Assembly (NCBI GenBank): GCA_900318345.1
Contig: ONKD01000012.1
Coordinates: forward strand, 104,168-168,167
Length of the DNA stretch: 64,000 nucleotides
Direction of reading: 5' to 3'
From: an uncultured Prevotellaceae bacterium
GTDB taxonomy: Bacteria; Bacteroidota; Bacteroidia; Bacteroidales; Muribaculaceae
Part shown: positions 1 through 64,000 of the stretch, piece by piece
Layout: each line of letters opens with the position of its first letter
How positions within the stretch are numbered: the first letter of the stretch is position 1
The notes under the pieces: generated by a model
Database searches by the model: none
Told to the model about the DNA's origin: nothing
What the model saw: the letters and a program-made list of their open reading frames with translations, nothing else
Translations under genes and position numbers: made by a program

Positions 1-451
1 TGACCTCATCCCCAACCTGGTAGAGACCGTCAAGGGCTATGCCAAGCATGAGTCAGAGACCCTTGAGAACGTAATCAATGCACGTGCTAACGCCACCAAG
101 GTGACCATCGACCCGGCTAACATGACCCCCGAAGACCTGAAGAAGTATCAGGAGGCACAGGGCGAGGTGACCAGCGCATTGAGCCGACTCATCGCTGTGA
201 GCGAGTCCTATCCTGACTTGAAGGCCAATCAGAACTTCCTGGAGTTGCAGAACCAGTTGGAGGGCACGGAAAACCGCATTGCCGTTGAGCGCAACAAGTT
301 CAACGAGGTGGCTAGGGAGTACAACACCACCCGTCGCACCTTCCCCACCAACATCATCGCCAGCATCTTTAACTTTGGTGAGAAGCCTTACTTCCAGGCT
401 CAAGAGGGTGCCGACAAGGCTCCCAAGGTGGATTTTGGCACCAGTAACTAA
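1..451 (+). CDS. lemA: LemA family protein, C-terminal part (5' end outside window)
   Basis: The reading frame is open from the first bases and has no start codon in the window, so this is the 3' part of the gene. The visible protein begins DLIPNLVETVKGYAKHE, the signature stretch of LemA proteins, and continues as a helical segment (LQNQLEGTENRIAVERNKFNEV is cut here to its idea: a long amphipathic helix) followed by the usual Y-N-T-x-R-R-x-F-P motif. LemA proteins are small, membrane-anchored by an N-terminal helix, with a helical periplasmic or cytoplasmic domain; their biochemical role is not settled. Two TPM-domain genes follow within a few bases, a grouping commonly seen for lemA, so the three probably form one operon. 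Confidence 0.93.
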   Translation, partial: DLIPNLVETVKGYAKHESETLENVINARANATKVTIDPANMTPEDLKKYQEAQGEVTSALSRLIAVSESYPDLKANQNFLELQNQLEGTENRIAVERNKFNEVAREYNTTRRTFPTNIIASIFNFGEKPYFQAQEGADKAPKVDFGTSN

Positions 452-454
452 GAC

Positions 455-949
455 ATGGCACTGGCCGATTTCATTCCCAATGAGGGCCAGCGGCGCATAG
501 CCGATGCCATCACCGCAGCCGAGCGTCACACCACGGGCGAGATATGCGTGCATGTGACCCCCCGCTGTCGTGGTGATGTGATGAAACGTGCCGCCCGCAC
601 GTTTAACCGTCTGCACCTCTACACGACCAAGCGCCGCAACGCCGTGCTGATATTCGTCGCTTACGATGACCGCAAGTTTGCCATCCTGGGTGATACAGGC
701 ATCAACGATGTGGTGCCCCAGGGTTTCTGGGACGGCGAGGTCGAGGAACTGGGCCGTTACCTCAAGGCGGGGCGTCCTGTTGACGGAATCTGCGCGATTA
801 TTGGCCGCATGGGTGAGCGGTTGTCAGAGTATTTCCCTGGCGAGCGCGACGACGAGAACGAATTGAGTAACGAGGTCACCTTTGATGACGGCTTTGATGA
901 CGACGAGCCCGATAACCACAACGACGATGACTATGGCAACATGGAATAG
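455..949 (+). CDS. TPM domain protein (cytoplasmic-looking, acidic tail)
   Basis: A 164-residue protein that starts three bases after the lemA stop codon. It matches the TPM-domain (TPM_phosphatase) family: an N-terminal helix-forming part with TTGEICVHV, a central strand region ending LGDTGI, and a following V-P-Q-G-F-W-D motif. There is no signal peptide or membrane segment, unlike the next gene, which carries a related domain behind a signal peptide. The last ~25 residues are almost only Asp, Asn and Glu and could be a disordered or metal-binding tail. The tight spacing with lemA and the following TPM gene indicates co-transcription. The family assignment is firm; function in this organism is not known. 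Confidence 0.85.
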   Translation: MALADFIPNEGQRRIADAITAAERHTTGEICVHVTPRCRGDVMKRAARTFNRLHLYTTKRRNAVLIFVAYDDRKFAILGDTGINDVVPQGFWDGEVEELGRYLKAGRPVDGICAIIGRMGERLSEYFPGERDDENELSNEVTFDDGFDDDEPDNHNDDDYGNME

Positions 950-953
950 AGCG

Positions 954-1730
954 ATGCAGCGCCTGACGATGGTCCTGCTGCTGTGCCTCACCGCGATAAC
1001 GGTGATGGCGCAGGTGCCCCCGCGCCCAAACCCGCCGCGCCTGGTCAACGATTTTGCCGGCATCCTGGGCGATTGCCAGTGGCTAGAGGACTCGCTGGAG
1101 AAGATCGCCATGGAGACCAGTAACCAGATTTGTGTGGTCACGATGGATGATTTTGGAGGCTATGACAAGGCATGGATGGCCTACAAGATCGGTCAGGAAT
1201 GGGGCGTTGGCAAGAAAGACAACAACAATGGCGTTGTTATCCTCATCAAGCCTAAGACTGCCGAGAGCAAGGGTGAAGCCTTTATCGCTCCAGGCTATGG
1301 ACTGGAGGGTGCCATCACCGATGGCATCAGTACACGCATTGTCAACCAGGAGATGATACCCTACTTCAAGGAGAATGATTACCTGGGCGGCGTGTGGGCC
1401 GGGGCACAGGTTGTGCGTGACCTCGCTGTAGGTGAGTATAACGAGGAGGACTATGCCCAGCAAGGCGACGATGATGAGCTGTTGAGCTTGATTCTCTTCA
1501 TTGCTATCCTGGCCTTATTCTTCTATCTTGCCCACAAGAATAATCAGGGCAACAACGGCAACCGCAATAATGGTGACACCGGCACCTGGGGCGGTCCCAT
1601 CATCATCACCCATGGTAGCGATTGGGGCCGTGGTGGTGGCTCGTGGGGCGGCGGAGGCGGCTTCGGCGGAGGCTGGGGCGGCTTTGGCGGCGGATCCTTC
1701 GGCGGTGGCGGTGGCGGCGGTAGCTGGTAA
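954..1730 (+). CDS. Secreted or membrane TPM domain protein with Gly-rich C-terminus
   Basis: The start chosen at 954 gives MQRLTMVLLLCLTAITVMAQ, a clean signal peptide; an in-frame ATG at 933 overlapping the previous gene is the alternative. Domains in order: signal peptide (1-20), TPM domain (about 25-165, with LVNDFAGIL and the later PGYGLEGAITD motif typical of the family), one transmembrane helix near residues 180-200 (LLSLILFIAILALFFYL), and a Gly/Trp/Ser-rich tail ending in long Gly runs. This is the standard architecture of YgcG-like TPM proteins, often paired with lemA as here. The tail would lie on the cytoplasmic side. TPM domains in other systems have acid phosphatase or photosystem-repair roles; none can be assigned here. 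Confidence 0.88.
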   Translation: MQRLTMVLLLCLTAITVMAQVPPRPNPPRLVNDFAGILGDCQWLEDSLEKIAMETSNQICVVTMDDFGGYDKAWMAYKIGQEWGVGKKDNNNGVVILIKPKTAESKGEAFIAPGYGLEGAITDGISTRIVNQEMIPYFKENDYLGGVWAGAQVVRDLAVGEYNEEDYAQQGDDDELLSLILFIAILALFFYLAHKNNQGNNGNRNNGDTGTWGGPIIITHGSDWGRGGGSWGGGGGFGGGWGGFGGGSFGGGGGGGSW

Positions 1731-1763
1731 AGCCTCGCTCCTACTCTAAAGTATAGATTAAGG

Positions 1764-1791
1764 ACCTTAAGGGCTATAATGCCTTTAAGGC
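1764..1791. terminator. Probable hairpin terminator after the lemA/TPM operon
   Basis: CCTTAAGGGC and GCCTTTAAGG face each other across a six-base loop (TATAAT) 35 bases after the last stop codon. Pairing is nearly complete. There is no strong T run, so termination strength is uncertain. Confidence 0.5.
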
Positions 1792-1850
1792 CCTTAATGA
1801 TTATTAATGTAAACTCGAAGGATAAGTACTGATAATCAGTTCAACTAGGG

Positions 1851-2026
1851 GGCTGTGTCAAAACTATGACTTGGTAAATTGACCGTGCTATCGCACGGGA
1901 AATTAATACAAATTATTTAAAAAATTAATATAAAAATTTAAATTATTTTAATTTTAATACAAAATTTGTTTAAATTTCTCGGCCGTAGGCCGATATATGT
2001 AGCGGCATTGAAATTATGACACAGCC
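1851..2026. repeat. MITE-like intergenic element, copy 1 (176 bp)
   Basis: Ends are imperfect inverted repeats: GGCTGTGTCAAAACTATGAC on the left and AAATTATGACACAGCC on the right. Inside are a short hairpin (CCGTGCTATCGCACGG), an AT-rich centre containing ACAAATT and its inverse, and a second hairpin (CGGCCGTAGGCCG). No open reading frame. The same architecture recurs at 6050, 18460 (partial, inverted), 18721, 25182, 34302 and 63902. The rest of the gap 1731-2090 holds only the hairpin at 1764. Confidence 0.8.
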
Positions 2027-2090
2027 TACACAGTCATATGAGAATTAACTAACTGAAAATCAATAGAGTTATCGAATTGATATTGATTTG

Positions 2091-2819
2091 TCAGACGAAC
2101 AACTGCTTGAGGATGTCGGGGGAGCGCAAGGTGCCAATCGCGGCGTTGTGCAGCCGGTAATAGTTGATGATGAGGTCAAGCATGCGATTGCGCTCCTCGC
2201 GGTTGAAGCGAAAGACGCCTATGTTGGCAAATGTCATGCGCGAGAGCAGGTGGATGACTTGGGCCTCCTGTGGCGGCAAGTGCTGATGACCCTGCACGGT
2301 AGCGGGCGCGAACACGCCGTCGGTCATGTCAAACCAGTAGCCCTGGCGGTAACTCTCCACATTGGGCTGGATGCCCAGGTGGGCACCCAAGTGGTATAGG
2401 AAACAGATGTGGAAATTGGCCACTACCTGTCCTGGCATTTGTTCCAGCAACTGCACCGACTGCTCGATGTAGCGGAAAAGGGCATCGTTGCCCTCGGGCT
2501 CCTGGATGACGTGGGTAAGCAACTCGCTGATGAACAGTGCGATGGCGTTCTTGATGGGGTCGCTGTAGATGGTGGAGAGGGCGTAGCTACGTCGCAACTC
2601 GCGCATCATGGCCAGATCCCGACCGTGGCGCACGGCGGCTTCCATCTCGATGAGCGATAGCGGCATGAGCAATGCATTACGCATCCGTGCCGCGTGGGTC
2701 TTGCCCTGCGGGACGGCAAACGACATGAGTCCGCGACCGTCGGTATAGACGTGCACGATATTGTGCTTGTCGCTGTAGCGAATCGTGTTCAATACAATGC
2801 CCTTTAGCTTCTCATACAT
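2091..2819 (-). CDS. recO: DNA repair protein RecO
   Basis: A 242-residue protein starting MYEKLKGIVL; an upstream in-frame ATG at 2846 would add nine residues not usual for the family, so 2819 is preferred. RecO binds single-stranded DNA and, with RecR/RecF, loads RecA at gaps in the RecF recombination pathway. The N-terminal OB-fold region (about 1-80, with TIRYSDKHNIVHVYT) and the helical C-terminal part fit the Bacteroidetes RecO form, which lacks the Cys zinc site found in some other phyla. Length is normal. It is convergent to no close gene on its 3' side and is divergent from the tRNA-Glu/rpsT cluster. Confidence 0.92.
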   Translation of the reverse strand: MYEKLKGIVLNTIRYSDKHNIVHVYTDGRGLMSFAVPQGKTHAARMRNALLMPLSLIEMEAAVRHGRDLAMMRELRRSYALSTIYSDPIKNAIALFISELLTHVIQEPEGNDALFRYIEQSVQLLEQMPGQVVANFHICFLYHLGAHLGIQPNVESYRQGYWFDMTDGVFAPATVQGHQHLPPQEAQVIHLLSRMTFANIGVFRFNREERNRMLDLIINYYRLHNAAIGTLRSPDILKQLFV

Positions 2820-2903
2820 GCCGCTAATATACTCATTATTTGGCATTCAAGAGGCATAAAAAGGCCAAAATCGGCACTTTTTCATCTTTTCGGGAGGTTA
2901 AAT

Positions 2904-2934
2904 TTTGTCAATTCAAAAAATGTTACTAATTTTG
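2904..2934 (+). promoter_or_regulatory. Bacteroides-type promoter for tRNA-Glu / rpsT
   Basis: TTTG at 2904-2907, 19 bases, then TAATTTTG at 2927-2934. This matches the known Bacteroidetes primary sigma consensus (TTTG, 19-20 bases, TAnnTTTG). Transcription would start just before the first tRNA. Confidence 0.75.
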
Positions 2935-2964
2935 CAGTCGCTTTTTCGGAAAATTTTTCCAGAG

Positions 2965-3036
2965 GGCCCATTCGTCTATCGGCTAGGACGCAAGATTTTC
3001 ATTCTTGAAAGAGCAGTTCGATTCTGCTATGGGCTA
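2965..3036 (+). tRNA. tRNA-Glu (anticodon TTC), copy 1
   Basis: A full cloverleaf can be drawn: acceptor GGCCCAT with ATGGGCT, anticodon stem CAAGA/TCTTG with TTC in the loop, and a T-arm with TTCGATT. The 3' CCA is not encoded. Identical to the copy at 3382. Confidence 0.95.
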
Positions 3037-3074
3037 CATTTTAACAACTAAATATCAACGTTTTATAAATAATT

Positions 3075-3335
3075 ATGGCAAACCATAAATCAGCTATTAA
3101 GAGAATCCGTCAGAGCGAGGCCCGCCGCCTTCGCAACCGTTATTACAGCAAGACCATGCGCAATGCTGTCCGCAACATTCGCAAGATGACCGACGCCAAG
3201 GAAGCCGCCGAGGCTATGCCTAGGGTAACCGCTATGCTTGACAAGCTTGCTGGCAAGAACGTGATTTCGAAGAACAAGGCTGCGAACCTGAAGTCGAAGC
3301 TCGCTCAGCACATCAACAAGCTGAACAAAGCCTAA
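3075..3335 (+). CDS. rpsT: 30S ribosomal protein S20
   Basis: An 86-residue, Lys/Arg-rich protein beginning [20 protein letters not shown], the S20 signature. It binds 16S rRNA in the body of the small subunit early in assembly. The length is normal for the family and the start ATG is preceded by an AT-rich leader of 38 bases after the first tRNA-Glu. The gene sits between two identical tRNA-Glu genes, about 40 bases from each, and a strong hairpin terminator follows the second tRNA, so the three genes probably form one transcript from the promoter at 2904. Confidence 0.98.
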
Positions 3336-3381
3336 TTAATTTAGGTGGCGGTGCTCCACGTGCCGCCGTTCAGCAAGGTAT

Positions 3382-3453
3382 GGCCCATTCGTCTATCGGC
3401 TAGGACGCAAGATTTTCATTCTTGAAAGAGCAGTTCGATTCTGCTATGGGCTA
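3382..3453 (+). tRNA. tRNA-Glu (anticodon TTC), copy 2
   Basis: Same sequence as the tRNA at 2965 over its full length. It follows rpsT by 46 bases and is followed directly by a terminator hairpin. The two copies make 72-bp direct repeats that bracket rpsT. Confidence 0.95.
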
Positions 3454-3458
3454 CCGTT

Positions 3459-3502
3459 ACAAAGCGTTAACGCACGTTTAACGCTTTGTCTTGTGTTTTT
3501 TC
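3459..3502 (+). terminator. Rho-independent terminator of the tRNA-Glu/rpsT unit
   Basis: ACAAAGCGTTAA at 3459-3470 pairs perfectly with TTAACGCTTTGT at 3478-3489, followed by a T-rich tail ending in six T. Confidence 0.9.
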
Positions 3503-3506
3503 ATAT

Positions 3507-3538
3507 TTTGGCTCAGTTATTATTTTTTCGTAACTTTG
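3507..3538 (+). promoter_or_regulatory. Bacteroides-type promoter for thyA-folA-lpxB
   Basis: TTTG at 3507-3510, 20 bases, TAACTTTG at 3531-3538, 25 bases before the thyA start codon. Confidence 0.75.
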
Positions 3539-3563
3539 TGCCCATCAATCAAAGCATAACCTG

Positions 3564-4358
3564 ATGAGACAATACCTAGACCTGATCAAGCATGTGATGG
3601 AGCACGGTGTGGACAAGGAGGACCGCACGGGCACTGGAACGCGCAGTGTGTTTGGCTATCAGTTGCGTTGCAACCTGGCAGACGGTTTCCCCTTGCTCAC
3701 GACGAAAAAAGTGCATCTCAAGTCCATCATCTACGAGTTGTTGTGGTTCCTGCGCGGTGACACCAATGTGCGCTGGCTGCAGGAGCATGGCGTGCGCATT
3801 TGGAACGAGTGGGCCGACGAGAACGGTGACTTGGGGCCCGTTTACGGGAGCCAGTGGCGCGCATGGCCCGACGGCCATGGCGGTACCATCGACCAGATTG
3901 CCCAAGTCATTGACCAGATAGAAAAGACACCCGACAGCCGTCGCATCATGGTGAGCGCGTGGAACGTGGCCGAGGTGCCCACGATGAAGTTGCCGCCTTG
4001 CCACTCACTGTTTCAGTTCTATGTGGCTCAGGGCAAGTTGAGCCTGCAGCTATATCAGCGCAGCGCCGACCTGTTCCTGGGTGTGCCGTTCAACATCGCC
4101 AGCTATGCGCTGTTGTTGATGATGGTGGCCCATGTTACGGGCTTGGAGCCGGGCGAGTTTATCCACACCTTTGGCGACGCCCACATCTACCGTAACCATT
4201 TTGACCAAATCAGGGAGCAGCTCTCGCGTGAGCCGCGACCGCTGCCGCGCATGGTGCTCAACCCCGAGGTCAAGAGCATCTTTGATTACAAGTATGAGGA
4301 CTTCACCCTTGAGGGCTACGATCCATGGCCCGCTATCAAGGGCGTTGTTTCGGTCTAA
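3564..4358 (+). CDS. thyA: Thymidylate synthase
   Basis: A 264-residue protein with the ThyA hallmarks: [15 protein letters not shown] near the N-terminus (folate and phosphate binding), the active-site Cys146 in [10 protein letters not shown], the Arg-rich phosphate loop [10 protein letters not shown], and the dUMP-binding stretch [18 protein letters not shown]. It converts dUMP to dTMP using methylene-tetrahydrofolate in the cytoplasm. Length equals that of E. coli ThyA. folA follows 42 bases downstream; the pairing makes sense because the reaction yields dihydrofolate, which DHFR recycles. Confidence 0.98.
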
Positions 4359-4368
4359 TCAGCGCTGG

Positions 4369-4396
4369 TTAGAGGTTAAAGGTTAAAGGTTAAAGA
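4369..4396 (+). repeat. Short tandem GGTTAAA repeat
   Basis: The spacer between thyA and folA contains four consecutive near-copies of a 7-base unit (GGTTAGA, GGTTAAA, GGTTAAA, GGTTAAA). A related run lies at 23530-23552 after gyrB. Function not evident. Confidence 0.6.
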
Positions 4397-4400
4397 GGAG

Positions 4401-4898
4401 ATGAAAATGATACATGCGATAGTGGCGATTGACGAGAATGGAGCCATCGGGCGCCAGGGCGAGTTATTATGCTACTTGCCAGCCGATATGCGCCATTTCA
4501 AGGAAGTGACAATGGGCAACAGCATCGTCATGGGACGCAAGACCTTTGAGTCGTTCCCGCGCCGCCCGCTTCCTGGTAGGCAGAACATCGTCATCACCCG
4601 TGACCCGAAGTGGGCTTATCCTGGTGTGACCGTTGCCCATAACCTTGACGAAGCCATCACCGCTGCCCAAACCGAGACCGTATTTATTATAGGTGGGGCG
4701 CAGATCTATGAATTGGCATTGCCACGGGTTGAGGTGTTGCACCTCACCCGCATCCACGCTCGCTGGGCGAGTGCCGACGCGTTTTTCCCCGCCTTGGACA
4801 TGAGCCAGTGGCAGGAAGTGGACCGCGAGCACCACGGGAGCGACCACCGCAACGCCTACGAGTTTGACTTTATCACCCTAAAACGACGAAAGCCATGA
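4401..4898 (+). CDS. folA: Dihydrofolate reductase
   Basis: A 165-residue DHFR: IVAIDENGAIG at the N-terminus, the substrate-binding LPADMRHFK helix with the catalytic acidic residue in the expected place, the NADPH-binding GNSIVMGRKTFES, and the IIGGAQIY motif. It regenerates tetrahydrofolate for ThyA encoded just upstream. Two start codons are possible: ATG 4401 directly abuts a GAGGAG, while ATG 4407 would leave a normal six-base spacing to it and gives MIHAIVAID, so 4407 may be the true start. The stop codon overlaps the lpxB start (ATGA), indicating translational coupling. Confidence 0.96.
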   Translation: MKMIHAIVAIDENGAIGRQGELLCYLPADMRHFKEVTMGNSIVMGRKTFESFPRRPLPGRQNIVITRDPKWAYPGVTVAHNLDEAITAAQTETVFIIGGAQIYELALPRVEVLHLTRIHARWASADAFFPALDMSQWQEVDREHHGSDHRNAYEFDFITLKRRKP

Positions 4899-6022
4899 AG
4901 TATTTCCTCATCGCCGGTGAGGCCTCGGGTGACCTCCATGCCTCTCACCTGATGGCATCGCTCAAGCAGCAAGATCAGCAGGCCGAGTTCCGTTTCCTGG
5001 GTGGAGACTTGATGGAGGCCCAAGCGGGGACACAAGCCATCATTCATTACCGCGACATGGCCTATATGGGCTTCATGGACGTGATTAAGCATTTGGGCAA
5101 GATCTTGGGTTTCCTGGGAACGGCGCGCCGCGCCATCGACGATTGGAAGCCCGACGCTGTGATTTTGGTCGATTATCCGTCATTTAATCTCAAGGTGGCT
5201 AAGTTTGCCCACAATCTTGGCATACAGGTGCATTATTTCATTTCGCCCAAGGTGTGGGTGTGGAAACAGTGGCGTGTGCGTGACATCCGCCGCTATGTTG
5301 ACCACATGTATTGCATTCTGCCCTTTGAGCCCGAGTGGTACAGCAAGCACGGTTACCAGGCAAAATATGTGGGCAACCCCACGGTGCAAGAGGTGGCGCA
5401 AGCCAAGGAGAAATTTCCCGTTTTTGCCGATTTCATCGAAGATTTCGGCCTTGTTGACCGTCCCATTATTGCCCTTGTCCCCGGTTCGCGCGTGCGTGAA
5501 ATCCGCGATAATCTGCCGCTGATGCTGCAGGCCGCCGCGCGACATCCCGAATATCAAGCCGTAGTGGCGGGAGCACCCAATATCGAGGACGCGCTCTATC
5601 GCGAGGTGATGGGCGATGCCAGTGTTCCCGTCTTGCGTGACGCGACCTATCAGCTGGTTTATCATGCCAGGGCCGCACTGGTGACATCGGGCACCGCAAC
5701 CCTCGAGACCGCCTTGTTGGGCACGCCGCAGGTCGCCTGTTACCGCTTTAATGGCAGCCAGTGGTCCTATCGGTTCTATCGTCGTCTGTTAAGCGGCAAA
5801 TATGTCACGCTGCCCAACCTTATCCTTGATGAAGCTGTTATTCCCGAGTTGCTGATGCACCTGTGTACCGTGGACAGCATCGATACCCACTTGGCGCAAC
5901 TGCTGGCTGATTCGGCCGAGCGAACTGCCCAGCTCGACGGATACCGCCGACTTGCCGACCGCCTGGGCACCAACGTCTGCACCGATACCGCCGCCCAAAT
6001 GATTGTGGCCAGAACAAAATGA
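4895..6022 (+). CDS. lpxB: Lipid-A-disaccharide synthase
   Basis: A 375-residue LpxB: N-terminal IAGEASGDLHASHLMASL, the central DYPSFNLKVAKFAH stretch, ISPKVWVWKQWR, and the C-terminal UDP-sugar binding region with LVPGSRVREI and TSGTATLETAL. It is a GT19 enzyme that joins UDP-2,3-diacylglucosamine to lipid X to form the lipid A disaccharide at the cytoplasmic face of the inner membrane. Starts inside the folA stop codon, so expression is coupled to thyA-folA. A linkage of lpxB with surE is common in Bacteroidetes; here it is linked to folate genes instead. Confidence 0.97.
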   Translation: MKYFLIAGEASGDLHASHLMASLKQQDQQAEFRFLGGDLMEAQAGTQAIIHYRDMAYMGFMDVIKHLGKILGFLGTARRAIDDWKPDAVILVDYPSFNLKVAKFAHNLGIQVHYFISPKVWVWKQWRVRDIRRYVDHMYCILPFEPEWYSKHGYQAKYVGNPTVQEVAQAKEKFPVFADFIEDFGLVDRPIIALVPGSRVREIRDNLPLMLQAAARHPEYQAVVAGAPNIEDALYREVMGDASVPVLRDATYQLVYHARAALVTSGTATLETALLGTPQVACYRFNGSQWSYRFYRRLLSGKYVTLPNLILDEAVIPELLMHLCTVDSIDTHLAQLLADSAERTAQLDGYRRLADRLGTNVCTDTAAQMIVARTK

Positions 6023-6049
6023 TGACAGATTAATGTTATTAAGATTGTA

Positions 6050-6209
6050 GGGGGTGTGTCATAATTATGACTTGGTTAAGTGATCGTGCTATCGCACGAG
6101 AAATTTAAACAAATTATTAAAAATAGATAAAAATTTTAATGCAAAATTTGTTTTAATTTTCCGTCCGAAGGGCGGTTAAAATTCCAGCAGTTGAATTATG
6201 ACACTCCCT
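6050..6209. repeat. MITE-like intergenic element, copy 2 (~160 bp)
   Basis: Left end GGGGGTGTGTCATAATTATG, right end GAATTATGACACTCCCTC. Internal hairpins CGTGCTATCGCACG and CCGTCCGAAGGGCGG bracket an AT-rich centre with inverted AAATT/AATTT tracts. Same family as 1851. Confidence 0.8.
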
Positions 6210-6240
6210 CCAATTGTTAGGCATTATCAAGGCACCGCCC

Positions 6241-6268
6241 TAGAGACGCAAGATTTTGAGTCTCTACA
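6241..6268. repeat. Palindromic repeat family B, copy 1
   Basis: TAGAGACGCA-AGATTTTG-AGTCTCTACA forms an imperfect palindrome. The short linker CAATTGTTAGGCATTATCAA joins it to the MITE-like element. Related copies at 19681, 25347 and 63846. Confidence 0.7.
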
Positions 6269-6279
6269 TGGCTGATTCT

Positions 6280-6759
6280 TTAAGAAATAGCTTCTTCCTC
6301 GGTGAGGCAGGCAGTAAAGCCCATTTCCTGTGAACGCTCCTTGTCAAACATGCAGTAGGTCACATTGCCCTCGTCGCATAGGCGGCCCTGGCTGTCGTGC
6401 AGGGTGACGTGGACCGTGTAGTAGTTGCGCACGTTGCCAGTGATGCGTCCGCGCAGGGTGATTTGCGGATCACGTGTGGAAACGGGTCGGCGGAATTTCA
6501 CCTCCAGTTTGGTGGTGACTCCGGCCAGTTGCAGGCGACGTGAAAGGACCCAGTTGGCGAGTTCGTCGATGAGGGTACTGATGATGCCGCCGTGCAGTGT
6601 CTCGACCCATCCGTCATAGTTGAGGCAGGGCGACCAAGTGGTGACGACTTCCTCGTCGTCCTCCCAAAATTCCAGGTGCAGGCCGATGGGATTAGTCGGG
6701 CTGCAGCCGAAGCAGTTGTAACCCTCCTTGTCGAGGTATGGATTGATGAGTTTCTTCAT
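6280..6759 (-). CDS. PaaI-like hotdog thioesterase
   Basis: A 159-residue single hotdog-fold protein. The Cys pair NCFGCSPTNPIGLHL at the N-terminus followed by W-x-x-ETLHGGIISTLIDELANW is typical of PaaI/YbgC-like acyl-CoA thioesterases with an N-terminal FGC-N-P motif; the HGG sits at the start of the central helix where the catalytic residues lie. Expected activity is hydrolysis of an acyl-CoA in the cytoplasm; the substrate cannot be deduced. It lies 21 bases downstream of the BASS-type transporter and probably shares its transcript. Confidence 0.85.
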   Translation of the reverse strand: MKKLINPYLDKEGYNCFGCSPTNPIGLHLEFWEDDEEVVTTWSPCLNYDGWVETLHGGIISTLIDELANWVLSRRLQLAGVTTKLEVKFRRPVSTRDPQITLRGRITGNVRNYYTVHVTLHDSQGRLCDEGNVTYCMFDKERSQEMGFTACLTEEEAIS

Positions 6760-6780
6760 AACTGATTAAATAATATTTCC

Positions 6781-7773
6781 TTAGCCTCTTTGCGCCTTAG
6801 CGTGAGGTTTAGATTGTCGTTCAGTGACTTTTCGGTGATGCCAGATCTCAAGGCTGTTGATGGCGTTTTGCCACAGGATGTAACAGCCGGGACCAGCCAC
6901 CGACAGGGGACTGAGGTAAGTATAGGCAATCCACACGGCAAAGGCGGTGTTCTTTTGGCCCAAACCCTGGCCACTCTCGATGACGGTGCCGAAGAAGTGG
7001 CCGATGTAACGTCCCACCGCGAACTGCGCCAGGCAGATGAGCAACGACACCACGGCGATGGTGATGAGGAACACCACAGGAGCCCCGCTGTTGATGATGT
7101 TCTTCACGGTGCAGCCTGTGACGATGGTCAGCGAGATGCCCCACATGTAGAAGGACAGGTCCTGGATGGCGACCAGACGTTGCTGCACGCGCGGCAGGTA
7201 GTGCTTGACCAGATAGGCACCAATCAGTGGCAGCACGAGCACGAGGAAAACCTTGTACATGATCATGCCAAAGGCGACCCAGAAACTGATGTCCACCCCC
7301 TTGTCGATGAGCGGGAACACGACGGGCACCGCTACCACAGTCACGAGGTTGGACAGGAAAACATAGGTGGTCATCGTCTCGAGGTTGCCGCCCAACTTGC
7401 CCGTCACCACGGGTGCTGCGCTGGCTCCCGGGCAGATGACGCACGTCAAGATGCCCTCCATGAGAATGAGGTCCTTGCCCTGCATGTTAAAGCCGATGAT
7501 GAGTGCGGTGATGAGCACGATGAACAGCAGTTGGAACACCGTGACCCACAAGTGCCACATCGCGGGCCGCATCTTGTGGAAATCCACGCGCAGGAATGTC
7601 GTGAACAGGATGAGGCTCATGAACAGCGGCAGGATGGTGTCGAATATCGGCTCCATCACCTCGCTCACCGGGTCGAGTGCCCGCACCCAGTAAAATATCA
7701 GGTAGATGACCGTGCCCGATACGATGGCGCTGGGCAAGGTCCAATTCTTCAGAAAGTCAATTATGGTTTTCAT
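6781..7773 (-). CDS. Bile acid:sodium symporter (BASS/SBF) family transporter
   Basis: A 330-residue polytopic membrane protein with about nine to ten hydrophobic helices. The segment ILTCVICPGASAAPVVTGKLGGN contains the crossed-helix motif of the BASS/SBF fold (a Na+ site region), and a second GQGLGQKNTAFAVW segment matches the other discontinuous helix. Such proteins import bile acids, pantoate or other organic anions with Na+; the substrate here is unknown. The final residues KPHAKAQRG are encoded by a copy of a dispersed repeat (CACGCTAAGGCGCAAAGAG), so the C-terminus seems repeat-derived. A TAATTTTG box ends eight bases before the ATG, suggesting a nearly leaderless mRNA. Confidence 0.85.
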   Translation of the reverse strand: MKTIIDFLKNWTLPSAIVSGTVIYLIFYWVRALDPVSEVMEPIFDTILPLFMSLILFTTFLRVDFHKMRPAMWHLWVTVFQLLFIVLITALIIGFNMQGKDLILMEGILTCVICPGASAAPVVTGKLGGNLETMTTYVFLSNLVTVVAVPVVFPLIDKGVDISFWVAFGMIMYKVFLVLVLPLIGAYLVKHYLPRVQQRLVAIQDLSFYMWGISLTIVTGCTVKNIINSGAPVVFLITIAVVSLLICLAQFAVGRYIGHFFGTVIESGQGLGQKNTAFAVWIAYTYLSPLSVAGPGCYILWQNAINSLEIWHHRKVTERQSKPHAKAQRG

Positions 7774-7781
7774 TATGGCGG

Positions 7782-7789
7782 CAAAATTA
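7782..7789 (-). promoter_or_regulatory. -7 box of the BASS transporter, eight bases from the ATG
   Basis: TAATTTTG on the minus strand. No convincing -33 TTTG at 19-20 bases, so moderate support. Confidence 0.5.
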
Positions 7790-7825
7790 CTAAATTACCG
7801 CCAACTGCGGGCTATAGGGTTGATT

Positions 7826-7861
7826 AAAAAGCTGGCAAGACCGTGGTCTCGCCAGCTTTTT
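7826..7861 (-). terminator. Strong hairpin terminator after rubrerythrin
   Basis: AAAAAGCTGGCAAGAC and GTCTCGCCAGCTTTTT form a 16-bp stem with one G-U pair and a four-base loop; the A and T runs let it act in both directions. Confidence 0.9.
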
Positions 7862-7881
7862 GTGCCATTGGGCGGAGATTT

Positions 7882-8424
7882 TTAGTAGTTCTCGGCTTTG
7901 ATCTGGAAGTAAGCGCGCGGATGGTTGCACACGGGGCACATCTCGGGGGCCTTCTTGCCGATGACCACGTGACCGCAGTTGCTGCACTGCCAGATGGTGT
8001 CGCCGTCGCGCGAGAAGACGATGTCCTGCTTGATGTTGTTGAGCAGCTTCAGGTAGCGCTCCTCGTGCAGTTTCTCGATGGCGGCAACGCCCTCCATCTG
8101 CTCAGCAATCTCGATAAAGCCTTCCTCGCGGGCCTCTTCGGCCATGCGCTTGTACATGTCGGTCCACTCGAAGTTCTCACCGGCTGCGGCGTCCTCGAGG
8201 TTCTCAAGGGTGCCCTTCACAGCGCCACCCTGCAGCAGCTTGAACCACAACTTGGCGTGCTCCTTCTCCTGATTGGCGGTTTCCTCAAAGATGGCAGCAA
8301 TCTGCACATAGCCGTCCTTCTTGGCCTTGGAGGCATAGTAAGTGTACTTGTTGCGTGCCTGACTCTCGCCGGCAAAGGCTTCCATCAGATTCTTCTCGGT
8401 CTTGGTTCCTTTCAACTCTTTCAT
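7882..8424 (-). CDS. rbr: Rubrerythrin
   Basis: A 180-residue protein. Residues 1-140 are the ferritin-like diiron domain with the two ExxH-type motifs ([13 protein letters not shown] and the C-terminal EKLHEERY), and residues 145-180 are a rubredoxin-like domain with CSNCGH and CPVCNHP holding Fe(Cys)4. It acts as a cytoplasmic peroxidase in anaerobes, reducing hydrogen peroxide with electrons from rubredoxin or NAD(P)H systems. Full normal length. It has its own promoter at 8476-8507 and a strong terminator, so it is monocistronic. Together with the superoxide dismutase at 30411 it forms the visible oxidative-stress defence. Confidence 0.97.
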
Positions 8425-8475
8425 TGTGATAGTGATAGTTAAGTTATTAATTGAACATTTTTGATATCGATGCTA

Positions 8476-8507
8476 CAAAGGTAGTTCAAGCCGAAGATAA
8501 AAACAAA
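8476..8507 (-). promoter_or_regulatory. rbr: Promoter of rubrerythrin
   Basis: On the minus strand TTTG (8504-8507), 20 bases, TACCTTTG (8476-8483). It fits the Bacteroidetes consensus well. Confidence 0.75.
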
Positions 8508-8742
8508 TGAATCCATTGTTTTTTTAAACAACGAAAACAACATAAAAAATTACGAATTACACGAATTGAACGAAGGAATCCTCTTCCTGGCCTCCCACGC
8601 TAAGGCGCGAAGCCGCTAAGAATTTAATGGGGCATCCGCGCTCTCATCCGTCCACGAATTAAATTAATTGGCATCTGCGTTCTTAAAATACTACGGATTT
8701 ATCTGATATATCTGAGGGATGGCGCTTACAAATCCACGCTAG
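8508..8742. other. Gene-free gap with fragments of dispersed repeats
   Basis: No coding signal. It holds one arm of the repeat ACGAATTACACGAATT (about 8551-8566; full inverted pairs at 11952 and 14542) and CACGCTAAGGCGCGAAGCC (about 8600), related to the sequence encoding the end of the BASS transporter. The rest is unremarkable. Confidence 0.5.
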
Positions 8743-9750
8743 CTAGTGGTTGTATTCCTGGCGCAGGGGATAGGTGTTGCGCAGTGACTCGAAGTTGGCG
8801 GGAGCGGCTTTGAGGGCGGCAGTGTCGGCCATGATGTCGTAGCTGGCGGCGATGCCGTCGAGGGTGACCTGTGCGGCGCCTGTAGCGGGTGCGTCAATCG
8901 TGGGGAAGGGGATGTCCCAGCCGTAAAACTCATTCAAGGCCTCGAGCATCATGGCGGTGCCGCGCTGCTTGCCCTCACGGCTGTAGCCGGCAATGTGCGG
9001 TGTGGCTACGACGCATCTGTCTAGCAGCGGCAACGATATGGCGGGTTCGTTCTCCCAGCAGTCGAGGGCGATGTCGCCATGCCAGCTCAGCAGGGCGGCA
9101 TTGTTGGCGATGGGGCCGCGGGCGGCATTCATGATCAGGCGGCAGCGCGACAGCCCGTTCAGGAAGGCTGTGTTACACAGGTGCCACGTGGGCCACTGGC
9201 CGTCGCGGGTGATGGGGGTGTGGAAGGTGATGATGTCACAACGGCGTTGCAGCTCGTCAAGCGACAGGAATTGCTCGTTTGACAAGCCTTCTCTGTGTTC
9301 CCTGGGCGGGTCGTTGAGAAGAACGGTGAAGCCCAGTTGGCTGGCCCAGCGGGCGACGATGGAGCCGATGTGGCCCACACCGACGATGCCCAGGGTGAGA
9401 CCATCGGGGCTGGTGATGCCGCGCTGCTGCATCCAGGCATGAATGGCGGTGAAGACCCATTGGGCGACGGCGGGCGCATTGCAGCCCGGAGCGTTGCGAA
9501 CGGTGATGTCGTGCTTGTCGCAGTAGTCGAGGTCGATGTGGTCGGTGCCGATGGTCGCCGACCCGATGAATCGCACGCGGCTGCCGTCGAGCAGGGCGGC
9601 ATTGCAGCGGGTGCGGGTGCGCACGATGAGCGCGTCGGCGTCGCGCACGGCCTCAGGAGTGAACTCCACGGGCTCGAGGTAATCGACCGAGGCAAACGGA
9701 TCAATCAACCCACGGATGTGCGGAATATGGCTCTCGACAATAACTCTCAT
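8743..9750 (-). CDS. pdxB: Erythronate-4-phosphate dehydrogenase
   Basis: A 335-residue D-2-hydroxyacid dehydrogenase of the PdxB type. The NAD-binding motif GIVGVGHIGSIVARWASQLG lies in the middle; the substrate-binding GSATIGTDHIDLDYC precedes it, and the catalytic Arg (MNAARGPI), Glu (WENEP) and His (ATPHIAGYS) follow in order. The C-terminal ~80 residues match the PdxB-specific dimerization region in position. It oxidizes 4-phosphoerythronate in the DXP-independent branch to pyridoxal phosphate. The gene upstream in the same direction (YhcG-type nuclease) ends ten bases away, but the products have no evident link. Confidence 0.93.
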   Translation of the reverse strand: MRVIVESHIPHIRGLIDPFASVDYLEPVEFTPEAVRDADALIVRTRTRCNAALLDGSRVRFIGSATIGTDHIDLDYCDKHDITVRNAPGCNAPAVAQWVFTAIHAWMQQRGITSPDGLTLGIVGVGHIGSIVARWASQLGFTVLLNDPPREHREGLSNEQFLSLDELQRRCDIITFHTPITRDGQWPTWHLCNTAFLNGLSRCRLIMNAARGPIANNAALLSWHGDIALDCWENEPAISLPLLDRCVVATPHIAGYSREGKQRGTAMMLEALNEFYGWDIPFPTIDAPATGAAQVTLDGIAASYDIMADTAALKAAPANFESLRNTYPLRQEYNH

Positions 9751-9760
9751 GACAGTTATT

Positions 9761-10918
9761 TTATAATAGTTTTTTTAGTTCATCCACATCAGGTAAAGCC
9801 TTACGATATTCCTCGGGCATTTCTTGAGAAGTCGTGTATGTCGCCACACCCATTGGTTTGTTGTAGTCTCGTATCACAAATTCAACATATTCACGATTAG
9901 CTGATTTACATAAAACAATGCCAATCGATGGATTCTCATGTGCTTTCTTGACTTTTGCATCCAATATCGAAAGATAAGCCATCAGTTGCCCGAGATAGGA
10001 AGTCTTGAATTCACCTGTTTTCAATTCAATGACAACCATTGCATTTAACTCTCGGTTGAAAAAAAGAAGATCAGGGAAATGCTCCACACCATAAACTTCC
10101 AGATGATATTGGTTTCCGATAAAAGCAAAATCATTTCCAAAAGTCATGATAAATTGCTTGATGTTTTGAACTATCTTTTGTTCAACTACACGTTCGTCAG
10201 TGTCAATGCTATCTCTCTCTCCGATTTCCTCAACATTAATAAAATCAAGCAGATATTCATCTTTAAACATCATAACAGCTTTTCGAGCCATTAATGACTT
10301 GGATATTGTCTGCTGAAAATTATTTGGCATCAGGTCAATGTGCTCATGTGCATTCTCTTTGATAAGTTTTACTAGTGTTTCGGTGGGAAGGTGTTCCTCT
10401 GCCGTACGGCGAATATAGTAGTATCGGGCTGAAATGTCTTTAACTCTTGAAAAGATTTCCACATGATGTGTAAACGGCACCTTAAAAAAATCCTCAATAG
10501 GGAAATCTTTAGTTTCGTGTAATAATATTGTTGGGTATATATTAATGGCGTCGTCCGTCTTAACGGACGAATTACCTTGGTTCAAATCGTCCGTTGTAAC
10601 GGACGAATTAGCATCAAGGAAAGCCCAGTTATCATAAAATAGCCTCATTTTTTTAAGGCTTGTTGCTGAAAACCCCCTTAATCCTGGTAGTTCTCGCCGT
10701 AGCTGTTGGCTAATGGATTCTAATGCTCCCTGTCCCCAAACACCTTTTCTTGTATGATGAGAGAGATATTTGCCAATACTAAAATAAACTGTCAGTTGGA
10801 CGCGGTTAACGTTTTTGGCAGCTTCGTATTGGCTCTGAAGAATTGCCGTCTTGATTGCTTCGACAGCAACCCGATAATCAGTTGAAGATTGGTGCTGAGG
10901 CTTGATTTCTTTATCCAT
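9761..10918 (-). CDS. YhcG-type PDDEXK nuclease domain protein (DUF1016)
   Basis: A 385-residue protein. The N-terminal half (about 20-105) is the DUF1016 N-terminal domain with YFSIGKYLS and the L-R-x-E-L-P-G-L-R-G-F-S-x-x-S-L-x-x-M-R-x-F-Y motif. The C-terminal half carries the PD-(D/E)XK-like core: FPDLLFFNRELNAMVVIELK, followed by GQLMAYLS. Family members are accessory nucleases often near restriction or mobile loci; a specific function is not established. The linker (residues ~103-125) has two 12-residue repeats NSSVTTDD/NSSVKTDD, encoded by two 20-bp palindromes 36 bp apart (10551, 10587). Confidence 0.85.
   Translation of the reverse strand: MDKEIKPQHQSSTDYRVAVEAIKTAILQSQYEAAKNVNRVQLTVYFSIGKYLSHHTRKGVWGQGALESISQQLRRELPGLRGFSATSLKKMRLFYDNWAFLDANSSVTTDDLNQGNSSVKTDDAINIYPTILLHETKDFPIEDFFKVPFTHHVEIFSRVKDISARYYYIRRTAEEHLPTETLVKLIKENAHEHIDLMPNNFQQTISKSLMARKAVMMFKDEYLLDFINVEEIGERDSIDTDERVVEQKIVQNIKQFIMTFGNDFAFIGNQYHLEVYGVEHFPDLLFFNRELNAMVVIELKTGEFKTSYLGQLMAYLSILDAKVKKAHENPSIGIVLCKSANREYVEFVIRDYNKPMGVATYTTSQEMPEEYRKALPDVDELKKLL
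10551..10606. repeat. Two palindromes inside the YhcG gene
   Basis: TCGTCCGTCTTAACGGACGA at 10551-10570 and TCGTCCGTTGTAACGGACGA at 10587-10606. Each can form a hairpin of 8-9 bp. The 36-bp period keeps the reading frame and encodes the NSSVxTDD repeat. Confidence 0.85.
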
Positions 10919-10945
10919 TTTTCAAGAAATGAGAGATTTGATAAG

Positions 10946-11935
10946 TCAAATAGATTGTGTCAGGGTGAATGCGCAGCTGGCGATGCAGGCGGCGGTGAAT
11001 AACAGGATAAACAGGTAGCGGTAGGGGGCGGCGCGCAGGGTGTGGACATGAGCCACCTGGACGGCGACGGTGAGGTTGAGCAACGGCAGATAGACTGCCA
11101 AGTGCTTGAAGTCAAGGCACAGGGCGATGAGCGCCAACACCAGCACGATGATAAAAAAGATGTTATACACGCGCGTCTGGAGCCTGTAATTCATGATGGT
11201 GTAGAGATTCATCACCGCCAGCACCACACCCAGGAGGGCTGTCGTTGCCACTAGGATGGTGAGGTGGCTAGTCCATGCATCCCTGGTCATCAACCACAAG
11301 CCCTCGAAGTGGGGTAGGGCAAAATGGGCTGGAGTTGTGATGCCCAGGCCCAGGGCGATCCAGAAGGGGGTGACCAACCCGAAAAGCATGGCCAGCACAC
11401 CCTTGAGCCCCATTGCCCGCATGTTCATGAATCCCAGCAGATAGGCAGGAATGAGCACCAGGAAACCATAGTGGACCATCATGCCGGCTGTCACTATCGT
11501 GAAGATGAGGAAAATGCTGTATTGCGAGTGATGGTCCTGATAGGAGGCGAACAGCGGCATGAGCGTCAAGGCCGTCACCAGCGCGAGCAGTGTGCCCGCG
11601 TTAAAGGAGACCAGCCCCGAGGGGTTGGCCATGTTCAAAAGGAAGAATGCCGACACAAACAGGTGGGTCATCGACCGCACATAGGTAAACACCTTGTTGA
11701 TCGCCAACAGGATGCCCCCCGTGAGCAACAGGCACAGCACGTTGACCGTGGCCGAGAGCGGGGCGTTGGCGATGAGTGGCTCAAGGAGCGTGAAAAAGAC
11801 GCCATTCTCGCTGGTTGTCGAGGGCTGCACTCCCAACGAGAGCGCTGCAGCGGCACTCACTACAAGCGCCACTGCACACAGCACCATGAAGGCGCGTCCA
11901 TTGAAGTACTCGTTGATATGATCCTGCCTAGACAT
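10946..11935 (-). CDS. Polytopic membrane protein, function unknown
   Basis: About 329 residues with roughly nine to ten predicted hydrophobic helices and very few charged residues between them. It starts MSRQDHINEYFNGRAF (a second ATG three bases earlier adds one Met). Organisation resembles the DUF6427-like membrane proteins found in Bacteroidetes, but the family was not certain by eye. It follows the RlmL-like gene in the same direction, separated by an inverted repeat at 11952-12025. No catalytic motif is visible. It could equally be a glycan polymerase-like or flippase-associated protein; none of these can be supported. Confidence 0.75.
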   Translation of the reverse strand: MSRQDHINEYFNGRAFMVLCAVALVVSAAAALSLGVQPSTTSENGVFFTLLEPLIANAPLSATVNVLCLLLTGGILLAINKVFTYVRSMTHLFVSAFFLLNMANPSGLVSFNAGTLLALVTALTLMPLFASYQDHHSQYSIFLIFTIVTAGMMVHYGFLVLIPAYLLGFMNMRAMGLKGVLAMLFGLVTPFWIALGLGITTPAHFALPHFEGLWLMTRDAWTSHLTILVATTALLGVVLAVMNLYTIMNYRLQTRVYNIFFIIVLVLALIALCLDFKHLAVYLPLLNLTVAVQVAHVHTLRAAPYRYLFILLFTAACIASCAFTLTQSI

Positions 11936-11951
11936 CACACCTGGTTATGTG

Positions 11952-12025
11952 AACTACGAATTACACAAATTGCACAAATCGCTTGGTTGGAGAAACCGTT
12001 TGTTTAATTCGTGTAACTCGTAGTT
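11952..12025. repeat. Inverted repeat, family C (AACTACGAATTACAC...)
   Basis: AACTACGAATTACACAAATT (11952-11971) and AATTCGTGTAACTCGTAGTT (12006-12025) are inverted arms around a 34-base loop. A second pair of the same family is at 14542-14611. Confidence 0.75.
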
Positions 12026-12041
12026 GATCAAAATTCTATCA

Positions 12042-13748
12042 CTATTCTTCGTTGTTACCTTTGGGCGTGTCGTCGGTGGGCTCGTTCAGGTCACGCCGTT
12101 TCCAGCTCTTGCGGCGGCCATGGATAATGGGCACTTCCTTGTCGGCGCTGAGCGTGGGTTTGCGGTCACGCAGGATACGCTTGGCAAACGCTGCTGAATG
12201 GCGGAATTCCTGATCAAAGTCATCATCATAGCGACCTTCCTTGTCGCGGTTGTCCACGTCGGCCATCATGCGGCGGTCGCGGGCGATTTTGGCGCGGCGC
12301 AGGCGCTCCTCATCGCTAATCGGAGCCTCGTCACGGCGGGGACGTTCGTCGTCAAAGCGGCGGGGACCACGAGGACGGTCATCATCGCGGCGGGGGCCAC
12401 GGCGGTCGTCATCAAAGCGACGTGGTCCACGGGGACGCTCGTCGTCAAAACGGCGCCTGGGGCGATCTCTGTCTTCGCGCCTGGGTCGGTCATCGTCAAA
12501 GCGGCGACGGGGGCGTTCCTCGCCGCCCACCTTGTTGTAGTTGCCCTTGCTGCGCTCGCTGGCACGGAAGTCCTCGTTGCGGATGTGCTCACCGCGCTCC
12601 CTCAACTCGTCATATCGACCCTCAAAGATGACAAACTGCAGCAGTTCGCAGTCGAGTCCGCCATTGTTGAGTGCATACTTCACCGAGGGTTTCAAGCCGA
12701 TCTTGAAATACTGCTCCTTGTCATAGCAGATGAGCCACACGTTATATCCCTTGAAGGTGTGCTTGAAGATAAAGCCCATGTCGCTATAGAACTGGTCAAT
12801 GTCCTCGATATTGAGCCGCTCGCCATAGGGCGGGTTGCTGATGAGTGTGCCGCCAGGGGGCACCAGCTCGATGTCCCTGATGTCGCGGCGCTCGAGCTCG
12901 ATGTATTTGTTCATTCCAGCGCTCTTGACGTTGGCGCGGGCGATGGCAATTGCCTTGCCCTCGATGTCACTGCCATAAATCTTGTGGGTAAATTCCCGCT
13001 CGGCGCTGTCGTCGTTGTAAATCGTGTTGAAGAGTTCCTCGTCATAGTCGGGCCACTGCTGGAAGGCGTAGTTGTCACGATACACGCCCGGAGCGGTGTT
13101 GGTGGCGATGAGCGCTGCCTCGATGAGGAAGGTGCCTGAGCCGCACATGGGGTCAATCAGGTCGGTCTCACCGCGCCATCCGCTCAGCATGATGATGCCG
13201 GCCGCGAGCACCTCGTTGATGGGCGCGTCGGTCTGAGCTGTGCGCCATCCGCGCTTGAACAGCGGGTCACCACTGCTGTCGAGCGACAGTGTCACCTCGC
13301 GTCCCGAGATGTGGACGTCAAAACGGATATCAGGATTGGTGAGGCGGATGCTGGGCCGCTTGCCATATTTCTCGTTAAAGAAGTCAGCGATGGCGTCCTT
13401 GACACGATAGGTGACAAAGCGCGAGTTAGTAAAGTCCTCGCTATAGACGGTGGCATCGATGGCAAATGTCGTTTTCACGGTCATCAGCTGCTCCCAATCA
13501 AACGACTTGAGCTGCTCATAGAGGTCATCGGCGCCTGTTGAACGCAGTTTGATAAACGGTTTGAGCACACGCACGGCCGTTCGGCAGGCAAAGTTTGCCC
13601 GATAGAGCATCTCCTTGTCGCCCTTGAAGGCTACCACGCGGTTTCCCTCGGTCACATCCTCGGCCCCCAGGGCTCGCAATTCATCGGCGAGCACGCCTTC
13701 CAAACCCAGGAAGGTCTTCGCCACCATGTCAAATTTGTCGGTCATCAT
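12042..13748 (-). CDS. THUMP-domain 23S rRNA (guanine-N2)-methyltransferase, RlmL-like, with Arg/Asp-rich tail
   Basis: A 568-residue protein (ATG at 13748; a TTG six bases upstream is less likely). Residues 1-160 are the N-terminal and THUMP domains; residues 165-385 are the N6/N2 methyltransferase domain with DPMCGSGTFLIEAALIA (SAM binding) and SNPPYGERL (catalytic N-P-P-Y). E. coli RlmL methylates G2445 of 23S rRNA; this is the expected role, though the protein lacks the RlmK half. The stretch from ~405 to ~500 is a low-complexity tail built from repeats like RPRGPRRFDDERP, probably disordered and RNA-binding. It is followed by a conserved-looking basic end. Promoter TACCTTTG at 13772-13779. 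Confidence 0.9.
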   Translation of the reverse strand: MMTDKFDMVAKTFLGLEGVLADELRALGAEDVTEGNRVVAFKGDKEMLYRANFACRTAVRVLKPFIKLRSTGADDLYEQLKSFDWEQLMTVKTTFAIDATVYSEDFTNSRFVTYRVKDAIADFFNEKYGKRPSIRLTNPDIRFDVHISGREVTLSLDSSGDPLFKRGWRTAQTDAPINEVLAAGIIMLSGWRGETDLIDPMCGSGTFLIEAALIATNTAPGVYRDNYAFQQWPDYDEELFNTIYNDDSAEREFTHKIYGSDIEGKAIAIARANVKSAGMNKYIELERRDIRDIELVPPGGTLISNPPYGERLNIEDIDQFYSDMGFIFKHTFKGYNVWLICYDKEQYFKIGLKPSVKYALNNGGLDCELLQFVIFEGRYDELRERGEHIRNEDFRASERSKGNYNKVGGEERPRRRFDDDRPRREDRDRPRRRFDDERPRGPRRFDDDRRGPRRDDDRPRGPRRFDDERPRRDEAPISDEERLRRAKIARDRRMMADVDNRDKEGRYDDDFDQEFRHSAAFAKRILRDRKPTLSADKEVPIIHGRRKSWKRRDLNEPTDDTPKGNNEE

Positions 13749-13771
13749 GTTCAATCAATCTTAGATTGCCG

Positions 13772-13779
13772 CAAAGGTA
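13772..13779 (-). promoter_or_regulatory. -7 box of the RlmL-like gene
   Basis: TACCTTTG on the minus strand, 23 bases before the chosen ATG. Confidence 0.5.
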
Positions 13780-13923
13780 CGAATAAGTTTTCACTTGATG
13801 CTTTTCGAGAGGCGGTTTTTTCGACGATGGAAAAAACTGGGGGCGAGAAAATGGATACTATGAACTATTTTTGTACCTTTGCGCCTCAATTCATTATCAA
13901 TCATGTAATCAATTCAGTAAAGA

Positions 13924-14523
13924 ATGGAAAAGATTCAAGCAGGAAAATATGTGGAGCTCGTGTATGAGATCCTGGTAGTAAACGGCGATGAGCAGATGAG
14001 TGTGTTCAAGTTCAACAAGGAGCACCCCGATGCATTTGTCTTCGGCATGGACCCGTCGTTGATCGAGGGCTTCCAGACCAATATCATGGGACTGGAGCAG
14101 GGCGCAGAGTTTGATTTCACGCTCAAGCCCGAGGAGGCCTTTGGCGTGAAGAGCCCGGACCTCATCTATGAGCTGGAAAAAGAGATTTTCCACGTGGAGG
14201 GCAAGTTTGACGCCGAGAACATCCGCGAGGGTGCGCGTGTACCCATGATGACCCAGGAGGGCATGCGTGTGGAGGGCATCGTGCTCAAGGTGACCGACGA
14301 CAAGGTGGTGATGGACTTCAACCACCAGTTGGCCGGCGAGACGGTGCGCTACAAGGGATTTGTCCAGGTCGTGCGCGACGCTAAGCCCGAGGAGCTTCAG
14401 CCCCATCACCACGGCTGTGGATGCGGTTGTGAGTCCTGTGGCGATGACTGCGGCCACGACCACTGTGGCGATGACTGCGGCCACGACCACTGTGGCGAAG
14501 GCTGCGACTGCGGCCACTGCTAA
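13924..14523 (+). CDS. slyD: SlyD-like FKBP-type peptidyl-prolyl isomerase with metal-binding tail
   Basis: A 199-residue protein. Residues 1-70 and 125-155 form the FKBP domain and ~70-125 the inserted chaperone flap, as in SlyD (FGMDPSLIEGFQTNIMGLEQG is the family signature region). Residues 158-199 are a Cys/His-rich tail with repeated CGDDCGHDH units, encoded by a perfect 27-bp tandem duplication at about 14438-14491. SlyD tails bind Ni2+ and deliver it for hydrogenase maturation in E. coli; binding of Ni, Zn or Cu here is inference. Prolyl isomerase and chaperone activity in the cytoplasm are expected. Promoter-like TACCTTTG at 13874. Confidence 0.92.
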   Translation: MEKIQAGKYVELVYEILVVNGDEQMSVFKFNKEHPDAFVFGMDPSLIEGFQTNIMGLEQGAEFDFTLKPEEAFGVKSPDLIYELEKEIFHVEGKFDAENIREGARVPMMTQEGMRVEGIVLKVTDDKVVMDFNHQLAGETVRYKGFVQVVRDAKPEELQPHHHGCGCGCESCGDDCGHDHCGDDCGHDHCGEGCDCGHC

Positions 14524-14541
14524 CACGCGGCACGATTTGTT

Positions 14542-14611
14542 TACTACAAATTACACGAATTTTACGAATAATTCTTTCAATAGAATTTGTAAAATCCGTG
14601 TAATTTGTAGT
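14542..14611. repeat. Inverted repeat, family C, between convergent genes
   Basis: ACTACAAATTACACGAATTT (from 14542) pairs with its inverse ending at 14611 (GTGTAATTTGTAGT). It sits between the convergent slyD and deoC genes, so a bidirectional terminator role is possible. Confidence 0.75.
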
Positions 14612-14629
14612 TTTATGTAACCGTGAGAG

Positions 14630-15574
14630 TTAGAAGGGCTTGTCGTCGGTGCCGCTGAAGGACTGGAACAGGGCGTTGGCGAGGCTTGACGCGCCGATGC
14701 GGAAGTAGCGGTTGTTGAGCCACTGCTCGCCCAGCACCTCCTTGACGATGGTGTAGTACTTGACAGCGTCCTCGGTCGAGCGGATGCCTCCCGAAGCCTT
14801 GAAGCCCACCATGCGGCCGTGCTGGATGAAGTACTCCTTGATGCACTGGCACATCACATAGGCGGCCTCGAGCGAGGCGCCAGGATAGATCTTTCCCGTG
14901 GAAGTCTTGATGAAGTCGCAGCCCGAGTACATCGACAGGATGCTGGCGTTGCGGATGTTCTCGGCGGTCTTCAAATAGCCTGACTCAAGGATGACCTTCA
15001 AGGGACGCTCGCCCACGACTTGCTTGATCTCGGCAATTTCATCACACAATTCCTCGTAGGCCTCATCCTTGAAGTAGCCCACGTTGAGCACGATGTCCAC
15101 CTCGTCGGCACCGTCGGCGACGGCAAGTGCGGTCTCGGCGATTTTGGTCTCGATATGGGCCTGTGACGAGGGGAAGCAGGCGCTGCACACGGCAACGTCC
15201 ACACCGCTCACCTCGAGCGTGCCGCGCACCACGGCGGCAAAGTTGCTGTACACACAGATGGCGGCAACGTTCTTGTACTGCGGATAGTTGTTGTCAAAGT
15301 CGTTGACCTTTTGCACAAACTGTGCCACGCTGCGCTCGCTGTCCTCGGTGGCGAGGGTGGTCAGGTCCACGCAGTTGAGCAGGAACTGCTGCACCTCGGG
15401 CGTGTTGTTCTCGGCAGCGTGCTTGTCGATGATTTCCTGCACGGCGGCAGCCACGGCAGCGTCGTCGATGGTGACGTTGCTCTGGTTGATGGCGGTCATG
15501 TACTTGTCGGCCACGGGCTTGTGGTCATGGTGTTCGCAGCCGCAGCCGCAGTGTTCATGTTCGTGATTGCTCAT
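14630..15574 (-). CDS. deoC: Deoxyribose-phosphate aldolase with His/Cys-rich N-terminus
   Basis: A 314-residue protein from the ATG at 15574 (longer in-frame reading upstream overlaps mazG and is not credible). The aldolase barrel shows VDIVLNVGYFKD, KVILESGYL (lysine and glutamate of the active site), DFIKTSTGK with the Schiff-base Lys, and GFKASGGIRS. It cleaves 2-deoxyribose-5-phosphate to acetaldehyde and glyceraldehyde-3-phosphate in deoxynucleoside catabolism. Unusual is the start, MSNHEHEHCGCGCEHHDHK, a metal-binding-like stretch not part of the DeoC fold and similar in style to the tail of the neighbouring SlyD. The total is longer than the ~220-260 residues of typical DeoC. mazG-like gene lies 19 bases upstream. 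Confidence 0.94.
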   Translation of the reverse strand: MSNHEHEHCGCGCEHHDHKPVADKYMTAINQSNVTIDDAAVAAAVQEIIDKHAAENNTPEVQQFLLNCVDLTTLATEDSERSVAQFVQKVNDFDNNYPQYKNVAAICVYSNFAAVVRGTLEVSGVDVAVCSACFPSSQAHIETKIAETALAVADGADEVDIVLNVGYFKDEAYEELCDEIAEIKQVVGERPLKVILESGYLKTAENIRNASILSMYSGCDFIKTSTGKIYPGASLEAAYVMCQCIKEYFIQHGRMVGFKASGGIRSTEDAVKYYTIVKEVLGEQWLNNRYFRIGASSLANALFQSFSGTDDKPF

Positions 15575-15593
15575 AGTCTCGTAGATGATTTTT

Positions 15594-15926
15594 TTATGAT
15601 TGGTTAATAAGTTTCTTGTTATCAAGGTGGCGGTGGCTGTCGCGGCTGGTCTTCTTGGCGAAGTTGCGCTCCAGGGCGGCATCCAGGTCGATGCCCGTCT
15701 GGTTGGCCAGGCACATCACCACCCACATCACGTCGGCCAGTTCATCGGCCAGGTCCAGATCGTCACCCGGCTTGCTCGACTGGTCGCCGTAGCGTCGCGC
15801 GATGACCCGCGCCACCTCGCCCACTTCCTCGGTGAGCACCGCCATGTTGGTCAGTTCGCTGAAGTAGCGCACGCCATATTGCTTGATCCAAGCGTCAACC
15901 CTCTGTTGTGCTTCTTGTATTGTCAT
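15594..15926 (-). CDS. MazG-like nucleotide pyrophosphohydrolase
   Basis: A 110-residue all-helical protein of the MazG superfamily: LTEEVGEVARVIARRYGD contains the first E-x-x-E metal-binding motif and LADELADVMWVVMCLAN the second (E-x-x-D). Such enzymes hydrolyse (d)NTPs to NMP and PPi and clean the nucleotide pool. Length corresponds to single-domain, dimeric or tetrameric members. It probably heads an operon with deoC, a sensible nucleotide-metabolism pair. A promoter with TTGA and TACCTTTG 19 bases apart lies so close that the mRNA would have hardly any leader. Confidence 0.88.
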   Translation of the reverse strand: MTIQEAQQRVDAWIKQYGVRYFSELTNMAVLTEEVGEVARVIARRYGDQSSKPGDDLDLADELADVMWVVMCLANQTGIDLDAALERNFAKKTSRDSHRHLDNKKLINQS

Positions 15927-15933
15927 TGTGCCA

Positions 15934-15964
15934 CAAAGGTACTGCTTTTATTGCACGCAGTCAA
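15934..15964 (-). promoter_or_regulatory. Promoter of the mazG-like/deoC operon
   Basis: On the minus strand TTGA (15961-15964), 19 bases, TACCTTTG (15934-15941). The ATG begins only seven bases after the -7 box. Confidence 0.65.
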
Positions 15965-16010
15965 CCTAGTCATCAATTTATATTTCTAAAAACAGCCTCC
16001 TGGGAGTGCG

Positions 16011-18347
16011 TTAATCGATGTTGGGTTCGTCCCACACCTTGGTTGTCGTGCAATGTACCATCTGTTGCTGGCGGCCCACCTTGAAGATGAAATCGCCCTC
16101 CTCGATGGTCCATTTGCCGTCATCGTTGACAAATGCCAGTTTGGTCGCAGGCACCTTGAAGGTCACCGTTGTGGTTTCGCCAGGTTGCAGGTCCACCTTA
16201 GTGAAATCGCGCAGCCTCTTGTTGTCGGGGACCATCGAGGCGATCAGGTCGCTGGAGTAGAGCAACACGGCATCCTTGCCAGCCACCTTGCCGGTATTCT
16301 TGACGTCAACAGTGATGGTGAGCTCGTCCCAGGGACCAAATTGGCGCTTATCGACAGTCAGGTTGCTGTACTCAAATGTGGTATAGCTCAACCCGTAGCC
16401 AAAGGGCCATTGCAGGGACACCTTGGCGTCATAGTTATAAGCGCCCTCCATGGTGGGCACCTCCTCGCTCACCTTGTAGTCATAGTTGGAGAGCGAGTTG
16501 ATTTCCTTGGGATAGGTATAGGGCAATCGGGCCGAGAAGTTGGCGTCGCCGACAAGCAGGTTGGCCAGTGCGTCGGCACCATAGTTGCCCGGCAGCATGA
16601 TGTGCACCACCGCGTCGGCCAGCGGCTCGATGTCGGCAATGAGGCGCGGGCGACCCTCATTCAATATCAGCACGATGGGTTTGCCGGTCTTGGCAAGCGC
16701 CTTGACCAGGTCGCGCTGGTTGGCTGACAGCCATAGGTCGTTGAGGTTACCCGGGGTCTCGCAATAGGAGTTCTCGCCGATGCAGGCCACGATGACATCG
16801 ACTCCGGCCGCTGCAGCGACCGCTTTATCGATTTCGGGAGTGAGCTCAGCGTCATAGTTGCCATCCTCGTCATATTTCACACCCTGTTCCAGGATGATGT
16901 TCTGCTGTCCGAACTTGTTGCACAGCGCCTCATAGATGGTGTTGTACTGCACCGCCAGATCCTCGGCCTTGCTGCCCTGCCAGGTGTAGCTCCAGCCGCC
17001 GTCCAGGCAACGCATCTGGTTGGCGTTGGGGCCTGTGAGCAGGATGCGTGTGCCCTGGCTGAGTGGCAGGATGTTGCCCTTGTTCTTGAGCAGCACCTCG
17101 GTCTCCTCGGCAGCGCGCAACGCGATGTCGGCATGTTCCTTGCTACCAAATTTCTCATATCCCTTGCCGCCGGTGTTGGGTTGGTCAAACAAGCCCAAGC
17201 GGTACTTCACGCGCAGGATGCGGCGCACGGCGTCATCGATGCGGCTCATGGGCACTGCTCCCTCCTCGACCAGCTCTTTTAACAGGATGCAGAAGTCCAC
17301 GCTGTAAGGGTCCATGCTCATGTCGATACCGGCGTTGATGGCGATGCGGATAGCGTCTTTCTTGTCCTTGGCGACGCGTTCGCGCTGGAACAGGTTGTTA
17401 ATGTCGGCCCAGTCGGTGACAATCATGCCGTCCCAGTTGAGGTCTTCCTTGAGCCATTGGGTCAGGTATTTGTAACTGGCATGGACGGGCACCCCGTTGA
17501 TCGAGGCCGAATTGGCCATGACGGTCAATGCGCCGGCGCGGATGGCCGCCTTGAACGGCTCGAAATATTTCTCACGCAGCATGGCGGGCGACAGGTAGGC
17601 CGGCGTACGGTCCTTGCCCGTGAAGGGCGCTCCGTAAGCAAAATAGTGCTTCACGCTCGTTGCCACGTTGTATTTCCCCAAGTGGTTGGGGTCATCACCC
17701 TGGTATCCACGTATCTCGGCCTCGGCCATGCGGGCGTTGACCAGCGCATCCTCGCCAAAGCTTTCCCAGATGCGTGACCAGCGCGGGTCGCGGCCCAAGT
17801 CCAGCACGGGGTTGTACACCCAGGGGCAGTTGGCGGCGCGGCTCTCATAGGCGGTCACTTGGGCCATGTCGGTCGCTAAGGAGGGGTTAAAGGATGCGCC
17901 CAGGTTGATGGGCTGGGGGAACAGCGTACCATTCTGGACATAGGTCACGCCATGGTTCTGATCCAGACCATAGATGTCGGGGATGCCGATGTGTTGCATC
18001 GACTTCTTTTGGATAAGTTTAATCCAGTATTGCCATTTTTCAACGGGCTGGGCGCGTGTGCCGGGAGCGTTGAGGATGGAGCCCACCTTGTACTTAGAGA
18101 TGCAGGTGTCGAGCATCGTTTCGTTGAGAATCCAACCGGCCCCGAGGTTATTAGGGTCGTAGGCACCCATCACGTCAAGGTTCAATTCCAGCATCTGACC
18201 GATTTTCTCGTCAAGGGTCATGCGGGACAAGGTCTTTTCAACTGCGGCCTCGATTTTAGCATCTGGCCTAATTGCCGGGCGAACTTGTGCGGTGCACACC
18301 ACCGAGCCCAGGAGAAGAATTGCGAGCAGTAATGTCTTTTTATTCAT
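16011..18347 (-). CDS. Glycoside hydrolase family 3 beta-glucosidase, secreted
   Basis: A 778-residue protein with a signal peptide ([21 protein letters not shown]), the GH3 N-terminal barrel (about 35-370), the GH3 C-terminal alpha/beta sandwich (about 415-620) and a fibronectin-III-like domain at the end. Catalytic nucleophile Asp312 is in [10 protein letters not shown]; the substrate-binding SVKHYFAYG (Lys-His) and [14 protein letters not shown] are present. Expected to remove terminal beta-glucose from oligosaccharides in the periplasm. It is outside the glucan locus at 41.9-55.1 kb but could act on its products. A TAAATTTG box at 18379-18386 suits its promoter. It is not close kin of the GH3 half of the fusion at 51742. 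Confidence 0.94.
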
Positions 18348-18378
18348 ATAATTGTTGTTTCTATTAATTCTTAAACCG

Positions 18379-18386
18379 CAAATTTA
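18379..18386 (-). promoter_or_regulatory. -7 box of the GH3 gene
   Basis: TAAATTTG on the minus strand, 31 bases before the start codon. Confidence 0.5.
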
Positions 18387-18459
18387 GAAATAATTCCCGA
18401 TTTAAGGGCCAGTTGATATAAAGAAAATGATTAGCGCCCGAGAAGGAGGCAGGCTGAAG

Positions 18460-18515
18460 GGGCTGTGACATAATTCATCTGCTTGAATTATAACCGCCCT
18501 GCGGTTGTTTAAACT
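18460..18515. repeat. Truncated, inverted MITE-like element end
   Basis: GGCTGTGACATAATTCATCT, then GAATTATAACCGCCCTGCGG. Read this way it matches the inverted right end of the element at 6050 (GTGTCATAATTC, then AACCGCCCTTCGG). The rest of the element is missing. Confidence 0.65.
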
Positions 18516-18720
18516 AGGCGGTGAATCAGCCGTTGGGGTCGCCGCTGGCGACATTTTCTCTAGTTATCTTCTCCCCCCGTGCTGACCGATTCACTCGCTG
18601 CGCTCGTTCATACGGTCACCTCGAGGGGTTACTCAGCGGGTTGCCCTTACGGGGCGTCAACAACGTCCCCTCCGAGTGCAGGCAGCGGGTCGCTCTGATG
18701 TGCGTCAACGCAACCTGGTT
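18516..18720. other. Non-coding GC-rich segment with small hairpins
   Basis: No protein support. It contains short perfect palindromes such as GTCGCCGCTGGCGAC (18538-18552). It lies between the truncated element and the next full one and may be debris from a lost insertion. Confidence 0.45.
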
Positions 18721-18841
18721 GAGGGTGTGTCATAATTTTCGATTGAAACATTGATCGAGCTTCGCTCGAGAAATTTAAACAAATTATTTAAATAATTAAT
18801 ATAAAAATTTTAATTGTTTCATTGCAATTATGACACAGCCT
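18721..18841. repeat. MITE-like intergenic element, copy 3 (short form)
   Basis: Left end GAGGGTGTGTCATAATTTTC, hairpin TCGAGCTTCGCTCGA, AT-rich centre, right end TTGCAATTATGACACAGCCTC. The second hairpin is absent. Nearly identical at its left half to the element entering the right edge of the window at 63902. Confidence 0.8.
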
Positions 18842-18883
18842 CATTTCCCTGGAGAGGGATGCTTGTGGTTAGGAAATTATTTC

Positions 18884-18891
18884 TACATTTG
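18884..18891 (+). promoter_or_regulatory. -7 box of the esterase gene
   Basis: TACATTTG five bases before the first ATG (18897); if this box is real the later ATG at 18918 is a more natural start. Confidence 0.5.
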
Positions 18892-18896
18892 CACAG

Positions 18897-19616
18897 ATGA
18901 TTCACAACAACGAGCCAATGGATGTGAGGGAATTGACATTTGAGCACCGCCGGGTATGCCTTTACCACTTGGTGAAAGGCAGTGCTCCGCTGGTCTATTC
19001 AGTTGACTATCACGAGAACGGGCAGTTACTGCTGGCCGCTGCCCAGCAACTGGGTATCGATGGCAGATTCAATCTGGTGACCATCAGCGGGCTGCACTGG
19101 AACCAGGAATTGTCTCCGTGGCCCATCGAGAGCGTGGTGTCTAAGGATGACCGCTTCACCGGTGGAGCCGACGGCCTGCTGACGTTGCTCACCGATGAGA
19201 TTGTGCCCCAGGTGGAACGCTTGCTCGACGAACCGCCGACATGGCGCTGCCTGGCGGGCTACTCGATGGGCGGGCTGTTCGCTGTATACAGTAGCCATCG
19301 CAGTGCTTTGTTCTCGCGCATCCTGTCGGCCTCGGGGTCGATGTGGTATCCCGGTTGGTTGGAGTATGCCCGTGAACATGATTTTGCTGGTCCAGTATCG
19401 GGCGTGTACCTCTCGGTAGGTGACAAGGAGAGCACCTCGCGCAACTCCGTGTTGCAAACCGTGGGTGAGCGCACACGCCAGGTGGCCGAACTGTATGCCA
19501 CGCGCGGTGTGGCTGCCAAGTTTGAGCTCAATCCCGGCAATCACTTCAAGAACCCGCCCTTGCGCGTCGTCAAGGGCATCAAGTGGCTGCTAGAATCATG
19601 TGATGGCGATGTATAG
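18897..19616 (+). CDS. Alpha/beta hydrolase, esterase D/Fes-like
   Basis: A 239-residue protein with the nucleophile elbow G-Y-S-M-G-G at about residue 127 and the later SVGDKES (acid) and PGNHFKN (His) regions, which complete an esterase triad. The arrangement resembles the enterochelin-esterase/IroE-like group of putative esterases (PF00756 type) that act on siderophores or small carbohydrate esters. No signal peptide is seen, so it should be cytoplasmic. The start may be the second Met (18918, MDVRELTF), because a -7 promoter box ends just before the first ATG. It stands alone between a repeat element and the convergent MATE gene. Confidence 0.82.
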   Translation: MIHNNEPMDVRELTFEHRRVCLYHLVKGSAPLVYSVDYHENGQLLLAAAQQLGIDGRFNLVTISGLHWNQELSPWPIESVVSKDDRFTGGADGLLTLLTDEIVPQVERLLDEPPTWRCLAGYSMGGLFAVYSSHRSALFSRILSASGSMWYPGWLEYAREHDFAGPVSGVYLSVGDKESTSRNSVLQTVGERTRQVAELYATRGVAAKFELNPGNHFKNPPLRVVKGIKWLLESCDGDV

Positions 19617-19680
19617 GCCCGTAGTGGGAGGCAGAATTCAACGTCGCAATACGGAACCAGATGGACGCGGGAGGCCCAGG

Positions 19681-19706
19681 GAGCCGCAAGATTTTGCAGC
19701 TCTACA
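19681..19706. repeat. Palindromic repeat family B, copy 2
   Basis: GAGCCGCAAGATTTTGCAGC followed by TCTACA. It keeps the CGCAAGATTTTG heart of the copies at 6241, 25347 and 63846, with a changed outer stem. Confidence 0.6.
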
Positions 19707-19770
19707 AGGTCATGTGGGGGATTACTAATGAGAAGGTAAAGGTTTATCGAATGGTCTTTAAGCTGGGGAA

Positions 19771-21120
19771 TTATGCCTGTTTTTTCCTTTTAGCAATGCC
19801 CTTGAAGAACTGCACCATCAACGGGATGGCGAGCAGGAAAGCGAGCACGTCGCACACCGCCTGGCAGATCTCCACGCCTTTCAATCTCAAGAAATAGGGA
19901 AGAATCAAAATCAGCGGAATGAAGAAGATGCCGTTGCGGGCGGCAGCTAGCACATTGGCGGGCACGCTGTGGCCGCTGGTTTGCAGCGTCATGTTGCACA
20001 CGGTCACCGCGGCAGCCATGGGCAGGGCGACAAGTTGCCAGCGCAGGGCCACCGCTCCCACGGAGACCACCTCGGGGTCATGCCGCAGCAGGTCAACCAG
20101 TTGCTCGGCAAACACGAATGCCGGTCCGCACATGAGCAACAGCACGAGCATGTCGAGCTTGATGGTGAAGAAAAAGCCCTTGCGCAGCCGTTGATAGAGG
20201 CCAGCACCATAATTGAAGCCGCAGAAGGGCTGATAGCCCTGACCGATGCCGATGATGATGGCAAAGATGAGGAATGCCAGTCGCGAGACGATTGACATGC
20301 CGGCAATGGCCGCGTCGCCATATACCCCTGCCGCCACGTTGAGCATGAGCGTGGCGACGCTCGCCAGCGCTTGGCGCGTGAGAGACGGGGTTCCTCCCTT
20401 GAGAATTTCATGCTGGAAGTGCCACTTGCTGGACGCCAGGGAGAGCTTGATGGGGATGTTCTCGCCGCGGCGCGACATTATCCACAACACGATGAAGCCA
20501 AACAGCTGGCTCAGCACCGTGCCGATGGCAGTTCCCAGGATGCCCAGCCCGAAGGTGAACATGAACAGTGGCACCAGCAACACATTGAGCACTGCTCCTG
20601 AGATCATGCCATACATGGCCTGGGTGGGGTTGCCCTGGAATCGCATCTGGTTGTTGATGACCATCGAGGCCGTCATCAACGGCGCGCCCAGGAGGATCAC
20701 ACCCATGAACTGCATCGTATAGGGGAGGATAGTGGGCGTGGAGCCCAGTAGGATTGACAACGGCTTGAGGAAGATGAGTCCCAGCACGGTCACGACCAGT
20801 CCGCAAATGATGCTGGCGATGAATGACGTGGCTGCCATCTGGCTTGCCTCGTCAAGGCGCCGCGCCCCCAAGTGGCGGGCCATGTAGGTGCCCGAGCCTT
20901 GACCGAACAGGAACCCGAGGGACTGGATGATCGCCATCAAGGGAAACGCCACGCCCACGGCCGCAGTCGCCTGGGTGTTGATAAGTCCCACAAAATAGGT
21001 GTCCACCAGGTTGTAGATGCTGGTCACGAGCATGCTGATGACGGTGGGCACAGCCATCGTGGGAATCACGCGGCTCACGGGAGCCGTGGTCAGGAACGTA
21101 TAGTTATCTTGCTTGCGCAT
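19771..21120 (-). CDS. MATE family efflux transporter
   Basis: A 449-residue protein from ATG 21120 (MRKQDNYTFLTTAPVSRVIPTM); an upstream extension is possible but lacks support. Twelve hydrophobic helices in two six-helix halves; features include PTMAVPTVISMLVTSIYNLVD in the first helix and the matching G-x-x-Q-x-x-Q/P-F-x-G-F-N-Y-G-A stretch (GQGYQPFCGFNYGAG) in the second half. MATE pumps export drugs or metabolites in exchange for Na+ or H+. A TAATTTTG box at 21148-21155 could drive it. It is transcribed convergently to the esterase and divergently from gyrB. Confidence 0.92.
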   Translation of the reverse strand: MRKQDNYTFLTTAPVSRVIPTMAVPTVISMLVTSIYNLVDTYFVGLINTQATAAVGVAFPLMAIIQSLGFLFGQGSGTYMARHLGARRLDEASQMAATSFIASIICGLVVTVLGLIFLKPLSILLGSTPTILPYTMQFMGVILLGAPLMTASMVINNQMRFQGNPTQAMYGMISGAVLNVLLVPLFMFTFGLGILGTAIGTVLSQLFGFIVLWIMSRRGENIPIKLSLASSKWHFQHEILKGGTPSLTRQALASVATLMLNVAAGVYGDAAIAGMSIVSRLAFLIFAIIIGIGQGYQPFCGFNYGAGLYQRLRKGFFFTIKLDMLVLLLMCGPAFVFAEQLVDLLRHDPEVVSVGAVALRWQLVALPMAAAVTVCNMTLQTSGHSVPANVLAAARNGIFFIPLILILPYFLRLKGVEICQAVCDVLAFLLAIPLMVQFFKGIAKRKKQA

Positions 21121-21155
21121 CGAGTGGCCTCTTGATTTTTGAGGGTGCAAAATTA

Positions 21156-21429
21156 GTAATTTGCCTCGACATAGCAGCAAAAAAGTAAGCTTAAAAATTT
21201 TTATTGGTGTCCCCTAAAGGACTCTCAATCCGCTGCAATACCATGAACGATGGCTATCATGATATACATGTGGTATAGGGGGACTTTCTTTTTCGGGCGA
21301 GCAGGTCGGTGACCGTGGTTGTACTTGTCGATGATGGGTGGGGCCGCCGCTAGCATAAGCCTCACAAGGCTGGCTTTCTCAAGGGTGGTCACTACTGGTT
21401 GAAATTATAGTTTTTTAAGGTTTTAATAC
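21156..21429. other. Gene-free gap between the MATE gene and gyrB
   Basis: No coding sequence. It contains GGCGAGCAGGTCGGTGACC (about 21297), which recurs at about 34249, and ACAAGGC-type short inverted pieces. The gyrB promoter lies at its right end. Confidence 0.5.
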
Positions 21430-23498
<2,069 letters not shown>

Positions 23499-23530
23499 TT
23501 CTAAACTTGCCATTTTAGGCAAGTTTAGAA
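23499..23530 (+). terminator. Hairpin after gyrB
   Basis: TTCTAAACTTGCC and GGCAAGTTTAGAA form a perfect 13-bp stem with a six-base loop starting right at the stop codon. No long T run follows. Confidence 0.75.
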
Positions 23531-23611
23531 GGTTAGAGGTTAAAGGTTAGAGAGATTTAGACGAGCCTTTGGCTACGTGGGGCGTAATCCCCGCGACGAT
23601 ATATTATTATG

Positions 23612-23636
23612 CCCCAGTGCTCTTGTAGCGCTGGGG
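23612..23636. terminator. Second hairpin between gyrB and ATPase A
   Basis: CCCCAGTGCT and AGCGCTGGGG (one G-U) with a five-base loop, then TGTTATTTAT. It could end transcription from either side. Confidence 0.65.
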
Positions 23637-23650
23637 TGTTATTTATCCAG

Positions 23651-24949
23651 TCACAGGAATTGGGACATGTAGAGAGGCAGATAAAGAACGTCATTCTGGC
23701 TTTCAATATTATAGGGGCTGAATACAATAGAGCGTTCTATTTTTTCGGGGTTTGCCTTAATTGCTGCATCTAGTGAGGCATGACGCTTGTAATCGCTTCC
23801 AGACTTAACTTCAATAATGGTGATTTGATTATTCTCCTCGATGATAAAGTCAAGCTCTTGCCGACTTTTCTTGTCATAGTAATGGAGTGGTATGCCCTTA
23901 CTTGAGAGCGAACATGCGATGTAATTCTCGGTCAGGGCCCCCTCGTTGACACCAATATTTCCATTGAGCACATCAAATTGAATGCCTTTGAGCAAGAGGC
24001 TGCTCAGTAGTCCTGTGTCCACCATATATAGTTTAAATAGTCTTCGATTCTCGGTGGCGGTGAATGGCAGGGCAAAATCACTGACGTTGAACGAGTAATA
24101 AGCTATACCTGCATCTATGAGCCATTGGGTCGGATCTTCATATTTACGCATCGATGCCCCCTTTTCAAGAGAGGCAAGGATGAATCTTTTGTCCTGTTTG
24201 CCAAGTTGAGAAGGTATAGCGTCAAAGATTCTCTTGACCAGCACTTGGTCTTTTCCAGCATAGTTGGTGATGTCGGCACGATAAGTAGTGAGTATCGAGC
24301 GCTGCACATTCAGAACGTTACCAAAGTCTGCATTGTCAATAAAAGTTTGTACCACATTGGGCATGCCGCCCACAACTAAGTGTTGACGGTAGAACTTGCT
24401 TATTTGATCATGAATGAATGCGGGTACAGGTTGCTCCTTTTGGTAACAATGCCGCAAGGTGTCAATAACATCGGTTCCCACACCATTTGCCCATAAAAAT
24501 TCCTCAAAATCGAGAGGATACATCTTCAATTCCTGTTCATAGCCCACGGGATAGGATGTGACAGGCTTATAGTTAATGCCTAACAGAGAACCAGACTCAA
24601 TGAAATCATATCGGTGCTCTTCTACCAGGAATTTAATTGCAGTGCGGGCATTAGGGCATTCTTGGATTTCATCGAAGAAAACCAGTGTCTCGCCTTCGAC
24701 AAATGGGCCAAATCCCATTGCCGAGAGGTTCGTGACAATGGTCTTAGTATCAAGATTGCCGTCAAATGCCTGCCTTGCACGGGGAAATTTGACAAAATTA
24801 ATTTCTACAAAATGCGAATAATGTGCTTTGGCAAACATGCGCACAGAGGTTGTCTTGCCCACTTGACGTGAGCCAGTAAGCAATAGAGCTTTATTACAAC
24901 CTGATTGATACCACTTTGTGATATCATCGCTTACCTTTCGTTTGAGCAT
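23651..24949 (-). CDS. AAA_14/DUF4143 ATPase A
   Basis: A 432-residue protein from ATG 24949. Walker A GSRQVGKTT at residues 26-34, Walker B LVFFDEIQ (Asp93-Glu94), then a sensor-like ESGSLLG. The C-terminal DUF4143 part has a nuclease-like motif, QELDFIIEENNQ followed by IIEVKSGS (D, E-x-K), as in PD-(D/E)XK folds. These P-loop proteins are very common and often multicopy in Bacteroidales; their role is unknown. The leader between promoter and start is made of 33-bp tandem repeats. The open frame continues through them (LRSKRLQKVVI repeats), but no ATG opens it. Confidence 0.88.
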   Translation of the reverse strand: MLKRKVSDDITKWYQSGCNKALLLTGSRQVGKTTSVRMFAKAHYSHFVEINFVKFPRARQAFDGNLDTKTIVTNLSAMGFGPFVEGETLVFFDEIQECPNARTAIKFLVEEHRYDFIESGSLLGINYKPVTSYPVGYEQELKMYPLDFEEFLWANGVGTDVIDTLRHCYQKEQPVPAFIHDQISKFYRQHLVVGGMPNVVQTFIDNADFGNVLNVQRSILTTYRADITNYAGKDQVLVKRIFDAIPSQLGKQDKRFILASLEKGASMRKYEDPTQWLIDAGIAYYSFNVSDFALPFTATENRRLFKLYMVDTGLLSSLLLKGIQFDVLNGNIGVNEGALTENYIACSLSSKGIPLHYYDKKSRQELDFIIEENNQITIIEVKSGSDYKRHASLDAAIKANPEKIERSIVFSPYNIESQNDVLYLPLYMSQFL

Positions 24950-24952
24950 ATC

Positions 24953-25067
24953 TACAACTTTTTGCAGCCTTTTTGGCCTTGGTTTTACAACTTTTTGCAA
25001 CCTTTTTGAGCGCAAAATTACAACTTTTTGCAACCTTTTTGAGCGCAAAATTACAACTTTTTGCAAC
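24953..25067. repeat. 33-bp tandem repeat array in the leader of ATPase A
   Basis: Units begin TACAACTTTTTGCA at 24953, 24986, 25019 and 25052 (exact 33-bp steps; last copy partial). The two middle copies are identical; the first is diverged in its second half. Read on the gene's strand each unit ends CAAAAAGTTGTAATTTTGCG and has internal CAAAAAGGTTG/CAAAAAGTTG sub-repeats. The array fills the space between the -7 box and the ATG. Confidence 0.9.
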
Positions 25068-25072
25068 AATGG

Positions 25073-25080
25073 CAAATATA
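25073..25080 (-). promoter_or_regulatory. -7 box of ATPase A
   Basis: TATATTTG on the minus strand, directly upstream of the repeat array. ATPase B has the same box in the same position. The -33 region is weak. Confidence 0.55.
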
Positions 25081-25181
25081 CACCACTATTTCTTTGGTAA
25101 AGATTGGATTATTGTTGTATTGTATTTAACGTGAGTTTGAAAGAAATAAAGTACCGGTAATCAATTAAATATAAATATAGA

Positions 25182-25316
25182 GGCTGTGTCATAATTGCAA
25201 TGTCGCTACATATATCGGCCTACGGCCGAGAAATTTAAACAAATTATTTAATAAATTAAATAAAAATTTTAATTATGCGGTTAATATTCCAGCAAATGAA
25301 TTATGACACACCCCCC
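25182..25316. repeat. MITE-like intergenic element, copy 4 (~135 bp)
   Basis: Left end AGGCTGTGTCATAATTGC, hairpin CGGCCTACGGCCG, AT-rich centre, right end GAATTATGACACACCCCCC. Same family as 1851. Confidence 0.8.
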
Positions 25317-25346
25317 AACCGTTTGGCATTATCCAAATGCTGCCCT

Positions 25347-25373
25347 TGAGACGCAAAATTTTGCGCGTCTACA
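25347..25373. repeat. Palindromic repeat family B, copy 3
   Basis: TGAGACGCAAAATTTTGCG followed by CGTCTACA. It follows the MITE-like element through a linker resembling the one at 6210 (GGCATTATC). Confidence 0.7.
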
Positions 25374-25404
25374 TGACTCTGATGGCAAACTCGCTGAAAA
25401 CTGA

Positions 25405-26595
25405 TTACCACCTGACTGCGTGTGATAGCGTGATTTGTTTGGTATCGCCGGCGGTACCAACTACGTCGAGTGCAATTTGGGGCAGTTCATCGATGCAGTA
25501 TTCTTCCTCCCAGGTGAAGTCCTCCACGGGCCTGTTGTTGATAGCGATGATGCGGTCGTTTAATTGAAGCCCTGCACGGGCGGCATCTCCATCACGCGGG
25601 AGCGATGAAACAATCCAACCCTTGCCAATGTCGGTGCGGTTCCTGAAAGCGAAGTCATAGTTGGGCTTGGCAGGCTGATCTTTCTTGAAACGCTTGAGGT
25701 AGAGGACACTGTGTGGCATGTCGATGACCAAATTGAACTTGGATAACAACTTATTGCCGATGATGCCGATATAATCCTTCTGGCCAAAGGCGCCTGTCCC
25801 GTCGGGCAAATAGGAAATCACCTCGTTGCTGGTGGTGTCAGAGCCGATGACGATGCGCTGTGACTGCATCTCGATAATTGACTCTTGTGACTTGTCTCCA
25901 ATGCCGAACTGAGTTATATCTATCATATGTCTCTTGCCTGGCAGCGATTCGAGTCCGAATTGCTTGACCGTGCTTGCGGTGAAGTCGACCGAAGCGCCTG
26001 ATCCCGTGTCCACGAGGAACCATCCCTGAATGCTCTTGCCGCCAACGATGACTTCGGCTTGAATCTGGATGCGATGGTCATGGCAACGGATAGGTAATTG
26101 ATCATAGCCCTCAACCGCTGGTTTCCCATCCTTGTAATACTTCAAGTAATTGTGTTCAAAGTTGATTTCCAACGGATGCAGCTCAATGTCCTTGACACCC
26201 CAAATGCCATCGACATGGCAATCAATCACATCCCTCAACTTGAAAATAGGCACAATCTGGTAAGTGCTGTTTAACGACCCGATGCTCAGGACTGTAGGGT
26301 CCATGATGATTGGCACCGTGGTACGGCCCGCGGTGCCCCCTGTCCTGGCACGGCCAATATTTTGCGGGTGCCAATCGGATGCTGAAAGATAGACGCTGTC
26401 GATGCCGAATAGGTTAGAGCCTCCCGTATCAAAGATGATCATGGCTTGGTACTCATTGTTGATACAAGCAGGGAGATGAAGATGCGAACGATATAGGAAC
26501 GGGATGCTGTCGTTGCCCCAAGCCACTGCTGCCCATGACCAAAGAACGGCGAGGGCGAGAATGAGCAATCGATGGTTATTTCTCAAGGAAAACAT
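25405..26595 (-). CDS. Two-lobed retropepsin-like aspartic protease with PDZ domain, secreted
   Basis: Start at 26595 gives MFSLRNNHRLLILALAVLWSW, a signal peptide; ATG 26646 would add 17 residues. Two D-T-G active-site motifs are present in one chain: IIFDTGGSN near residue 55 and FLVDTGSGAS near residue 200, so a pseudodimeric aspartic protease can form. Residues ~320-385 are a PDZ domain (GWIVSSLPRDGDAARAGLQ, LNDRIIAINNRPV). It should act in the periplasm or at the outer membrane. It is the last gene of an apparent operon with a BlaI-type repressor and a BlaR1/TonB-type peptidase, suggesting a regulated proteolytic pathway. The natural substrate is unknown. Confidence 0.82.
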   Translation of the reverse strand: MFSLRNNHRLLILALAVLWSWAAVAWGNDSIPFLYRSHLHLPACINNEYQAMIIFDTGGSNLFGIDSVYLSASDWHPQNIGRARTGGTAGRTTVPIIMDPTVLSIGSLNSTYQIVPIFKLRDVIDCHVDGIWGVKDIELHPLEINFEHNYLKYYKDGKPAVEGYDQLPIRCHDHRIQIQAEVIVGGKSIQGWFLVDTGSGASVDFTASTVKQFGLESLPGKRHMIDITQFGIGDKSQESIIEMQSQRIVIGSDTTSNEVISYLPDGTGAFGQKDYIGIIGNKLLSKFNLVIDMPHSVLYLKRFKKDQPAKPNYDFAFRNRTDIGKGWIVSSLPRDGDAARAGLQLNDRIIAINNRPVEDFTWEEEYCIDELPQIALDVVGTAGDTKQITLSHAVRW

Positions 26596-26713
26596 CTGCG
26601 ATAATAGATTAATTGTCAAAGATTTGAACTTATTATTTTTAAACATGAGTCCGATGAAATCTAATCATCGAACTCACGCTACTTTAATAACTAAGGGATT
26701 TTTACTTTGTCGA

Positions 26714-28114
26714 TTATTCGCCGCTTGGTTTTCTGTCACCCTGCATTTTGAAGGCAATGGGCAGGGTGTACCACACTGCTACGGGTTCGCCGTTCTGGCG
26801 GCCAGGTTCAAACTTGGGCATTGATTTGATCACGCGGACGGCCTCGGCATCAACTTCTTCACTGACCGAGCGAACAACCTCGACATCTCCCACCTGACCG
26901 GTCTCGTCAATAATAAACTGAACAACGACACGGCCTTGAACATTATTTTGTACGGCTATGGGCGGATATTGGACATTCTGCTGCAGGTATCTCATCAGTC
27001 CCTCCATACCACCAGGGAACTCGGGCATCTGCTCGACAGATTCATAGACCTTCTTGGATTGGGGGACAGGTTCTTCGGTTACCTGCTCCTCAGTATTCGC
27101 TTCGTCAATTGCTGGAGCCTCTTCAGGTTCAGCCTCTACCTCGACAGCTTCGGGGGTGGCGTCGGCTTCGATATTGGCTGGTTCAAGCGACTGCATTACT
27201 GACTGGACAGCGTGGTCTTGCTGAACACTCGTTGTCACAACTGCTGCTACACTCTTGGGGTTGGCAAAGGCCAACAGCGCCAATGCTATCACGGGCACCA
27301 CAGCCAGCGCACGCAACGTCTTCCATCGGCTGCTTTTGTTCATAGTCATCATACGGATTCGTTTTTTTAGAGATTGATAATTGAAGTTATTTGCCATCGA
27401 GAATAGCTGGTCCCCGACGGACTTTCGTATGAGCAGCAACTGATACTGCTTCACGTCGACGCCTTGATTGATAACAGTCTCATCGGCCTCATACTCATGT
27501 ACTTGCCTCAACTCTCGGCACAACAGCCAGGCGGCAGGGTTCCACCACTGGAACAGTGTCACCAGTCCCATAAACAACACATCCCATGAGTGCCGCAGGC
27601 TGATGTGCGCCTGCTCGTGGGTGAGAATCTCACGCGGGTTGTCGCGGTAGTCCCGCTCATTGATGACGATGTGCTTGAAGTAACTGAATGGTGTCTGGTC
27701 ACCAGGGACAATATGCAGCGTGGCGCCGCTAGGCAGCGACTCGCGCCGGCCCTGTTTCAACAGGCGGTGCAGGCTCCACTGGCTATGCAGGAGCCACACG
27801 AGCGCCATGGCTATTCCAATGATGTAGATCACCGTGGCCACACTGGTCATGGTCCAGGGGTGGGCTGCATGCTGGGCAGCGACGGCGCCACCGGGCGTGA
27901 TGAGCAATTCCTCAAGCACTACCATCTGACTGGCTACGGGTGTGGAAGCATTCATCGATATCCTTATCCACGGCAGCACCAGGGCAATAGCCATGACGGC
28001 GAGCAGGGCCACGCGGTTAAACCGGTGGAACGTCTCGCGGCTGAGCAACAGCTTCCACAGCAGGTAAAACGCGATAAGGCACAGACCCACTTTGATTTGA
28101 TAAATGAGTAACAT
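26714..28114 (-). CDS. BlaR1-type M56 peptidase with C-terminal TonB domain
   Basis: A 466-residue inner-membrane protein. N-terminal hydrophobic helices (1-55, ~90-110), a cytoplasmic M56 zinc peptidase part with the HExxH motif in EILTHEQAHISLRHSWD and a downstream Glu in HEYEADE, another helix near 265-285, a Pro/Glu-rich periplasmic linker (~300-365), and a TonB C-terminal domain (VQGRVVVQFIIDETGQVGDV region, ~385-460). BlaR1 proteins sense cell-wall damage or beta-lactams and cleave their partner BlaI. The TonB ending replaces the usual penicillin-binding sensor. It sits 14 bases after the BlaI-type gene. Confidence 0.9.
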   Translation of the reverse strand: MLLIYQIKVGLCLIAFYLLWKLLLSRETFHRFNRVALLAVMAIALVLPWIRISMNASTPVASQMVVLEELLITPGGAVAAQHAAHPWTMTSVATVIYIIGIAMALVWLLHSQWSLHRLLKQGRRESLPSGATLHIVPGDQTPFSYFKHIVINERDYRDNPREILTHEQAHISLRHSWDVLFMGLVTLFQWWNPAAWLLCRELRQVHEYEADETVINQGVDVKQYQLLLIRKSVGDQLFSMANNFNYQSLKKRIRMMTMNKSSRWKTLRALAVVPVIALALLAFANPKSVAAVVTTSVQQDHAVQSVMQSLEPANIEADATPEAVEVEAEPEEAPAIDEANTEEQVTEEPVPQSKKVYESVEQMPEFPGGMEGLMRYLQQNVQYPPIAVQNNVQGRVVVQFIIDETGQVGDVEVVRSVSEEVDAEAVRVIKSMPKFEPGRQNGEPVAVWYTLPIAFKMQGDRKPSGE

Positions 28115-28128
28115 AGTGAGAGAGGGGG

Positions 28129-28497
28129 TTACTGTTGGTCGTTCTCTTCTACTTCACGGATGAGTTCTTTCAGGTCCTCGATGCTGACCTTCTCGCTCTT
28201 GACAAGCGCCGAGACAGCACTCAGGTAGGATTTGCCGAAGAACTTGTTGACCACGTTGGTCAACGAGCCGCCGCGGTAGTCCTCGCGGCTGATGCGGGCA
28301 AAATACTGGAAGCAGCGGGCGGTGATGGCCTTGTGACCCAGGAAACCCTTCTCCTCCAATATCTTCATCAATGTAGCCAAGGTATTCACATGGGGGCGGG
28401 GCTCATCGTAGCAAGCCTGCAACTCGCGCACAAGCATGGGGCCATGGTCCCACATGCGCTCCATGATTTCCTCTTCTTTTTGGGTTAATTGTTTCAT
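28129..28497 (-). CDS. BlaI/MecI/CopY-type transcriptional repressor
   Basis: A 122-residue winged-helix protein beginning MKQLTQKEEEIMERMWDHGP, the BlaI signature; the recognition-helix region HVNTLATLMKILEEKGFLGHK follows and the C-terminal ~45 residues form the dimerization helices. Family members bind palindromes in their own promoter and are inactivated when the partner peptidase cuts them. The next gene is such a peptidase. Two palindromes centred on AACTAAA/TTTAGTT lie 36-86 bases upstream of its start and are the likely operators. Confidence 0.93.
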   Translation of the reverse strand: MKQLTQKEEEIMERMWDHGPMLVRELQACYDEPRPHVNTLATLMKILEEKGFLGHKAITARCFQYFARISREDYRGGSLTNVVNKFFGKSYLSAVSALVKSEKVSIEDLKELIREVEENDQQ

Positions 28498-28532
28498 AAT
28501 TCAAGCCTTTTGTTGATTTTACACCGCAAATT

Positions 28533-28583
28533 AACTAAATCTTTTAGTTATAAAACAAATTATTTTAGTTAATAAAACTAAAA
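28533..28583. promoter_or_regulatory. Likely BlaI operators (two palindromes)
   Basis: AACTAAATCTTTTAGTT at 28533-28549 is a perfect 7-bp inverted repeat around three bases; TTTTAGTT...AACTAAAA at 28563-28583 is a second with the same half-site. A further TTAGTT lies at about 28588. They precede the repressor gene, as expected for autoregulation. Confidence 0.7.
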
Positions 28584-28635
28584 CCATTAGTTATATAGAA
28601 AATAGAATGAGTGTATTCGTGCAAAAGAAACACAT

Positions 28636-29778
28636 TTACTGGTCAAAGTTGTGTTCCCAAAGTAATTTGAAGAAATCCTTGACGTATAAACACTCGATGT
28701 TTCCTATATTGCGAGAGAAAATGTCATTGGAGACAATGATGCGCCGGCTGTTGGGGTGTTCCTCGCCAAAGGCCTTCAGTCCCTTGAGGTGCTTTGGGAG
28801 TACCTCGTCAGCCGATTTGATCTCTATAGCGACTCTTGCATCGCCGATGATGACATCTACCTCGATTCCGGTGTAAGAGCGCCAATAAGAAAGTGCTTCG
28901 TTTTGATGGGTATAACGATTGTAGGCGATGAGTTCCTGAATCACCAGATGTTCAAAGGCATGACCATATTCGGGTGTGCCGCGCTTGAGCTCACTCCTGT
29001 TCAGCAAGTGGTTAACAACCCCTACATCAAAGAAATAAAACTTAGGGGCATGTACTAATCGACGTTGCACGACCTTGCCATAGGCTGGGATGCGGTAGCC
29101 GATTAGTGTATCCTCTAAGATATCGAAATAGGCACTGACGGTGGTGGCGCTCACTCCACATTCCTGAGCGATATTCTTGTTATTGATGATTTCGCCGTTT
29201 CTGATGGCAGCGACTTCCAGAAAGCGTTGGAACGCGTTAAGGTTCCTCACCAGGGATTCTTCCTTGATTTCCTCTTTCAGATAAACATTCACATAAGCCG
29301 AAAGGCGTCGTTTAGGGGATTTTGCGAGATAATGAGACGGTAGCATACCATAGTTCAAGGCATGATCAAGGTCAAAATCATGTACTTCAGCGCTGACCAA
29401 AGGAAAGAAGTATACAGGGAAAGCCCTGCCACCTAATGTGTTGGTGCTTTTACGCTTAAGTTTTCGGGCGCTTGAACCGCACAGAATAAACCTAAGGTTT
29501 TTCTCTGAGATGAGCCGATGCACCTCGTTAAGCAGAATGGGCACCTCGGGGATTTCGTCAATAATGACTAAAGTTCCTGAGGGCTTGTCTTTTAGGGTTT
29601 CATATAGCAGGGCAGGCCTCCGTTCAAAACGATTTCTGACCTCTGTGTTCAAGAGGTCAAAGTAGATTTCGTTAGGGAATTGGTGCCTTAGGGTAGTGCT
29701 TTTTCCAGTCTGGCGTGCACCAAAGAGGAAGATACTATCCTCTATCTCATTGGCTAACTGGCAGATGCGATTAATCAT
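28636..29778 (-). CDS. AAA_14/DUF4143 ATPase B
   Basis: A 380-residue protein. Walker A FGARQTGKST at ~19-28, Walker B LVIIDEIPE (Asp74-Glu75), sensor ILCGSSARKLKRK, a winged-helix-like middle (NKNIAQECGVSATTVSAYF), and the C-terminal DUF4143 part with GIEVDVIIGDARVAIEIK (D...E-x-K, nuclease-like). The fold matches ATPases A and C but sequence identity is low, so these are not recent copies. It begins directly after a leader holding two 32-bp repeats. The product is predicted to be cytoplasmic; its function is unknown. Confidence 0.88.
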   Translation of the reverse strand: MINRICQLANEIEDSIFLFGARQTGKSTTLRHQFPNEIYFDLLNTEVRNRFERRPALLYETLKDKPSGTLVIIDEIPEVPILLNEVHRLISEKNLRFILCGSSARKLKRKSTNTLGGRAFPVYFFPLVSAEVHDFDLDHALNYGMLPSHYLAKSPKRRLSAYVNVYLKEEIKEESLVRNLNAFQRFLEVAAIRNGEIINNKNIAQECGVSATTVSAYFDILEDTLIGYRIPAYGKVVQRRLVHAPKFYFFDVGVVNHLLNRSELKRGTPEYGHAFEHLVIQELIAYNRYTHQNEALSYWRSYTGIEVDVIIGDARVAIEIKSADEVLPKHLKGLKAFGEEHPNSRRIIVSNDIFSRNIGNIECLYVKDFFKLLWEHNFDQ

Positions 29779-29791
29779 AGGCTTGAAAAAT

Positions 29792-29855
29792 AAAAGTTTA
29801 ACTTGCGATTTTCAATCAAATTCAAAAGTACAACTTGTGATTTTCAATGAGAATC
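29792..29855. repeat. 32-bp tandem repeat (two units) in the leader of ATPase B
   Basis: Units start AAAAGT at 29792 and 29824; 26 of 32 positions agree (AACTTG and GATTTTCAAT are constant). On the gene's strand the units read TTGAAAATCACAAGTTGTAC and TTGAAAATCGCAAGTTAAAC before CTTTT. They fill most of the leader between the -7 box and the ATG. Confidence 0.85.
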
Positions 29856-29860
29856 GAGTG

Positions 29861-29868
29861 CAAATATA
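29861..29868 (-). promoter_or_regulatory. -7 box of ATPase B
   Basis: TATATTTG on the minus strand, five bases upstream of the repeats, the same box and placement as for ATPase A. Confidence 0.55.
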
Positions 29869-29993
29869 GTAAGATTTTGTCAAAAACAAGTGTTTTTCAG
29901 CAAAAAAGCAGCAGAGCAGAGAATTGGCATGGGATTTGCAGTTGAATCATGAAATTGAATGAAATATGGTTAATAAAAAGAAAGGAGTGAACG

Positions 29994-30215
29994 ATGTCTG
30001 TTTTTAGGGTTTTATTATCGGTTCTTTTCCCGCCGCTGGCTGTGCTGGACAAGGGTTGCGGGTCGGTCCTGATTGTGACATTGCTCACCTGTGCCGGGTG
30101 GATTCCGGGCGTGATAGGTGCGCTGGTGATCCTGAACAAGGATCCTGAAGTGCCCGTTTACCGAGGGCCGTCCTATCCGACTTACCCCACCAGTAACTAT
30201 CGTGAAATGCGCTAG
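29994..30215 (+). CDS. YqaE/Pmp3-family small membrane protein
   Basis: A 73-residue protein with two hydrophobic helices: FRVLLSVLFPPLAVLDKGCG and VLIVTLLTCAGWIPGVIGALV. The FPPLAVxxxxG and GWIPGxIHA-like motifs define the Pmp3/YqaE family, whose members are induced by stress and influence membrane potential. A short hydrophilic C-terminus rich in Pro and Tyr (YRGPSYPTYPTSNY) follows. It stands alone upstream of the superoxide dismutase operon; no clear promoter was picked out. Confidence 0.88.
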   Translation: MSVFRVLLSVLFPPLAVLDKGCGSVLIVTLLTCAGWIPGVIGALVILNKDPEVPVYRGPSYPTYPTSNYREMR

Positions 30216-30348
30216 GGGTGTGGCGTGCAGTGGTAATCGCACGCTGTGGCGCATGACCGCTGAGTGATAATGAACATTTACCCCATGGTTATCCCCTGCT
30301 TCTTGCCGGTGCGTCCGGACGAGGCGGGGGATTATTGTTGTGTAATTG

Positions 30349-30380
30349 TTTGGAGGAAACGGGATTTTGATTTATATTTG
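30349..30380 (+). promoter_or_regulatory. Promoter of the superoxide dismutase operon
   Basis: TTTG (30349-30352), 20 bases, TATATTTG (30373-30380), 30 bases before the ATG. Confidence 0.75.
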
Positions 30381-30410
30381 CCGAAACTAACCATTTAACA
30401 CTAGCGAATT

Positions 30411-31019
30411 ATGAAACAAACGATGCCTGTAGATGGAAAATTTGAGTTGATGGCGTTGCCCTATGCACCCGAAGCGTTGGAGCCCGTCATCAGTGCAGCG
30501 ACGCTGGGCTTTCACCACGGTAAGCACCTGCTCGCCTATGTCAACAACCTGAACGCGGCCCTGCCTGGCAGCGGGCTGGAGGGGCTACCTTTGGAAGAAG
30601 TGGTGCTGAAGGCCCAGGGTGGCCTGCTCAACAATGCCGGCCAAATCCTGAACCACAACCTGTACTTCGGTCAGTTTACTGCTCCCAAGGCCGACAACGC
30701 GCCCACGGGGCGGTTGGCCCGCGCGATCGACGAGGCGTTCGGCTCGTTTGATGCCTTTAAGGAGGCATTTGTCAAGGCAGGCGTGACGTTGTTCGGCTCG
30801 GGATGGGCATGGCTTAGCGCCGATGCCGACGGCAAACTGGTGATTACCCAGGAACCCAATGCTGCCAACCCCGTGCAGCGCGGCCTGCGTCCACTGTTGA
30901 CGATGGACGTGTGGGAGCACGCTTACTATCTGGACTACCAGAACCGTCGTCCCGACCATCTCGCCGCCTTGTGGCAAATCATCGATTGGGACGTGGTGGC
31001 TGGTCGCTACGAAGACTGA
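30411..31019 (+). CDS. sodB: Superoxide dismutase (Fe/Mn)
   Basis: A 202-residue Fe/Mn SOD. Metal ligands are visible as His35 (LGFHHGKHL), His82 (ILNHNLYF), Asp166 and His170 (MDVWEHAYYLDY). Also present are the core GSGWAWL and the FGSFDAFKEAF helix. It converts superoxide to hydrogen peroxide and oxygen; whether Fe, Mn or either is used cannot be told with certainty. The usual N-terminal residues (ALPYAPEALEPVIS) start near residue 15, so the first ~10 residues are a short extension; the ATG at 30453 would remove them. The next gene begins seven bases on. Confidence 0.95.
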   Translation: MKQTMPVDGKFELMALPYAPEALEPVISAATLGFHHGKHLLAYVNNLNAALPGSGLEGLPLEEVVLKAQGGLLNNAGQILNHNLYFGQFTAPKADNAPTGRLARAIDEAFGSFDAFKEAFVKAGVTLFGSGWAWLSADADGKLVITQEPNAANPVQRGLRPLLTMDVWEHAYYLDYQNRRPDHLAALWQIIDWDVVAGRYED

Positions 31020-31026
31020 ACAGACG

Positions 31027-32004
31027 ATGAAACGGACGTTGTTGATGCTCCTGGCGGTGATGTGCATGTCAGGAAGCATTATTGCTGGCGACAAGGTGAA
31101 CGAGCGCTGGCAGCGGGCCGTGCTGGCGGCGATTGACTCGTTTCCCGAGCATGACGGCTATTATACGGGTAGCCGGCCCAATGCGTTGTTCGCCAAGACG
31201 ACATGGCGCGGCTTGCATGATGCTTACCAGATGACGGCGAGCGATGACCGCCCACGGTTTGACCCGTGGCAGGCGCAGCCGTCGTTCTGCTCCAGCGCGA
31301 CCTATTCGGTGCTCATCAAGGCATTGCTCATCTGGGACACACGGCACAAGATTAAGCACGAAGCCTGGGTGAACATGAAGCCCCGCGTGGGCATAGCCGA
31401 TGAATTCAATCCCGAGGGCCTCGGGCAGGATGACGGAGTGGGTTTCTGGGGGCGAGCCAATGCCAATGGGCCCGGCCTGGGCGTGCTGGTACACGAGTTG
31501 AAAGCAGGCTACAGTTTTACAGCCTATCGCGGTGCCAAGAGCGAGCGCAACAAGGAAGCGCCCGACGAGCGCTACCTGACCGATGCCGAGTGGTGTGCCC
31601 TCGAGGTGTGGGACAGGGCAGTGCCGGGCGACCTGATGAAAATCTTCTGGAACCGCAACGAGAGCCGTGGCAGTGACAGCGGTGCCATCATCGGCTGTGA
31701 CGATGACCGCAATGCCGACCAGGAGGCGGGCCATAGCGTCATCTTCATGGGTTGCAAGGGCGACACGGTGACCTATTGGAGTTCCAATGGCCCAGGCGAG
31801 CACCCCGAACTGATGGGCTACAGCATGGGGCGTTGCCACAAGACCGCCATCCAGCGCGTGGTGTTCACGCGCATCACACGCCCCGAACGGTTCAATAACG
31901 CAAAAAAAATGGCGCCGACCGATGTCAACGCCTATTTGAGTGACTTGAATGGCAGGCGCCACAGCTCTACGGCTGAGATGTTGCGCCAGCTGGGCATCAA
32001 GTGA
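31027..32004 (+). CDS. Secreted protein with papain/NlpC-like Cys-His residues, function unknown
   Basis: A 325-residue protein with a signal peptide (MKRTLLMLLAVMCMSGSIIA). No named family was recognised. A Cys within QPSFCSSATYSVLIK at the start of a helix and a His in EAGHSVIFMG about 160 residues later resemble the order of catalytic Cys and His in CHAP/NlpC-P60-like amidases, with a W-x-x-N-P/S-like strand (YWSSNGPGEH) behind. The role could be peptidoglycan amidase or peptidase in the periplasm; this is inference. It is co-transcribed with the superoxide dismutase gene (seven-base gap). Confidence 0.65.
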   Translation: MKRTLLMLLAVMCMSGSIIAGDKVNERWQRAVLAAIDSFPEHDGYYTGSRPNALFAKTTWRGLHDAYQMTASDDRPRFDPWQAQPSFCSSATYSVLIKALLIWDTRHKIKHEAWVNMKPRVGIADEFNPEGLGQDDGVGFWGRANANGPGLGVLVHELKAGYSFTAYRGAKSERNKEAPDERYLTDAEWCALEVWDRAVPGDLMKIFWNRNESRGSDSGAIIGCDDDRNADQEAGHSVIFMGCKGDTVTYWSSNGPGEHPELMGYSMGRCHKTAIQRVVFTRITRPERFNNAKKMAPTDVNAYLSDLNGRRHSSTAEMLRQLGIK

Positions 32005-32020
32005 TGCGATTCACTTATGC

Positions 32021-32116
32021 TAATCCAAAAAAGTCGATTCTTTTTAGGAACGTAATCCAAAAAAGTTATAACTTTTCGGGATTATAATCCAAAAAAAGTT
32101 GCAAAATTCATATTTA
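32021..32116. repeat. 32-bp tandem repeat array upstream of ATPase C
   Basis: TAATCCAAAAAAG starts at 32021, 32053 and 32085, exact 32-bp steps. The second unit contains the perfect palindrome AAAAGTTATAACTTTT. The third unit contains the -33 element TTGC of the ATPase promoter. Confidence 0.9.
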
Positions 32117-32129
32117 ACACTTACCTTTG
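32099..32129 (+). promoter_or_regulatory. Promoter of ATPase C
   Basis: TTGC (32099-32102), 19 bases, TACCTTTG (32122-32129); the ATG is 18 bases further. The -33 element lies inside the third repeat. Confidence 0.65.
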
Positions 32130-32147
32130 TGTCAAAAAAGTGTAGTG

Positions 32148-33275
32148 ATGTATAACAGAGAGTTACAATCGGTCATTAAAGACAAATGTTTTCGCCATAA
32201 AGCCATCCTGATATTAGGTGCGCGTCAGGTAGGCAAAACGACTTTGCTCAAACAGTTCATGAAAGAGCAAATCGATGAAGTCATTTATCTTAATTGTGAC
32301 GAGCCGTTGACGGTTTCAATGCTTGCCAATCGTAACCTCAGCCAATTACAGATGCTGATTGGCCGTGCTAAAATCGTTGTCATTGATGAAGCTCAAAAGG
32401 TTGATAACATAGGGTTGACGCTCAAGATGATGGTTGACAATTTCCCTGATGTTCAAGTGATTGCCACTGGCTCCTCGGCTTTTGAGTTGCGCAATAGACT
32501 TAACGAGCCATTAACAGGGCGCAAATATGAGTATCAGTTATACCCTATTTCAACTAAAGAATTATTCAAGACAGCAGGTTATGTTGAGGTCAATCGTCAG
32601 TTGGAATCAAGGCTGATCTATGGATCTTACCCCGATATAATGACACATGGATCAGAAGCGCATGAATTACTGAATTCACTTACAGATAGCTATTTATACA
32701 AAGACATTCTTACATCAGATAACTTGCGCAAGCCTGAATTACTAAACAAATTGGTGAGGGCTTTGGCTTTTCAGGTTGGTTCTGAGGTTTCTTATAACGA
32801 GTTGGCGCAAACAATAGGAAGCGACTCAAAAACCGTTGAGCGATACATTGAACTTCTGGAAAAGAGTTTCATTATCTTTCGCCTTCATGGTTTGAGCCAC
32901 AACCTGCGCAATGAGTTGAAAAAAGCAAAGAAAATCTACTTCTATGATAATGGTGTGCGAAATGCTGTGATACAGCAGTTTGCTCCGCTGGATATGCGAA
33001 ATGATGTGGGCGCTTTATGGGAAAACTTCTTTATTGCCGAGCGCATCAAGTTTAACCACTATCGTCAGCACTACTGCAACATCTATTTTTGGCGTACCAA
33101 ATCACAACAGGAAATAGATTATATCGAGGAAAATAATGGCACATTTGACGTTTTTGAGATGAAATGGAATCCCAAAAACGCCAATGTCTCTATTCCTGCT
33201 AGTTTCCTGAAAGCCTACTCAGTAACAAACACTACTGTCGTCACGCCCGAGAACTATTTGGATTATTTGCTGTAA
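32148..33275 (+). CDS. AAA_14/DUF4143 ATPase C
   Basis: A 375-residue protein starting MYNRELQSVIKDKCF (a TTG 21 bases upstream overlaps the -7 box and is excluded). Walker A LGARQVGKTT at 23-32, Walker B IVVIDEAQK (Asp80-Glu81), sensor VIATGSSAFELRNRL, a winged-helix region (NELAQTIGSDSKTVERYIEL), and DUF4143 with QQEIDYIEENNGTFDVFEMK (D...E-x-K). The VIATGSSAF and LTGRKYEYQL motifs are characteristic of the AAA_14 group. It is on the opposite strand to ATPases A and B. Function unknown. Confidence 0.9.
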   Translation: MYNRELQSVIKDKCFRHKAILILGARQVGKTTLLKQFMKEQIDEVIYLNCDEPLTVSMLANRNLSQLQMLIGRAKIVVIDEAQKVDNIGLTLKMMVDNFPDVQVIATGSSAFELRNRLNEPLTGRKYEYQLYPISTKELFKTAGYVEVNRQLESRLIYGSYPDIMTHGSEAHELLNSLTDSYLYKDILTSDNLRKPELLNKLVRALAFQVGSEVSYNELAQTIGSDSKTVERYIELLEKSFIIFRLHGLSHNLRNELKKAKKIYFYDNGVRNAVIQQFAPLDMRNDVGALWENFFIAERIKFNHYRQHYCNIYFWRTKSQQEIDYIEENNGTFDVFEMKWNPKNANVSIPASFLKAYSVTNTTVVTPENYLDYLL

Positions 33276-33317
33276 TCTGTGCAAAATGGAAGCCAGCACG
33301 ATGTGCCATCAAGTGCG

Positions 33318-34088
33318 TTATTCCTCCTTGAGGTTTTCAATTTTTACCTTGCCGCTGCCGGCAATGTCCTTGGTGTGGTGTTTTACCGAGCCCTTGAGCG
33401 TCACGTCACCGCTGCCGGCAATCTCGGTGTGAACGTCATCGGCGGTGATGTTGTCACTGGTCACGTTACCGCTGCCTGCAATCTCAATATGGAACTTGTT
33501 GCACGTCATGGTTGCCAGGTTGATGTCGCCACTGCCAGCGATCTCGGCATGCACATCACGGGCGGCGATGTTGCCCACCTCGATGTTGCCCGAGCCCGCG
33601 ATCTCCATGTTAGAGTCCTTGCAACTCACGTCAGCCAGCAGCATTTTGCCCGAGCCCGCGATTTCCATGTGCAGGTCATCGGTGACGTTGATTTTATTGC
33701 TTGCGGCAAACACGCCCGAACCTGCAATCTCAATGCTTTTGATAGTGGGTGAGGTTACAAAGACCTTGACTTCCTTGAGCGACATCTTGGGGTTCTTGAC
33801 GGCCTTGCGGATGCACAATGTGTTGTCCTTGACATAGACTGTCATTTCCTTGAAAGCCTCTTCAGACGCCTCGACCCTTACACTATGCTCAGTTCCCTGA
33901 TCATAGATGACCCTGAACGCGTTAGCGATGTCCACCTTGTCAAAGGGCTGCATCGCCGTCGGCTTGTTGAGTTCAGGAACCTGTGTGGGCGTATGGTCCA
34001 CATCACCACTGCCGAGATTCACACTCATGCATGAAACCATCGTCATGCATACCACGGCCATCACGGCCAATTTAATCACATTCTTCAT
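33318..34088 (-). CDS. GIN-domain (DUF2807) lipoprotein
   Basis: About 256 residues from ATG 34088 (another in-frame start at 34100). The signal ends in VVCMTMVSCMSV, a lipobox-like stretch, so it is probably a lipoprotein. The rest is a right-handed beta-helix of the head GIN/DUF2807 family: the motif EIAGSG recurs seven times (about every 20-25 residues), with the preceding PFDKVDIANAFRV typical of the family. These proteins are found throughout Bacteroidetes; adhesin or surface roles have been suggested without proof. It stands alone and faces away from the repeat-rich gap to its right. Confidence 0.88.
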   Translation of the reverse strand: MKNVIKLAVMAVVCMTMVSCMSVNLGSGDVDHTPTQVPELNKPTAMQPFDKVDIANAFRVIYDQGTEHSVRVEASEEAFKEMTVYVKDNTLCIRKAVKNPKMSLKEVKVFVTSPTIKSIEIAGSGVFAASNKINVTDDLHMEIAGSGKMLLADVSCKDSNMEIAGSGNIEVGNIAARDVHAEIAGSGDINLATMTCNKFHIEIAGSGNVTSDNITADDVHTEIAGSGDVTLKGSVKHHTKDIAGSGKVKIENLKEE

Positions 34089-34301
34089 CTTGTATATCAT
34101 TTTTTAAGTACGTTTCTATACATTAGACGCTCAACCCCTTCAAAAAGTTTCACAAAAATCCGAAAAAATGTTATCTTAATTTGTATTGTGTTGAAAATCA
34201 GTAGATAATTTTTTGGTACACTAGCGGTATATTGAATTTACTTGATTAGGCGAGCAGGTCGGTGACCTGCACAAGGCCAGCGGCCTTGAATTGAGGTAAG
34301 T

Positions 34302-34478
34302 GGCTGTGTCATAATTCAACGTCGCAATATTTAACCGTGCTACGCACGGGAAATTAATACAAATTATTCAAAAATTGATATAAAAATTTAAAATATTTTA
34401 ATTTAAATTCAAAATTTGTTTTAATTTCTCGGCCGTAGGCCGATCAATAATTGAGTCATTCGAGTTTTGCAACAGCCT
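34302..34478. repeat. MITE-like intergenic element, copy 5 (177 bp)
   Basis: Left end GGCTGTGTCATAATTCAAC, hairpin CCGTGCTACGCACGG, AT-rich centre with inverted arms, hairpin CGGCCGTAGGCCG, right end GAGTTTTGCAACAGCC (changed relative to other copies). Closest in length to copy 1 at 1851. Confidence 0.8.
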
Positions 34479-34479
34479 C

Positions 34480-34680
34480 GGAAAGAAGATAAGATGAGCG
34501 GGGCCTCGAAGAGGGCCACTCACATCCAACATCAGTGGCCCCATACGGGGCCCGATCGTGATAGAGTCATTGTCACCAAGCCACAAGGACCTTCGGCCCT
34601 CGTGCCATGGTGTTAATTCAAGTTGAGGCCGCCGGCCTCATACAGACCTTCGGTCTGCTTTCTTTAAATCATCGTTGCAT
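34480..34680. other. Cluster of short GC-rich hairpins, no gene
   Basis: Three small palindromes lie close together: GGCCCCATACGGGGCC (34537), TGAGGCCGCCGGCCTCA (34624) and CAGACCTTCGGTCTG (34643, a TTCG-type loop). A 21-base piece at about 34249 (GCGAGCAGGTCGGTGACC) is shared with 21298. No coding sequence is supported. Confidence 0.55.
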
Positions 34681-34730
34681 TTTGTTGGACACTAAATCGT
34701 GAAAAATCAAGTGAATACTTGGGGCAATGC

Positions 34731-34761
34731 TTGCAAATTACCTTGAAACCTTTTACTTTTG
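34731..34761 (+). promoter_or_regulatory. Promoter of the GDPD gene
   Basis: TTGC at 34731-34734 and TACTTTTG at 34754-34761, 19 bases apart; ATG 30 bases further. Confidence 0.65.
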
Positions 34762-34791
34762 CAGTTACTTATCCATTAAAGTCACTTAGAT

Positions 34792-35751
34792 ATGAGACGC
34801 TTATTCACTTTATTGCTTGTGCTGGCCGTGGCTGTTGATGCCTGGGCATGGAAACCGTTGTTTGTCGGTCACCGCGGCTGCAACATCGGGGTCGAGAACA
34901 CGGCCGAGGCTTTCAGCAACGGCGTCGACGTGTATGGCTACGACGGACTGGAATGTGACGTGCGCGTGACCAAGGACGGGTTTTATGTCATCAGCCATGA
35001 CGAGACCACCAACCGGCTGGGCGGCAACCTCACCGTCGCTGAAGCGACATACGCAGAGTTGCGGGCTGAGGAATACACCCAGACGCGCGGCGGTGTGACC
35101 TATACGGGCCACATCTGCACCGTGGCCGAATACCTGACGATTTGCGTTGAAAAGGGCGTGTTCCCTGTCATTGAACTCAAGTGGACCACTGGCATTAATA
35201 ATAATGACATGAGTAACTTTGACGGTTTGGCTCATCTGGTGATCGATCAGGGACTGGCCGACAAGGTCATCTTTCTCACGTCGATGAAAAAATCACAGGA
35301 ATATATCGCTACCCATTATCCCCAGTTCACCCGCCAGTGGCTGTGCAACGCCAACTGGGAGGGCAACGAGGACTGGTGCAAGGAATATGGCCTGCATCCG
35401 AGCATCTCAGTGGGCAACTTTGACGCTAATACCGTGAAGAAATTCCACGACATGGGGTTGAATGTGGCCATGTGGACGGTCGATACCCGGGACAACTACT
35501 TGAAGTATGGTAACATGGGCGTGTATATGATGACATGCAACTCACTCAAGCCCAGCGAAATGCCCGAACTCGATGATATCGATTGGGGTAATGATGGGCT
35601 GGGCGAATACTCACGTGAGGCCGTGACCATCGACTGCTACACGATGAACGGCATGAGTGTGGTTGGTAACGCCCCACAGGACGGGATATGTGTCAGCGTC
35701 AGTCACTTGAGCGACGGCACCGTCTTGACCAGTAAAGTCCTGAAACGATAA
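34792..35751 (+). CDS. Glycerophosphodiester phosphodiesterase, secreted
   Basis: A 319-residue protein. Signal peptide MRRLFTLLLVLAVAVDAWA, then the GDPD barrel: FVGHRGCNIGVENTAEAF (His-Arg-Gly, Glu-Asn-T active-site signature), ECDVRVTKDGFYVISHDET (E-D metal site and catalytic His), PVIELKW (Glu). It should hydrolyse glycerophosphodiesters to glycerol-3-phosphate and an alcohol in the periplasm. The C-terminal ~45 residues after the barrel (TIDCYTMNGMSVVGNAP) look like a short secretion-type C-terminal domain or a cell-surface tail; uncertain. Confidence 0.93.
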   Translation: MRRLFTLLLVLAVAVDAWAWKPLFVGHRGCNIGVENTAEAFSNGVDVYGYDGLECDVRVTKDGFYVISHDETTNRLGGNLTVAEATYAELRAEEYTQTRGGVTYTGHICTVAEYLTICVEKGVFPVIELKWTTGINNNDMSNFDGLAHLVIDQGLADKVIFLTSMKKSQEYIATHYPQFTRQWLCNANWEGNEDWCKEYGLHPSISVGNFDANTVKKFHDMGLNVAMWTVDTRDNYLKYGNMGVYMMTCNSLKPSEMPELDDIDWGNDGLGEYSREAVTIDCYTMNGMSVVGNAPQDGICVSVSHLSDGTVLTSKVLKR

Positions 35752-35795
35752 AAATGGATTGAGAAATATCCGGCAGGAGTGGGAAGCCATTGGCG

Positions 35796-36725
35796 TCAGC
35801 CATTAATGGCTTTCTTGACGTGTGGCATATTGCTGCGAGAGACGGGAATCGACTCGTCGCAGTGCTTGATGCTCAGCTGCATGGTGCCCGAGTTGGCGAT
35901 GATTCGGTCCACCTGACCCAGGTTAACCAGGAAAGCGCGGTGACAGCGGACAATCATGGGATAGCCACTCAACTCTTCCTCCATCTGCTTGGACGTGGCG
36001 CGCAGCATGTCGTTGTGCACTTGCCCATCTTGCCAATGATAGACTTTCACATAGTTCCCCACGGCCTCAATATATAATAGGTGGGCAATATCAAGGGTCA
36101 CCATCTCGCTGGTTGTGCCCTTGAGTGTGACTGTGGATGGCAACGATGGGGTGGGGGTGACCGATGGCTGAGCAGCTAGCACATCCTCACGAGGTGGGGT
36201 CGTGGCCATCTCACTCATGCGTTGCTCGGCTTTTTCTTGCAGTTGTTGCAGCCGTTCATTCAGCATGCGGGTCTCCTCCAGTTCGGCAGCCAGGTACCTG
36301 CTACGGTACTTGAAACGCCAGTACAGGCCGATGGCAAATGAGCAGAAGGCGATGATGAGCAATGTCTCAAAGAAGTTGCTCCATGAGAGCACATTGCCAG
36401 CCACTCGGTCACTCATGGCGAAATGGCGGTAAAGGCAGATGAGCAGCGCCACCAGCGGGGTGTTGATGAGTTGGAACCACAGGTTGCGCTTAATGATATA
36501 ATCGACACCATGATCATAGGATCGGGGCTTCTTGACGATATATTTCAAGATGCCCTCGGTTATCATGCAACTGATAATGCCACAAGCACCCATGGCCAGC
36601 AAGTGAACATAGGCCATCCATTGCCATGCTTGTAACCCGAAAGGTTTGAAGATGGCAATCGCCAGTACCGTGAAGACGGTACTGGTAATGCGGGTCGTGA
36701 TGGTATCTTTTTTCCCCTGGCTCAT
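35796..36725 (-). CDS. LytTR transcription regulator with membrane domain
   Basis: A 309-residue protein from ATG 36725 (MSQGKKDTITTRI). Four hydrophobic helices occupy residues ~15-150, a coiled coil follows (ELEETRMLNERLQQLQEK, ~165-190), a Pro/Thr linker, and then a LytTR DNA-binding domain (~205-305) with YIEAVGNYVKVYHWQ and VRCHRAFLVNLGQV. It should sense a signal in the membrane and bind DNA directly, without a response-regulator domain. It is divergent from the LiaF-like gene at 36929, its most likely target. The -7 box TACCTTTG ends eight bases before the ATG, so the mRNA may be leaderless. Confidence 0.9.
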   Translation of the reverse strand: MSQGKKDTITTRITSTVFTVLAIAIFKPFGLQAWQWMAYVHLLAMGACGIISCMITEGILKYIVKKPRSYDHGVDYIIKRNLWFQLINTPLVALLICLYRHFAMSDRVAGNVLSWSNFFETLLIIAFCSFAIGLYWRFKYRSRYLAAELEETRMLNERLQQLQEKAEQRMSEMATTPPREDVLAAQPSVTPTPSLPSTVTLKGTTSEMVTLDIAHLLYIEAVGNYVKVYHWQDGQVHNDMLRATSKQMEEELSGYPMIVRCHRAFLVNLGQVDRIIANSGTMQLSIKHCDESIPVSRSNMPHVKKAING

Positions 36726-36733
36726 ACTGCCGA

Positions 36734-36741
36734 CAAAGGTA
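36734..36741 (-). promoter_or_regulatory. -7 box of the LytTR gene
   Basis: TACCTTTG on the minus strand, with TTGG about 18 bases further upstream; eight bases from the ATG. Confidence 0.6.
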
Positions 36742-36928
36742 GTAAAAAGAATGGAACTGCCAATCCCATTTGTCCCAATCATGCATTTTATCCCTGTTTT
36801 TGTGTCATTCGTCACATATAGTTGCAGAATATCCCAGAAACTTGCGCAGCAACGCTAATGGACCTTCTTTTGCAGTCAAAAAATAAACCGCGCGGCCCTC
36901 TCGGGCTGCATCAAAAAAGCAAAAGATT

Positions 36929-37483
36929 ATGACACGAAGAACAATCATCGGAATTATTTTTATTGTGGCAGCCTTGTTAAAATTGGCTGACATGTGGGGT
37001 ATGGTTCACCTGAATTGGCAACCATGGACTGAGTACTTTGGCCCGGTCCTCTTGCTTTACATCGGCTGTGAACTGGTCATCTACAGTTTCAAGAAGAATC
37101 CTTCACAGTGGTTACATCGCACCTTGCCGTTGGGCGAAGAGGGTAAACGCATCTGTTGCGCTGTGAGGTTTGGCGCCGACGAGTATCAATATAAAGGTGA
37201 GGTTTTCCACGGCGCAAGGCTTGATGCCTTTTGTGGCGGCCTCCGTCTAGACCTCAGCAACGCTGTCATTACCGAGGACGAGGAGATTGACATCAACACG
37301 TTTCTGGGTGGAGTGGAACTGTTTGTCCCCGACAACGTTAATGTGGTGGTTAAGAGTCACAATTTCATTGGCGGTGTGGGCAACGAGACCCAGCCTTGTC
37401 CCGACAAAGACGCTCACAGCATTCACATCACGGCCAGCAACTTTTTGGGCGGCGTGAGCATCAAAAGGGGTGTTGGGCTTTAG
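36929..37483 (+). CDS. LiaF-like membrane protein (cell wall-active antibiotics response domain)
   Basis: A 184-residue protein with two N-terminal hydrophobic segments (GIIFIVAALLKL and FGPVLLLYIGCELVI) and a soluble beta-rich C-terminal domain (~85-184) that matches the LiaF/YvqF C-terminal fold: repeated FxGGLRLDLSNA, TFLGGVELFVP and NFIGGVGN, ASNFLGGVSI. LiaF proteins restrain envelope-stress signalling in Firmicutes; related proteins are common next to LytTR genes in Bacteroidetes. The divergent LytTR regulator 200 bases away fits such a pair. Confidence 0.85.
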   Translation: MTRRTIIGIIFIVAALLKLADMWGMVHLNWQPWTEYFGPVLLLYIGCELVIYSFKKNPSQWLHRTLPLGEEGKRICCAVRFGADEYQYKGEVFHGARLDAFCGGLRLDLSNAVITEDEEIDINTFLGGVELFVPDNVNVVVKSHNFIGGVGNETQPCPDKDAHSIHITASNFLGGVSIKRGVGL

Positions 37484-37577
37484 GTGTTAGGTGTTGTGGA
37501 GTTTCACTAATCTCTAATCACTAATCACAAAGTTTTAGGGAGATGAATGATGAATTGATTTAAAAACGAATAAAGAT

Positions 37578-39916
37578 ATGAAAAAGATGAATTTCAGAAT
37601 GGTAGCCTCGATGGCTGCAGTGATGATGGCGGTAACGGCATTGGCCAAGTCGCCTGACATGATTGGTACCGTGCTTGACGAGAATGGCCAGCCGATGCCA
37701 TTTGTAAACGTGGTGTTGTTGACGTTGCCCGATTCAACCTATGTGCAGGGCGCGATGACCGACGATCAAGGTCATTTCCATATTGTGACGCTCGAGAACA
37801 ATGGCCTGTTAAAGGTGTCGAGCGTGGGCTATGAGACGCAATTCCTAAACGCTCAAGGTGCAAATGGCATCGTCATCAGGATGAATGAGGCCTCGCTCAT
37901 GCTGGGCGAGGTGGTTGTCAAGAGTCAGTTGCCCAAGACGCGCGTTAAGGGCGAGGCCATGCGCACCACCGTTGAGGGCACCATCCTCGAGAAGGCAGGT
38001 TCCGTGGCCGACGCGTTGGCACGTGTGCCCTCGCTTGAGACTGAGCGCGATGGCGCTGTCACTGTGCTGGGCCGCGGCGAGGCCGAGGTGTATGTCAACG
38101 GGCGCAAGGTGCAGGACGTGAGCGAATTGTCGCGCCTGCGCTCTGACCAAATCCAGCATGTTGACGTTATCCAGAACCCTGGTGCCCGCTATGCGGCATC
38201 GACCAAGGCCGTCGTGCGCATCACGCTGAAGAAGGCGCAGGGTGACGGCTTTAGTTTCCAGGACAACCTGACGGGCATGTACCAATATGGCCACACCATC
38301 ACCAATAACCTGGATGTGAACTACCGCACGGGCGGATTTGATATCACTGCCTCGTTCTGGGCAGGCCGCTACGGCCACTCCAAAATGCTGCAGGAAAACC
38401 ACATGTTCTATTACGTGGGTCCAGACCACGTCGAGGGCATTGTCACGCAGGAGGGTAAGAACATCTGGAAAGGCCTGTCGCCCCAACTTCAGGTGAATTA
38501 TGTGGTCAACGATAACCACAGCTTTGGCGCCTTTTACAAATATGACCGCCACCCCAGCGCCGATTTTCGTGACCAGTTCATCACCGATAGCTATGTGAAT
38601 GGTCTCTTTACCGAACGCTCGGTGAGCGACGTCGAGCAGCACGACCGTTTCAGCAAGCACATTTTCAATGCCTATTACAACGGCAAGGTGGGCTCTCTGG
38701 GCATTGACCTGAACGTGGACGGCCTGTTTGACCGCACCGAGACGCCGGGCAGCACCAGCGAGGCAACCGTCCTGGACGGCATCACCGTTAACCGCAGCAT
38801 CGAGAGCAACACCAGCAGCCGAAACAACTTCTGGGCTTCTAAACTTATCCTGAGTTACCCCGTTTGGCAGGGCAACCTTTCGGTGGGCGGTGAATACTCC
38901 TACAACCACCGCACCGATGCCTACTCGTTCTCGGCAACGGCAAGTGTTCCCGTCAAGGCCACCGACACCGAGATTAACGAGTCATCGACGGCAGCCTTTG
39001 TGGAGTTTGGCCGCCGCTTCGGCCTGGTATTCGCCCAGGTGGGTCTACGCTACGAGCACTTGAAGAACGACTACTACAACTTCAATGAGCGTGAAGATGA
39101 GGTGTGCCGTGACTATGGCGACTGGTTCCCCACGTTTGTGGTGTCGGCTCCCGTCGGCAAGGTGCAGCTGTCGTTGTCCTACCGCCGCGACATCCAGCGC
39201 CCCGCCTACAGCAGCCTCACCAGCTCGACCGTCTATATCAACCGTTACAGCTATCAGAGCGGCAATCCCTACCTGAAAATGCCGCCTACCAGTGGATGAA
39301 CCTGTCGCTGAACTACGCGCGCATCAAGGACTCCGAGACGATGTCCACCGAGCCTTATCCCGGGTCAGAGGATCCGCTCATCAGCCTCGTTCATCCCATC
39401 AACAGCAAGGAGAGCTATAACCGACTGACCGTCATCCCGTCATTGAGGCCCGTGTTTGGTTGCTGGCATCCCACTTGGACGGCGATTGCCATCTTCCAGA
39501 ACTACAAGACGCCGACTGCCGACGGTTCCATCCTCACGCTCAACCACCCGTATCTGGGCTTGACGTGGAACAACGACATCGAACTGCCGCACGCCTGGCG
39601 CCTGAATGCCATGGTGCAATGGACATCGCGAGGTGACTACGACAACTTCCGCATCTCCAAGGGCAGGTTCTATAGCGGCATCGGAGTGCAGAAGGATATC
39701 AGCCTGCAGCACCTGGGCTCACTGACTGTTGACGCACGCTGCATGGACCTTTTCAACACCAGCAAGGCCAGTGCTACCATCTTCGGCCCGCGCGAGTTGA
39801 CCACCAGCAATCCTGCCCGTCGCACGTTCCTCCTTGACCTCACTTGGAAGTTCAACAGTGCCGGCAGCAAGTACCGCGGCACCGGTGCCGGCGAGAAGCA
39901 GAAGGCACGTATGTAA
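37578..39916 (+). pseudogene. Outer-membrane beta-barrel protein (TonB-dependent receptor-like), frameshifted
   Basis: Two frames together make one protein of the outer membrane beta-barrel family: signal peptide, carboxypeptidase-regulatory-like domain (~25-110), plug domain (~115-215), and a long barrel. Frame one (573 codons) stops at 39299 just after SGNPYLK; frame two is open from 39283 (NAAYQWMNLSLNYARIK) to 39916 and supplies the C-terminal barrel. The two frames are offset by one base; a loss of 1 (mod 3) bases near 39275-39285 explains it. The usual residues between NPYLK and the next strand seem missing, so a small deletion is more likely than a one-base error. Function, if intact, would be uptake or signalling. 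Confidence 0.85.
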
Positions 39917-40533
39917 TGAAACAGGAAATCAATCCCAGGGACACAAATCGGGGACAGGCATTCGAACTGTGGATGAAGTCCCCGATGCCCATGGTGACCC
40001 TGGTCAAGACAATGGAAGTTGGGCATTTGCTGAAGTTTAGCCGCAAGACAGGCATGAAGTTCAATATGCTCCTGTGCTGGTGCATTGGGAAGGCAGCCAG
40101 TCAGATTAACGAATTCTATACTTTGCCCGAGCAAGGTCAACTGTTCAACTATGACCGTCTCGCTATCAATGTGATTGTTAACAATATTGATGGCGGTATC
40201 AACTCATGCGACATTCCATTTACCGATGATTTGGATGAGTTCAGCACCGATTACATCAACTTGACCCAGTCAGCGACAAAGACCTGTGCAAGCAGTTTTC
40301 AGGAGGACATGATGGTGATAGGAACCTCGGCCATGACAGCCACCGAGCTCGACTGCATCGTCAACCAGTACACCGACCAGTTCTGCAACCCGATGGTGAT
40401 GTGGGGCCGATATCGCAAGAAGTGGCTAAAAGTCACCCTTTCCATCTCGTTCCAGTTCCATCACGCCCAGATGGACGGCGGCCATGCCGCGCATTTTTTA
40501 GAAGAACTACAAAAGGTAATAAAAACAACATAG
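39916..40533 (+). CDS. CatA-like O-acetyltransferase
   Basis: A 205-residue protein whose ATG overlaps the stop of the preceding barrel gene. It resembles chloramphenicol acetyltransferase (type A CAT fold): SPMPMVTLVKTMEVGHLLKF in the middle and the C-terminal catalytic FHHAQMDGGHAAHFLEEL with His at the expected active-site position and the Asp that holds it. CAT enzymes are ~215-residue trimers. Most chromosomal CatA-like proteins of Bacteroidetes have no proven substrate, so resistance should not be assumed. Coupling with the barrel gene suggests a joint role that may be lost with the frameshift. Confidence 0.85.
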   Translation: MKQEINPRDTNRGQAFELWMKSPMPMVTLVKTMEVGHLLKFSRKTGMKFNMLLCWCIGKAASQINEFYTLPEQGQLFNYDRLAINVIVNNIDGGINSCDIPFTDDLDEFSTDYINLTQSATKTCASSFQEDMMVIGTSAMTATELDCIVNQYTDQFCNPMVMWGRYRKKWLKVTLSISFQFHHAQMDGGHAAHFLEELQKVIKTT

Positions 40534-40548
40534 CAATTGCTCCAGTTG

Positions 40549-40580
40549 TTTGGAGAATCTAGCAACTGTCTGTAATTTTG
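40549..40580 (+). promoter_or_regulatory. Promoter of the zinc-ribbon/PNPOx gene
   Basis: TTTG (40549-40552), 20 bases, TAATTTTG (40573-40580); 22 bases to the ATG. Confidence 0.7.
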
Positions 40581-40602
40581 CTTAAGAAAACTAGAAAAGA
40601 AT

Positions 40603-41328
40603 ATGGAACAGAAATTTTGTCAGAGCTGCGGAATGCCGCTCACCCAGGAAATTCTTGGCACCAATGCCGACGGCAGCAAGAATGAGGAATACTGCATCTA
40701 TTGCTACAAGGACGGCAAGTTCTTGCAGGACTGCACGATGGACGAGATGATAGAGCATTGCGCCCAGTTCGTCGATGAGGTCAACAAGGGTCTGCCGCAA
40801 CCCATCACCAGGGAGGAATACATCGGCCAGATGAAGATGTATTTCCCTCACTTGAAACGGTGGCGCAAGGAGTTGGCCATCAATGAAGCGACTCCCGAAA
40901 ATCCCGCCTTGATGGGCGTTAAAGAACTGATAGCAACGATGGCCGATACGTTGCCCGTCACCTTTATCTCGTCGGTCGATGAGGAGGGTTTCCCTTGCAC
41001 CAAGGCTATGCTGTCGCCTCGTGTGCGCGAGGGCATCAAGGTGTTCTATTTCACGACCAATACCTTCTCGCTGCGTGTAGCGCATTACAAGACCAATCCC
41101 AAGGCATCCATTTATTTCTGTGATGTCGAGGGATTTAAGGGCATGATGCTGCGTGGCACGATGGAGGTGCTGACCGATGCTGCCAGCAAGGAGATGATTT
41201 GGCGCGAGGGTGACACCGAATACTACCCTGGCGGTGTCACCGATCCCAACTATTGCGTGCTGAAGTTCACGGCAACCGATGGCCGCTTCTACAGCGACTA
41301 TTTTCCCCGCAGTTTTATTATTGAATGA
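40603..41328 (+). CDS. Zinc-ribbon plus pyridoxamine 5'-phosphate oxidase-like flavoprotein
   Basis: A 241-residue protein with two parts. Residues 1-85 are a zinc ribbon (FCQSCGMPL and EEYCIYCYKDG) with a helical extension MDEMIEHCAQFVDEV typical of the putative zinc-ribbon domain family PF12674. Residues ~105-241 are an FMN-binding split barrel of the PNPOx-like family (LPVTFISSVDEEGFPCTKAM, the strand that covers FMN). Such proteins are flavin reductases or general FMN-dependent oxidases; a specific activity cannot be given. It has its own promoter. Confidence 0.87.
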   Translation: MEQKFCQSCGMPLTQEILGTNADGSKNEEYCIYCYKDGKFLQDCTMDEMIEHCAQFVDEVNKGLPQPITREEYIGQMKMYFPHLKRWRKELAINEATPENPALMGVKELIATMADTLPVTFISSVDEEGFPCTKAMLSPRVREGIKVFYFTTNTFSLRVAHYKTNPKASIYFCDVEGFKGMMLRGTMEVLTDAASKEMIWREGDTEYYPGGVTDPNYCVLKFTATDGRFYSDYFPRSFIIE

Positions 41329-41505
41329 TTTTTTAGCATTGTTGCCCGGGAAAAAAACGCCAAGGTTCCCTTAGCGTCTCAATATCAATGCCGTTATGGC
41401 GCCTTAATGTGCCGGGGCTTACTTTGAAGCCCGTTAGGGCTGGTCAGGACTCCCTAATAATTGATATAATGTTATCGATTGGGTGTCATATTTGCCTAAA
41501 ATGCC

Positions 41506-41513
41506 TAAATTTG
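41506..41513 (+). promoter_or_regulatory. -7 box of the DUF4298 gene
   Basis: TAAATTTG, 19-22 bases before the start codon. The surrounding GCCTAAATTTGCGAC recurs before the phosphatase operon at 55352. Confidence 0.55.
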
Positions 41514-41532
41514 CGACTGAAAAATACGGTAG

Positions 41533-41826
41533 ATGATGGAAGACAATAAAAAGCAGATTGCGCGGATTCGCCTGATGGAGAGGCGGCTTAACCGTGCCGT
41601 GGCAGCGGTGAAACGGCTCGAGGCTGCGCTTGACAAATATGAGGCGGTGCAGGAGGATATCGCGGTGCTCGATGAGTACTACGGCAGCGAGTTGTGGCGG
41701 CAGGACCTGGCCGATGACGAAGCTGGGCGCTTGCCCGAGGGGCTGAAACGCGGTGTGCTATCTGAGGACAGCATCTGGAACCTGCTTAGCGACAGCAAGG
41801 AGCTCAACGAGCGCTTAAAGCGTTAG
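41533..41826 (+). CDS. DUF4298 protein
   Basis: A 97-residue acidic protein (start at 41533, or 41536). The N-terminal ~55 residues are a coiled coil (RIRLMERRLNRAVAAVKRLE), followed by Y-Y-G-S-x-x-W-x-x-D, a short motif that defines the DUF4298 family, and LSEDSIWNLLSD. Function unknown; family members are small cytoplasmic proteins in Bacteroidetes and Firmicutes. It stands alone and is convergent with the regulator of the glucan locus. Confidence 0.85.
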   Translation: MMEDNKKQIARIRLMERRLNRAVAAVKRLEAALDKYEAVQEDIAVLDEYYGSELWRQDLADDEAGRLPEGLKRGVLSEDSIWNLLSDSKELNERLKR

Positions 41827-41888
41827 AAATTATTGTTGTCCCGAGGAAAGCCCCATTATTGGGCCGACCAGGGTTTAGGCAGGGGGGG

Positions 41889-43544
41889 CTACATGCCGAT
41901 GGCCTTGACGCGTGCCTCAAAGGAGTCGCGGTCGGTCAAGGCGCCGTTCTTGACCTTGGCGCGGTAGTTATAGATGGTGTTGACCGAGTAGTGGAGGAAC
42001 TCGGCGATGCGGCTGCTGTCCTCGATGCCCAAACGGATAAGCGCGAAGATGCGCAGGTCGGTGTTGAGGGTTCTTGGATCATCAAGCGTGATGCGGCTCT
42101 CAGGTTGCAGCAGCGCGTTGAAATCGGCCACGAAGTTGGGGAACAAGTGCAGGAATGTGCTGTCAAACATCTCATAGAGTTCGTTAAGGTTTTGATCCCG
42201 CAATTCATTGCCCTCAGTGAACTTGTCGAGGGCGGCCAGATCCTTGCCCTTGACCATCTTGTTGACGCGCTTGCGCATCTCATCTAGTCGGTCGATGTAG
42301 AAGGAGCATAGGTGAATGAAGCGTCCCACATACTCATCCTTGACACGGTTAGACTCGTTGAGCCTGATGTTGGTGTCGCCCAACTGAGCATTCAGCTCCG
42401 ATAGTTGTTGATTGAGTTGCCCCAACTGCTGATTGCTCATGCTTAGCTCATTACGGGCGCGGGCCAGCTTCTTGCGCTGGCTATTGCTATAGAACAAAAT
42501 GGCCAGAAACAATGCCGCCAGCAGGCTCGCCACCACCGCCAGGGCAAGCAGCTGGCGGTTAGCGCGCTTGAGCGATTCCTCATAATTGTCGCTAATCGAG
42601 GTCAGCACGGGCGAAATCTGGTTGTTGCGCTTGACCGTGTTGAACTTGTTGGCGCACTGCCATGCAAAATGGATGTAGTAATAGGCGCGGTCCATATCGC
42701 CATCGGCCATGAGCAAATTGGCCAACTCCCACAGCGCTCCCTGGTCCATGATGGCGTTCTTGACATCGCTCAAGGCCGACTGTGTGACCCAGTAGCGCGC
42801 CTGCACCGAGTCGCCCTTCAAGGAATAGTCCAAATAACGGTAAAAAGCGACAATGGCATACTCATGGGAACCTTTATCCACCTGCTTGAGCCGCATGTCG
42901 CTATATTGGAGTGCCCCCTGGGCATCGCCAGCAGCGAAACACTGCATCTCTTTGATTTGCAGTGCCTCATCGCGCGAGCTGACCGTTGAGTCGATGAGTG
43001 CCCTATACCGGTCACCGGTGGCATAGTAATCGCGCTGCAGGCGCGGCACCTTGCAATAGTAGCCCACCTCACTGTACAGGTGGGAAATGGTGCTGTAATA
43101 CTTTTGGCGATTCTTGGCATCACTGATTTGAGTCACATCGATGGCCCGCAGGATGTCCATCGCCTCATTATACATACCCGACTCGGTGCACTGGAATGCC
43201 AGCTGCAGCTGGCATTGTTCGGCACGTATGTGGTCGCCCATCTTCTCAGCTAGGGCTATGCACTGGTCGATATAGTAGATGGCCGAGTCGTTCATGTAGG
43301 GCTGGAACTCCTCATACAGGCGGTGGCACAATTCATACCGCCCTGCGGGGTCCTTGGTCACTTCAAGCGCCATTCGATGTTTCGTGATGCGTTGTTCGCG
43401 CTCTTGTATATATTGGTCGGTGTGCTTGATGGCCTCGTCGAGTTGCTGATACACCTGCACCAGATCTATCCCACCATTGGCCACAACGGTAAATGGTAGG
43501 AAAAGAAGCGCTAGCAAAAATGTTACATTATAATAGTTTTTCAT
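41889..43544 (-). CDS. DUF6377 regulator of the glucan locus (TPR sensor, one membrane helix)
   Basis: About 551 residues from ATG 43544 (MKNYYNVTFLLALLFLPFTV, a signal peptide). The periplasmic part (~30-325) is helical with TPR-like repeats, one membrane helix follows (LLALAVVASLLAALFLAILFY, ~330-350), then a coiled coil (~360-400 with the repeated QQLxQLNxQL pattern) and a C-terminal DNA-binding-type domain (RTLNTDLRIFALIRLGIEDS, EFLHYSVNTIYNYRAKVK) like the DUF6377 helix-turn-helix. Regulators of this sort stand beside SusC/SusD genes in Bacteroidetes. Being divergent from susC, it is the probable activator of the locus. Promoter TACATTTG at 43563. Confidence 0.85.
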   Translation of the reverse strand: MKNYYNVTFLLALLFLPFTVVANGGIDLVQVYQQLDEAIKHTDQYIQEREQRITKHRMALEVTKDPAGRYELCHRLYEEFQPYMNDSAIYYIDQCIALAEKMGDHIRAEQCQLQLAFQCTESGMYNEAMDILRAIDVTQISDAKNRQKYYSTISHLYSEVGYYCKVPRLQRDYYATGDRYRALIDSTVSSRDEALQIKEMQCFAAGDAQGALQYSDMRLKQVDKGSHEYAIVAFYRYLDYSLKGDSVQARYWVTQSALSDVKNAIMDQGALWELANLLMADGDMDRAYYYIHFAWQCANKFNTVKRNNQISPVLTSISDNYEESLKRANRQLLALAVVASLLAALFLAILFYSNSQRKKLARARNELSMSNQQLGQLNQQLSELNAQLGDTNIRLNESNRVKDEYVGRFIHLCSFYIDRLDEMRKRVNKMVKGKDLAALDKFTEGNELRDQNLNELYEMFDSTFLHLFPNFVADFNALLQPESRITLDDPRTLNTDLRIFALIRLGIEDSSRIAEFLHYSVNTIYNYRAKVKNGALTDRDSFEARVKAIGM

Positions 43545-43565
43545 CAATTTTAGTTTTTGTTGCAA

Positions 43566-43895
43566 ATGTAACTATAAAAGTCAATTCTAACAACCAAAAG
43601 GCCGAAATCTTCGATGAAATCGTAATTTAATCATTTTCGGAGGGTTTGTAATACATCCACTTTTTAACGTATTTTTGAAATTTCCAAATCGTTGATAAAC
43701 AGATAAATAATAAAATTTTGAGTCTAAAATCATCCACTTTTTCATTTTTAAGGGGTTCGACGCACACATTTATCATATAATTTTGCGAAAAGACAAAGTG
43801 CTCCAAGCACCTTGACCCAGACATCAAACCTGAAGAGATGAATAATTGAATAAACAATATCATATTTTTTAACCAATCAATAAACCTAATGTGAC
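43566..43895. promoter_or_regulatory. Divergent regulatory region of the glucan locus
   Basis: 330 AT-rich bases with no gene. It contains TACATTTG on the minus strand (43563-43570) for the regulator and TAATTTTG on plus (43778-43785) for susC, leaving a 110-base leader before susC. No riboswitch or terminator was recognised. Confidence 0.65.
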
Positions 43896-46800
43896 ATGAA
43901 AGAGAAAAGATTACTTTCACTGTTGTTGACAGTCATGCTGTCGATAGCAGCTTTTGCACAGAATCAGGCCATCACAGGTACTGTCGTTGATCCCAACGGC
44001 GAGCCGGTGATTGGTGCCACGATTGTGCAGAAGGGCACGTCGAACACCACCGTTACGGACTTCGACGGCAATTTCTCCATCAATGCACCTGCTGGTGCTG
44101 AGTTGGAAATCACTTATGTGGGCTATGGCAAGCAGACCGTGCTGGCCAGCCAGAACATGCAAATCACCATCACCGAGGACGCTGAGTTGCTCAACGAGGT
44201 AGTGGTGATTGGTTATGGTGTACAGAAGAAGAGCGTTGTGACAGCGTCTATCGCCAAGGTTTCATCTGAGGACCTAGCCGGTAAGACCCGCCTGCGCGCC
44301 GAGGATGCCCTCAAGGGTATGGCCGCTGGTGTCAACGTCACCTCGTCTTCAGGTCAGCCTGGTTCTCAGTCGATGATCCGCATCCGCGGTATCGGCACCA
44401 TCAACAACTCTAACCCTCTCTACATTATTGATGGCATGCCCACCGACCAGTATGGTATGGAGAGCGTGAACCCCAATGACATTGAGAGTATCGAGGTGCT
44501 GAAGGATGCCGCATCGGGTGCCATCTATGGTGCTCGCGCCGCCAATGGTGTGATCCTCGTGACCACCAAGAGGGGCAAAATGGGAAAGGCCAGCATCAAC
44601 TACGACTTCTCCTATGGCTGGCAGAGCGCCTGGAGAAAGCGCAGCGTGACCGGTGCCACCGACTATGCAATCCTGCAGAACGAGCGCCGCGTGCAGAACG
44701 GTTTGTCACCGCTTTATCTCGATCCCTACAACCTGACTGACGCCAATGGCGACAAGATCGTGGGCTTCGGTACCAACTGGCAGGACCTCCTCTTTAACGA
44801 CAACGCTCCCATCATGCAGCATGATATCTCGGTGAGCGGTGCATCTGAGAAGGTGAACTACTACGTTTCGCTGGGTTACTTCACCCAGGACGGTATCGTT
44901 GGCGGTAACTACGGCCAGTCTAACTATGACCGTTTGACCATCCGCACCAACAACCAGTTCAACCTCATCGACGCTACCAAGGAGCGCAACTTCCTGAACA
45001 AGCTCGACCTGGGTGCCAACCTTTCTTACATGCGCGTGCACAGCACGGGCATCGAGGCCAACTCCACTTGGGGCTCTCCCCTGGGTTCGGCCCTCTATCT
45101 CGCTCCCACGCTGCCCGTCACCCTGAGAGGCACTGTCGCCCAGGAGATGATTGACCGCTATAGCGCTTATGACCTTTATAAAGATGAGAACGGCAATCCT
45201 TATACGATTCCCGGATTCATCGGCAGCTATCAGGAGCAGAACAACCCCATCGCTATGATGCAGGGTACCCCTAACAAGAACTGGAGCCACAAGTTCATGC
45301 CCAAGTTCTCGATTGACCTGCAACTGTGGGATGCACTGAAGTATCACTTCACCTACAGCGCCGAGCTCTCGTTCTGGGGCTACGATGGCGCAACCAAGCA
45401 GATGTACTACCTCTCGGGTAACAACAATGCCGACCACACCTCGGCAGTCGCCTTCAAGGGTAACAACAACACCTGGCAGGTGGAGAATACCGTGACCTAT
45501 GACAAGACCTTCGGCAAGCACACCATCGGCGTCGTGCTCGGCCAGAGTGCCTTGAAGTTCAAGGGTGATGAGCTGGGTGGCTCTCACTGGAATCTCGTGA
45601 ACCCTGACAAGCCCAGCATCAACTACACCACCGGTGGCGATCTTGAAATCTCGACCGATGCCGATGGCAAGATGACGGGTGCGACAAGCCTCGTTGGCGT
45701 GTGGGGTGGTCCCTACACCGAGCACCGCCTGTCGTCATTGTTTGCTCGTGTGAGCTACAACTATGACGAGCGTTACATGTTCCAGGCAACCGTGCGCCGT
45801 GACGGTTCGAGCCGCTTCGGTTCCAACCACAAGTATGGTGTGTTCCCCTCATTCTCGCTGGGATGGAACATCATGAATGAGAAGTTCATGGAGGATCAGC
45901 GCGACTGGCTGAGCAACATGAAGCTGCGCTTCAGCTGGGGTAAGAACGGTAACGACAACATCGGTGACTTTGCTTACACCACACTGACGACAATCGGCAA
46001 CACCAGTAACTACTACTTCGGACAGACCGCTGCCATGGTTTACGGCTCCAAGGCTAACCGCCTGGCTAACGAGGACCTGAAGTGGGAGGAGAGCGAACAG
46101 ACCGACCTCGGTATCGACTTCGGCTTCTGGAACAACAAGTTGACCTTCAGTGTTGACTACTACATCAAGAAGACCAACGGTATGATCATCGAGATGCCCA
46201 TCCCCAGCTACGTGGGTGAGGCCCGCCCGCTGGCCAACGTGGGTGACATGGAGAACAGCGGTGTCGAGTTTGAGCTCGGTTACCGTTGGAACGTTGCCGA
46301 CGTGCACTTCGCCTTGAGGGGCAACGCTTCCTACCTGAAGAACAAGCTGAAGAACCTGGGTAACGACACCGGCTTCCTGAACTATGGCATCAGCCAGTTC
46401 AGCGATGGTGGCACTCGTGCCGAGAATGGCCAGCCCTTCCCCTTCTTCTATGGTTACAAGACCGACGGTATCATCCAGAACATGGCCGAGGCCGAGGCTT
46501 ACAACAGCAAGTATGGCGCATCGGTTAATCCTGGTGACTTCCGCTTTGTGGACACCAATGGTGACAACAAGATCAACAGCGACGACCGTACCAACATCGG
46601 TAATGGTGTGCCCGACTGGACCTTCGGTTTGAACTTCGATATGGACTGGAGAGGCTTTGACTTTGGCGTCTTCTTCCAGGGCGTACATGGTGCCGACGTC
46701 TTTGACGCCACCTACCGCCAGGATATCGCCTCGGGCAACTATCCCACTTGGGTGCTCCAGCGCTGGACTGGCGAGGGCACCAGCAACACCGTGCCTACCC

Positions 46801-47084
46801 TGGGCGACTCCAAGAACTGGGTATGCAGTGACATGTACATCCAGGATGGCAGCTACCTGCGCCTGAAGAACATCACCCTGGGTTACACCTTGAACCGTTA
46901 CCTCACCAGCAAGATCGGCATCAGCCGCCTGCGCATCTACGGTCGTGCCGAGAATCTCGTTACCTGGACCAAGTATTGGGGCTTCGATCCTGAGATTGGT
47001 TCTGGTGCTACCAGCCTTGGCGTGGATTACGGTGTTTATCCGCAAGCCCGCGTATTCACTGTCGGCTTCAACGTCTCATTCTAA
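43896..47084 (+). CDS. susC: SusC/RagA-type TonB-dependent transporter
   Basis: A 1062-residue outer-membrane protein. Signal peptide (MKEKRLLSLLLTVMLSIAAFA), carboxypeptidase-D regulatory-like domain (~25-105, with GTVVDPNGEPVIGATI), TonB box and plug (~110-230: EVVVIGYGVQKKSVVTASI, then ARAANGVILVTTKRG), and a 22-strand barrel with the SusC signature up to the C-terminal aromatic residue (VGFNVSF). It imports the oligosaccharides captured by SusD with energy from TonB-ExbBD. The following gene is its SusD partner, 24 bases away. The cargo is inferred from the downstream enzymes: beta-1,3/1,4-glucan oligomers. Confidence 0.97.
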   Translation: MKEKRLLSLLLTVMLSIAAFAQNQAITGTVVDPNGEPVIGATIVQKGTSNTTVTDFDGNFSINAPAGAELEITYVGYGKQTVLASQNMQITITEDAELLNEVVVIGYGVQKKSVVTASIAKVSSEDLAGKTRLRAEDALKGMAAGVNVTSSSGQPGSQSMIRIRGIGTINNSNPLYIIDGMPTDQYGMESVNPNDIESIEVLKDAASGAIYGARAANGVILVTTKRGKMGKASINYDFSYGWQSAWRKRSVTGATDYAILQNERRVQNGLSPLYLDPYNLTDANGDKIVGFGTNWQDLLFNDNAPIMQHDISVSGASEKVNYYVSLGYFTQDGIVGGNYGQSNYDRLTIRTNNQFNLIDATKERNFLNKLDLGANLSYMRVHSTGIEANSTWGSPLGSALYLAPTLPVTLRGTVAQEMIDRYSAYDLYKDENGNPYTIPGFIGSYQEQNNPIAMMQGTPNKNWSHKFMPKFSIDLQLWDALKYHFTYSAELSFWGYDGATKQMYYLSGNNNADHTSAVAFKGNNNTWQVENTVTYDKTFGKHTIGVVLGQSALKFKGDELGGSHWNLVNPDKPSINYTTGGDLEISTDADGKMTGATSLVGVWGGPYTEHRLSSLFARVSYNYDERYMFQATVRRDGSSRFGSNHKYGVFPSFSLGWNIMNEKFMEDQRDWLSNMKLRFSWGKNGNDNIGDFAYTTLTTIGNTSNYYFGQTAAMVYGSKANRLANEDLKWEESEQTDLGIDFGFWNNKLTFSVDYYIKKTNGMIIEMPIPSYVGEARPLANVGDMENSGVEFELGYRWNVADVHFALRGNASYLKNKLKNLGNDTGFLNYGISQFSDGGTRAENGQPFPFFYGYKTDGIIQNMAEAEAYNSKYGASVNPGDFRFVDTNGDNKINSDDRTNIGNGVPDWTFGLNFDMDWRGFDFGVFFQGVHGADVFDATYRQDIASGNYPTWVLQRWTGEGTSNTVPTLGDSKNWVCSDMYIQDGSYLRLKNITLGYTLNRYLTSKIGISRLRIYGRAENLVTWTKYWGFDPEIGSGATSLGVDYGVYPQARVFTVGFNVSF

Positions 47085-47108
47085 CCAATCCTATAAAGAA
47101 TTATCAAT

Positions 47109-48644
47109 ATGAAAAAGCATATTTCAATCATAGCAGGCCTGTGTGCAGCATTTTTTGCACTGACTTCCTGCAGCGACGATTTTCTTGAGGTGAAGAACCC
47201 GACGGGCGAGCCTCTAGAGGAATATTACACCACCGAGGCTGCCCTCAATGAGGCACTCACTGCAGCCTATGCTCCCCTGCACTGGCCCGATTGGGACGGT
47301 ACAGCCTATAATGACCTGACGGTTGACGGTGAAATCATGGGTGATGACTTTTGGGTAGGCGGTTCGGATAACACCGACAACCAGCACTGGCATCGTCTGT
47401 TCAATTTCGCTGCCGACGGTAACAATACCCTTGCTACCCTGTGGGGCGACTTCTACAGCGGTATCAAGCGCTGCAATGACGCCATCAAGTATGCTTCGTG
47501 GGAAGGTGAGGCTAGTGCTGACTTCCGCCGTTCGATGGAGATGCAGGCCCGTTTGCTTCGCGTGTACTATTACAATATCCTGTGGCACTACTATGGCAAC
47601 GTTCCCTTCTATCTGGAGAACCTCTCACTGCCCTACACTGCTCAGCAGATGAGTGCCGATGAGATTTACAACCAGCTCTTGCCCGAGCTCGAGGAGATTA
47701 TCGCTTCGGGCGTGTTGCCCATGCGTTGGCCCAATGCCGAGGCAGGTCGCGTGAGCCAGGCATTTGCTTACATGCTCTATGCCGAGATGGTCATGTACCA
47801 GAACGACAACAGCCGTTATGCTCAGGCCCTGGGCTACATGAAGCAGATCATTGCCGACAGCAACTACAAGCTCAATCCCAGCTTCTATGACCTGTGGCAG
47901 GAGAGTGGCGAGTGGTGCGCCGAGAGCATCTTCGAGATCAACTACAACGACGATCAGGCCCAGCGTGACTGGGGCACGGCAATGGCAGCCGGTGGTACCG
48001 TATTCCCCACCCTGTGCTCACCCAATGGTTGGGGCGGCGGCGAAGGCTGGGACAGCGGTAACGACGGTTGGGGCTTCCTGCCCATGCGTGTCGAGACTTA
48101 CAACATGTATGCCGAGAACGACTTGCGTCGCGACGTGACCTGCTGGGACGTGCGTGGCTACAGCTACACCGAGCGCTACCAGGACACCCACATCTGGCAC
48201 GGCAAGTATCGTCCGCAGTCTGCCAACAATCAGGACTGCCCGACCTCCAAGAACCTGAACTATAACAACAACAAGCGCATCTATCGCTATGCCGAGACCC
48301 TGCTGAATGCTGCTGAGCTGCTTCTCCAAACCGGAGGCAGTGTAGCCGAGGCTACCGGTTATGTGAACGAGGTTCGCGCTCGTGCTGGTCTTGATGGCCT
48401 CACCAATGTCACCATCGACGACATCTTCAACGAGCGTCACTTGGAATTCTGTGGCGAGGGCAAGCGCTACTTTGACCTCGTGCGTGCTGAGGGCATCGCT
48501 GGTGCTACTCAGAAGGCTTCTACCGTTTTGGTTCCCGACAGCTACGGCTATCGCACCAATAGCTGGACCCCCAGTAAGAAATACATCCCTCTGGCACAGT
48601 CTGAGCTTGATGCTGATCCCACGCTGGTTCAAAATAACTATTAA
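47109..48644 (+). CDS. susD: SusD/RagB-type glycan-binding lipoprotein
   Basis: A 511-residue protein with a lipoprotein signal (MKKHISIIAGLCAAFFALTSCSD; Cys21 would be lipidated) and the SusD helical fold: an N-terminal EVKNPTGEPLEEYYT region, TPR helices, and the C-terminal LEFCGEGKRYFDLVRAEG motif seen in most SusD proteins. It caps the SusC barrel at the cell surface and binds glycan through surface aromatic residues. It comes between susC and a second surface lipoprotein, the usual order. Confidence 0.97.
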   Translation: MKKHISIIAGLCAAFFALTSCSDDFLEVKNPTGEPLEEYYTTEAALNEALTAAYAPLHWPDWDGTAYNDLTVDGEIMGDDFWVGGSDNTDNQHWHRLFNFAADGNNTLATLWGDFYSGIKRCNDAIKYASWEGEASADFRRSMEMQARLLRVYYYNILWHYYGNVPFYLENLSLPYTAQQMSADEIYNQLLPELEEIIASGVLPMRWPNAEAGRVSQAFAYMLYAEMVMYQNDNSRYAQALGYMKQIIADSNYKLNPSFYDLWQESGEWCAESIFEINYNDDQAQRDWGTAMAAGGTVFPTLCSPNGWGGGEGWDSGNDGWGFLPMRVETYNMYAENDLRRDVTCWDVRGYSYTERYQDTHIWHGKYRPQSANNQDCPTSKNLNYNNNKRIYRYAETLLNAAELLLQTGGSVAEATGYVNEVRARAGLDGLTNVTIDDIFNERHLEFCGEGKRYFDLVRAEGIAGATQKASTVLVPDSYGYRTNSWTPSKKYIPLAQSELDADPTLVQNNY

Positions 48645-48670
48645 TAATCACTAATTTAGAAATTAAAATT

Positions 48671-50605
48671 ATGATTACCAAGATAAACAAAATAAGCAGC
48701 GCAATAGCAATCATGTTATTGGCTATGGCTTTCACGGCCTGCTCGCCCGATGATTTCAACGGCGCAGATCCCAACGGTATCCCCACCGTGAGCGGTGTCG
48801 ACTTCAACATCTCGGTTGACCAGGAGACCAACCAGATGATAGCCAACTACACTCCGGAGCCTGGAACCTATCCCATCTGGATTCTTGACGGAACATCTTA
48901 CTCCACCCTGCAAGAGGTGGGTTACAAGAACAGCGAGGCTGGCACTCACACCATCGAGCTGCGCCTGGGTAACCGCAACGGCATCAGCCAGACCGGTATC
49001 AAGAAGGAATACACCTTCAACGAGTCAAAGATTGACTACACCAATGACTTCCGCCGCATCTGTGAGAAGGAGTGGCGCATCGACTACAGCGAGGTGGCAC
49101 ACCTTGCCTGCGGTCCTGCCGGAACTGCCGGAACAGGATGGTGGTCGGCCCAGCCAAACGAGAAGAAGGACTTTGGCGTGTATGACGACCGCCTCACCTT
49201 CACTGCCGAGACCCGCAAGGGCGGCACCTTCACCTACAATGCAGGTGAAGACGGCTTGACCTATGTGAACACTGGTACAAGCAAGTGGGGCCACCAGGAT
49301 GCAGACTGGGATGCCTCCATCGGCAACCAGACCAGCAGCTGGAGCTTCGAAGTGTATGACTGGGAAGATGCTGACGGCAACGTGACCAAGCAGACCTATA
49401 TCCAACTGGCTCCTAATACCGCCTTCCCTTACATCAGCTCTGATGCCCAGTATGAGAATCCCAAGTTCCGCATCGAGACCCTGACCGCCAAGAAGATGGT
49501 CCTCGTCTATGATGCTCCCGACCGCGGTATCGCTTGGCGCTTCATCTTCACCAGCGAGGACGAGGAGAAGGAATTTGACGGCTTCGATCCCAACAGCGAC
49601 TTCAACATGTGGAAGAATGTGGATTACAACATGTTCTTCTGGTACGCTCCCGGATGGAACCAGATTGCTGATCCCGGCTTTGAGGCCAACGGTAATGACT
49701 ATACCGTATTCCTGCCCGAGGCAACTACCGACCAGTGGCAGGCCCAAATGGCATTCAAGACCACTAACATCTCGACCTCGGCCGATCGCAACTATGACTT
49801 CTCTTGCATCCTCAATAGTGACAAGGACCTGAACGGTGTTACCGTGAAACTCGTGATGGATGGTGATGACAATGTCTTCTACTTTGCTGACCGCGTTGAC
49901 CTGAAGGCAGGCCAGGATTATATCTTCTGGAAGAGCGACATGCCCGGTATCGACATGGAGCGCGTGAACCTGTTCTTCGACTTCGGTGGCTGCCAAGCTG
50001 GTACGACCGTCAACATCTCCAACATCGTCCTCAAAGACCATGCTAACGATGACGGCACCGTGCTGCCCGTTACCCCCGACACTCCCACTGTTGACTGGGT
50101 TGACGTGAATTCGGCTGACAACCTGGGCGCCGGTTTCAACACGGCAGGCGTGATGACCTTCTGGTGGGCCGATGCTGGTTGGAGCCAGATTGCTGATCCC
50201 GGCTTCTCATTTGCCAACGGCGTTTACACCATCACGGCTAACGACGCTACCGCATCTGAGTGGCAGGCCCAGTGTGCCATCAATGGTGTGCCCCTGCACA
50301 TCGAGCAGGGCCAGGCCTATGACGTTCGCGTGACCATCACCACCAACATGGAACTGGGTCGTGCTACCGTCAAGGTGAACAAGGATCCCGACGTGACCAA
50401 CGATCCCAACACGTTGTGCTACAAGGGCGACTTCGTCCTAGAGGATGGCGAGAACGTGCTCCAGTTCATTGGTGTGGTTGCCAAGAATGGTAATGAAGAA
50501 ATCTCATTTGACCAGGGCAAGTTCATCCTTGACTTTGGTGGTTGTCCCGCTGGCTTTGAGGCTAAGGTGAGTGACATTATCATCCAAAAGCACAAGGCTG
50601 AATAA
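48671..50605 (+). CDS. Surface glycan-binding lipoprotein (SusE/F position) with duplicated CBM-like module
   Basis: A 644-residue lipoprotein (MITKINKISSAIAIMLLAMA, then TACSPD). The N-terminal part (~35-110) is a PKD/immunoglobulin-like spacer, then ~120-310 an unassigned beta-rich domain. The last 320 residues are two copies of one module: residues ~315-455 (WYAPGWNQIADPGFE, then QWQAQMAFK) and ~485-640 (WWADAGWSQIADPGFS, then EWQAQCAI). The pattern resembles CBM4-like modules that bind beta-glucans. It should hold glucan at the outer surface for SusCD. Assignment as glycan binder rests on position and this module. Confidence 0.85.
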   Translation: MITKINKISSAIAIMLLAMAFTACSPDDFNGADPNGIPTVSGVDFNISVDQETNQMIANYTPEPGTYPIWILDGTSYSTLQEVGYKNSEAGTHTIELRLGNRNGISQTGIKKEYTFNESKIDYTNDFRRICEKEWRIDYSEVAHLACGPAGTAGTGWWSAQPNEKKDFGVYDDRLTFTAETRKGGTFTYNAGEDGLTYVNTGTSKWGHQDADWDASIGNQTSSWSFEVYDWEDADGNVTKQTYIQLAPNTAFPYISSDAQYENPKFRIETLTAKKMVLVYDAPDRGIAWRFIFTSEDEEKEFDGFDPNSDFNMWKNVDYNMFFWYAPGWNQIADPGFEANGNDYTVFLPEATTDQWQAQMAFKTTNISTSADRNYDFSCILNSDKDLNGVTVKLVMDGDDNVFYFADRVDLKAGQDYIFWKSDMPGIDMERVNLFFDFGGCQAGTTVNISNIVLKDHANDDGTVLPVTPDTPTVDWVDVNSADNLGAGFNTAGVMTFWWADAGWSQIADPGFSFANGVYTITANDATASEWQAQCAINGVPLHIEQGQAYDVRVTITTNMELGRATVKVNKDPDVTNDPNTLCYKGDFVLEDGENVLQFIGVVAKNGNEEISFDQGKFILDFGGCPAGFEAKVSDIIIQKHKAE

Positions 50606-50613
50606 TATTAAAG

Positions 50614-51720
50614 ATGAAACGTTACATGCTTCATACGCTTTTGCTATCTCTCGCCGCAGCCCTTCTTTGGGGCTGCGGGGGAGACGGCAAGGATGAGCCG
50701 ACTCCTGCAGTAACTATTACTGTCTCGCAGGAAAGCATCTCTGTTCCTGCCAGCGGTGGTGAATACACCATCAGTGTCACCACCACGGGCAAGGAGTGGG
50801 GCGCCTATGATAACAAGGACTTTATCGCCTTTGACACCAAGAATACCACGTCACAGTCGGGCTCAATAACAATCACCGTAGATGCCAATCCTCTTACGGA
50901 GGCTCGCTCTGGTGAGGTGACCATCCAGTCGGGTGCTGCCCGCAAGACCATCAGCATCACGCAAGAGGCGGCCGAGGAGTCACCCTATTATGCGCCCGAT
51001 GGTTACACCCTCGTTTGGCACGACGAGTTCGATAAGGGCACGGAGTTGAACGGCGACGACTGGAGGCACGAGGTTCAGAACAGCGGTTGGGTAAATCACG
51101 AGTTGCAGAACTACGTGAACCACACGACTCCCAACGGCAAGCTCGTTACCGAGATCCGTGACGGCAAGCTTCGCATCACCGCACTCAAGGAGAACGGCAA
51201 GATTTACTCTGGCCGCGTGTATGCCAAGGATAAACAGGGCTGGAAGTATGGCTACATCGAGGCCAGCATCAAGCTGCCGAAGGGCAAGGGCACCTGGCCC
51301 GCCTTCTGGATGATGCCTGTTAACTTCCATTCATGGCCCGCCGACGGTGAGATCGACATCATGGAAGAGGTGGGTTATCACCCCAACTATGTGTCATCGA
51401 GCCTGCATGCCAATGCACACGTGCACTCCAACGGTACTCAGGTGACCCACGAGATGTATTGCGAGGGTGCCGAGGGTGAGTTCCACACCTATGCCATCGA
51501 ATGGACGGCTCAGAACATCACTACCTATGTGGATGGCAATGTGCAGCTGAGCTATGACAACCGTGGCTTGGGTCGTGACGATTGGCCCTATGACGACCCG
51601 TTCTATGTCATCCTCAACCTCGCATGGGGTGGAGACTGGGGTGGTGCTCAAGGCGTTGACGAGAACGCCCTGCCCGTCACCATGGAGGTGGACTACGTGC
51701 GCGTTTTCCAAAAGAAGTAA
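50614..51720 (+). CDS. GH16 endo-beta-glucanase (laminarinase/lichenase type) with BACON domain, lipoprotein
   Basis: A 368-residue lipoprotein (signal then LLWGCGGD). Residues ~33-118 are a BACON domain (ITVSQESISVPASGGEYTIS), often a surface spacer. Residues ~128-366 are a GH16 domain; the catalytic motif is DGEIDIMEEVG with Glu246 as nucleophile, Asp248 and Glu251 as acid/base. The W-x-N-x-E-L-Q-N-Y strand (GWVNHELQNYV) is the usual mark of laminarinase-like GH16. It should cut beta-1,3 or mixed beta-1,3/1,4-glucan at internal bonds on the cell surface. Nine bases after the preceding stop, so co-transcribed. Confidence 0.95.
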   Translation: MKRYMLHTLLLSLAAALLWGCGGDGKDEPTPAVTITVSQESISVPASGGEYTISVTTTGKEWGAYDNKDFIAFDTKNTTSQSGSITITVDANPLTEARSGEVTIQSGAARKTISITQEAAEESPYYAPDGYTLVWHDEFDKGTELNGDDWRHEVQNSGWVNHELQNYVNHTTPNGKLVTEIRDGKLRITALKENGKIYSGRVYAKDKQGWKYGYIEASIKLPKGKGTWPAFWMMPVNFHSWPADGEIDIMEEVGYHPNYVSSSLHANAHVHSNGTQVTHEMYCEGAEGEFHTYAIEWTAQNITTYVDGNVQLSYDNRGLGRDDWPYDDPFYVILNLAWGGDWGGAQGVDENALPVTMEVDYVRVFQKK

Positions 51721-51741
51721 CGCTTTAACCTAAAAGACTTT

Positions 51742-54700
51742 ATGAGAGGATCATTTTTAATCATACTCTCTCTTATTCTTGCCTTGGGGCTTCATGCAAA
51801 GCCCCAAGGCAAGTTTGTCCGTGTGGAAGGTGCCGACCTGGTGCAACCTAACGGAGAGAAACTTTATATCCAAGGTACAAATCTGGGCAACTGGCTCAAT
51901 CCCGAGGGCTACATGTTCGGCTTCAGCAAGACCAATTCGCCCTGGATGATCGACCTGATGATCAAGGAGGCCGTGGGTCCTGACTTTGCCGCTGATTTTT
52001 GGCGACAGTTCAAGGACAATTACATCACTCGTGCCGACATCAACTTCATCGCCCGCCAGGGGGCCAACACCATCCGCCTGCCCTTCAACTACAGGCTTTT
52101 CACCGACGAGGACTACATGGGTCGCGCCAAGAAACAAGACGGCTTTGCCCGCATCGACTCGGTGGTGAACTGGTGCCGTGCCGCTGCTCTCTATCTGATT
52201 CTTGACATGCACGATTGCCCAGGCGGTCAGACGGGTGACAACATTGACGATGGTCATGGCTACCCCTGGCTGTTTGAGAGCGAGCCGAGCCAGCAGTTGT
52301 TCATCGACATCTGGCAGCGCATCGCTGCCCGCTACAAGGACGAGCCTGTGATTCTCGGTTATGAGTTGATGAATGAGCCGATAGCCCACTACTTTGAGAA
52401 CAAAGAGGAACTGAACAAGAAGCTTGAGCCGCTCTACAAGCGGACCGTACAAGCCATCCGCCAGGTGGACACCAATCACGTGATTCTGCTGGGTGGAGCC
52501 CGCTGGAACTCCGATTTCTACATGTTCAGCGACTGGAAATTTGATGACAACATCATGTACACTTGCCACCGCTACGGTGGCGATGCCACGGCCGAGGCCA
52601 TCAAGGATTACATCGACTTCCGCGACAAGACGGGTCTGCCGATGTATATGGGCGAGACGGGCCATAATACCATCGAGTGGCAAGCTCAGTTGGTCGACGT
52701 GATGAAGAAGGCCAACATTGGCTACACGTTCTGGCCCTACAAGAAGATTGACAACTCATGCATGATGGGCATCACCAGGCCCGAAATGTGGGATAGTATC
52801 GTCGTGAAGTATTCCGAGGCACCCCGAGGCACCTATAAGGAACTGCGCGAGGCACGTCTCGATCAGGCCACCTTCCGCAAGCTGCTGATGCAGTATGTGG
52901 AGAACAGCCGCTACGAGCATTGCACCCCGCAGATGGATTACATCCAGTCGCTGGGGTTAACGAGGCCAACGCCCATTTATCTTGACGAGACCATGCCCAT
53001 CGAGGCACGTGTCGAGGATGCTTTGTCACGCATGACGCTCGACGAGAAAATCGCCGTGATTCATGCTCAGAGCAAGTTCTCTTCGCCTGGTGTGAAGCGG
53101 TTAGGCTTTCCCGACTTCTGGACCGATGACGGACCTCACGGCGTGCGCCCCGATGTCCTGTGGGACGAGTGGGAGCAGGCTGGGCAGACCAATGACTCGT
53201 GTGTGGCATTTCCCGCTTTGACTTGCCTGGCCGCCTCGTGGAATCCCGAACTGGCGCGCCTCTATGGCCGCAGCCTGGGTGAGGAAGCGCGCTACCGTGG
53301 CAAGGATATGATCCTGGGACCTGGTGTGAACATCAACCGCACCCCGTTGAATGGCCGCAACTTTGAGTACATGGGCGAGGATCCCTTGCTGGCATCGCGC
53401 ATGGTGGTGCCCTATGTCCAGGGCTTGCAAAGCACGGGCACATCGGCCTGCGTGAAGCACTTCTGCCTCAACAACGACGAGGAATACCGCCACCAGGTCA
53501 ATGTCATCGTGAGTGACCGCGCTATGCGTGAGATTTACCTGCCCGCCTTTGAGGCCGCCGTTAAGGAAGGCCACACTTGGGGCATCATGGGATCTTACAA
53601 CCTGTACAAGAGCCAGCACTGCTGTCAAAACGAGTACACCCTCAACCAGATACTCAAGGGTGACTGGCAGTATGACGGCGTGGTGGTGAGCGACTGGGGT
53701 GGAACCCATGACACCGAGATGGCAGTGAAAAACGGTCTGGACATGGAGTTTGGCAGCTGGACCGATGGTCTAGCATGGGGCGCCAGCAACGCCTATGACG
53801 CTTACCACATGGCACTGCCCTACAAAAAGCTCATCCAGGAAGGCAAATTCACGACGCGTGAGCTCGATGAGAAGGTGAGCCGCGTGCTGCGTCTGTTCTT
53901 CCGCACGACCATGAGCAACAAGCGTGCCCAGGGTTACCTGTGCAGCGAGGCGCACTATGATGCCGCCTTGAAGATTGCCCAGGACGGTATCGTGCTGCTG
54001 CAGAACAAGCGCAATGTCCTGCCCATTGACTTGACCAACACCAAGCGTGTGCTGGTTGTCGGCGAGAACGCCATCAAGATGATGACCGTTGGCGGCGGCA
54101 GCAGTTCGCTCAAGGTGCAGCATGAGATCCTGCCCCTTGACGGCATCAAGACCCGCTTGGCTGGTACCGGCATCGAGGTGGACTATGCCCGCGGCTATGT
54201 GGGTGACACCACCGGTAACTACAATGGTGTGGTGGCCAAGCAATCGCTGGCCGACAACCGCTCAGCCAGCGAACTTATCGCCGAGGCTGTCGCTAAGGCT
54301 CAGGGTGCCGATTATGTCATCGTCTTCGGCGGCTTGAACAAGAGCGACTACCAGGATGCTGAGGGCCATGACCGCAAGCACATGGATATGCCCTATGGTC
54401 AAGATGAGCTGGTTGAGGCACTCGCTCGCGTGAACAAAAATGTCGTGTTTGTCAACATCTCGGGTGACGCTGTGGCCATGCCGTGGCGTGACAAGGTTCC
54501 TGCCATCGTGCAGGGCTGGTTCATCGGCAGCGAGACGGGAAAAGCGTTCGCCAGCATTCTCGTGGGTGATGCCAACCCCTCGGGCAAATTGCCCTTCACC
54601 TGGCCCGTGAACCTCAATGATATCGGCGCTCATGCTACAGGTTCCTATCCCGGCACCTGGCGCGAGGACCACAAGGTCATCGACGAGGAGTACAAGGAAG

Positions 54701-55137
54701 GCATCTATGTGGGCTACCGTTGGGCCGACAAGCAGAAGACGAAACCCGCCTTCGCCTTTGGCCACGGATTGAGTTACACGACCTTTGCCGTGAGCAACCT
54801 GAGGCTTGACAAGCGCGAAATCGCTGCTGATGGCACCGTGACAGCCACCGTTACTGTCAAGAACACCGGCAAGCGTGCTGGTGCCGAGGTGGTCCAGCTC
54901 TACGTGAGCGACCACAACGCTGCTGTCGATATGCCCGTCAAGGAGTTGCGCGGATTCCAGAAAGTGACCTTGCAACCGGGTGAGAGCCGCGATGTCACCA
55001 TTACCATCGGTGGCCGCGCGTTCCAGTACTGGGACGAGCAGAAAGGCGACTGGGCCACATCGCTGGGCAAGCGCACGATGCTCGTGGGCACGGCCAGCGA
55101 CAACCTCCCTCTCAAAGCAGACTTTACCATCTTCTGA
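51742..55137 (+). CDS. GH5-GH3 fusion enzyme, secreted beta-glucanase/beta-glucosidase
   Basis: A 1131-residue protein with two glycosidase halves behind a signal peptide (MRGSFLIILSLILALGLHA). Residues ~25-400 are a GH5 barrel: RLPFNYRLF, acid/base Glu212 in YELMNEP, and nucleophile Glu305 in MYMGETGHN. Residues ~415-1131 are a complete GH3: nucleophile Asp651 in VVVSDWGGTHD, CVKHFCLNNDE for substrate binding, the sandwich domain, and a fibronectin-III end (YTTFAVSNLRLD). Endo- and exo-activities on beta-glucan in one chain would release glucose from oligomers in the periplasm. The fusion follows GH16 by 21 bases. Confidence 0.93.
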   Translation: MRGSFLIILSLILALGLHAKPQGKFVRVEGADLVQPNGEKLYIQGTNLGNWLNPEGYMFGFSKTNSPWMIDLMIKEAVGPDFAADFWRQFKDNYITRADINFIARQGANTIRLPFNYRLFTDEDYMGRAKKQDGFARIDSVVNWCRAAALYLILDMHDCPGGQTGDNIDDGHGYPWLFESEPSQQLFIDIWQRIAARYKDEPVILGYELMNEPIAHYFENKEELNKKLEPLYKRTVQAIRQVDTNHVILLGGARWNSDFYMFSDWKFDDNIMYTCHRYGGDATAEAIKDYIDFRDKTGLPMYMGETGHNTIEWQAQLVDVMKKANIGYTFWPYKKIDNSCMMGITRPEMWDSIVVKYSEAPRGTYKELREARLDQATFRKLLMQYVENSRYEHCTPQMDYIQSLGLTRPTPIYLDETMPIEARVEDALSRMTLDEKIAVIHAQSKFSSPGVKRLGFPDFWTDDGPHGVRPDVLWDEWEQAGQTNDSCVAFPALTCLAASWNPELARLYGRSLGEEARYRGKDMILGPGVNINRTPLNGRNFEYMGEDPLLASRMVVPYVQGLQSTGTSACVKHFCLNNDEEYRHQVNVIVSDRAMREIYLPAFEAAVKEGHTWGIMGSYNLYKSQHCCQNEYTLNQILKGDWQYDGVVVSDWGGTHDTEMAVKNGLDMEFGSWTDGLAWGASNAYDAYHMALPYKKLIQEGKFTTRELDEKVSRVLRLFFRTTMSNKRAQGYLCSEAHYDAALKIAQDGIVLLQNKRNVLPIDLTNTKRVLVVGENAIKMMTVGGGSSSLKVQHEILPLDGIKTRLAGTGIEVDYARGYVGDTTGNYNGVVAKQSLADNRSASELIAEAVAKAQGADYVIVFGGLNKSDYQDAEGHDRKHMDMPYGQDELVEALARVNKNVVFVNISGDAVAMPWRDKVPAIVQGWFIGSETGKAFASILVGDANPSGKLPFTWPVNLNDIGAHATGSYPGTWREDHKVIDEEYKEGIYVGYRWADKQKTKPAFAFGHGLSYTTFAVSNLRLDKREIAADGTVTATVTVKNTGKRAGAEVVQLYVSDHNAAVDMPVKELRGFQKVTLQPGESRDVTITIGGRAFQYWDEQKGDWATSLGKRTMLVGTASDNLPLKADFTIF

Positions 55138-55213
55138 TTTTGAATTCAAGTATTGAACAAGGATGTTCATTTGACCCCAAGCGATGAATTGTTCCTTGTG
55201 AGTCAATAACACT

Positions 55214-55241
55214 AAAAGGTCCCAATTAGGGGCCTTTTTTT
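55214..55241 (+). terminator. Terminator of the glucan operon
   Basis: AAAAGGTCCC and GGGGCCTTTT pair (one G-U) around AATTA, followed by a T run. Confidence 0.88.
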
Positions 55242-55351
55242 AGCAATATGCCGCCATCTCGTTTCACCTGGCCCAGCCAGCTAAGGGTCCCTAAAATGGC
55301 TAAAAATGGGATTGAAACAGGACTAAGGTTGTTGGAGTGGTGGATTTTGCC

Positions 55352-55359
55352 TAAATTTG
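55352..55359 (+). promoter_or_regulatory. -7 box of the phosphatase pair
   Basis: TAAATTTG, 28 bases before the ATG, with TTGG about 17 bases upstream. Confidence 0.55.
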
Positions 55360-55387
55360 CGACACGAAACCAAAAAATAGCATTGAC

Positions 55388-56686
55388 ATGAGACGTTTTT
55401 TCATTTTCGTTGCGGTGGCCGTGCTGGGGGCGCTTGCGCTGCAGGCCGGTGTGCGCGACGACTTCAAGGCCCATCCCAAGATGAGCGCCAACAACTACCA
55501 GGCCTATCCTGACACGGTGCTGCCCGCAATAACGGCGGCGCCAGAGGGCTATGAGCCATTTTTCATCAACCACTATGGCCGCCACGGCAGCCGCTGGCTC
55601 ATCAACGAGAAGAAATACACCTATCCCTTGCAGATGCTGGAGAAAGGTGAGCGCAACGGCAAACTCACCCGCCGCGGCCAGGAAGTGTTGAACATTCTGC
55701 GCCAGGTGCATGAGGCTAGCCGCGGTCGCCTGGGCGAGCTCAGTGACATCGGTGCCGAGCAGCACCAGCGCATCGCGCGCAGGATGTACCAGAACTTCCC
55801 GCAGGTGTTTAAGGATGGAGCCCCCATCGTGGCACGCTCGACGGTGGTCATCCGTTGCATCCTGTCGATGCAGAACGAGGTGGATGTGCTGGCCTCGCTC
55901 AACCCGCGCTTGAGAATCACCACCGATGCCAGCCAGGCGACGATGTACTACATGAACTACAGCGACAGTGTGGTCAAGCCCCTGCGTACCAGCAAAAAAG
56001 GCTTGGTCGATAGTTGCATGAAAAAATGGATTAATCCCAAGGGGATGTTGAAGAAACTGTTTAACGACCAGAAATTCGCTCGTGACAGCATCGACGATGC
56101 CCGCAAGATGATGGTTTACCTGATGGAGGTGACAGGCAACATGCAGAGCCACCACCAGTTTGAAAAGGTGAACCTGTATGACCTGTTCAGCGCTGACGAC
56201 ATCTACAGTGTGTGGCGCTACAACAACGCCTTCTGGTACATCAACTCGGGTGAGACGCCCTTGACCCAGTGCCGCGTGGACTACATGGAGGCCAACCTGC
56301 TGCGCAACTTCATCGAGGATGCCGACAAAGCCACCACCGATAATGACCGCACACCAGGTGCGTCATTGCGCTTCGGCCACGAGAGCGTGGTGTTGCCGCT
56401 GTGCTGCCTGATGGGCCTCAATGGCGCCGACTACCGCACGACCGACCTCGGGAACCTGGATAAATACTGGCAGACCTACAAATTCTTCCCGATGGCCGCC
56501 AACATCCAGTTCGTGTATTTCCGCAAGGCCGGCAGCGATGACATCCTGATGTTGCCGTTGCTCAACGAGCACGAGGCTACCTTGCCCGTCCCGACCGATG
56601 TCGCTCCCTATTACCACTGGAGCGACGTGCGTGACTACTTTATCGACAAACTTTCCCGTCAACCCATCATCACAACCACGAAATGA
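55388..56686 (+). CDS. Histidine-type (acid) phosphatase 1, secreted
   Basis: A 432-residue protein with a signal peptide (MRRFFIFVAVAVLGALALQA). The histidine-phosphatase signature HYGRHGSRW lies near residue 60 (His is the phosphorylated nucleophile; RHG), and the proton-donor part RFGHESVV near 330. Length and layout fit the branch-2 histidine phosphatases (multiple inositol polyphosphate phosphatase or phytase-like) of Bacteroidetes. Substrates could be phytate, phosphosugars or nucleotides. The stop overlaps the next gene by four bases (ATGA), so both are translated together. Confidence 0.9.
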   Translation: MRRFFIFVAVAVLGALALQAGVRDDFKAHPKMSANNYQAYPDTVLPAITAAPEGYEPFFINHYGRHGSRWLINEKKYTYPLQMLEKGERNGKLTRRGQEVLNILRQVHEASRGRLGELSDIGAEQHQRIARRMYQNFPQVFKDGAPIVARSTVVIRCILSMQNEVDVLASLNPRLRITTDASQATMYYMNYSDSVVKPLRTSKKGLVDSCMKKWINPKGMLKKLFNDQKFARDSIDDARKMMVYLMEVTGNMQSHHQFEKVNLYDLFSADDIYSVWRYNNAFWYINSGETPLTQCRVDYMEANLLRNFIEDADKATTDNDRTPGASLRFGHESVVLPLCCLMGLNGADYRTTDLGNLDKYWQTYKFFPMAANIQFVYFRKAGSDDILMLPLLNEHEATLPVPTDVAPYYHWSDVRDYFIDKLSRQPIITTTK

Positions 56687-58005
56687 AACGCATCACCTTA
56701 TATTTGATCATGGTAGCGCTGGTCGGCATGACCATGAGCGCCCAAACTCCCCGGAAGCAGGTCATCGGTAACTTTGACCGCTCGGCGAGCAACCACTATG
56801 CCTATCCTTACGGCACTGAATTGAAGGTGCCCGAGCTCAGCGCCGCCCCAGCGGGTTATGAGCCGTTCTATATCGACCACTACGGTCGTCATGGCAGCCG
56901 CTGGCTGACCAATGCCAGATATTATGAGCGTCCCTGCAAGGAACTCGCCAAGGCCAAGGAGGCCGGTATGCTCAATCTGCAGGGCGAACTGTTGCGTCGC
57001 CAGCTGAGCATGGTGTATGAGACCTCACGTCAACGCGTGGGAGACTTGAGCGACGAGGGCGCCCTGCAACATCAGGAAATCGCCCAGCGCATGTTTGACA
57101 ACTTCCCCGAGGTGTTTGCCGGCGATGCCCGTGTGGATGCCCGCTCGACGGTCATCATCCGTTGCATCCTGTCGATGCAGAACGAGACCATGCGCCTGCG
57201 CTCGCTCAATCCCAACCTGCGCATCACCACCGATGCCAGCTACCACGACATGTATTATATGGGATGGGGCTATGGCGAGGACACCTTGGCCAACGACCTG
57301 CGCAAGAGCGTGGATCCCATTTCCAATGACATGTACAATAAGCATTTGGACCCTAAGCGCTTCATCGCCCAGCTGGTGAACGACACCGCCTGGGCTGCCG
57401 CCAACCTGAACGGGCGTCAGCTCATGCGTGACGTGTTCGACGTGGCGGGGTCGCTGCAGGGACATCAGTTCTTTGACGACGTGAACCTGTACCACTACTT
57501 CAGCAACAGCGAAATTTTTGAACTGTGGCGCCTGAAAAACATCTATTGGTACATCCATTGGGCTAACGCGCCCCAGAACGGCAATCGCATGCCGTTTATC
57601 GAGCGCGCCCTGCTGCGCGACATGATCGAGAAGGCCGACGAGGCCATACGGACCGGTGAGCGTGGCGCGTCGTTGCGCTTCGGCCACGAGACGTGCGTGC
57701 TGCCGCTAGCGTGCCTCATGGAGTTGGACAGCGTGAACTATAGCTGTGACGACCTCGAGACCCTGCACGAGCACTGGCAGGACTACAACACCATCCCCAA
57801 GGCCTGCAATATCCAGATGGTGTTCTATCGCCCCGTGGGCACCACGGGCAACCTCCCTGATGACATACTGGTCAAGGTCCTGCTCAACGAGCACGAGGCC
57901 CAGCTGCCCGTCAAGGCTGTTGACGGCCCCTACTATCGCTGGACTGACCTTCGTCGCTACTACGACCGGAAGCTAGCCACCGTCATCGACTGGAGTGTAA
58001 AGTAA
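56683..58005 (+). CDS. Histidine-type (acid) phosphatase 2, secreted
   Basis: A 440-residue paralogue of the previous gene (same HYGRHGSRW, RCILSMQNE, LRITTDAS and RFGHET blocks), with its own signal peptide (MKRITLYLIMVALVGMTMSA). The start is inside the stop codon of the first gene. A third, truncated relative is at 59941-60305, about 94% identical to the last 117 residues of this protein. Two secreted phosphatases with close relatives may widen the substrate range or simply follow a tandem duplication. Confidence 0.92.
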   Translation: MKRITLYLIMVALVGMTMSAQTPRKQVIGNFDRSASNHYAYPYGTELKVPELSAAPAGYEPFYIDHYGRHGSRWLTNARYYERPCKELAKAKEAGMLNLQGELLRRQLSMVYETSRQRVGDLSDEGALQHQEIAQRMFDNFPEVFAGDARVDARSTVIIRCILSMQNETMRLRSLNPNLRITTDASYHDMYYMGWGYGEDTLANDLRKSVDPISNDMYNKHLDPKRFIAQLVNDTAWAAANLNGRQLMRDVFDVAGSLQGHQFFDDVNLYHYFSNSEIFELWRLKNIYWYIHWANAPQNGNRMPFIERALLRDMIEKADEAIRTGERGASLRFGHETCVLPLACLMELDSVNYSCDDLETLHEHWQDYNTIPKACNIQMVFYRPVGTTGNLPDDILVKVLLNEHEAQLPVKAVDGPYYRWTDLRRYYDRKLATVIDWSVK

Positions 58006-58310
58006 AATATAGTCTTGTGATAAGAGAGACGGTACTTCGAAACCAATCTGAGTCTTATTGCTAGGCTCTTCGTTATTGATTTTTGTTGATAATCTCTTGT
58101 CTACACTATATTTTTTACGATATTTGCACATAAATTGTTCATATGGTGATTTGAATTCAAATTTGCGATATTAAATTACTAAAAATGAGTGATATATGTA
58201 TTTTTGAATAACGTCATATTATTTTTTTAATCCATCAATGTGTGAACTCTTGTTTCACTGTTTCACTATCCTGTCTAAAAAGTATAATTGAAATTTAACT
58301 AATAAAGAAA
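58006..58310. other. AT-rich gap before the BspA gene
   Basis: No gene. Composition drops well below the neighbouring operon in GC, and this continues through the BspA gene to about 59900. ATATTTGCAC at about 58122 is promoter-like but does not fit the consensus. The gap sits between the end of phosphatase 2 and the island gene. Confidence 0.5.
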
Positions 58311-59489
58311 ATGAAAAGAATTACTTACTTTAAATCATTGTTCCTAATGGCTTTCATGCTTTTTGGAAGTTCAAGTACTTATGCTTACGAATTTGAAGTG
58401 GATGGCATCTATTATAACACAGAATTTAGCAATGCCATTGTCACCAGGGGTGAAAATGACTATAGTGGAGATATTATAATCCCTGCTACTGTTTCCCATA
58501 ATGGAATGACCTATACGGTTACCTCAATTGGCGAAAAAGCTTTCATGTGGTGCACCGAACTTACAAGAGTAGATATCCCTAATACTGTCACTTTAATCGA
58601 CAGTTATGCCTTTTGTTACTGCAGACAATTAACAAGTATGGTCATTTCACAAAATGTCACAACAATTAATTCCTGGGCTTTTAACGGTTGCAGTGGGCTG
58701 AGCAGTATTACTGTAGAAAGTGGCAATCCTCGTTATGACTCTCGGGACAATTGTAATGCTATTATTGAAAGCGCGACCAATACACTCATCGCTGGATGCA
58801 AGAATACGATTATCCCCAATTCAGTCACAAAAATTGGTTTCCAGGCTTTTAGTGGTTGTTCAGATTTAACCAGCATTAGTATCCCAAACTCAGTTACTTC
58901 AATTGAAACTGAAGCATTTTTTGCATGCTTGAATTTAGCCAGTGTAGACATTCCTAACTCTGTCACATATATTGGAGGGAGTGCATTCAATTTCTGTGAA
59001 GCTTTAGAAAGTGTGATTATTCCCAATTCTGTTACTACTATTGATCACAATGCTTTTTATGGTTGTAGTCGATTGACTAAAGTTTCCATTGGGAACTCCA
59101 TCACAACAATTGGAGCCTCAGCTTTTTGTTATTGCAACAGGCTGTCCAAAGTTATTATCTATGCTACAACTATTCCAAATACTTTAGAATCAGCATTCAA
59201 TAAATCGAATTATAATAACTCAACATTATATGTTGCAGTTGGTTGCAAGGAGGCATATGCTATGGTCGAACCATGGAGTGGGTTTGGTAAGATTGTAGAG
59301 ATGATTCCTGGTGATGTTGATGAAGATGGTAAGTTGAATATTAGTGATATAACCTCATTAATTGATTTATTACTTAATGGCGATGAGGCATCTGTAAATG
59401 CTGATGTTGATGAAGATGGTAAAATGAATATTAGTGATGTAACCTCATTAATTGATTTATTGCTTAACGGCGGCATAAGTCATTTTTAA
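58311..59489 (+). CDS. BspA-type leucine-rich repeat protein with C-terminal dockerin type I domain
   Basis: A 392-residue secreted protein (signal MKRITYFKSLFLMAFMLFGS). Residues ~45-325 are BspA-type LRR_5 repeats: the pattern T-x-I-x-x-x-A-F-x-x-C-x-x-L-x-x-V-x-I-P-N-S-V recurs about eight times. Residues ~335-390 are two dockerin type I repeats, GDVDEDGKLNISDITSLIDL and ADVDEDGKMNISDVTSLIDL, which keep the Asp/Asn positions of the calcium-binding F-hand. Dockerins bind cohesins in cellulosomes, but in Bacteroidetes similar ends may serve other attachment roles. Low GC sets the gene apart from its neighbours, suggesting transfer. Confidence 0.9.
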   Translation: MKRITYFKSLFLMAFMLFGSSSTYAYEFEVDGIYYNTEFSNAIVTRGENDYSGDIIIPATVSHNGMTYTVTSIGEKAFMWCTELTRVDIPNTVTLIDSYAFCYCRQLTSMVISQNVTTINSWAFNGCSGLSSITVESGNPRYDSRDNCNAIIESATNTLIAGCKNTIIPNSVTKIGFQAFSGCSDLTSISIPNSVTSIETEAFFACLNLASVDIPNSVTYIGGSAFNFCEALESVIIPNSVTTIDHNAFYGCSRLTKVSIGNSITTIGASAFCYCNRLSKVIIYATTIPNTLESAFNKSNYNNSTLYVAVGCKEAYAMVEPWSGFGKIVEMIPGDVDEDGKLNISDITSLIDLLLNGDEASVNADVDEDGKMNISDVTSLIDLLLNGGISHF

Positions 59490-59567
59490 ATGCTGATGTT
59501 AATGAAGACAGAATAGTTGGTATCAATCATGAAACAACTATAATTGACCTCTATTAAAAGACCTATT

Positions 59568-59730
59568 GATCAAATTGCAGGATAGGAAGTGCCTGTAGAG
59601 CCGATGAACACTGGCTTTACAGGCATTTCAAAATTTTCAAGCCAAAATCTGCTTTTTAAATCGCTCTATTGGTCATTTTGCAGGATGGAAGTTGCGTTGA
59701 AGCCCGATAGCCACCGTCTTGTGGGCATTA
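59568..59730. repeat. Two imperfect direct copies in the island
   Basis: Segments starting GATCAAATTGCAGGATAGG (~59568) and GGTCATTTTGCAGGATGG (~59671) are followed in both by GAAGT, a GAGCCGAT/AAGCCCGAT block, CAC...GCTT or GTCTT, and GGCATT; ~60 bp each, ~100 bp apart. Origin unknown. Confidence 0.5.
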
Positions 59731-59885
59731 AAAAGGCTTCAAAACAGAATGATCTGAAAACACTTATTACAATTCGCATCTTCATCCGTGACGGTGTCCT
59801 GTTGTATAAGTGCATGGCCTATAGTCGTCAATTCCACGAGAAGAATAATCTTGGCGCTACCCTGAATGTTGAGGCGAAGGAGTAG
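59685..59885 (+). CDS. Possible short ORF, unidentified
   Basis: A 66-codon frame (MEVALKPDSHRLVGIKKAS...) in the same low-GC island. It was not matched to any family by eye and begins inside the second copy of the direct repeat. It might be a remnant of an older gene, as Lys-rich KASKQNDLKTL is followed by a plausible strand (LITIRIFIRDGVLL). No start or promoter is convincing. Treat as tentative. Confidence 0.25.
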   Translation: MEVALKPDSHRLVGIKKASKQNDLKTLITIRIFIRDGVLLYKCMAYSRQFHEKNNLGATLNVEAKE

Positions 59886-59940
59886 TCCAGCATGACGCAA
59901 CCTACTTTGGCTGCTGCTTCGGCAGGCTATTGGCCCTTGT

Positions 59941-60305
59941 GACTGGTGAGCACGGTGCGTCGCTGCGCTTCGGCCATGAGACGTGCGTGCTTCCCCTGGC
60001 GTGCCTCATGGAGTTGGACAGCGTGAACTACAGCTGTGACGACCTCGAGACGCTGCACGAGCACTGGCTGGACTACAACACCATCCCCAAGGCCTGCAAC
60101 ATCCAAATGATATTCTATCGCCCAGTGGGCACGACAGGCAACCGTCCCGATGACATCCTGGTCAAGGTCCTGCTCAACGAACATGAGGCCCTGCTACCTG
60201 TCAAGGCCGTTGACGGCCCCTACTACCGCTGGACCGACCTTCGCCGCTACTACGACCACAAGCTCGCCACCGTCATAGACTGGCGAGTAAAATGAAATAT
60301 GTAGA
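59941..60305 (+). pseudogene. Fragment of a third histidine phosphatase gene (C-terminal 117 residues)
   Basis: The last ~117 codons of the phosphatase 2 gene reappear, beginning at about TGEHGASLRFGHETC and ending in the stop, with seven changed residues (~94% identity). The N-terminal RHG catalytic part is absent. Together with phosphatase 2 it brackets the low-GC island. It is likely the remnant of a tandem third gene or of a duplication made when the island entered. Confidence 0.85.
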
Positions 60306-60310
60306 ATACT

Positions 60311-60454
60311 CTATTTCGGTTCGAAGACTCTCTCCCTGAAGCCGCAAGCGCGGCACTCATATACTACATATGAACCTCTGGGTTCTTCCTTCTCGTCAAT
60401 GGCTAACATATAGTAGCCACAATTTGACTGTGGACATTTTTTCCCTTTTGCCAT
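60311..60454 (-). CDS. Small zinc-ribbon protein (47 residues)
   Basis: An open frame of 48 codons with ATG at 60454: MAKGKKCPQSNCGYYM, then IDEKEEPRGSYVVYECRACG and FRERVFEPK. Two Cys pairs (C-P-Q-S-N-C and C-R-A-C) with a central beta-hairpin make a rubredoxin/zinc-ribbon-like fold. Such tiny proteins bind zinc and often nucleic acids or other proteins. The adjacent upstream gene on the same strand also encodes a zinc-binding protein, with a 30-base gap, so they may be linked. Promoter not identified. Confidence 0.65.
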   Translation of the reverse strand: MAKGKKCPQSNCGYYMLAIDEKEEPRGSYVVYECRACGFRERVFEPK

Positions 60455-60484
60455 AATTATGCCGTTTTAAAATAGTGTAACTTA

Positions 60485-60949
60485 TTAGTTTATATAACCC
60501 TCATTTTTGCATTGCGCACAATAACTACCTCTGGGAATCCATTTTTGGTGGATTTGGCAGAAATAGCCGTCAAATACACCCCGATCTCCCCATTTGCCTA
60601 AAAAGGGTAATCCGCATTTATAACAATGGGTAGCATTGCCTCGACTGACGGTGATGGCATCATGGTCTCCATCGGCACATACCCTGGCTTTAGCCCAATA
60701 GCTAGGTATGTTGCGCTCGTCGAAGTAGTCTGTATGTTTGGCAGGCTGAATACTGCTGGACAAAGATCTTCTTGAATTCACAGTTGAACCTCGGCTTGTA
60801 GTGGATTTACTATTTTTGCGTGAAAAAATGAGATACAAGAACGCACAGACACCTCCCACAACATAAGTTGCGTTACCTGGCACCCCTAGAAACGCTGATC
60901 CGATTCCAGTAATAATAAAAATGAATAGGCAGATAAGAAACTTTTTCAT
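60485..60949 (-). CDS. Membrane-anchored protein with two Cys-pair zinc sites
   Basis: About 154 residues from ATG 60949 (MKKFLICLFIFIITGIGSAF); an ATG at 60958 adds three. Two hydrophobic helices (~1-22, ~28-42) precede a Ser/Arg-rich linker, then a soluble part with CYKCGLPFLGKWGD and YFCQIHQKWIPRGSYCAQC, which could hold two zinc ions. No family was recognised. Position next to the 47-residue zinc-ribbon gene suggests a functional pair. Confidence 0.7.
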   Translation of the reverse strand: MKKFLICLFIFIITGIGSAFLGVPGNATYVVGGVCAFLYLIFSRKNSKSTTSRGSTVNSRRSLSSSIQPAKHTDYFDERNIPSYWAKARVCADGDHDAITVSRGNATHCYKCGLPFLGKWGDRGVFDGYFCQIHQKWIPRGSYCAQCKNEGYIN

Positions 60950-60958
60950 TTTACACAA

Positions 60959-61238
60959 TCAATCTGTAACTCATTATATTAACTTTGTATTATCCTTGAC
61001 ATTGGAGTAATACATAAAATTGTGCTATGTAAGGAACCTTGCTTGATTCAGCGCTGAAAAGACCACAGCAAGGTGTATGTTATAAGTACATGGCAAAGAT
61101 ACTTAATTAATCTGGTAATGTCAAATTTATTCCAAATTTTAATGGATTTTCAGCATAAATGTTGGATTGATTGGTGGAAAGGATGATTCTTGATGTTTTT
61201 TTTGAGTTGATGACACCAGTTTATACCAAGATTGCACC
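60959..61238. other. Gene-free gap
   Basis: AT-rich. Only feature seen is AACCTTGCTT with its inverse AGCAAGGT about 30 bases later (61032-61071), which could form the terminator of the glycosyltransferase transcript on minus. Confidence 0.45.
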
Positions 61239-62483
61239 TTATTTTCCTTGATATACCTCCAGATAGCGTTGGGCAACGGCGGCTTCGCTATAGGTGGTGA
61301 GGGCGGTCGTGCGGGCAGCGGCGCTCAGGGCGGGGAGCCGAGCCTCGTTCAGGCACCAGGAGATGCCCTGCGCGAAATCGATGCTGTCGCAATAATCGGC
61401 CACATAACCGTCCTGCTTGTGATTGATCATCTCGGGGATGCCGCCAACGTTAAAGCCCACGCAGGGCACGCCGCATGACATCGCCTCGACAATGGTGTTG
61501 GGCAGGTTATCCTGCAGCGAGGGCGTGACGAACAGATCGGCAGCGTTATACAGTTGGGCGATATCCGTTTCATTACTCAAGTAGTTGACCGTATAGACGG
61601 GTAGCGGCAGGGCCTCTTTGACGCTCTCGGCGTCACCACCTAGGACGACTACCCCCAGATGGCCCGGCAGGGTGGGGTGGTGCATGGCGATGTGCTCACA
61701 GGCCTCGACCAGGAAGCGGAAACCCTTGCGCTTGTCGGTGATGCGCTGGGCGCCAAACAGCAGCAATCGCATGTCCTCGGGCAAGTTGAACTTCTTGCGG
61801 GCAGCTGTCTTATCCATCGGGGTGAACACATCGGTATCGATGGCATTGGGCACGTTGGTGACCGTGTGGCCACCGGTTAGAGCGCTCTGGCGTGCCAGCT
61901 CGGCCATCCAGTGGCTGCAGCCCACAAACGTGATGTTCCTGTCCTTATAAATTGTTCTCTTGCGGTCAAACACTTTCTTCGCCAAGTCCATTTTCTGCCC
62001 CTTGAGCATCGGGCATTTTTCGCACTGAGACTTGTACTTCTCACAGATGCCCGAGTAGTGACAGATGCCTGTGAAATACCACTGGTCATGCAGGGTAACG
62101 ACCACAGGTTTGCCCGAGGCCATGATGCGGTCTAGGTCGCCCAGCGACAGGAAACCCTGGTTCACCCAGTGCAGGTGGATTATATCGGCCCAATAGAACG
62201 CGTCCATACCAGTGATGTCGGTGCCGCAGTTGGCGATATCGACCTGGAAGATGTTGTGCTTGGTCAGGTTGTTGGCGGCCCAGATGACCCCGCGCTCCCA
62301 CAGGAAGTTGGCTTTGAGCCGCCAGGACTGCGGGATGTTGACCACCTCGGCGGCATCGGTCTTGCGGTCACGCACGAGCATGCGCGCCTCAGTGCCGTTG
62401 TTGTTCAGCGCATGCATCAGGCGGTTGGCGGCAATGGCTGCCCCGCCCGTCCTCTCTGATGTATTTACAATCAATACCCGCAT
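61239..62483 (-). CDS. Glycosyltransferase family 4 protein
   Basis: A 414-residue cytoplasmic GT-B enzyme from ATG 62483 (MRVLIVNTSERTGGAA); an ATG nine bases earlier overlaps the -7 box. The N-terminal Rossmann domain has the acceptor-side GGAAIAANRLMHAL; the C-terminal domain has the nucleotide-sugar motif, ADLFVTPSLQDNLPNTIVEAM (E-x7-E). The stretch CHYSGICEKYKSQCEKCP is a Cys-rich insertion seen in several GT4 proteins of Bacteroidetes (WcaI-like/polysaccharide synthesis). The sugar and acceptor are unknown. It stands alone and shares a duplicated promoter/repeat block with the ATPase behind it. Confidence 0.9.
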   Translation of the reverse strand: MRVLIVNTSERTGGAAIAANRLMHALNNNGTEARMLVRDRKTDAAEVVNIPQSWRLKANFLWERGVIWAANNLTKHNIFQVDIANCGTDITGMDAFYWADIIHLHWVNQGFLSLGDLDRIMASGKPVVVTLHDQWYFTGICHYSGICEKYKSQCEKCPMLKGQKMDLAKKVFDRKRTIYKDRNITFVGCSHWMAELARQSALTGGHTVTNVPNAIDTDVFTPMDKTAARKKFNLPEDMRLLLFGAQRITDKRKGFRFLVEACEHIAMHHPTLPGHLGVVVLGGDAESVKEALPLPVYTVNYLSNETDIAQLYNAADLFVTPSLQDNLPNTIVEAMSCGVPCVGFNVGGIPEMINHKQDGYVADYCDSIDFAQGISWCLNEARLPALSAAARTTALTTYSEAAVAQRYLEVYQGK

Positions 62484-62491
62484 ATCAATCA

Positions 62492-62499
62492 CAAAGGTA
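62492..62499 (-). promoter_or_regulatory. -7 box of the glycosyltransferase gene
   Basis: TACCTTTG on the minus strand, eight bases upstream of ATG 62483, directly followed upstream by the repeat block. No -33 TTTG at normal distance: the repeat lies there. Confidence 0.6.
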
Positions 62500-62501
62500 A
62501 T

Positions 62502-62543
62502 AAAAAGTTACATTGATGTAAGTTACATAGATGTAACTTTTTC
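62502..62543. repeat. AGTTACAT/ATGTAACT repeat block, copy 1
   Basis: AAAAAGTTACATTGATGTA, then AGTTACATAGATGTAACTTT. Two inverted pairs GTTACAT/ATGTAAC within ~40 bases. Near-identical to the block at 63729-63770. Confidence 0.88.
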
Positions 62544-62560
62544 TCTAAAAACAGGTTTTT

Positions 62561-63691
62561 TTAGTTGTTATACTCTTGATTAAACCACAATTGGAAAATC
62601 GGGTCGACAAATGAAAACTTTTGCCCTTGTTGCTCAATATAGTCCTTGTCTTGCAGTATGCGCTTGTTGCGTGCAATGGTGTTGGCATTGCCCATAGCAT
62701 ACATCCGCTTGGTGGCTTCGGCAGCAAACTGGTAGTTACCATGGCTCACGGCTTGCAGCATGGCTTTTTGGCTGGCTGTTAACTGCTCGACATCATTTTG
62801 GAACATCGGTGCATTGGTGTCAATCAGGCGTTGCAATGCCCGATTAAAGATTTCCTCTGTTACGGCGGTGTCGGTAGAATTCCAGATGAAGAAACTGAGC
62901 TGTTGCACATACCACGAGTGGCACTTGGTGACATCGCAAATGCGTATGGCCTGCTCGGTGGTGATGCTCTTCCCTGTGCGTGCAAAAGCGTTGACGATAA
63001 ACTCTACCCAATACTGTTCTTCGATTTTCTTGAGCCAGATGACTTGACCGAAGCGGTAAAATGGTTTGGAAGAGTCATTGAAGATATCCGTCATCATGTG
63101 GCGTTTGCTGCCATAGAAACAATAGGATACATTGTGTTGCTGTTGCCACACCGAACGCATCTTGCCCTCCATGTCAGGGTATTGAGAGATGTTGGCCAAC
63201 TGCTGGAACTCATCGATGCACACGATGATTCTTAGCCCCTTGGCAACAGCGATTTTCTCGGGCAATTCCAGTATTTCAAATTTGTCCTTCTCTTGGGGCT
63301 GGAACCGCAGGTCAAAGGTGACAAATTCAGTCACCTTGTCTCGGATGACAAGTTGAGGCACCGCTCCCGTGATGAATTTCTTCATGTCTTCTATCCCTTT
63401 TTCAAATCGGGAGGCTGCACACGACATGACGCGACTGGCAAACACGCGGTAAAATTCTGTCTCGGTACTGATGCTGAAGGCATCAATGTAGCACACTCGC
63501 ACGTTATCATTCTCACTCATCAGCTCCTCGCCCACAGCTTTGACTAGAGATGACTTGCCCCAGCGGCGCGGTGAAATAAGCATCGTGTGGATGCCCGACA
63601 TGAGCAGTTGTTTGAGCAGAGCCCTGTCCTCAACACGGTCGATGAAATTCTCCTTCTCGGCCAGCGATCCAAATTGAAATGGTGACTTCAT
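62561..63691 (-). CDS. P-loop ATPase D (archaeal-ATPase/AAA_34-like), flanked by repeat blocks
   Basis: A 376-residue protein: KSPFQFGSLAEKENFIDRVE start, Walker A SPRRWGKSS at 40-48, Walker B IIVCIDEFQQL (Asp160-Glu161), sensor YCFYGSKRHMM, and a C-terminal winged-helix part (~285-376, with TASQKAMLQAVSHGNYQF). It differs from ATPases A-C in lacking the DUF4143 nuclease-like half. Function unknown. It is bracketed by two near-identical ~50-bp promoter/repeat blocks (62492-62543 and 63720-63770), with the right one as its own promoter region and the left one serving the glycosyltransferase gene. Confidence 0.87.
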   Translation of the reverse strand: MKSPFQFGSLAEKENFIDRVEDRALLKQLLMSGIHTMLISPRRWGKSSLVKAVGEELMSENDNVRVCYIDAFSISTETEFYRVFASRVMSCAASRFEKGIEDMKKFITGAVPQLVIRDKVTEFVTFDLRFQPQEKDKFEILELPEKIAVAKGLRIIVCIDEFQQLANISQYPDMEGKMRSVWQQQHNVSYCFYGSKRHMMTDIFNDSSKPFYRFGQVIWLKKIEEQYWVEFIVNAFARTGKSITTEQAIRICDVTKCHSWYVQQLSFFIWNSTDTAVTEEIFNRALQRLIDTNAPMFQNDVEQLTASQKAMLQAVSHGNYQFAAEATKRMYAMGNANTIARNKRILQDKDYIEQQGQKFSFVDPIFQLWFNQEYNN

Positions 63692-63719
63692 CTGATGAAT
63701 TATAGTTGGTTATCGGCTG

Positions 63720-63727
63720 CAAAGATA
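63720..63727 (-). promoter_or_regulatory. -7 box of ATPase D
   Basis: TATCTTTG on the minus strand, 28 bases before the ATG, adjoining the repeat block exactly as at 62492. Confidence 0.6.
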
Positions 63728-63728
63728 A

Positions 63729-63770
63729 TAAAAGTTACATGAATGTAAGTTACATAGATGTAACTTTTTT
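63729..63770. repeat. AGTTACAT/ATGTAACT repeat block, copy 2
   Basis: AAAAGTTACATGAATGTA, then AGTTACATAGATGTAACTTT; differs from copy 1 at two substitutions and one A. It occupies the -35 region of the ATPase D promoter. Confidence 0.88.
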
Positions 63771-63845
63771 AATGATTAAGCATGCATTTCGTGAGGGTGA
63801 TAGAATAATACACTAAATATCAGCTAGTTAACATCTTGATGGGCT

Positions 63846-63870
63846 GTAGAGACGTAAAATTTTGCGTCTC
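63846..63870. repeat. Palindromic repeat family B, copy 4
   Basis: GTAGAGACGTAAAATTTTGC then GTCTC: a near-perfect palindrome. It is followed by CCAATTGTTAGGCGTTATCA, the same linker as at 6209 (one base changed). Confidence 0.75.
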
Positions 63871-63901
63871 CAATTGTTAGGCGTTATCAAATTCTAACCA
63901 T

Positions 63902-64000
63902 GAGGGTGTGTCATAATTTTCGCTTGAAACATTGATCGAGCTTCGCTCGAGAAATTTAAACAAATTATTTAAAAAATTAATATAAAAATTTTAATTGTTT
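63902..64000. repeat. MITE-like intergenic element, copy 6 (cut by the window edge)
   Basis: GAGGGTGTGTCATAATTTTC, hairpin TCGAGCTTCGCTCGA, then the AT-rich centre. Matches 18721-18820 with few changes; its right end lies outside the window. Confidence 0.8.

Follow-up and report, generated by a model that had tools for sequence, protein, structure and literature searches.

Genes of a common bacterial ATPase family, thought to help against viruses, often have at their promoters private tandem arrays that match the ATPase they encode. We observed that the array units change with residues in likely DNA-binding parts of the protein, and therefore the protein most likely binds them and controls its own gene. 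Each ATPase probably recognises the array in front of its own gene and regulates that gene's transcription, most plausibly as an autorepressor; from sequence, we strongly infer the binding and more weakly the repression. Computation gave the observations behind this proposal: the arrays, a period specific to the ATPase clade, two units without any other site in their genomes, a register with the promoter and a co-variation between protein residues and unit bases.

The arrays offer a concrete handle on the ligand, in the form of a DNA address that can be read for each protein, and the residue-to-base code is testable by one mutation. If the proposal is true, the ligand of an orphan family would be known, a reporter assay and a route to the releasing signal would become available, and the separately addressed paralogues of one genome would be natural orthogonal DNA-binding ATPases.

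Three ATPase genes of the window carry promoter arrays

In the window, that is the whole stretch of 64,000 nucleotides analysed, three genes encode proteins that pass the curated cut-offs of both AAA_14 (PF13173) and DUF4143 (PF13635). The -7 element of Bacteroidota is TAnnTTTG, and this motif was used for the candidate -7 elements listed here.

23651..24949, minus strand: ATPase gene 1, AAA_14 plus DUF4143, 432 aa, clade B, PADLOC PDC-S01 (PDLC04792)
24953..25067, minus strand: array 1, four copies of GTTGCAAAAAGTTGTA in 33-bp steps; TRF row 24953-25067
25013-25020 and 25046-25053, minus strand: alternative candidate -7 elements TAATTTTG, within array 1 units
25075..25082, minus strand: candidate -7 element TATATTTG of gene 1, adjoining array 1 upstream
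28636..29778, minus strand: ATPase gene 2, AAA_14 plus DUF4143, 380 aa, clade E, PDC-S01 (PDLC04790)
29792..29848, minus strand: array 2, two 25-bp copies (29792-29816 and 29824-29848), 32 bp apart
29861..29868, minus strand: candidate -7 element TATATTTG of gene 2
32021..32116, plus strand: array 3, three units in 32-bp steps; TRF row 32021-32096
32122..32129, plus strand: candidate -7 element TACCTTTG of gene 3, downstream of array 3
32148..33275, plus strand: ATPase gene 3, AAA_14 plus DUF4143, 375 aa, clade C, PDC-S01 (PDLC04789)

The initial annotation had placed an array at the 5' end of each of these genes, and all three arrays are confirmed by the repeat copies, by TRF rows for arrays 1 and 3, and by shuffling. 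Array 1 lies 3 bp from the start codon of gene 1; its copies (24953-24968, 24986-25001, 25019-25034 and 25052-25067, minus strand) follow each other at exactly 33 bp, the gene-proximal one (24953-24968) having one mismatch to GTTGCAAAAAGTTGTA. Array 2, which is absent from the TRF rows at a minimum score of 30, sits between the -7-like element and the start codon of gene 2. The units of array 3 begin TAATCC at 32021, 32053 and 32085, and the middle one contains the palindrome AAAAGTTATAACTTTT. Arrays 1 and 2 may be transcribed. The self-match scores of arrays 1, 2 and 3 were 59.5, 17.5 and 19.0, and for each upstream region 0 of 400 dinucleotide shuffles matched the score of the array, the best gene 2 shuffle reaching 17.

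As had also been claimed, such arrays are special to the ATPase genes within the window: no other gene scored at least 10 at periods 30-35 (47 genes called by the ATG rule, those with less than 220 bp upstream being unscored). A blaI-like gene (28129-28497) scored 13, at period 43. The letters of the putative core shared by the three arrays are present, but the genes belong to clades B, E and C, and part of the core resembles TAnnTTTG.

The period of the array follows the ATPase clade

A comparison with the upstream regions of other genes had been suggested in the initial annotation. When it was carried out, we detected an upstream tandem array in 64 of 95 related ATPase genes, taken from the best-scoring matches listed, versus 10 of 215 control genes. 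The control arrays scoring at least 13 had scattered periods, none of 23, 32 or 33 and one of 34. This first survey started from 103 ATPase frames, from which three with less than 200 bp upstream, one duplicate and four without Walker A or shorter than 330 aa were removed. Genes were drawn in score order from the best-scoring matches listed, 60 per round, and contig-edge rows and one row with a stop were skipped; because the lists are score-sorted, weak DUF4143 genes are under-represented.

In the tree, window genes 1, 2 and 3 fall in three separate clades, B, E and C respectively. Clade A is represented there by 31 rows, every one with a period of 23/46, and from these rows, which form one tree clade, a clade A HMM was built. 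A 23 bp period was found in 102 of the 114 clade A genes of a 239-gene table (best-scoring matches listed; left out were 19 duplicates, 8 genes with short upstream regions, 1 run of N and 8 genes short or without Walker A). It was found again in 60 of 65 fresh clade A genes; the 98 clade A genes of that set included 27 with at least 90% identity to discovery genes and 6 with such identity among themselves. From the fresh set, 2 genes with N, 2 short ones and 1 without Walker A were left out, and in its other clades earlier genes may recur (L306 is the same gene as L002). In clade B, to which window gene 1 belongs, 54 of 70 further genes have a period of 31-33 bp; here 10 duplicates and 3 short sequences were left out, and the 70 genes kept are non-identical to earlier ones, of which near-identical ones may remain. 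Clades D and F are mostly without an array.

The expectation that the unit co-varies with the ATPase clade thus holds for the period, and holds for single residues as described below. The idea of a spacing near three helical turns is not general, since each clade has its own period, of 23 bp or of 32-33 bp.

At a score of at least 13, the clade A period of 23/46 was observed in 36/39 genes of Bacteroidota, 16/26 of Bacillota, 7/7 of Spirochaetota, 1/1 of Actinomycetota, 2/2 of Pseudomonadota and 1/1 unassigned, the phylum labels being assigned from record titles, mostly of metagenome bins. In this survey 4 of 80 genes had a short upstream region, and one gene (L106) with a run of N was scored as a miss. 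Outside Bacteroidota the score was below 13 for 10 of 44 clade A genes and 18 of 39 clade B genes. One gene from a named isolate (L140) has no 23-bp array.

Array units as probable private addresses

We searched for the GTTGCAAAAAGTTGTA unit, with up to two mismatches, in the genome of gene 1: all four matches are inside array 1. Similarly, all eight matches of one clade A unit in its genome (G057) are inside its own array. Among the 48 same-genome clade A pairs listed in a within-genome comparison, none is identical at all of positions 1, 2 and 6-12. A search of plasmids gave no match to array 1. A regulon is not our main reading because these two units, each searched in one genome, have no site outside their own array, and it was dropped.

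Unit bases co-vary with two sites of the protein

In clade A, unit bases co-vary with residues 251 and 343. Residue 251, at the start of the winged-helix recognition helix, is the second residue of helix 250-262 in the predicted model (pLDDT 91), and residue 343 lies in a loop of the PD-(D/E)XK domain. The main pairs recurred in fresh genes: of 9637 pairs, DNA 12 x residue 251 took first place and DNA 2 x residue 343 third place, with a replication-only stratified joint p of 0.00065. The single stratified p values in the fresh set were 0.011 (12 x 251), 0.12 (11 x 251), 0.39 (10 x 251) and 0.041 (2 x 343). In the divergence-stratified permutation over all tests, the best contrast value, that of 12 x 251, was reached in 25 of 1000 permutations and that of 2 x 343 in 136 of 1000. 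Stratified permutation indicates that shared descent does inflate residue-base correlations.

Lys343 is paired with C in all 83 genes that carry it. Of 31 genes with Arg343, 24 have C and 6 have T, and the code is therefore not a strict one. DNA 2 is predicted equally by residue 280 and residue 343 (124 versus 123 of 164). In clade B, R265 is found with G in 38 of 45 genes and K265 with A in 31 of 46. The discovery pairs 234 x DNA 8-9 and 233 x DNA 7 did not replicate in the fresh genes. In the fresh set, high ranks were also obtained for many MI pairs involving DNA 3, probably because of a few odd rows. The top MI pair of clade B, 388 x DNA 4, was rejected after failing the contrast test (rank 104 of 407).

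The proteins are predicted to combine an ATPase with a nuclease-like domain

We take these ATPases to belong to the PD-(D/E)XK superfamily, an assignment for which there is also a published source. PMC12988326 describes PDC-S01, a single-gene phage-defence candidate, as an ATPase with PD-(D/E)XK, validation being pending for most PDCs. In PMC13356809, it is reported to be the most frequent individual locus in a cattle rumen set. Against its PADLOC profile models, all three proteins of the window give matches (546 bits for gene 3, 524 for gene 1 and 184 for gene 2), as does clade A protein L099 (203 bits). The available parts of both descriptions make no mention of promoter arrays or self-recognition, unlike what is reported here, and in what could be consulted of the openly accessible literature we found no description of repeats at DUF4143, COG1373 or PDC-S01-type genes.

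D349, E363 and K365 of clade A are invariant in 22 and in 54 aligned proteins and lie on strands of the predicted model; D367, E380 and K382 of clade B are invariant in 24 aligned proteins. The ATPases thus carry a conserved D...E-x-K on a PD-(D/E)XK-type core and are predicted nucleases. The best Foldseek matches of the clade A model are two archaeal AAA+ ATPases, SSO1545 (2fna) and PABY2304 (2qen), over 367 and 364 alignment columns including gaps, but with a low TM-score (0.40-0.42 of the query) and a high rmsd (8.4 and 9.1). Orc1/Cdc6 initiators (2v1u, 2qby) are also listed. In these, as would be the case here, an AAA+ domain goes together with a winged helix reading DNA; they bind origin DNA, whereas our arrays are at the gene's own promoter. 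A sequence search of solved structures gave nothing beyond the Walker region of Rix7, with E 0.3 or worse, and no viral relative of window protein 1 was confirmed.

The arrays are in register with the promoter

In 112 clade A arrays, the distances to the motif cluster at 29-33, 42-44, 51-56, 65-67, 75-77 and 87-89 bp, with three arrays at 15-22 bp. The register has an R of 0.855 at 11.3 bp, reached in 0 of 5000 runs of a jitter null that ignores shared descent; a second possible reading of the 11.3-bp step is half a unit of 23 bp. In clade B, R is 0.71 at 11 bp (n = 50; five periods tried, no null). Unit registers were set by the scoring matrix and can slip, L399 being one case.

Of 143 clade A arrays (Bacteroidota plus the fresh set), 118 have TAnnTTTG on their downstream side, 2 have it solely upstream or inside, and 23 lack it. 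In 21 of 50 clade B arrays, the single motif precedes the core of the last unit. Of 25 Bacillota arrays, 20 have a sigma70-like promoter, and among these the distance from unit start to -10 is most often 43 bp (9 arrays), a position which by eye falls just before -35. Several Treponema arrays, also by eye, span the -35/-10 spacer.

Probable repression or possible activation by the ATPase

That the ATPase itself binds the array, as first suggested in the initial annotation, is the best-supported reading, and the interpretation given there is supported. We propose a one-gene module, made of an AAA+ ATPase, a winged helix, a PD-(D/E)XK nuclease-like domain and a private operator array. Protomers of the ATPase would line up along the array, one on every unit of 23 bp or 32-33 bp, and a protomer would contact its unit twice to read it, through the start of the recognition helix and through the loop beside the nuclease-like active site. 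Such a row, in register with RNA polymerase, would control the gene, most likely by autorepression, so that the protein stays scarce until it is released by a signal, possibly infection acting via the ATPase. Oligomerisation, release and an anti-phage role would be part of this proposal.

Alternatively, the ATPase could be an activator in a MalT-like positive feedback, its ATP-driven oligomers on direct repeats recruiting RNA polymerase. The promoter register would suit such a role, as would the Bacillota position, class II activators sitting just before -35. Foldseek also lists MalT (8bob) and NLR proteins for the clade A model. MalT-type STAND regulators have operator boxes at promoters, and ATP-dependent oligomers on repeated promoter sites would be a way of working common to both; MalT has no nuclease domain and acts on other genes, whereas here the array is in the gene's own promoter. 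We consider activation rather unlikely, in view of window arrays 1 and 2, which lie downstream of the -7-like element, of the clade B cores downstream of the motif and of the Treponema arrays over the spacer. Sequence alone is compatible with either direction of control.

Autorepression can be extended, tentatively, to the view that PDC-S01 ATPases are self-leashed nucleases, the array both repressing the gene and parking the enzyme in an inactive state, with paralogues addressed separately. The nuclease-like domain would then take part in reading the private array. A change in ATP state, DNA structure or transcription brought by a phage would free the row, at once raising synthesis and releasing the nuclease, and the separate addresses of paralogues would provide many independent leashes per genome.

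Other explanations of the arrays

Another host protein could bind the array, its match to the ATPase clade being due to shared descent, which does inflate the correlations. We judge this improbable: the unit tracks the ATPase clade across several phyla, the two searched units have no other site, same-genome paralogues differ, and, when near relatives are contrasted, the units vary together with residues of the recognition helix. One host regulator is hardly plausible because it would have so many distinct private units to match.

The array could also be a recombination or cutting site and the gene a selfish or homing element. The invariant D349, E363 and K365 would fit, as would the patchy distribution of these ATPases, relatives of which occur on plasmids and viral contigs. 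The location in promoter register and the lack of any site for the two units beyond their own arrays make this highly improbable.

A repeated RNA element, also raised in the initial annotation, would be for instance a leader or a repeat antitoxin RNA. In type III toxin-antitoxin systems too, tandem repeats lie ahead of a single gene, and window arrays 1 and 2, for which this part of the claim may stand, may be transcribed. Pfam gives for the window proteins AAA-type, DUF4143 and weak helix-turn-helix matches, with no toxin of the ToxN kind, and it is not obvious what a promoter register of about 11 bp would mean for an RNA. An RNA is not our main reading because of this register and of the motif, which in clade A mostly lies downstream of the repeats; we hold it to be very unlikely.

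Chance or low complexity of AT-rich promoters, for which the upstream GC of 0.367 in ATPase genes versus 0.426 in controls (gap of at least 150 bp) could speak, was dropped as next to impossible given the excess over control genes with their scattered periods, the window shuffles and the fixed periods that recur in fresh sets.

Tandem arrays at the ATPase genes of the window

According to the initial annotation, three ATPase genes of the window each carry a tandem array at their 5' end, and we confirmed its positions for all three arrays by sequence reading and, for arrays 1 and 3, by a repeat search.

23651..24949, minus strand, ATPase gene 1 (clade B)
24953..25067, array 1: four copies at a spacing of exactly 33 bp; the array stops 3 bp short of the gene 1 start codon
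28636..29778, minus strand, ATPase gene 2 (clade E)
29792..29848, array 2: two copies of 25 bp at a spacing of 32 bp, with 13 bp between the array and gene 2
32021..32116, array 3: three units in 32-bp steps, ahead of gene 3
32148..33275, plus strand, ATPase gene 3 (clade C)

Dinucleotide shuffling, 400 times for each upstream region, never gave a score as high as the observed one; at gene 2 the best shuffle came near (17 versus 17.5). The arrays were also said to be unique to the ATPases, and indeed no other gene among the 47 listed in the window scores at least 10 at periods 30-35. All three proteins combine AAA_14 and DUF4143 and match PADLOC PDC-S01, a phage-defence candidate. The window's genome holds 9 DUF4143 genes, and a DUF4143 match was present in 57 of the 59 genomes searched in its family (own genome included).

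Two other features were observed nearby. Some 115 bp upstream of array 1 there is a MITE-like element (25182-25316) that begins GGCTGTGTCATAATTGCAATGTCGC and has inverted ends; it has 72 matching pieces in this genome, and one piece is also found upstream of the ATPase gene in another locus (L001). Downstream of gene 2, on the same strand, lies a pair of genes (26714-28497) that we named blaR/blaI-like by sequence reading. The region upstream of the blaI-like gene contains a 43-bp repeat (score 13), perhaps its own operators.

Arrays are in excess at ATPase genes and their period follows the clade

We then ran the proposed periodicity check on 98 loci, which supplied 95 distinct ATPase genes and, as controls, 215 other genes, an array being a tandem self-match score of at least 13 within 220 bp upstream. 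The genes were drawn from matches listed by score, so that weak DUF4143 genes are under-represented. Arrays were found at 64/95 ATPase genes versus 10/215 controls (7/133 for controls with a gap of at least 150 bp). The ATPase arrays have periods of 23 (27 arrays), 46 (4), 32 (12) and 33 (16), with single cases at 30, 34, 40, 41 and 59; those of the controls are scattered, 34 occurring once and 23, 32 and 33 never. Upstream GC is lower at ATPase genes (0.367 versus 0.426 in controls with a gap of at least 150 bp), but AT-richness as a cause fails to account for the fixed periods.

Co-variation of the array with the ATPase clade, raised in the initial annotation, is borne out in the period. When the 95 proteins are placed on a maximum-likelihood tree, every one of the 31 that fall in clade A (support 100/99) shows a period of 23 or 46; arrays in clades B, C and E, where present, are mostly at 32-33, and clade D has almost none. 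A table of 239 genes and further genes gave the following counts.

Genes with an array (score at least 13) by ATPase clade, 239-gene table and further genes
Clade	Bacteroidota	Other phyla	Periods (239 genes)	Further genes
A	68/70	34/44	all 23 or 46	60/65 at 23/46; one at 45, one at 24, three without
B	19/26	21/39	Bacteroidota 30-34; other phyla 20 at 32-33, one at 21	54/70, all at 31-33
C	7/11	0/1		4/4, one being the same gene as L002
D	2/20	3/22		4/33
E	2/2 in all
F	1/2 in all			0/7
Two single-row clades	1/1 each

In clade D, 43/75 genes have a palindrome scoring at least 10 close to the promoter or leader, versus 6/215 controls. Some of its loci, including L013, L018, L022 and L039, show a long single palindrome in place of the array.

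Units are regular and in register with the promoter

The consensus of clade A units is CGCCAAATTACCGAATAAAATTC, in which the CAA and AA blocks are strong. Adjacent matrix hits are exactly 23 bp apart in 229/308 steps, and the 183 arrays that could be given a register have 2-9 units in the 220 bp examined. In clade B, where a register was obtained for 122/135 genes, the strongest blocks are AAAA and TGT, with steps of 33 (154), 32 (84), 31 (15) and 34 bp (8), the only sizes permitted.

We located TAnnTTTG, which we take as the Bacteroidota -7 element, around the Bacteroidota and fresh-set clade A arrays. It lies downstream in 118/143, only upstream or inside in 2, and is absent in 23. For the 112 arrays with a single motif, the distance to it falls at 29-33 (30 arrays), 42-44 (21), 51-56 (36), 65-67 (11), 75-77 (9), 87-89 (2) and 15-22 bp (3). 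This phasing has a vector length of 0.855 at 11.3 bp, a value reached by 0/5000 jitter draws under a null model blind to shared descent. In clade B (50 arrays, descriptive values) the corresponding figures are 0.71 for a step of 11 bp, 0.64 for 10.5 and 0.39 for 11.5. In other phyla, a sigma70-like promoter accompanies 26/40 clade A arrays, 11 of these 26 lying 43 bp from the -10. A register of about 11 bp is as expected of a row of protein meeting RNA polymerase on DNA; the step could correspond to a single helical turn or to half a 23-bp unit. The helical repeat of B-DNA is 10.5 bp. The best phasing step, 11.0-11.5 bp in clades A and B, is slightly above this and matches both 23/2 and 33/3; the protein-array complex may underwind the DNA. 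Three clade A loci of Bacillota (L133, L158, L150) have ACTCGG in their units, and at L133 a -10-like TATAAT lies within the first two of three units, a layout unlike other arrays.

Arrays as probable private addresses

With up to 2 mismatches, the array 1 unit has 4 matches in its genome, all within array 1. A clade A unit searched with up to 3 mismatches in a 3.4 Mb genome (3 contigs) gave 8 matches, all within its own array. None of 48 same-genome pairs of clade A paralogues is identical at all of positions 1, 2 and 6-12. Unit number differs in 6/18 pairs of near-identical proteins. Clade A ATPases mostly look like single-gene units, since a downstream neighbour on the same strand lies within 60 bp at only 9/72 loci.

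Protein residues co-vary with unit bases

For 106 clade A genes, we scored each unit position against each protein column by mutual information, with a correction for column averages. The leading pairs were residue 343 with DNA 2 and 1, followed by residue 251 with DNA 12, 11 and 10. These pairs, together with 233/234 and DNA 7-9, were fixed before fresh genes were gathered. In the fresh set (58 arrays of 65 genes), of 9637 pairs, 12 x 251 ranked 1st, 2 x 343 3rd, 11 x 251 5th, 1 x 343 19th and 10 x 251 48th; the pairs of 233 and 234 failed to replicate. Many DNA 3 pairs also rank high there, probably owing to a few odd rows.

When nearest relatives of both sets were compared (81 contrasts), the four best of 9683 tests were 12 x 251, 10 x 251, 2 x 343 and 11 x 251. 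The best value was reached in 1/1000 plain pair permutations and in 25/1000 within identity strata, which respect divergence (136/1000 for the 2 x 343 value). Non-array control stretches gave weaker minima (4.5e-6 and 2.3e-5 versus 1.6e-7 in arrays). With the fresh set alone, stratified p was 0.011 for 12 x 251, 0.12 for 11 x 251, 0.39 for 10 x 251 and 0.041 for 2 x 343, and 0.00065 jointly for the four fixed pairs. When learning was restricted to genes less than 60% identical, residue 251 was the best predictor of DNA 12 among 421 protein columns; for DNA 2, residue 280 came first and 343 second.

At DNA 2, Lys343 goes with C in 83/83 genes, Arg343 with C in 24/31 and T in 6/31, Ser343 with A in 26/32 and Ala343 with A in 7/7. 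Asp251 goes with CCG in 42/60, Glu251 with CGG in 18/35 and Pro251 with A at position 12 in 13/13.

In the predicted structure of a clade A protein, L099 (pLDDT 91), helices 213-225, 233-243 and 250-262 can be read as a winged helix, the third being the putative recognition helix; residue 251 is its second residue. Residue 343 is in a loop between strands 335-341 and 347-354, adjoining D349, with E363 and K365; these three are invariant in 54 aligned proteins. Among solved structures, the archaeal ATPases SSO1545 and PABY2304 come closest, followed by NLR proteins, MalT, Card1 and Orc1/Cdc6.

Clade B, including gene 1, appears to have a similar design, less sharply. At its DNA 21, Arg265 goes with G in 38/45 and Lys265 with A in 31/46; residues 361 and 363, ahead of the nuclease-like Asp367, pair with DNA 11. 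Pairs of 265, 361 and 363 ranked 6, 9 and 1 of 407 in contrasts. Judged from sequence, 265 would lie within the recognition helix and 361 at the site equivalent to clade A 343. The pair 388 x DNA 4, top by mutual information, was unsupported in contrasts.

Arrays occur in several phyla and on viral contigs

We scanned species genomes with the clade A alignment and took the best 80 loci, arrays playing no part in the choice. They are not a random sample, and many of them come from metagenome bins; 76 had sufficient sequence upstream. Among these 76, period 23/46 at a score of at least 13 was found in Bacteroidota (36/39, one miss being a run of N), Bacillota (16/26), Spirochaetota (7/7), Actinomycetota (1/1), Pseudomonadota (2/2) and an unassigned genome (1/1). 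Positive named isolates include Traorella massiliensis, Gardnerella vaginalis, Treponema vincentii and Bacteroides caecigallinarum; Neglectibacter timonensis has no 23/46 array at this score. Seven viral contigs, two of which look alike, bear a clade A gene; the array score is at least 13 with period 23 on six of them and 12 with period 46 on the remaining one. The genomes behind L125, L170 and L131 have 32 (G068), 28 (G092) and 21 (G072) DUF4143 matches, and dozens of private arrays may coexist in genomes such as these.

A probable autoregulation

In the simplest account, each ATPase would bind the array at its own promoter. We favour repression of its own gene over activation because arrays 1 and 2 sit downstream of a -7-like element, because the last-unit core is downstream of the motif in 21/50 clade B arrays and because several Treponema arrays, by eye, overlie the promoter spacer. 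The ATPase could instead act as an activator from its array, a role that the usual position in Bacillota, by eye just before the -35, would also fit. Autoregulation through operator repeats is of a known kind. We found no description of promoter arrays at these ATPase genes in the literature searched, and private arrays that co-vary with the protein, at many members of a large AAA+ nuclease-like family and across several phyla, would to our knowledge be a new form of such autoregulation.

In the parts of two reports available to us, PDC-S01 is a very common candidate and no mechanism is given for it (PMC12988326, PMC13356809). In another report, an AAA_14/DUF4143 gene of Thermus thermophilus is up 6.6-fold with plasmid when Argonaute is present (PMC4406477), a hint, from a gene alike in its domains, that such genes may be inducible.
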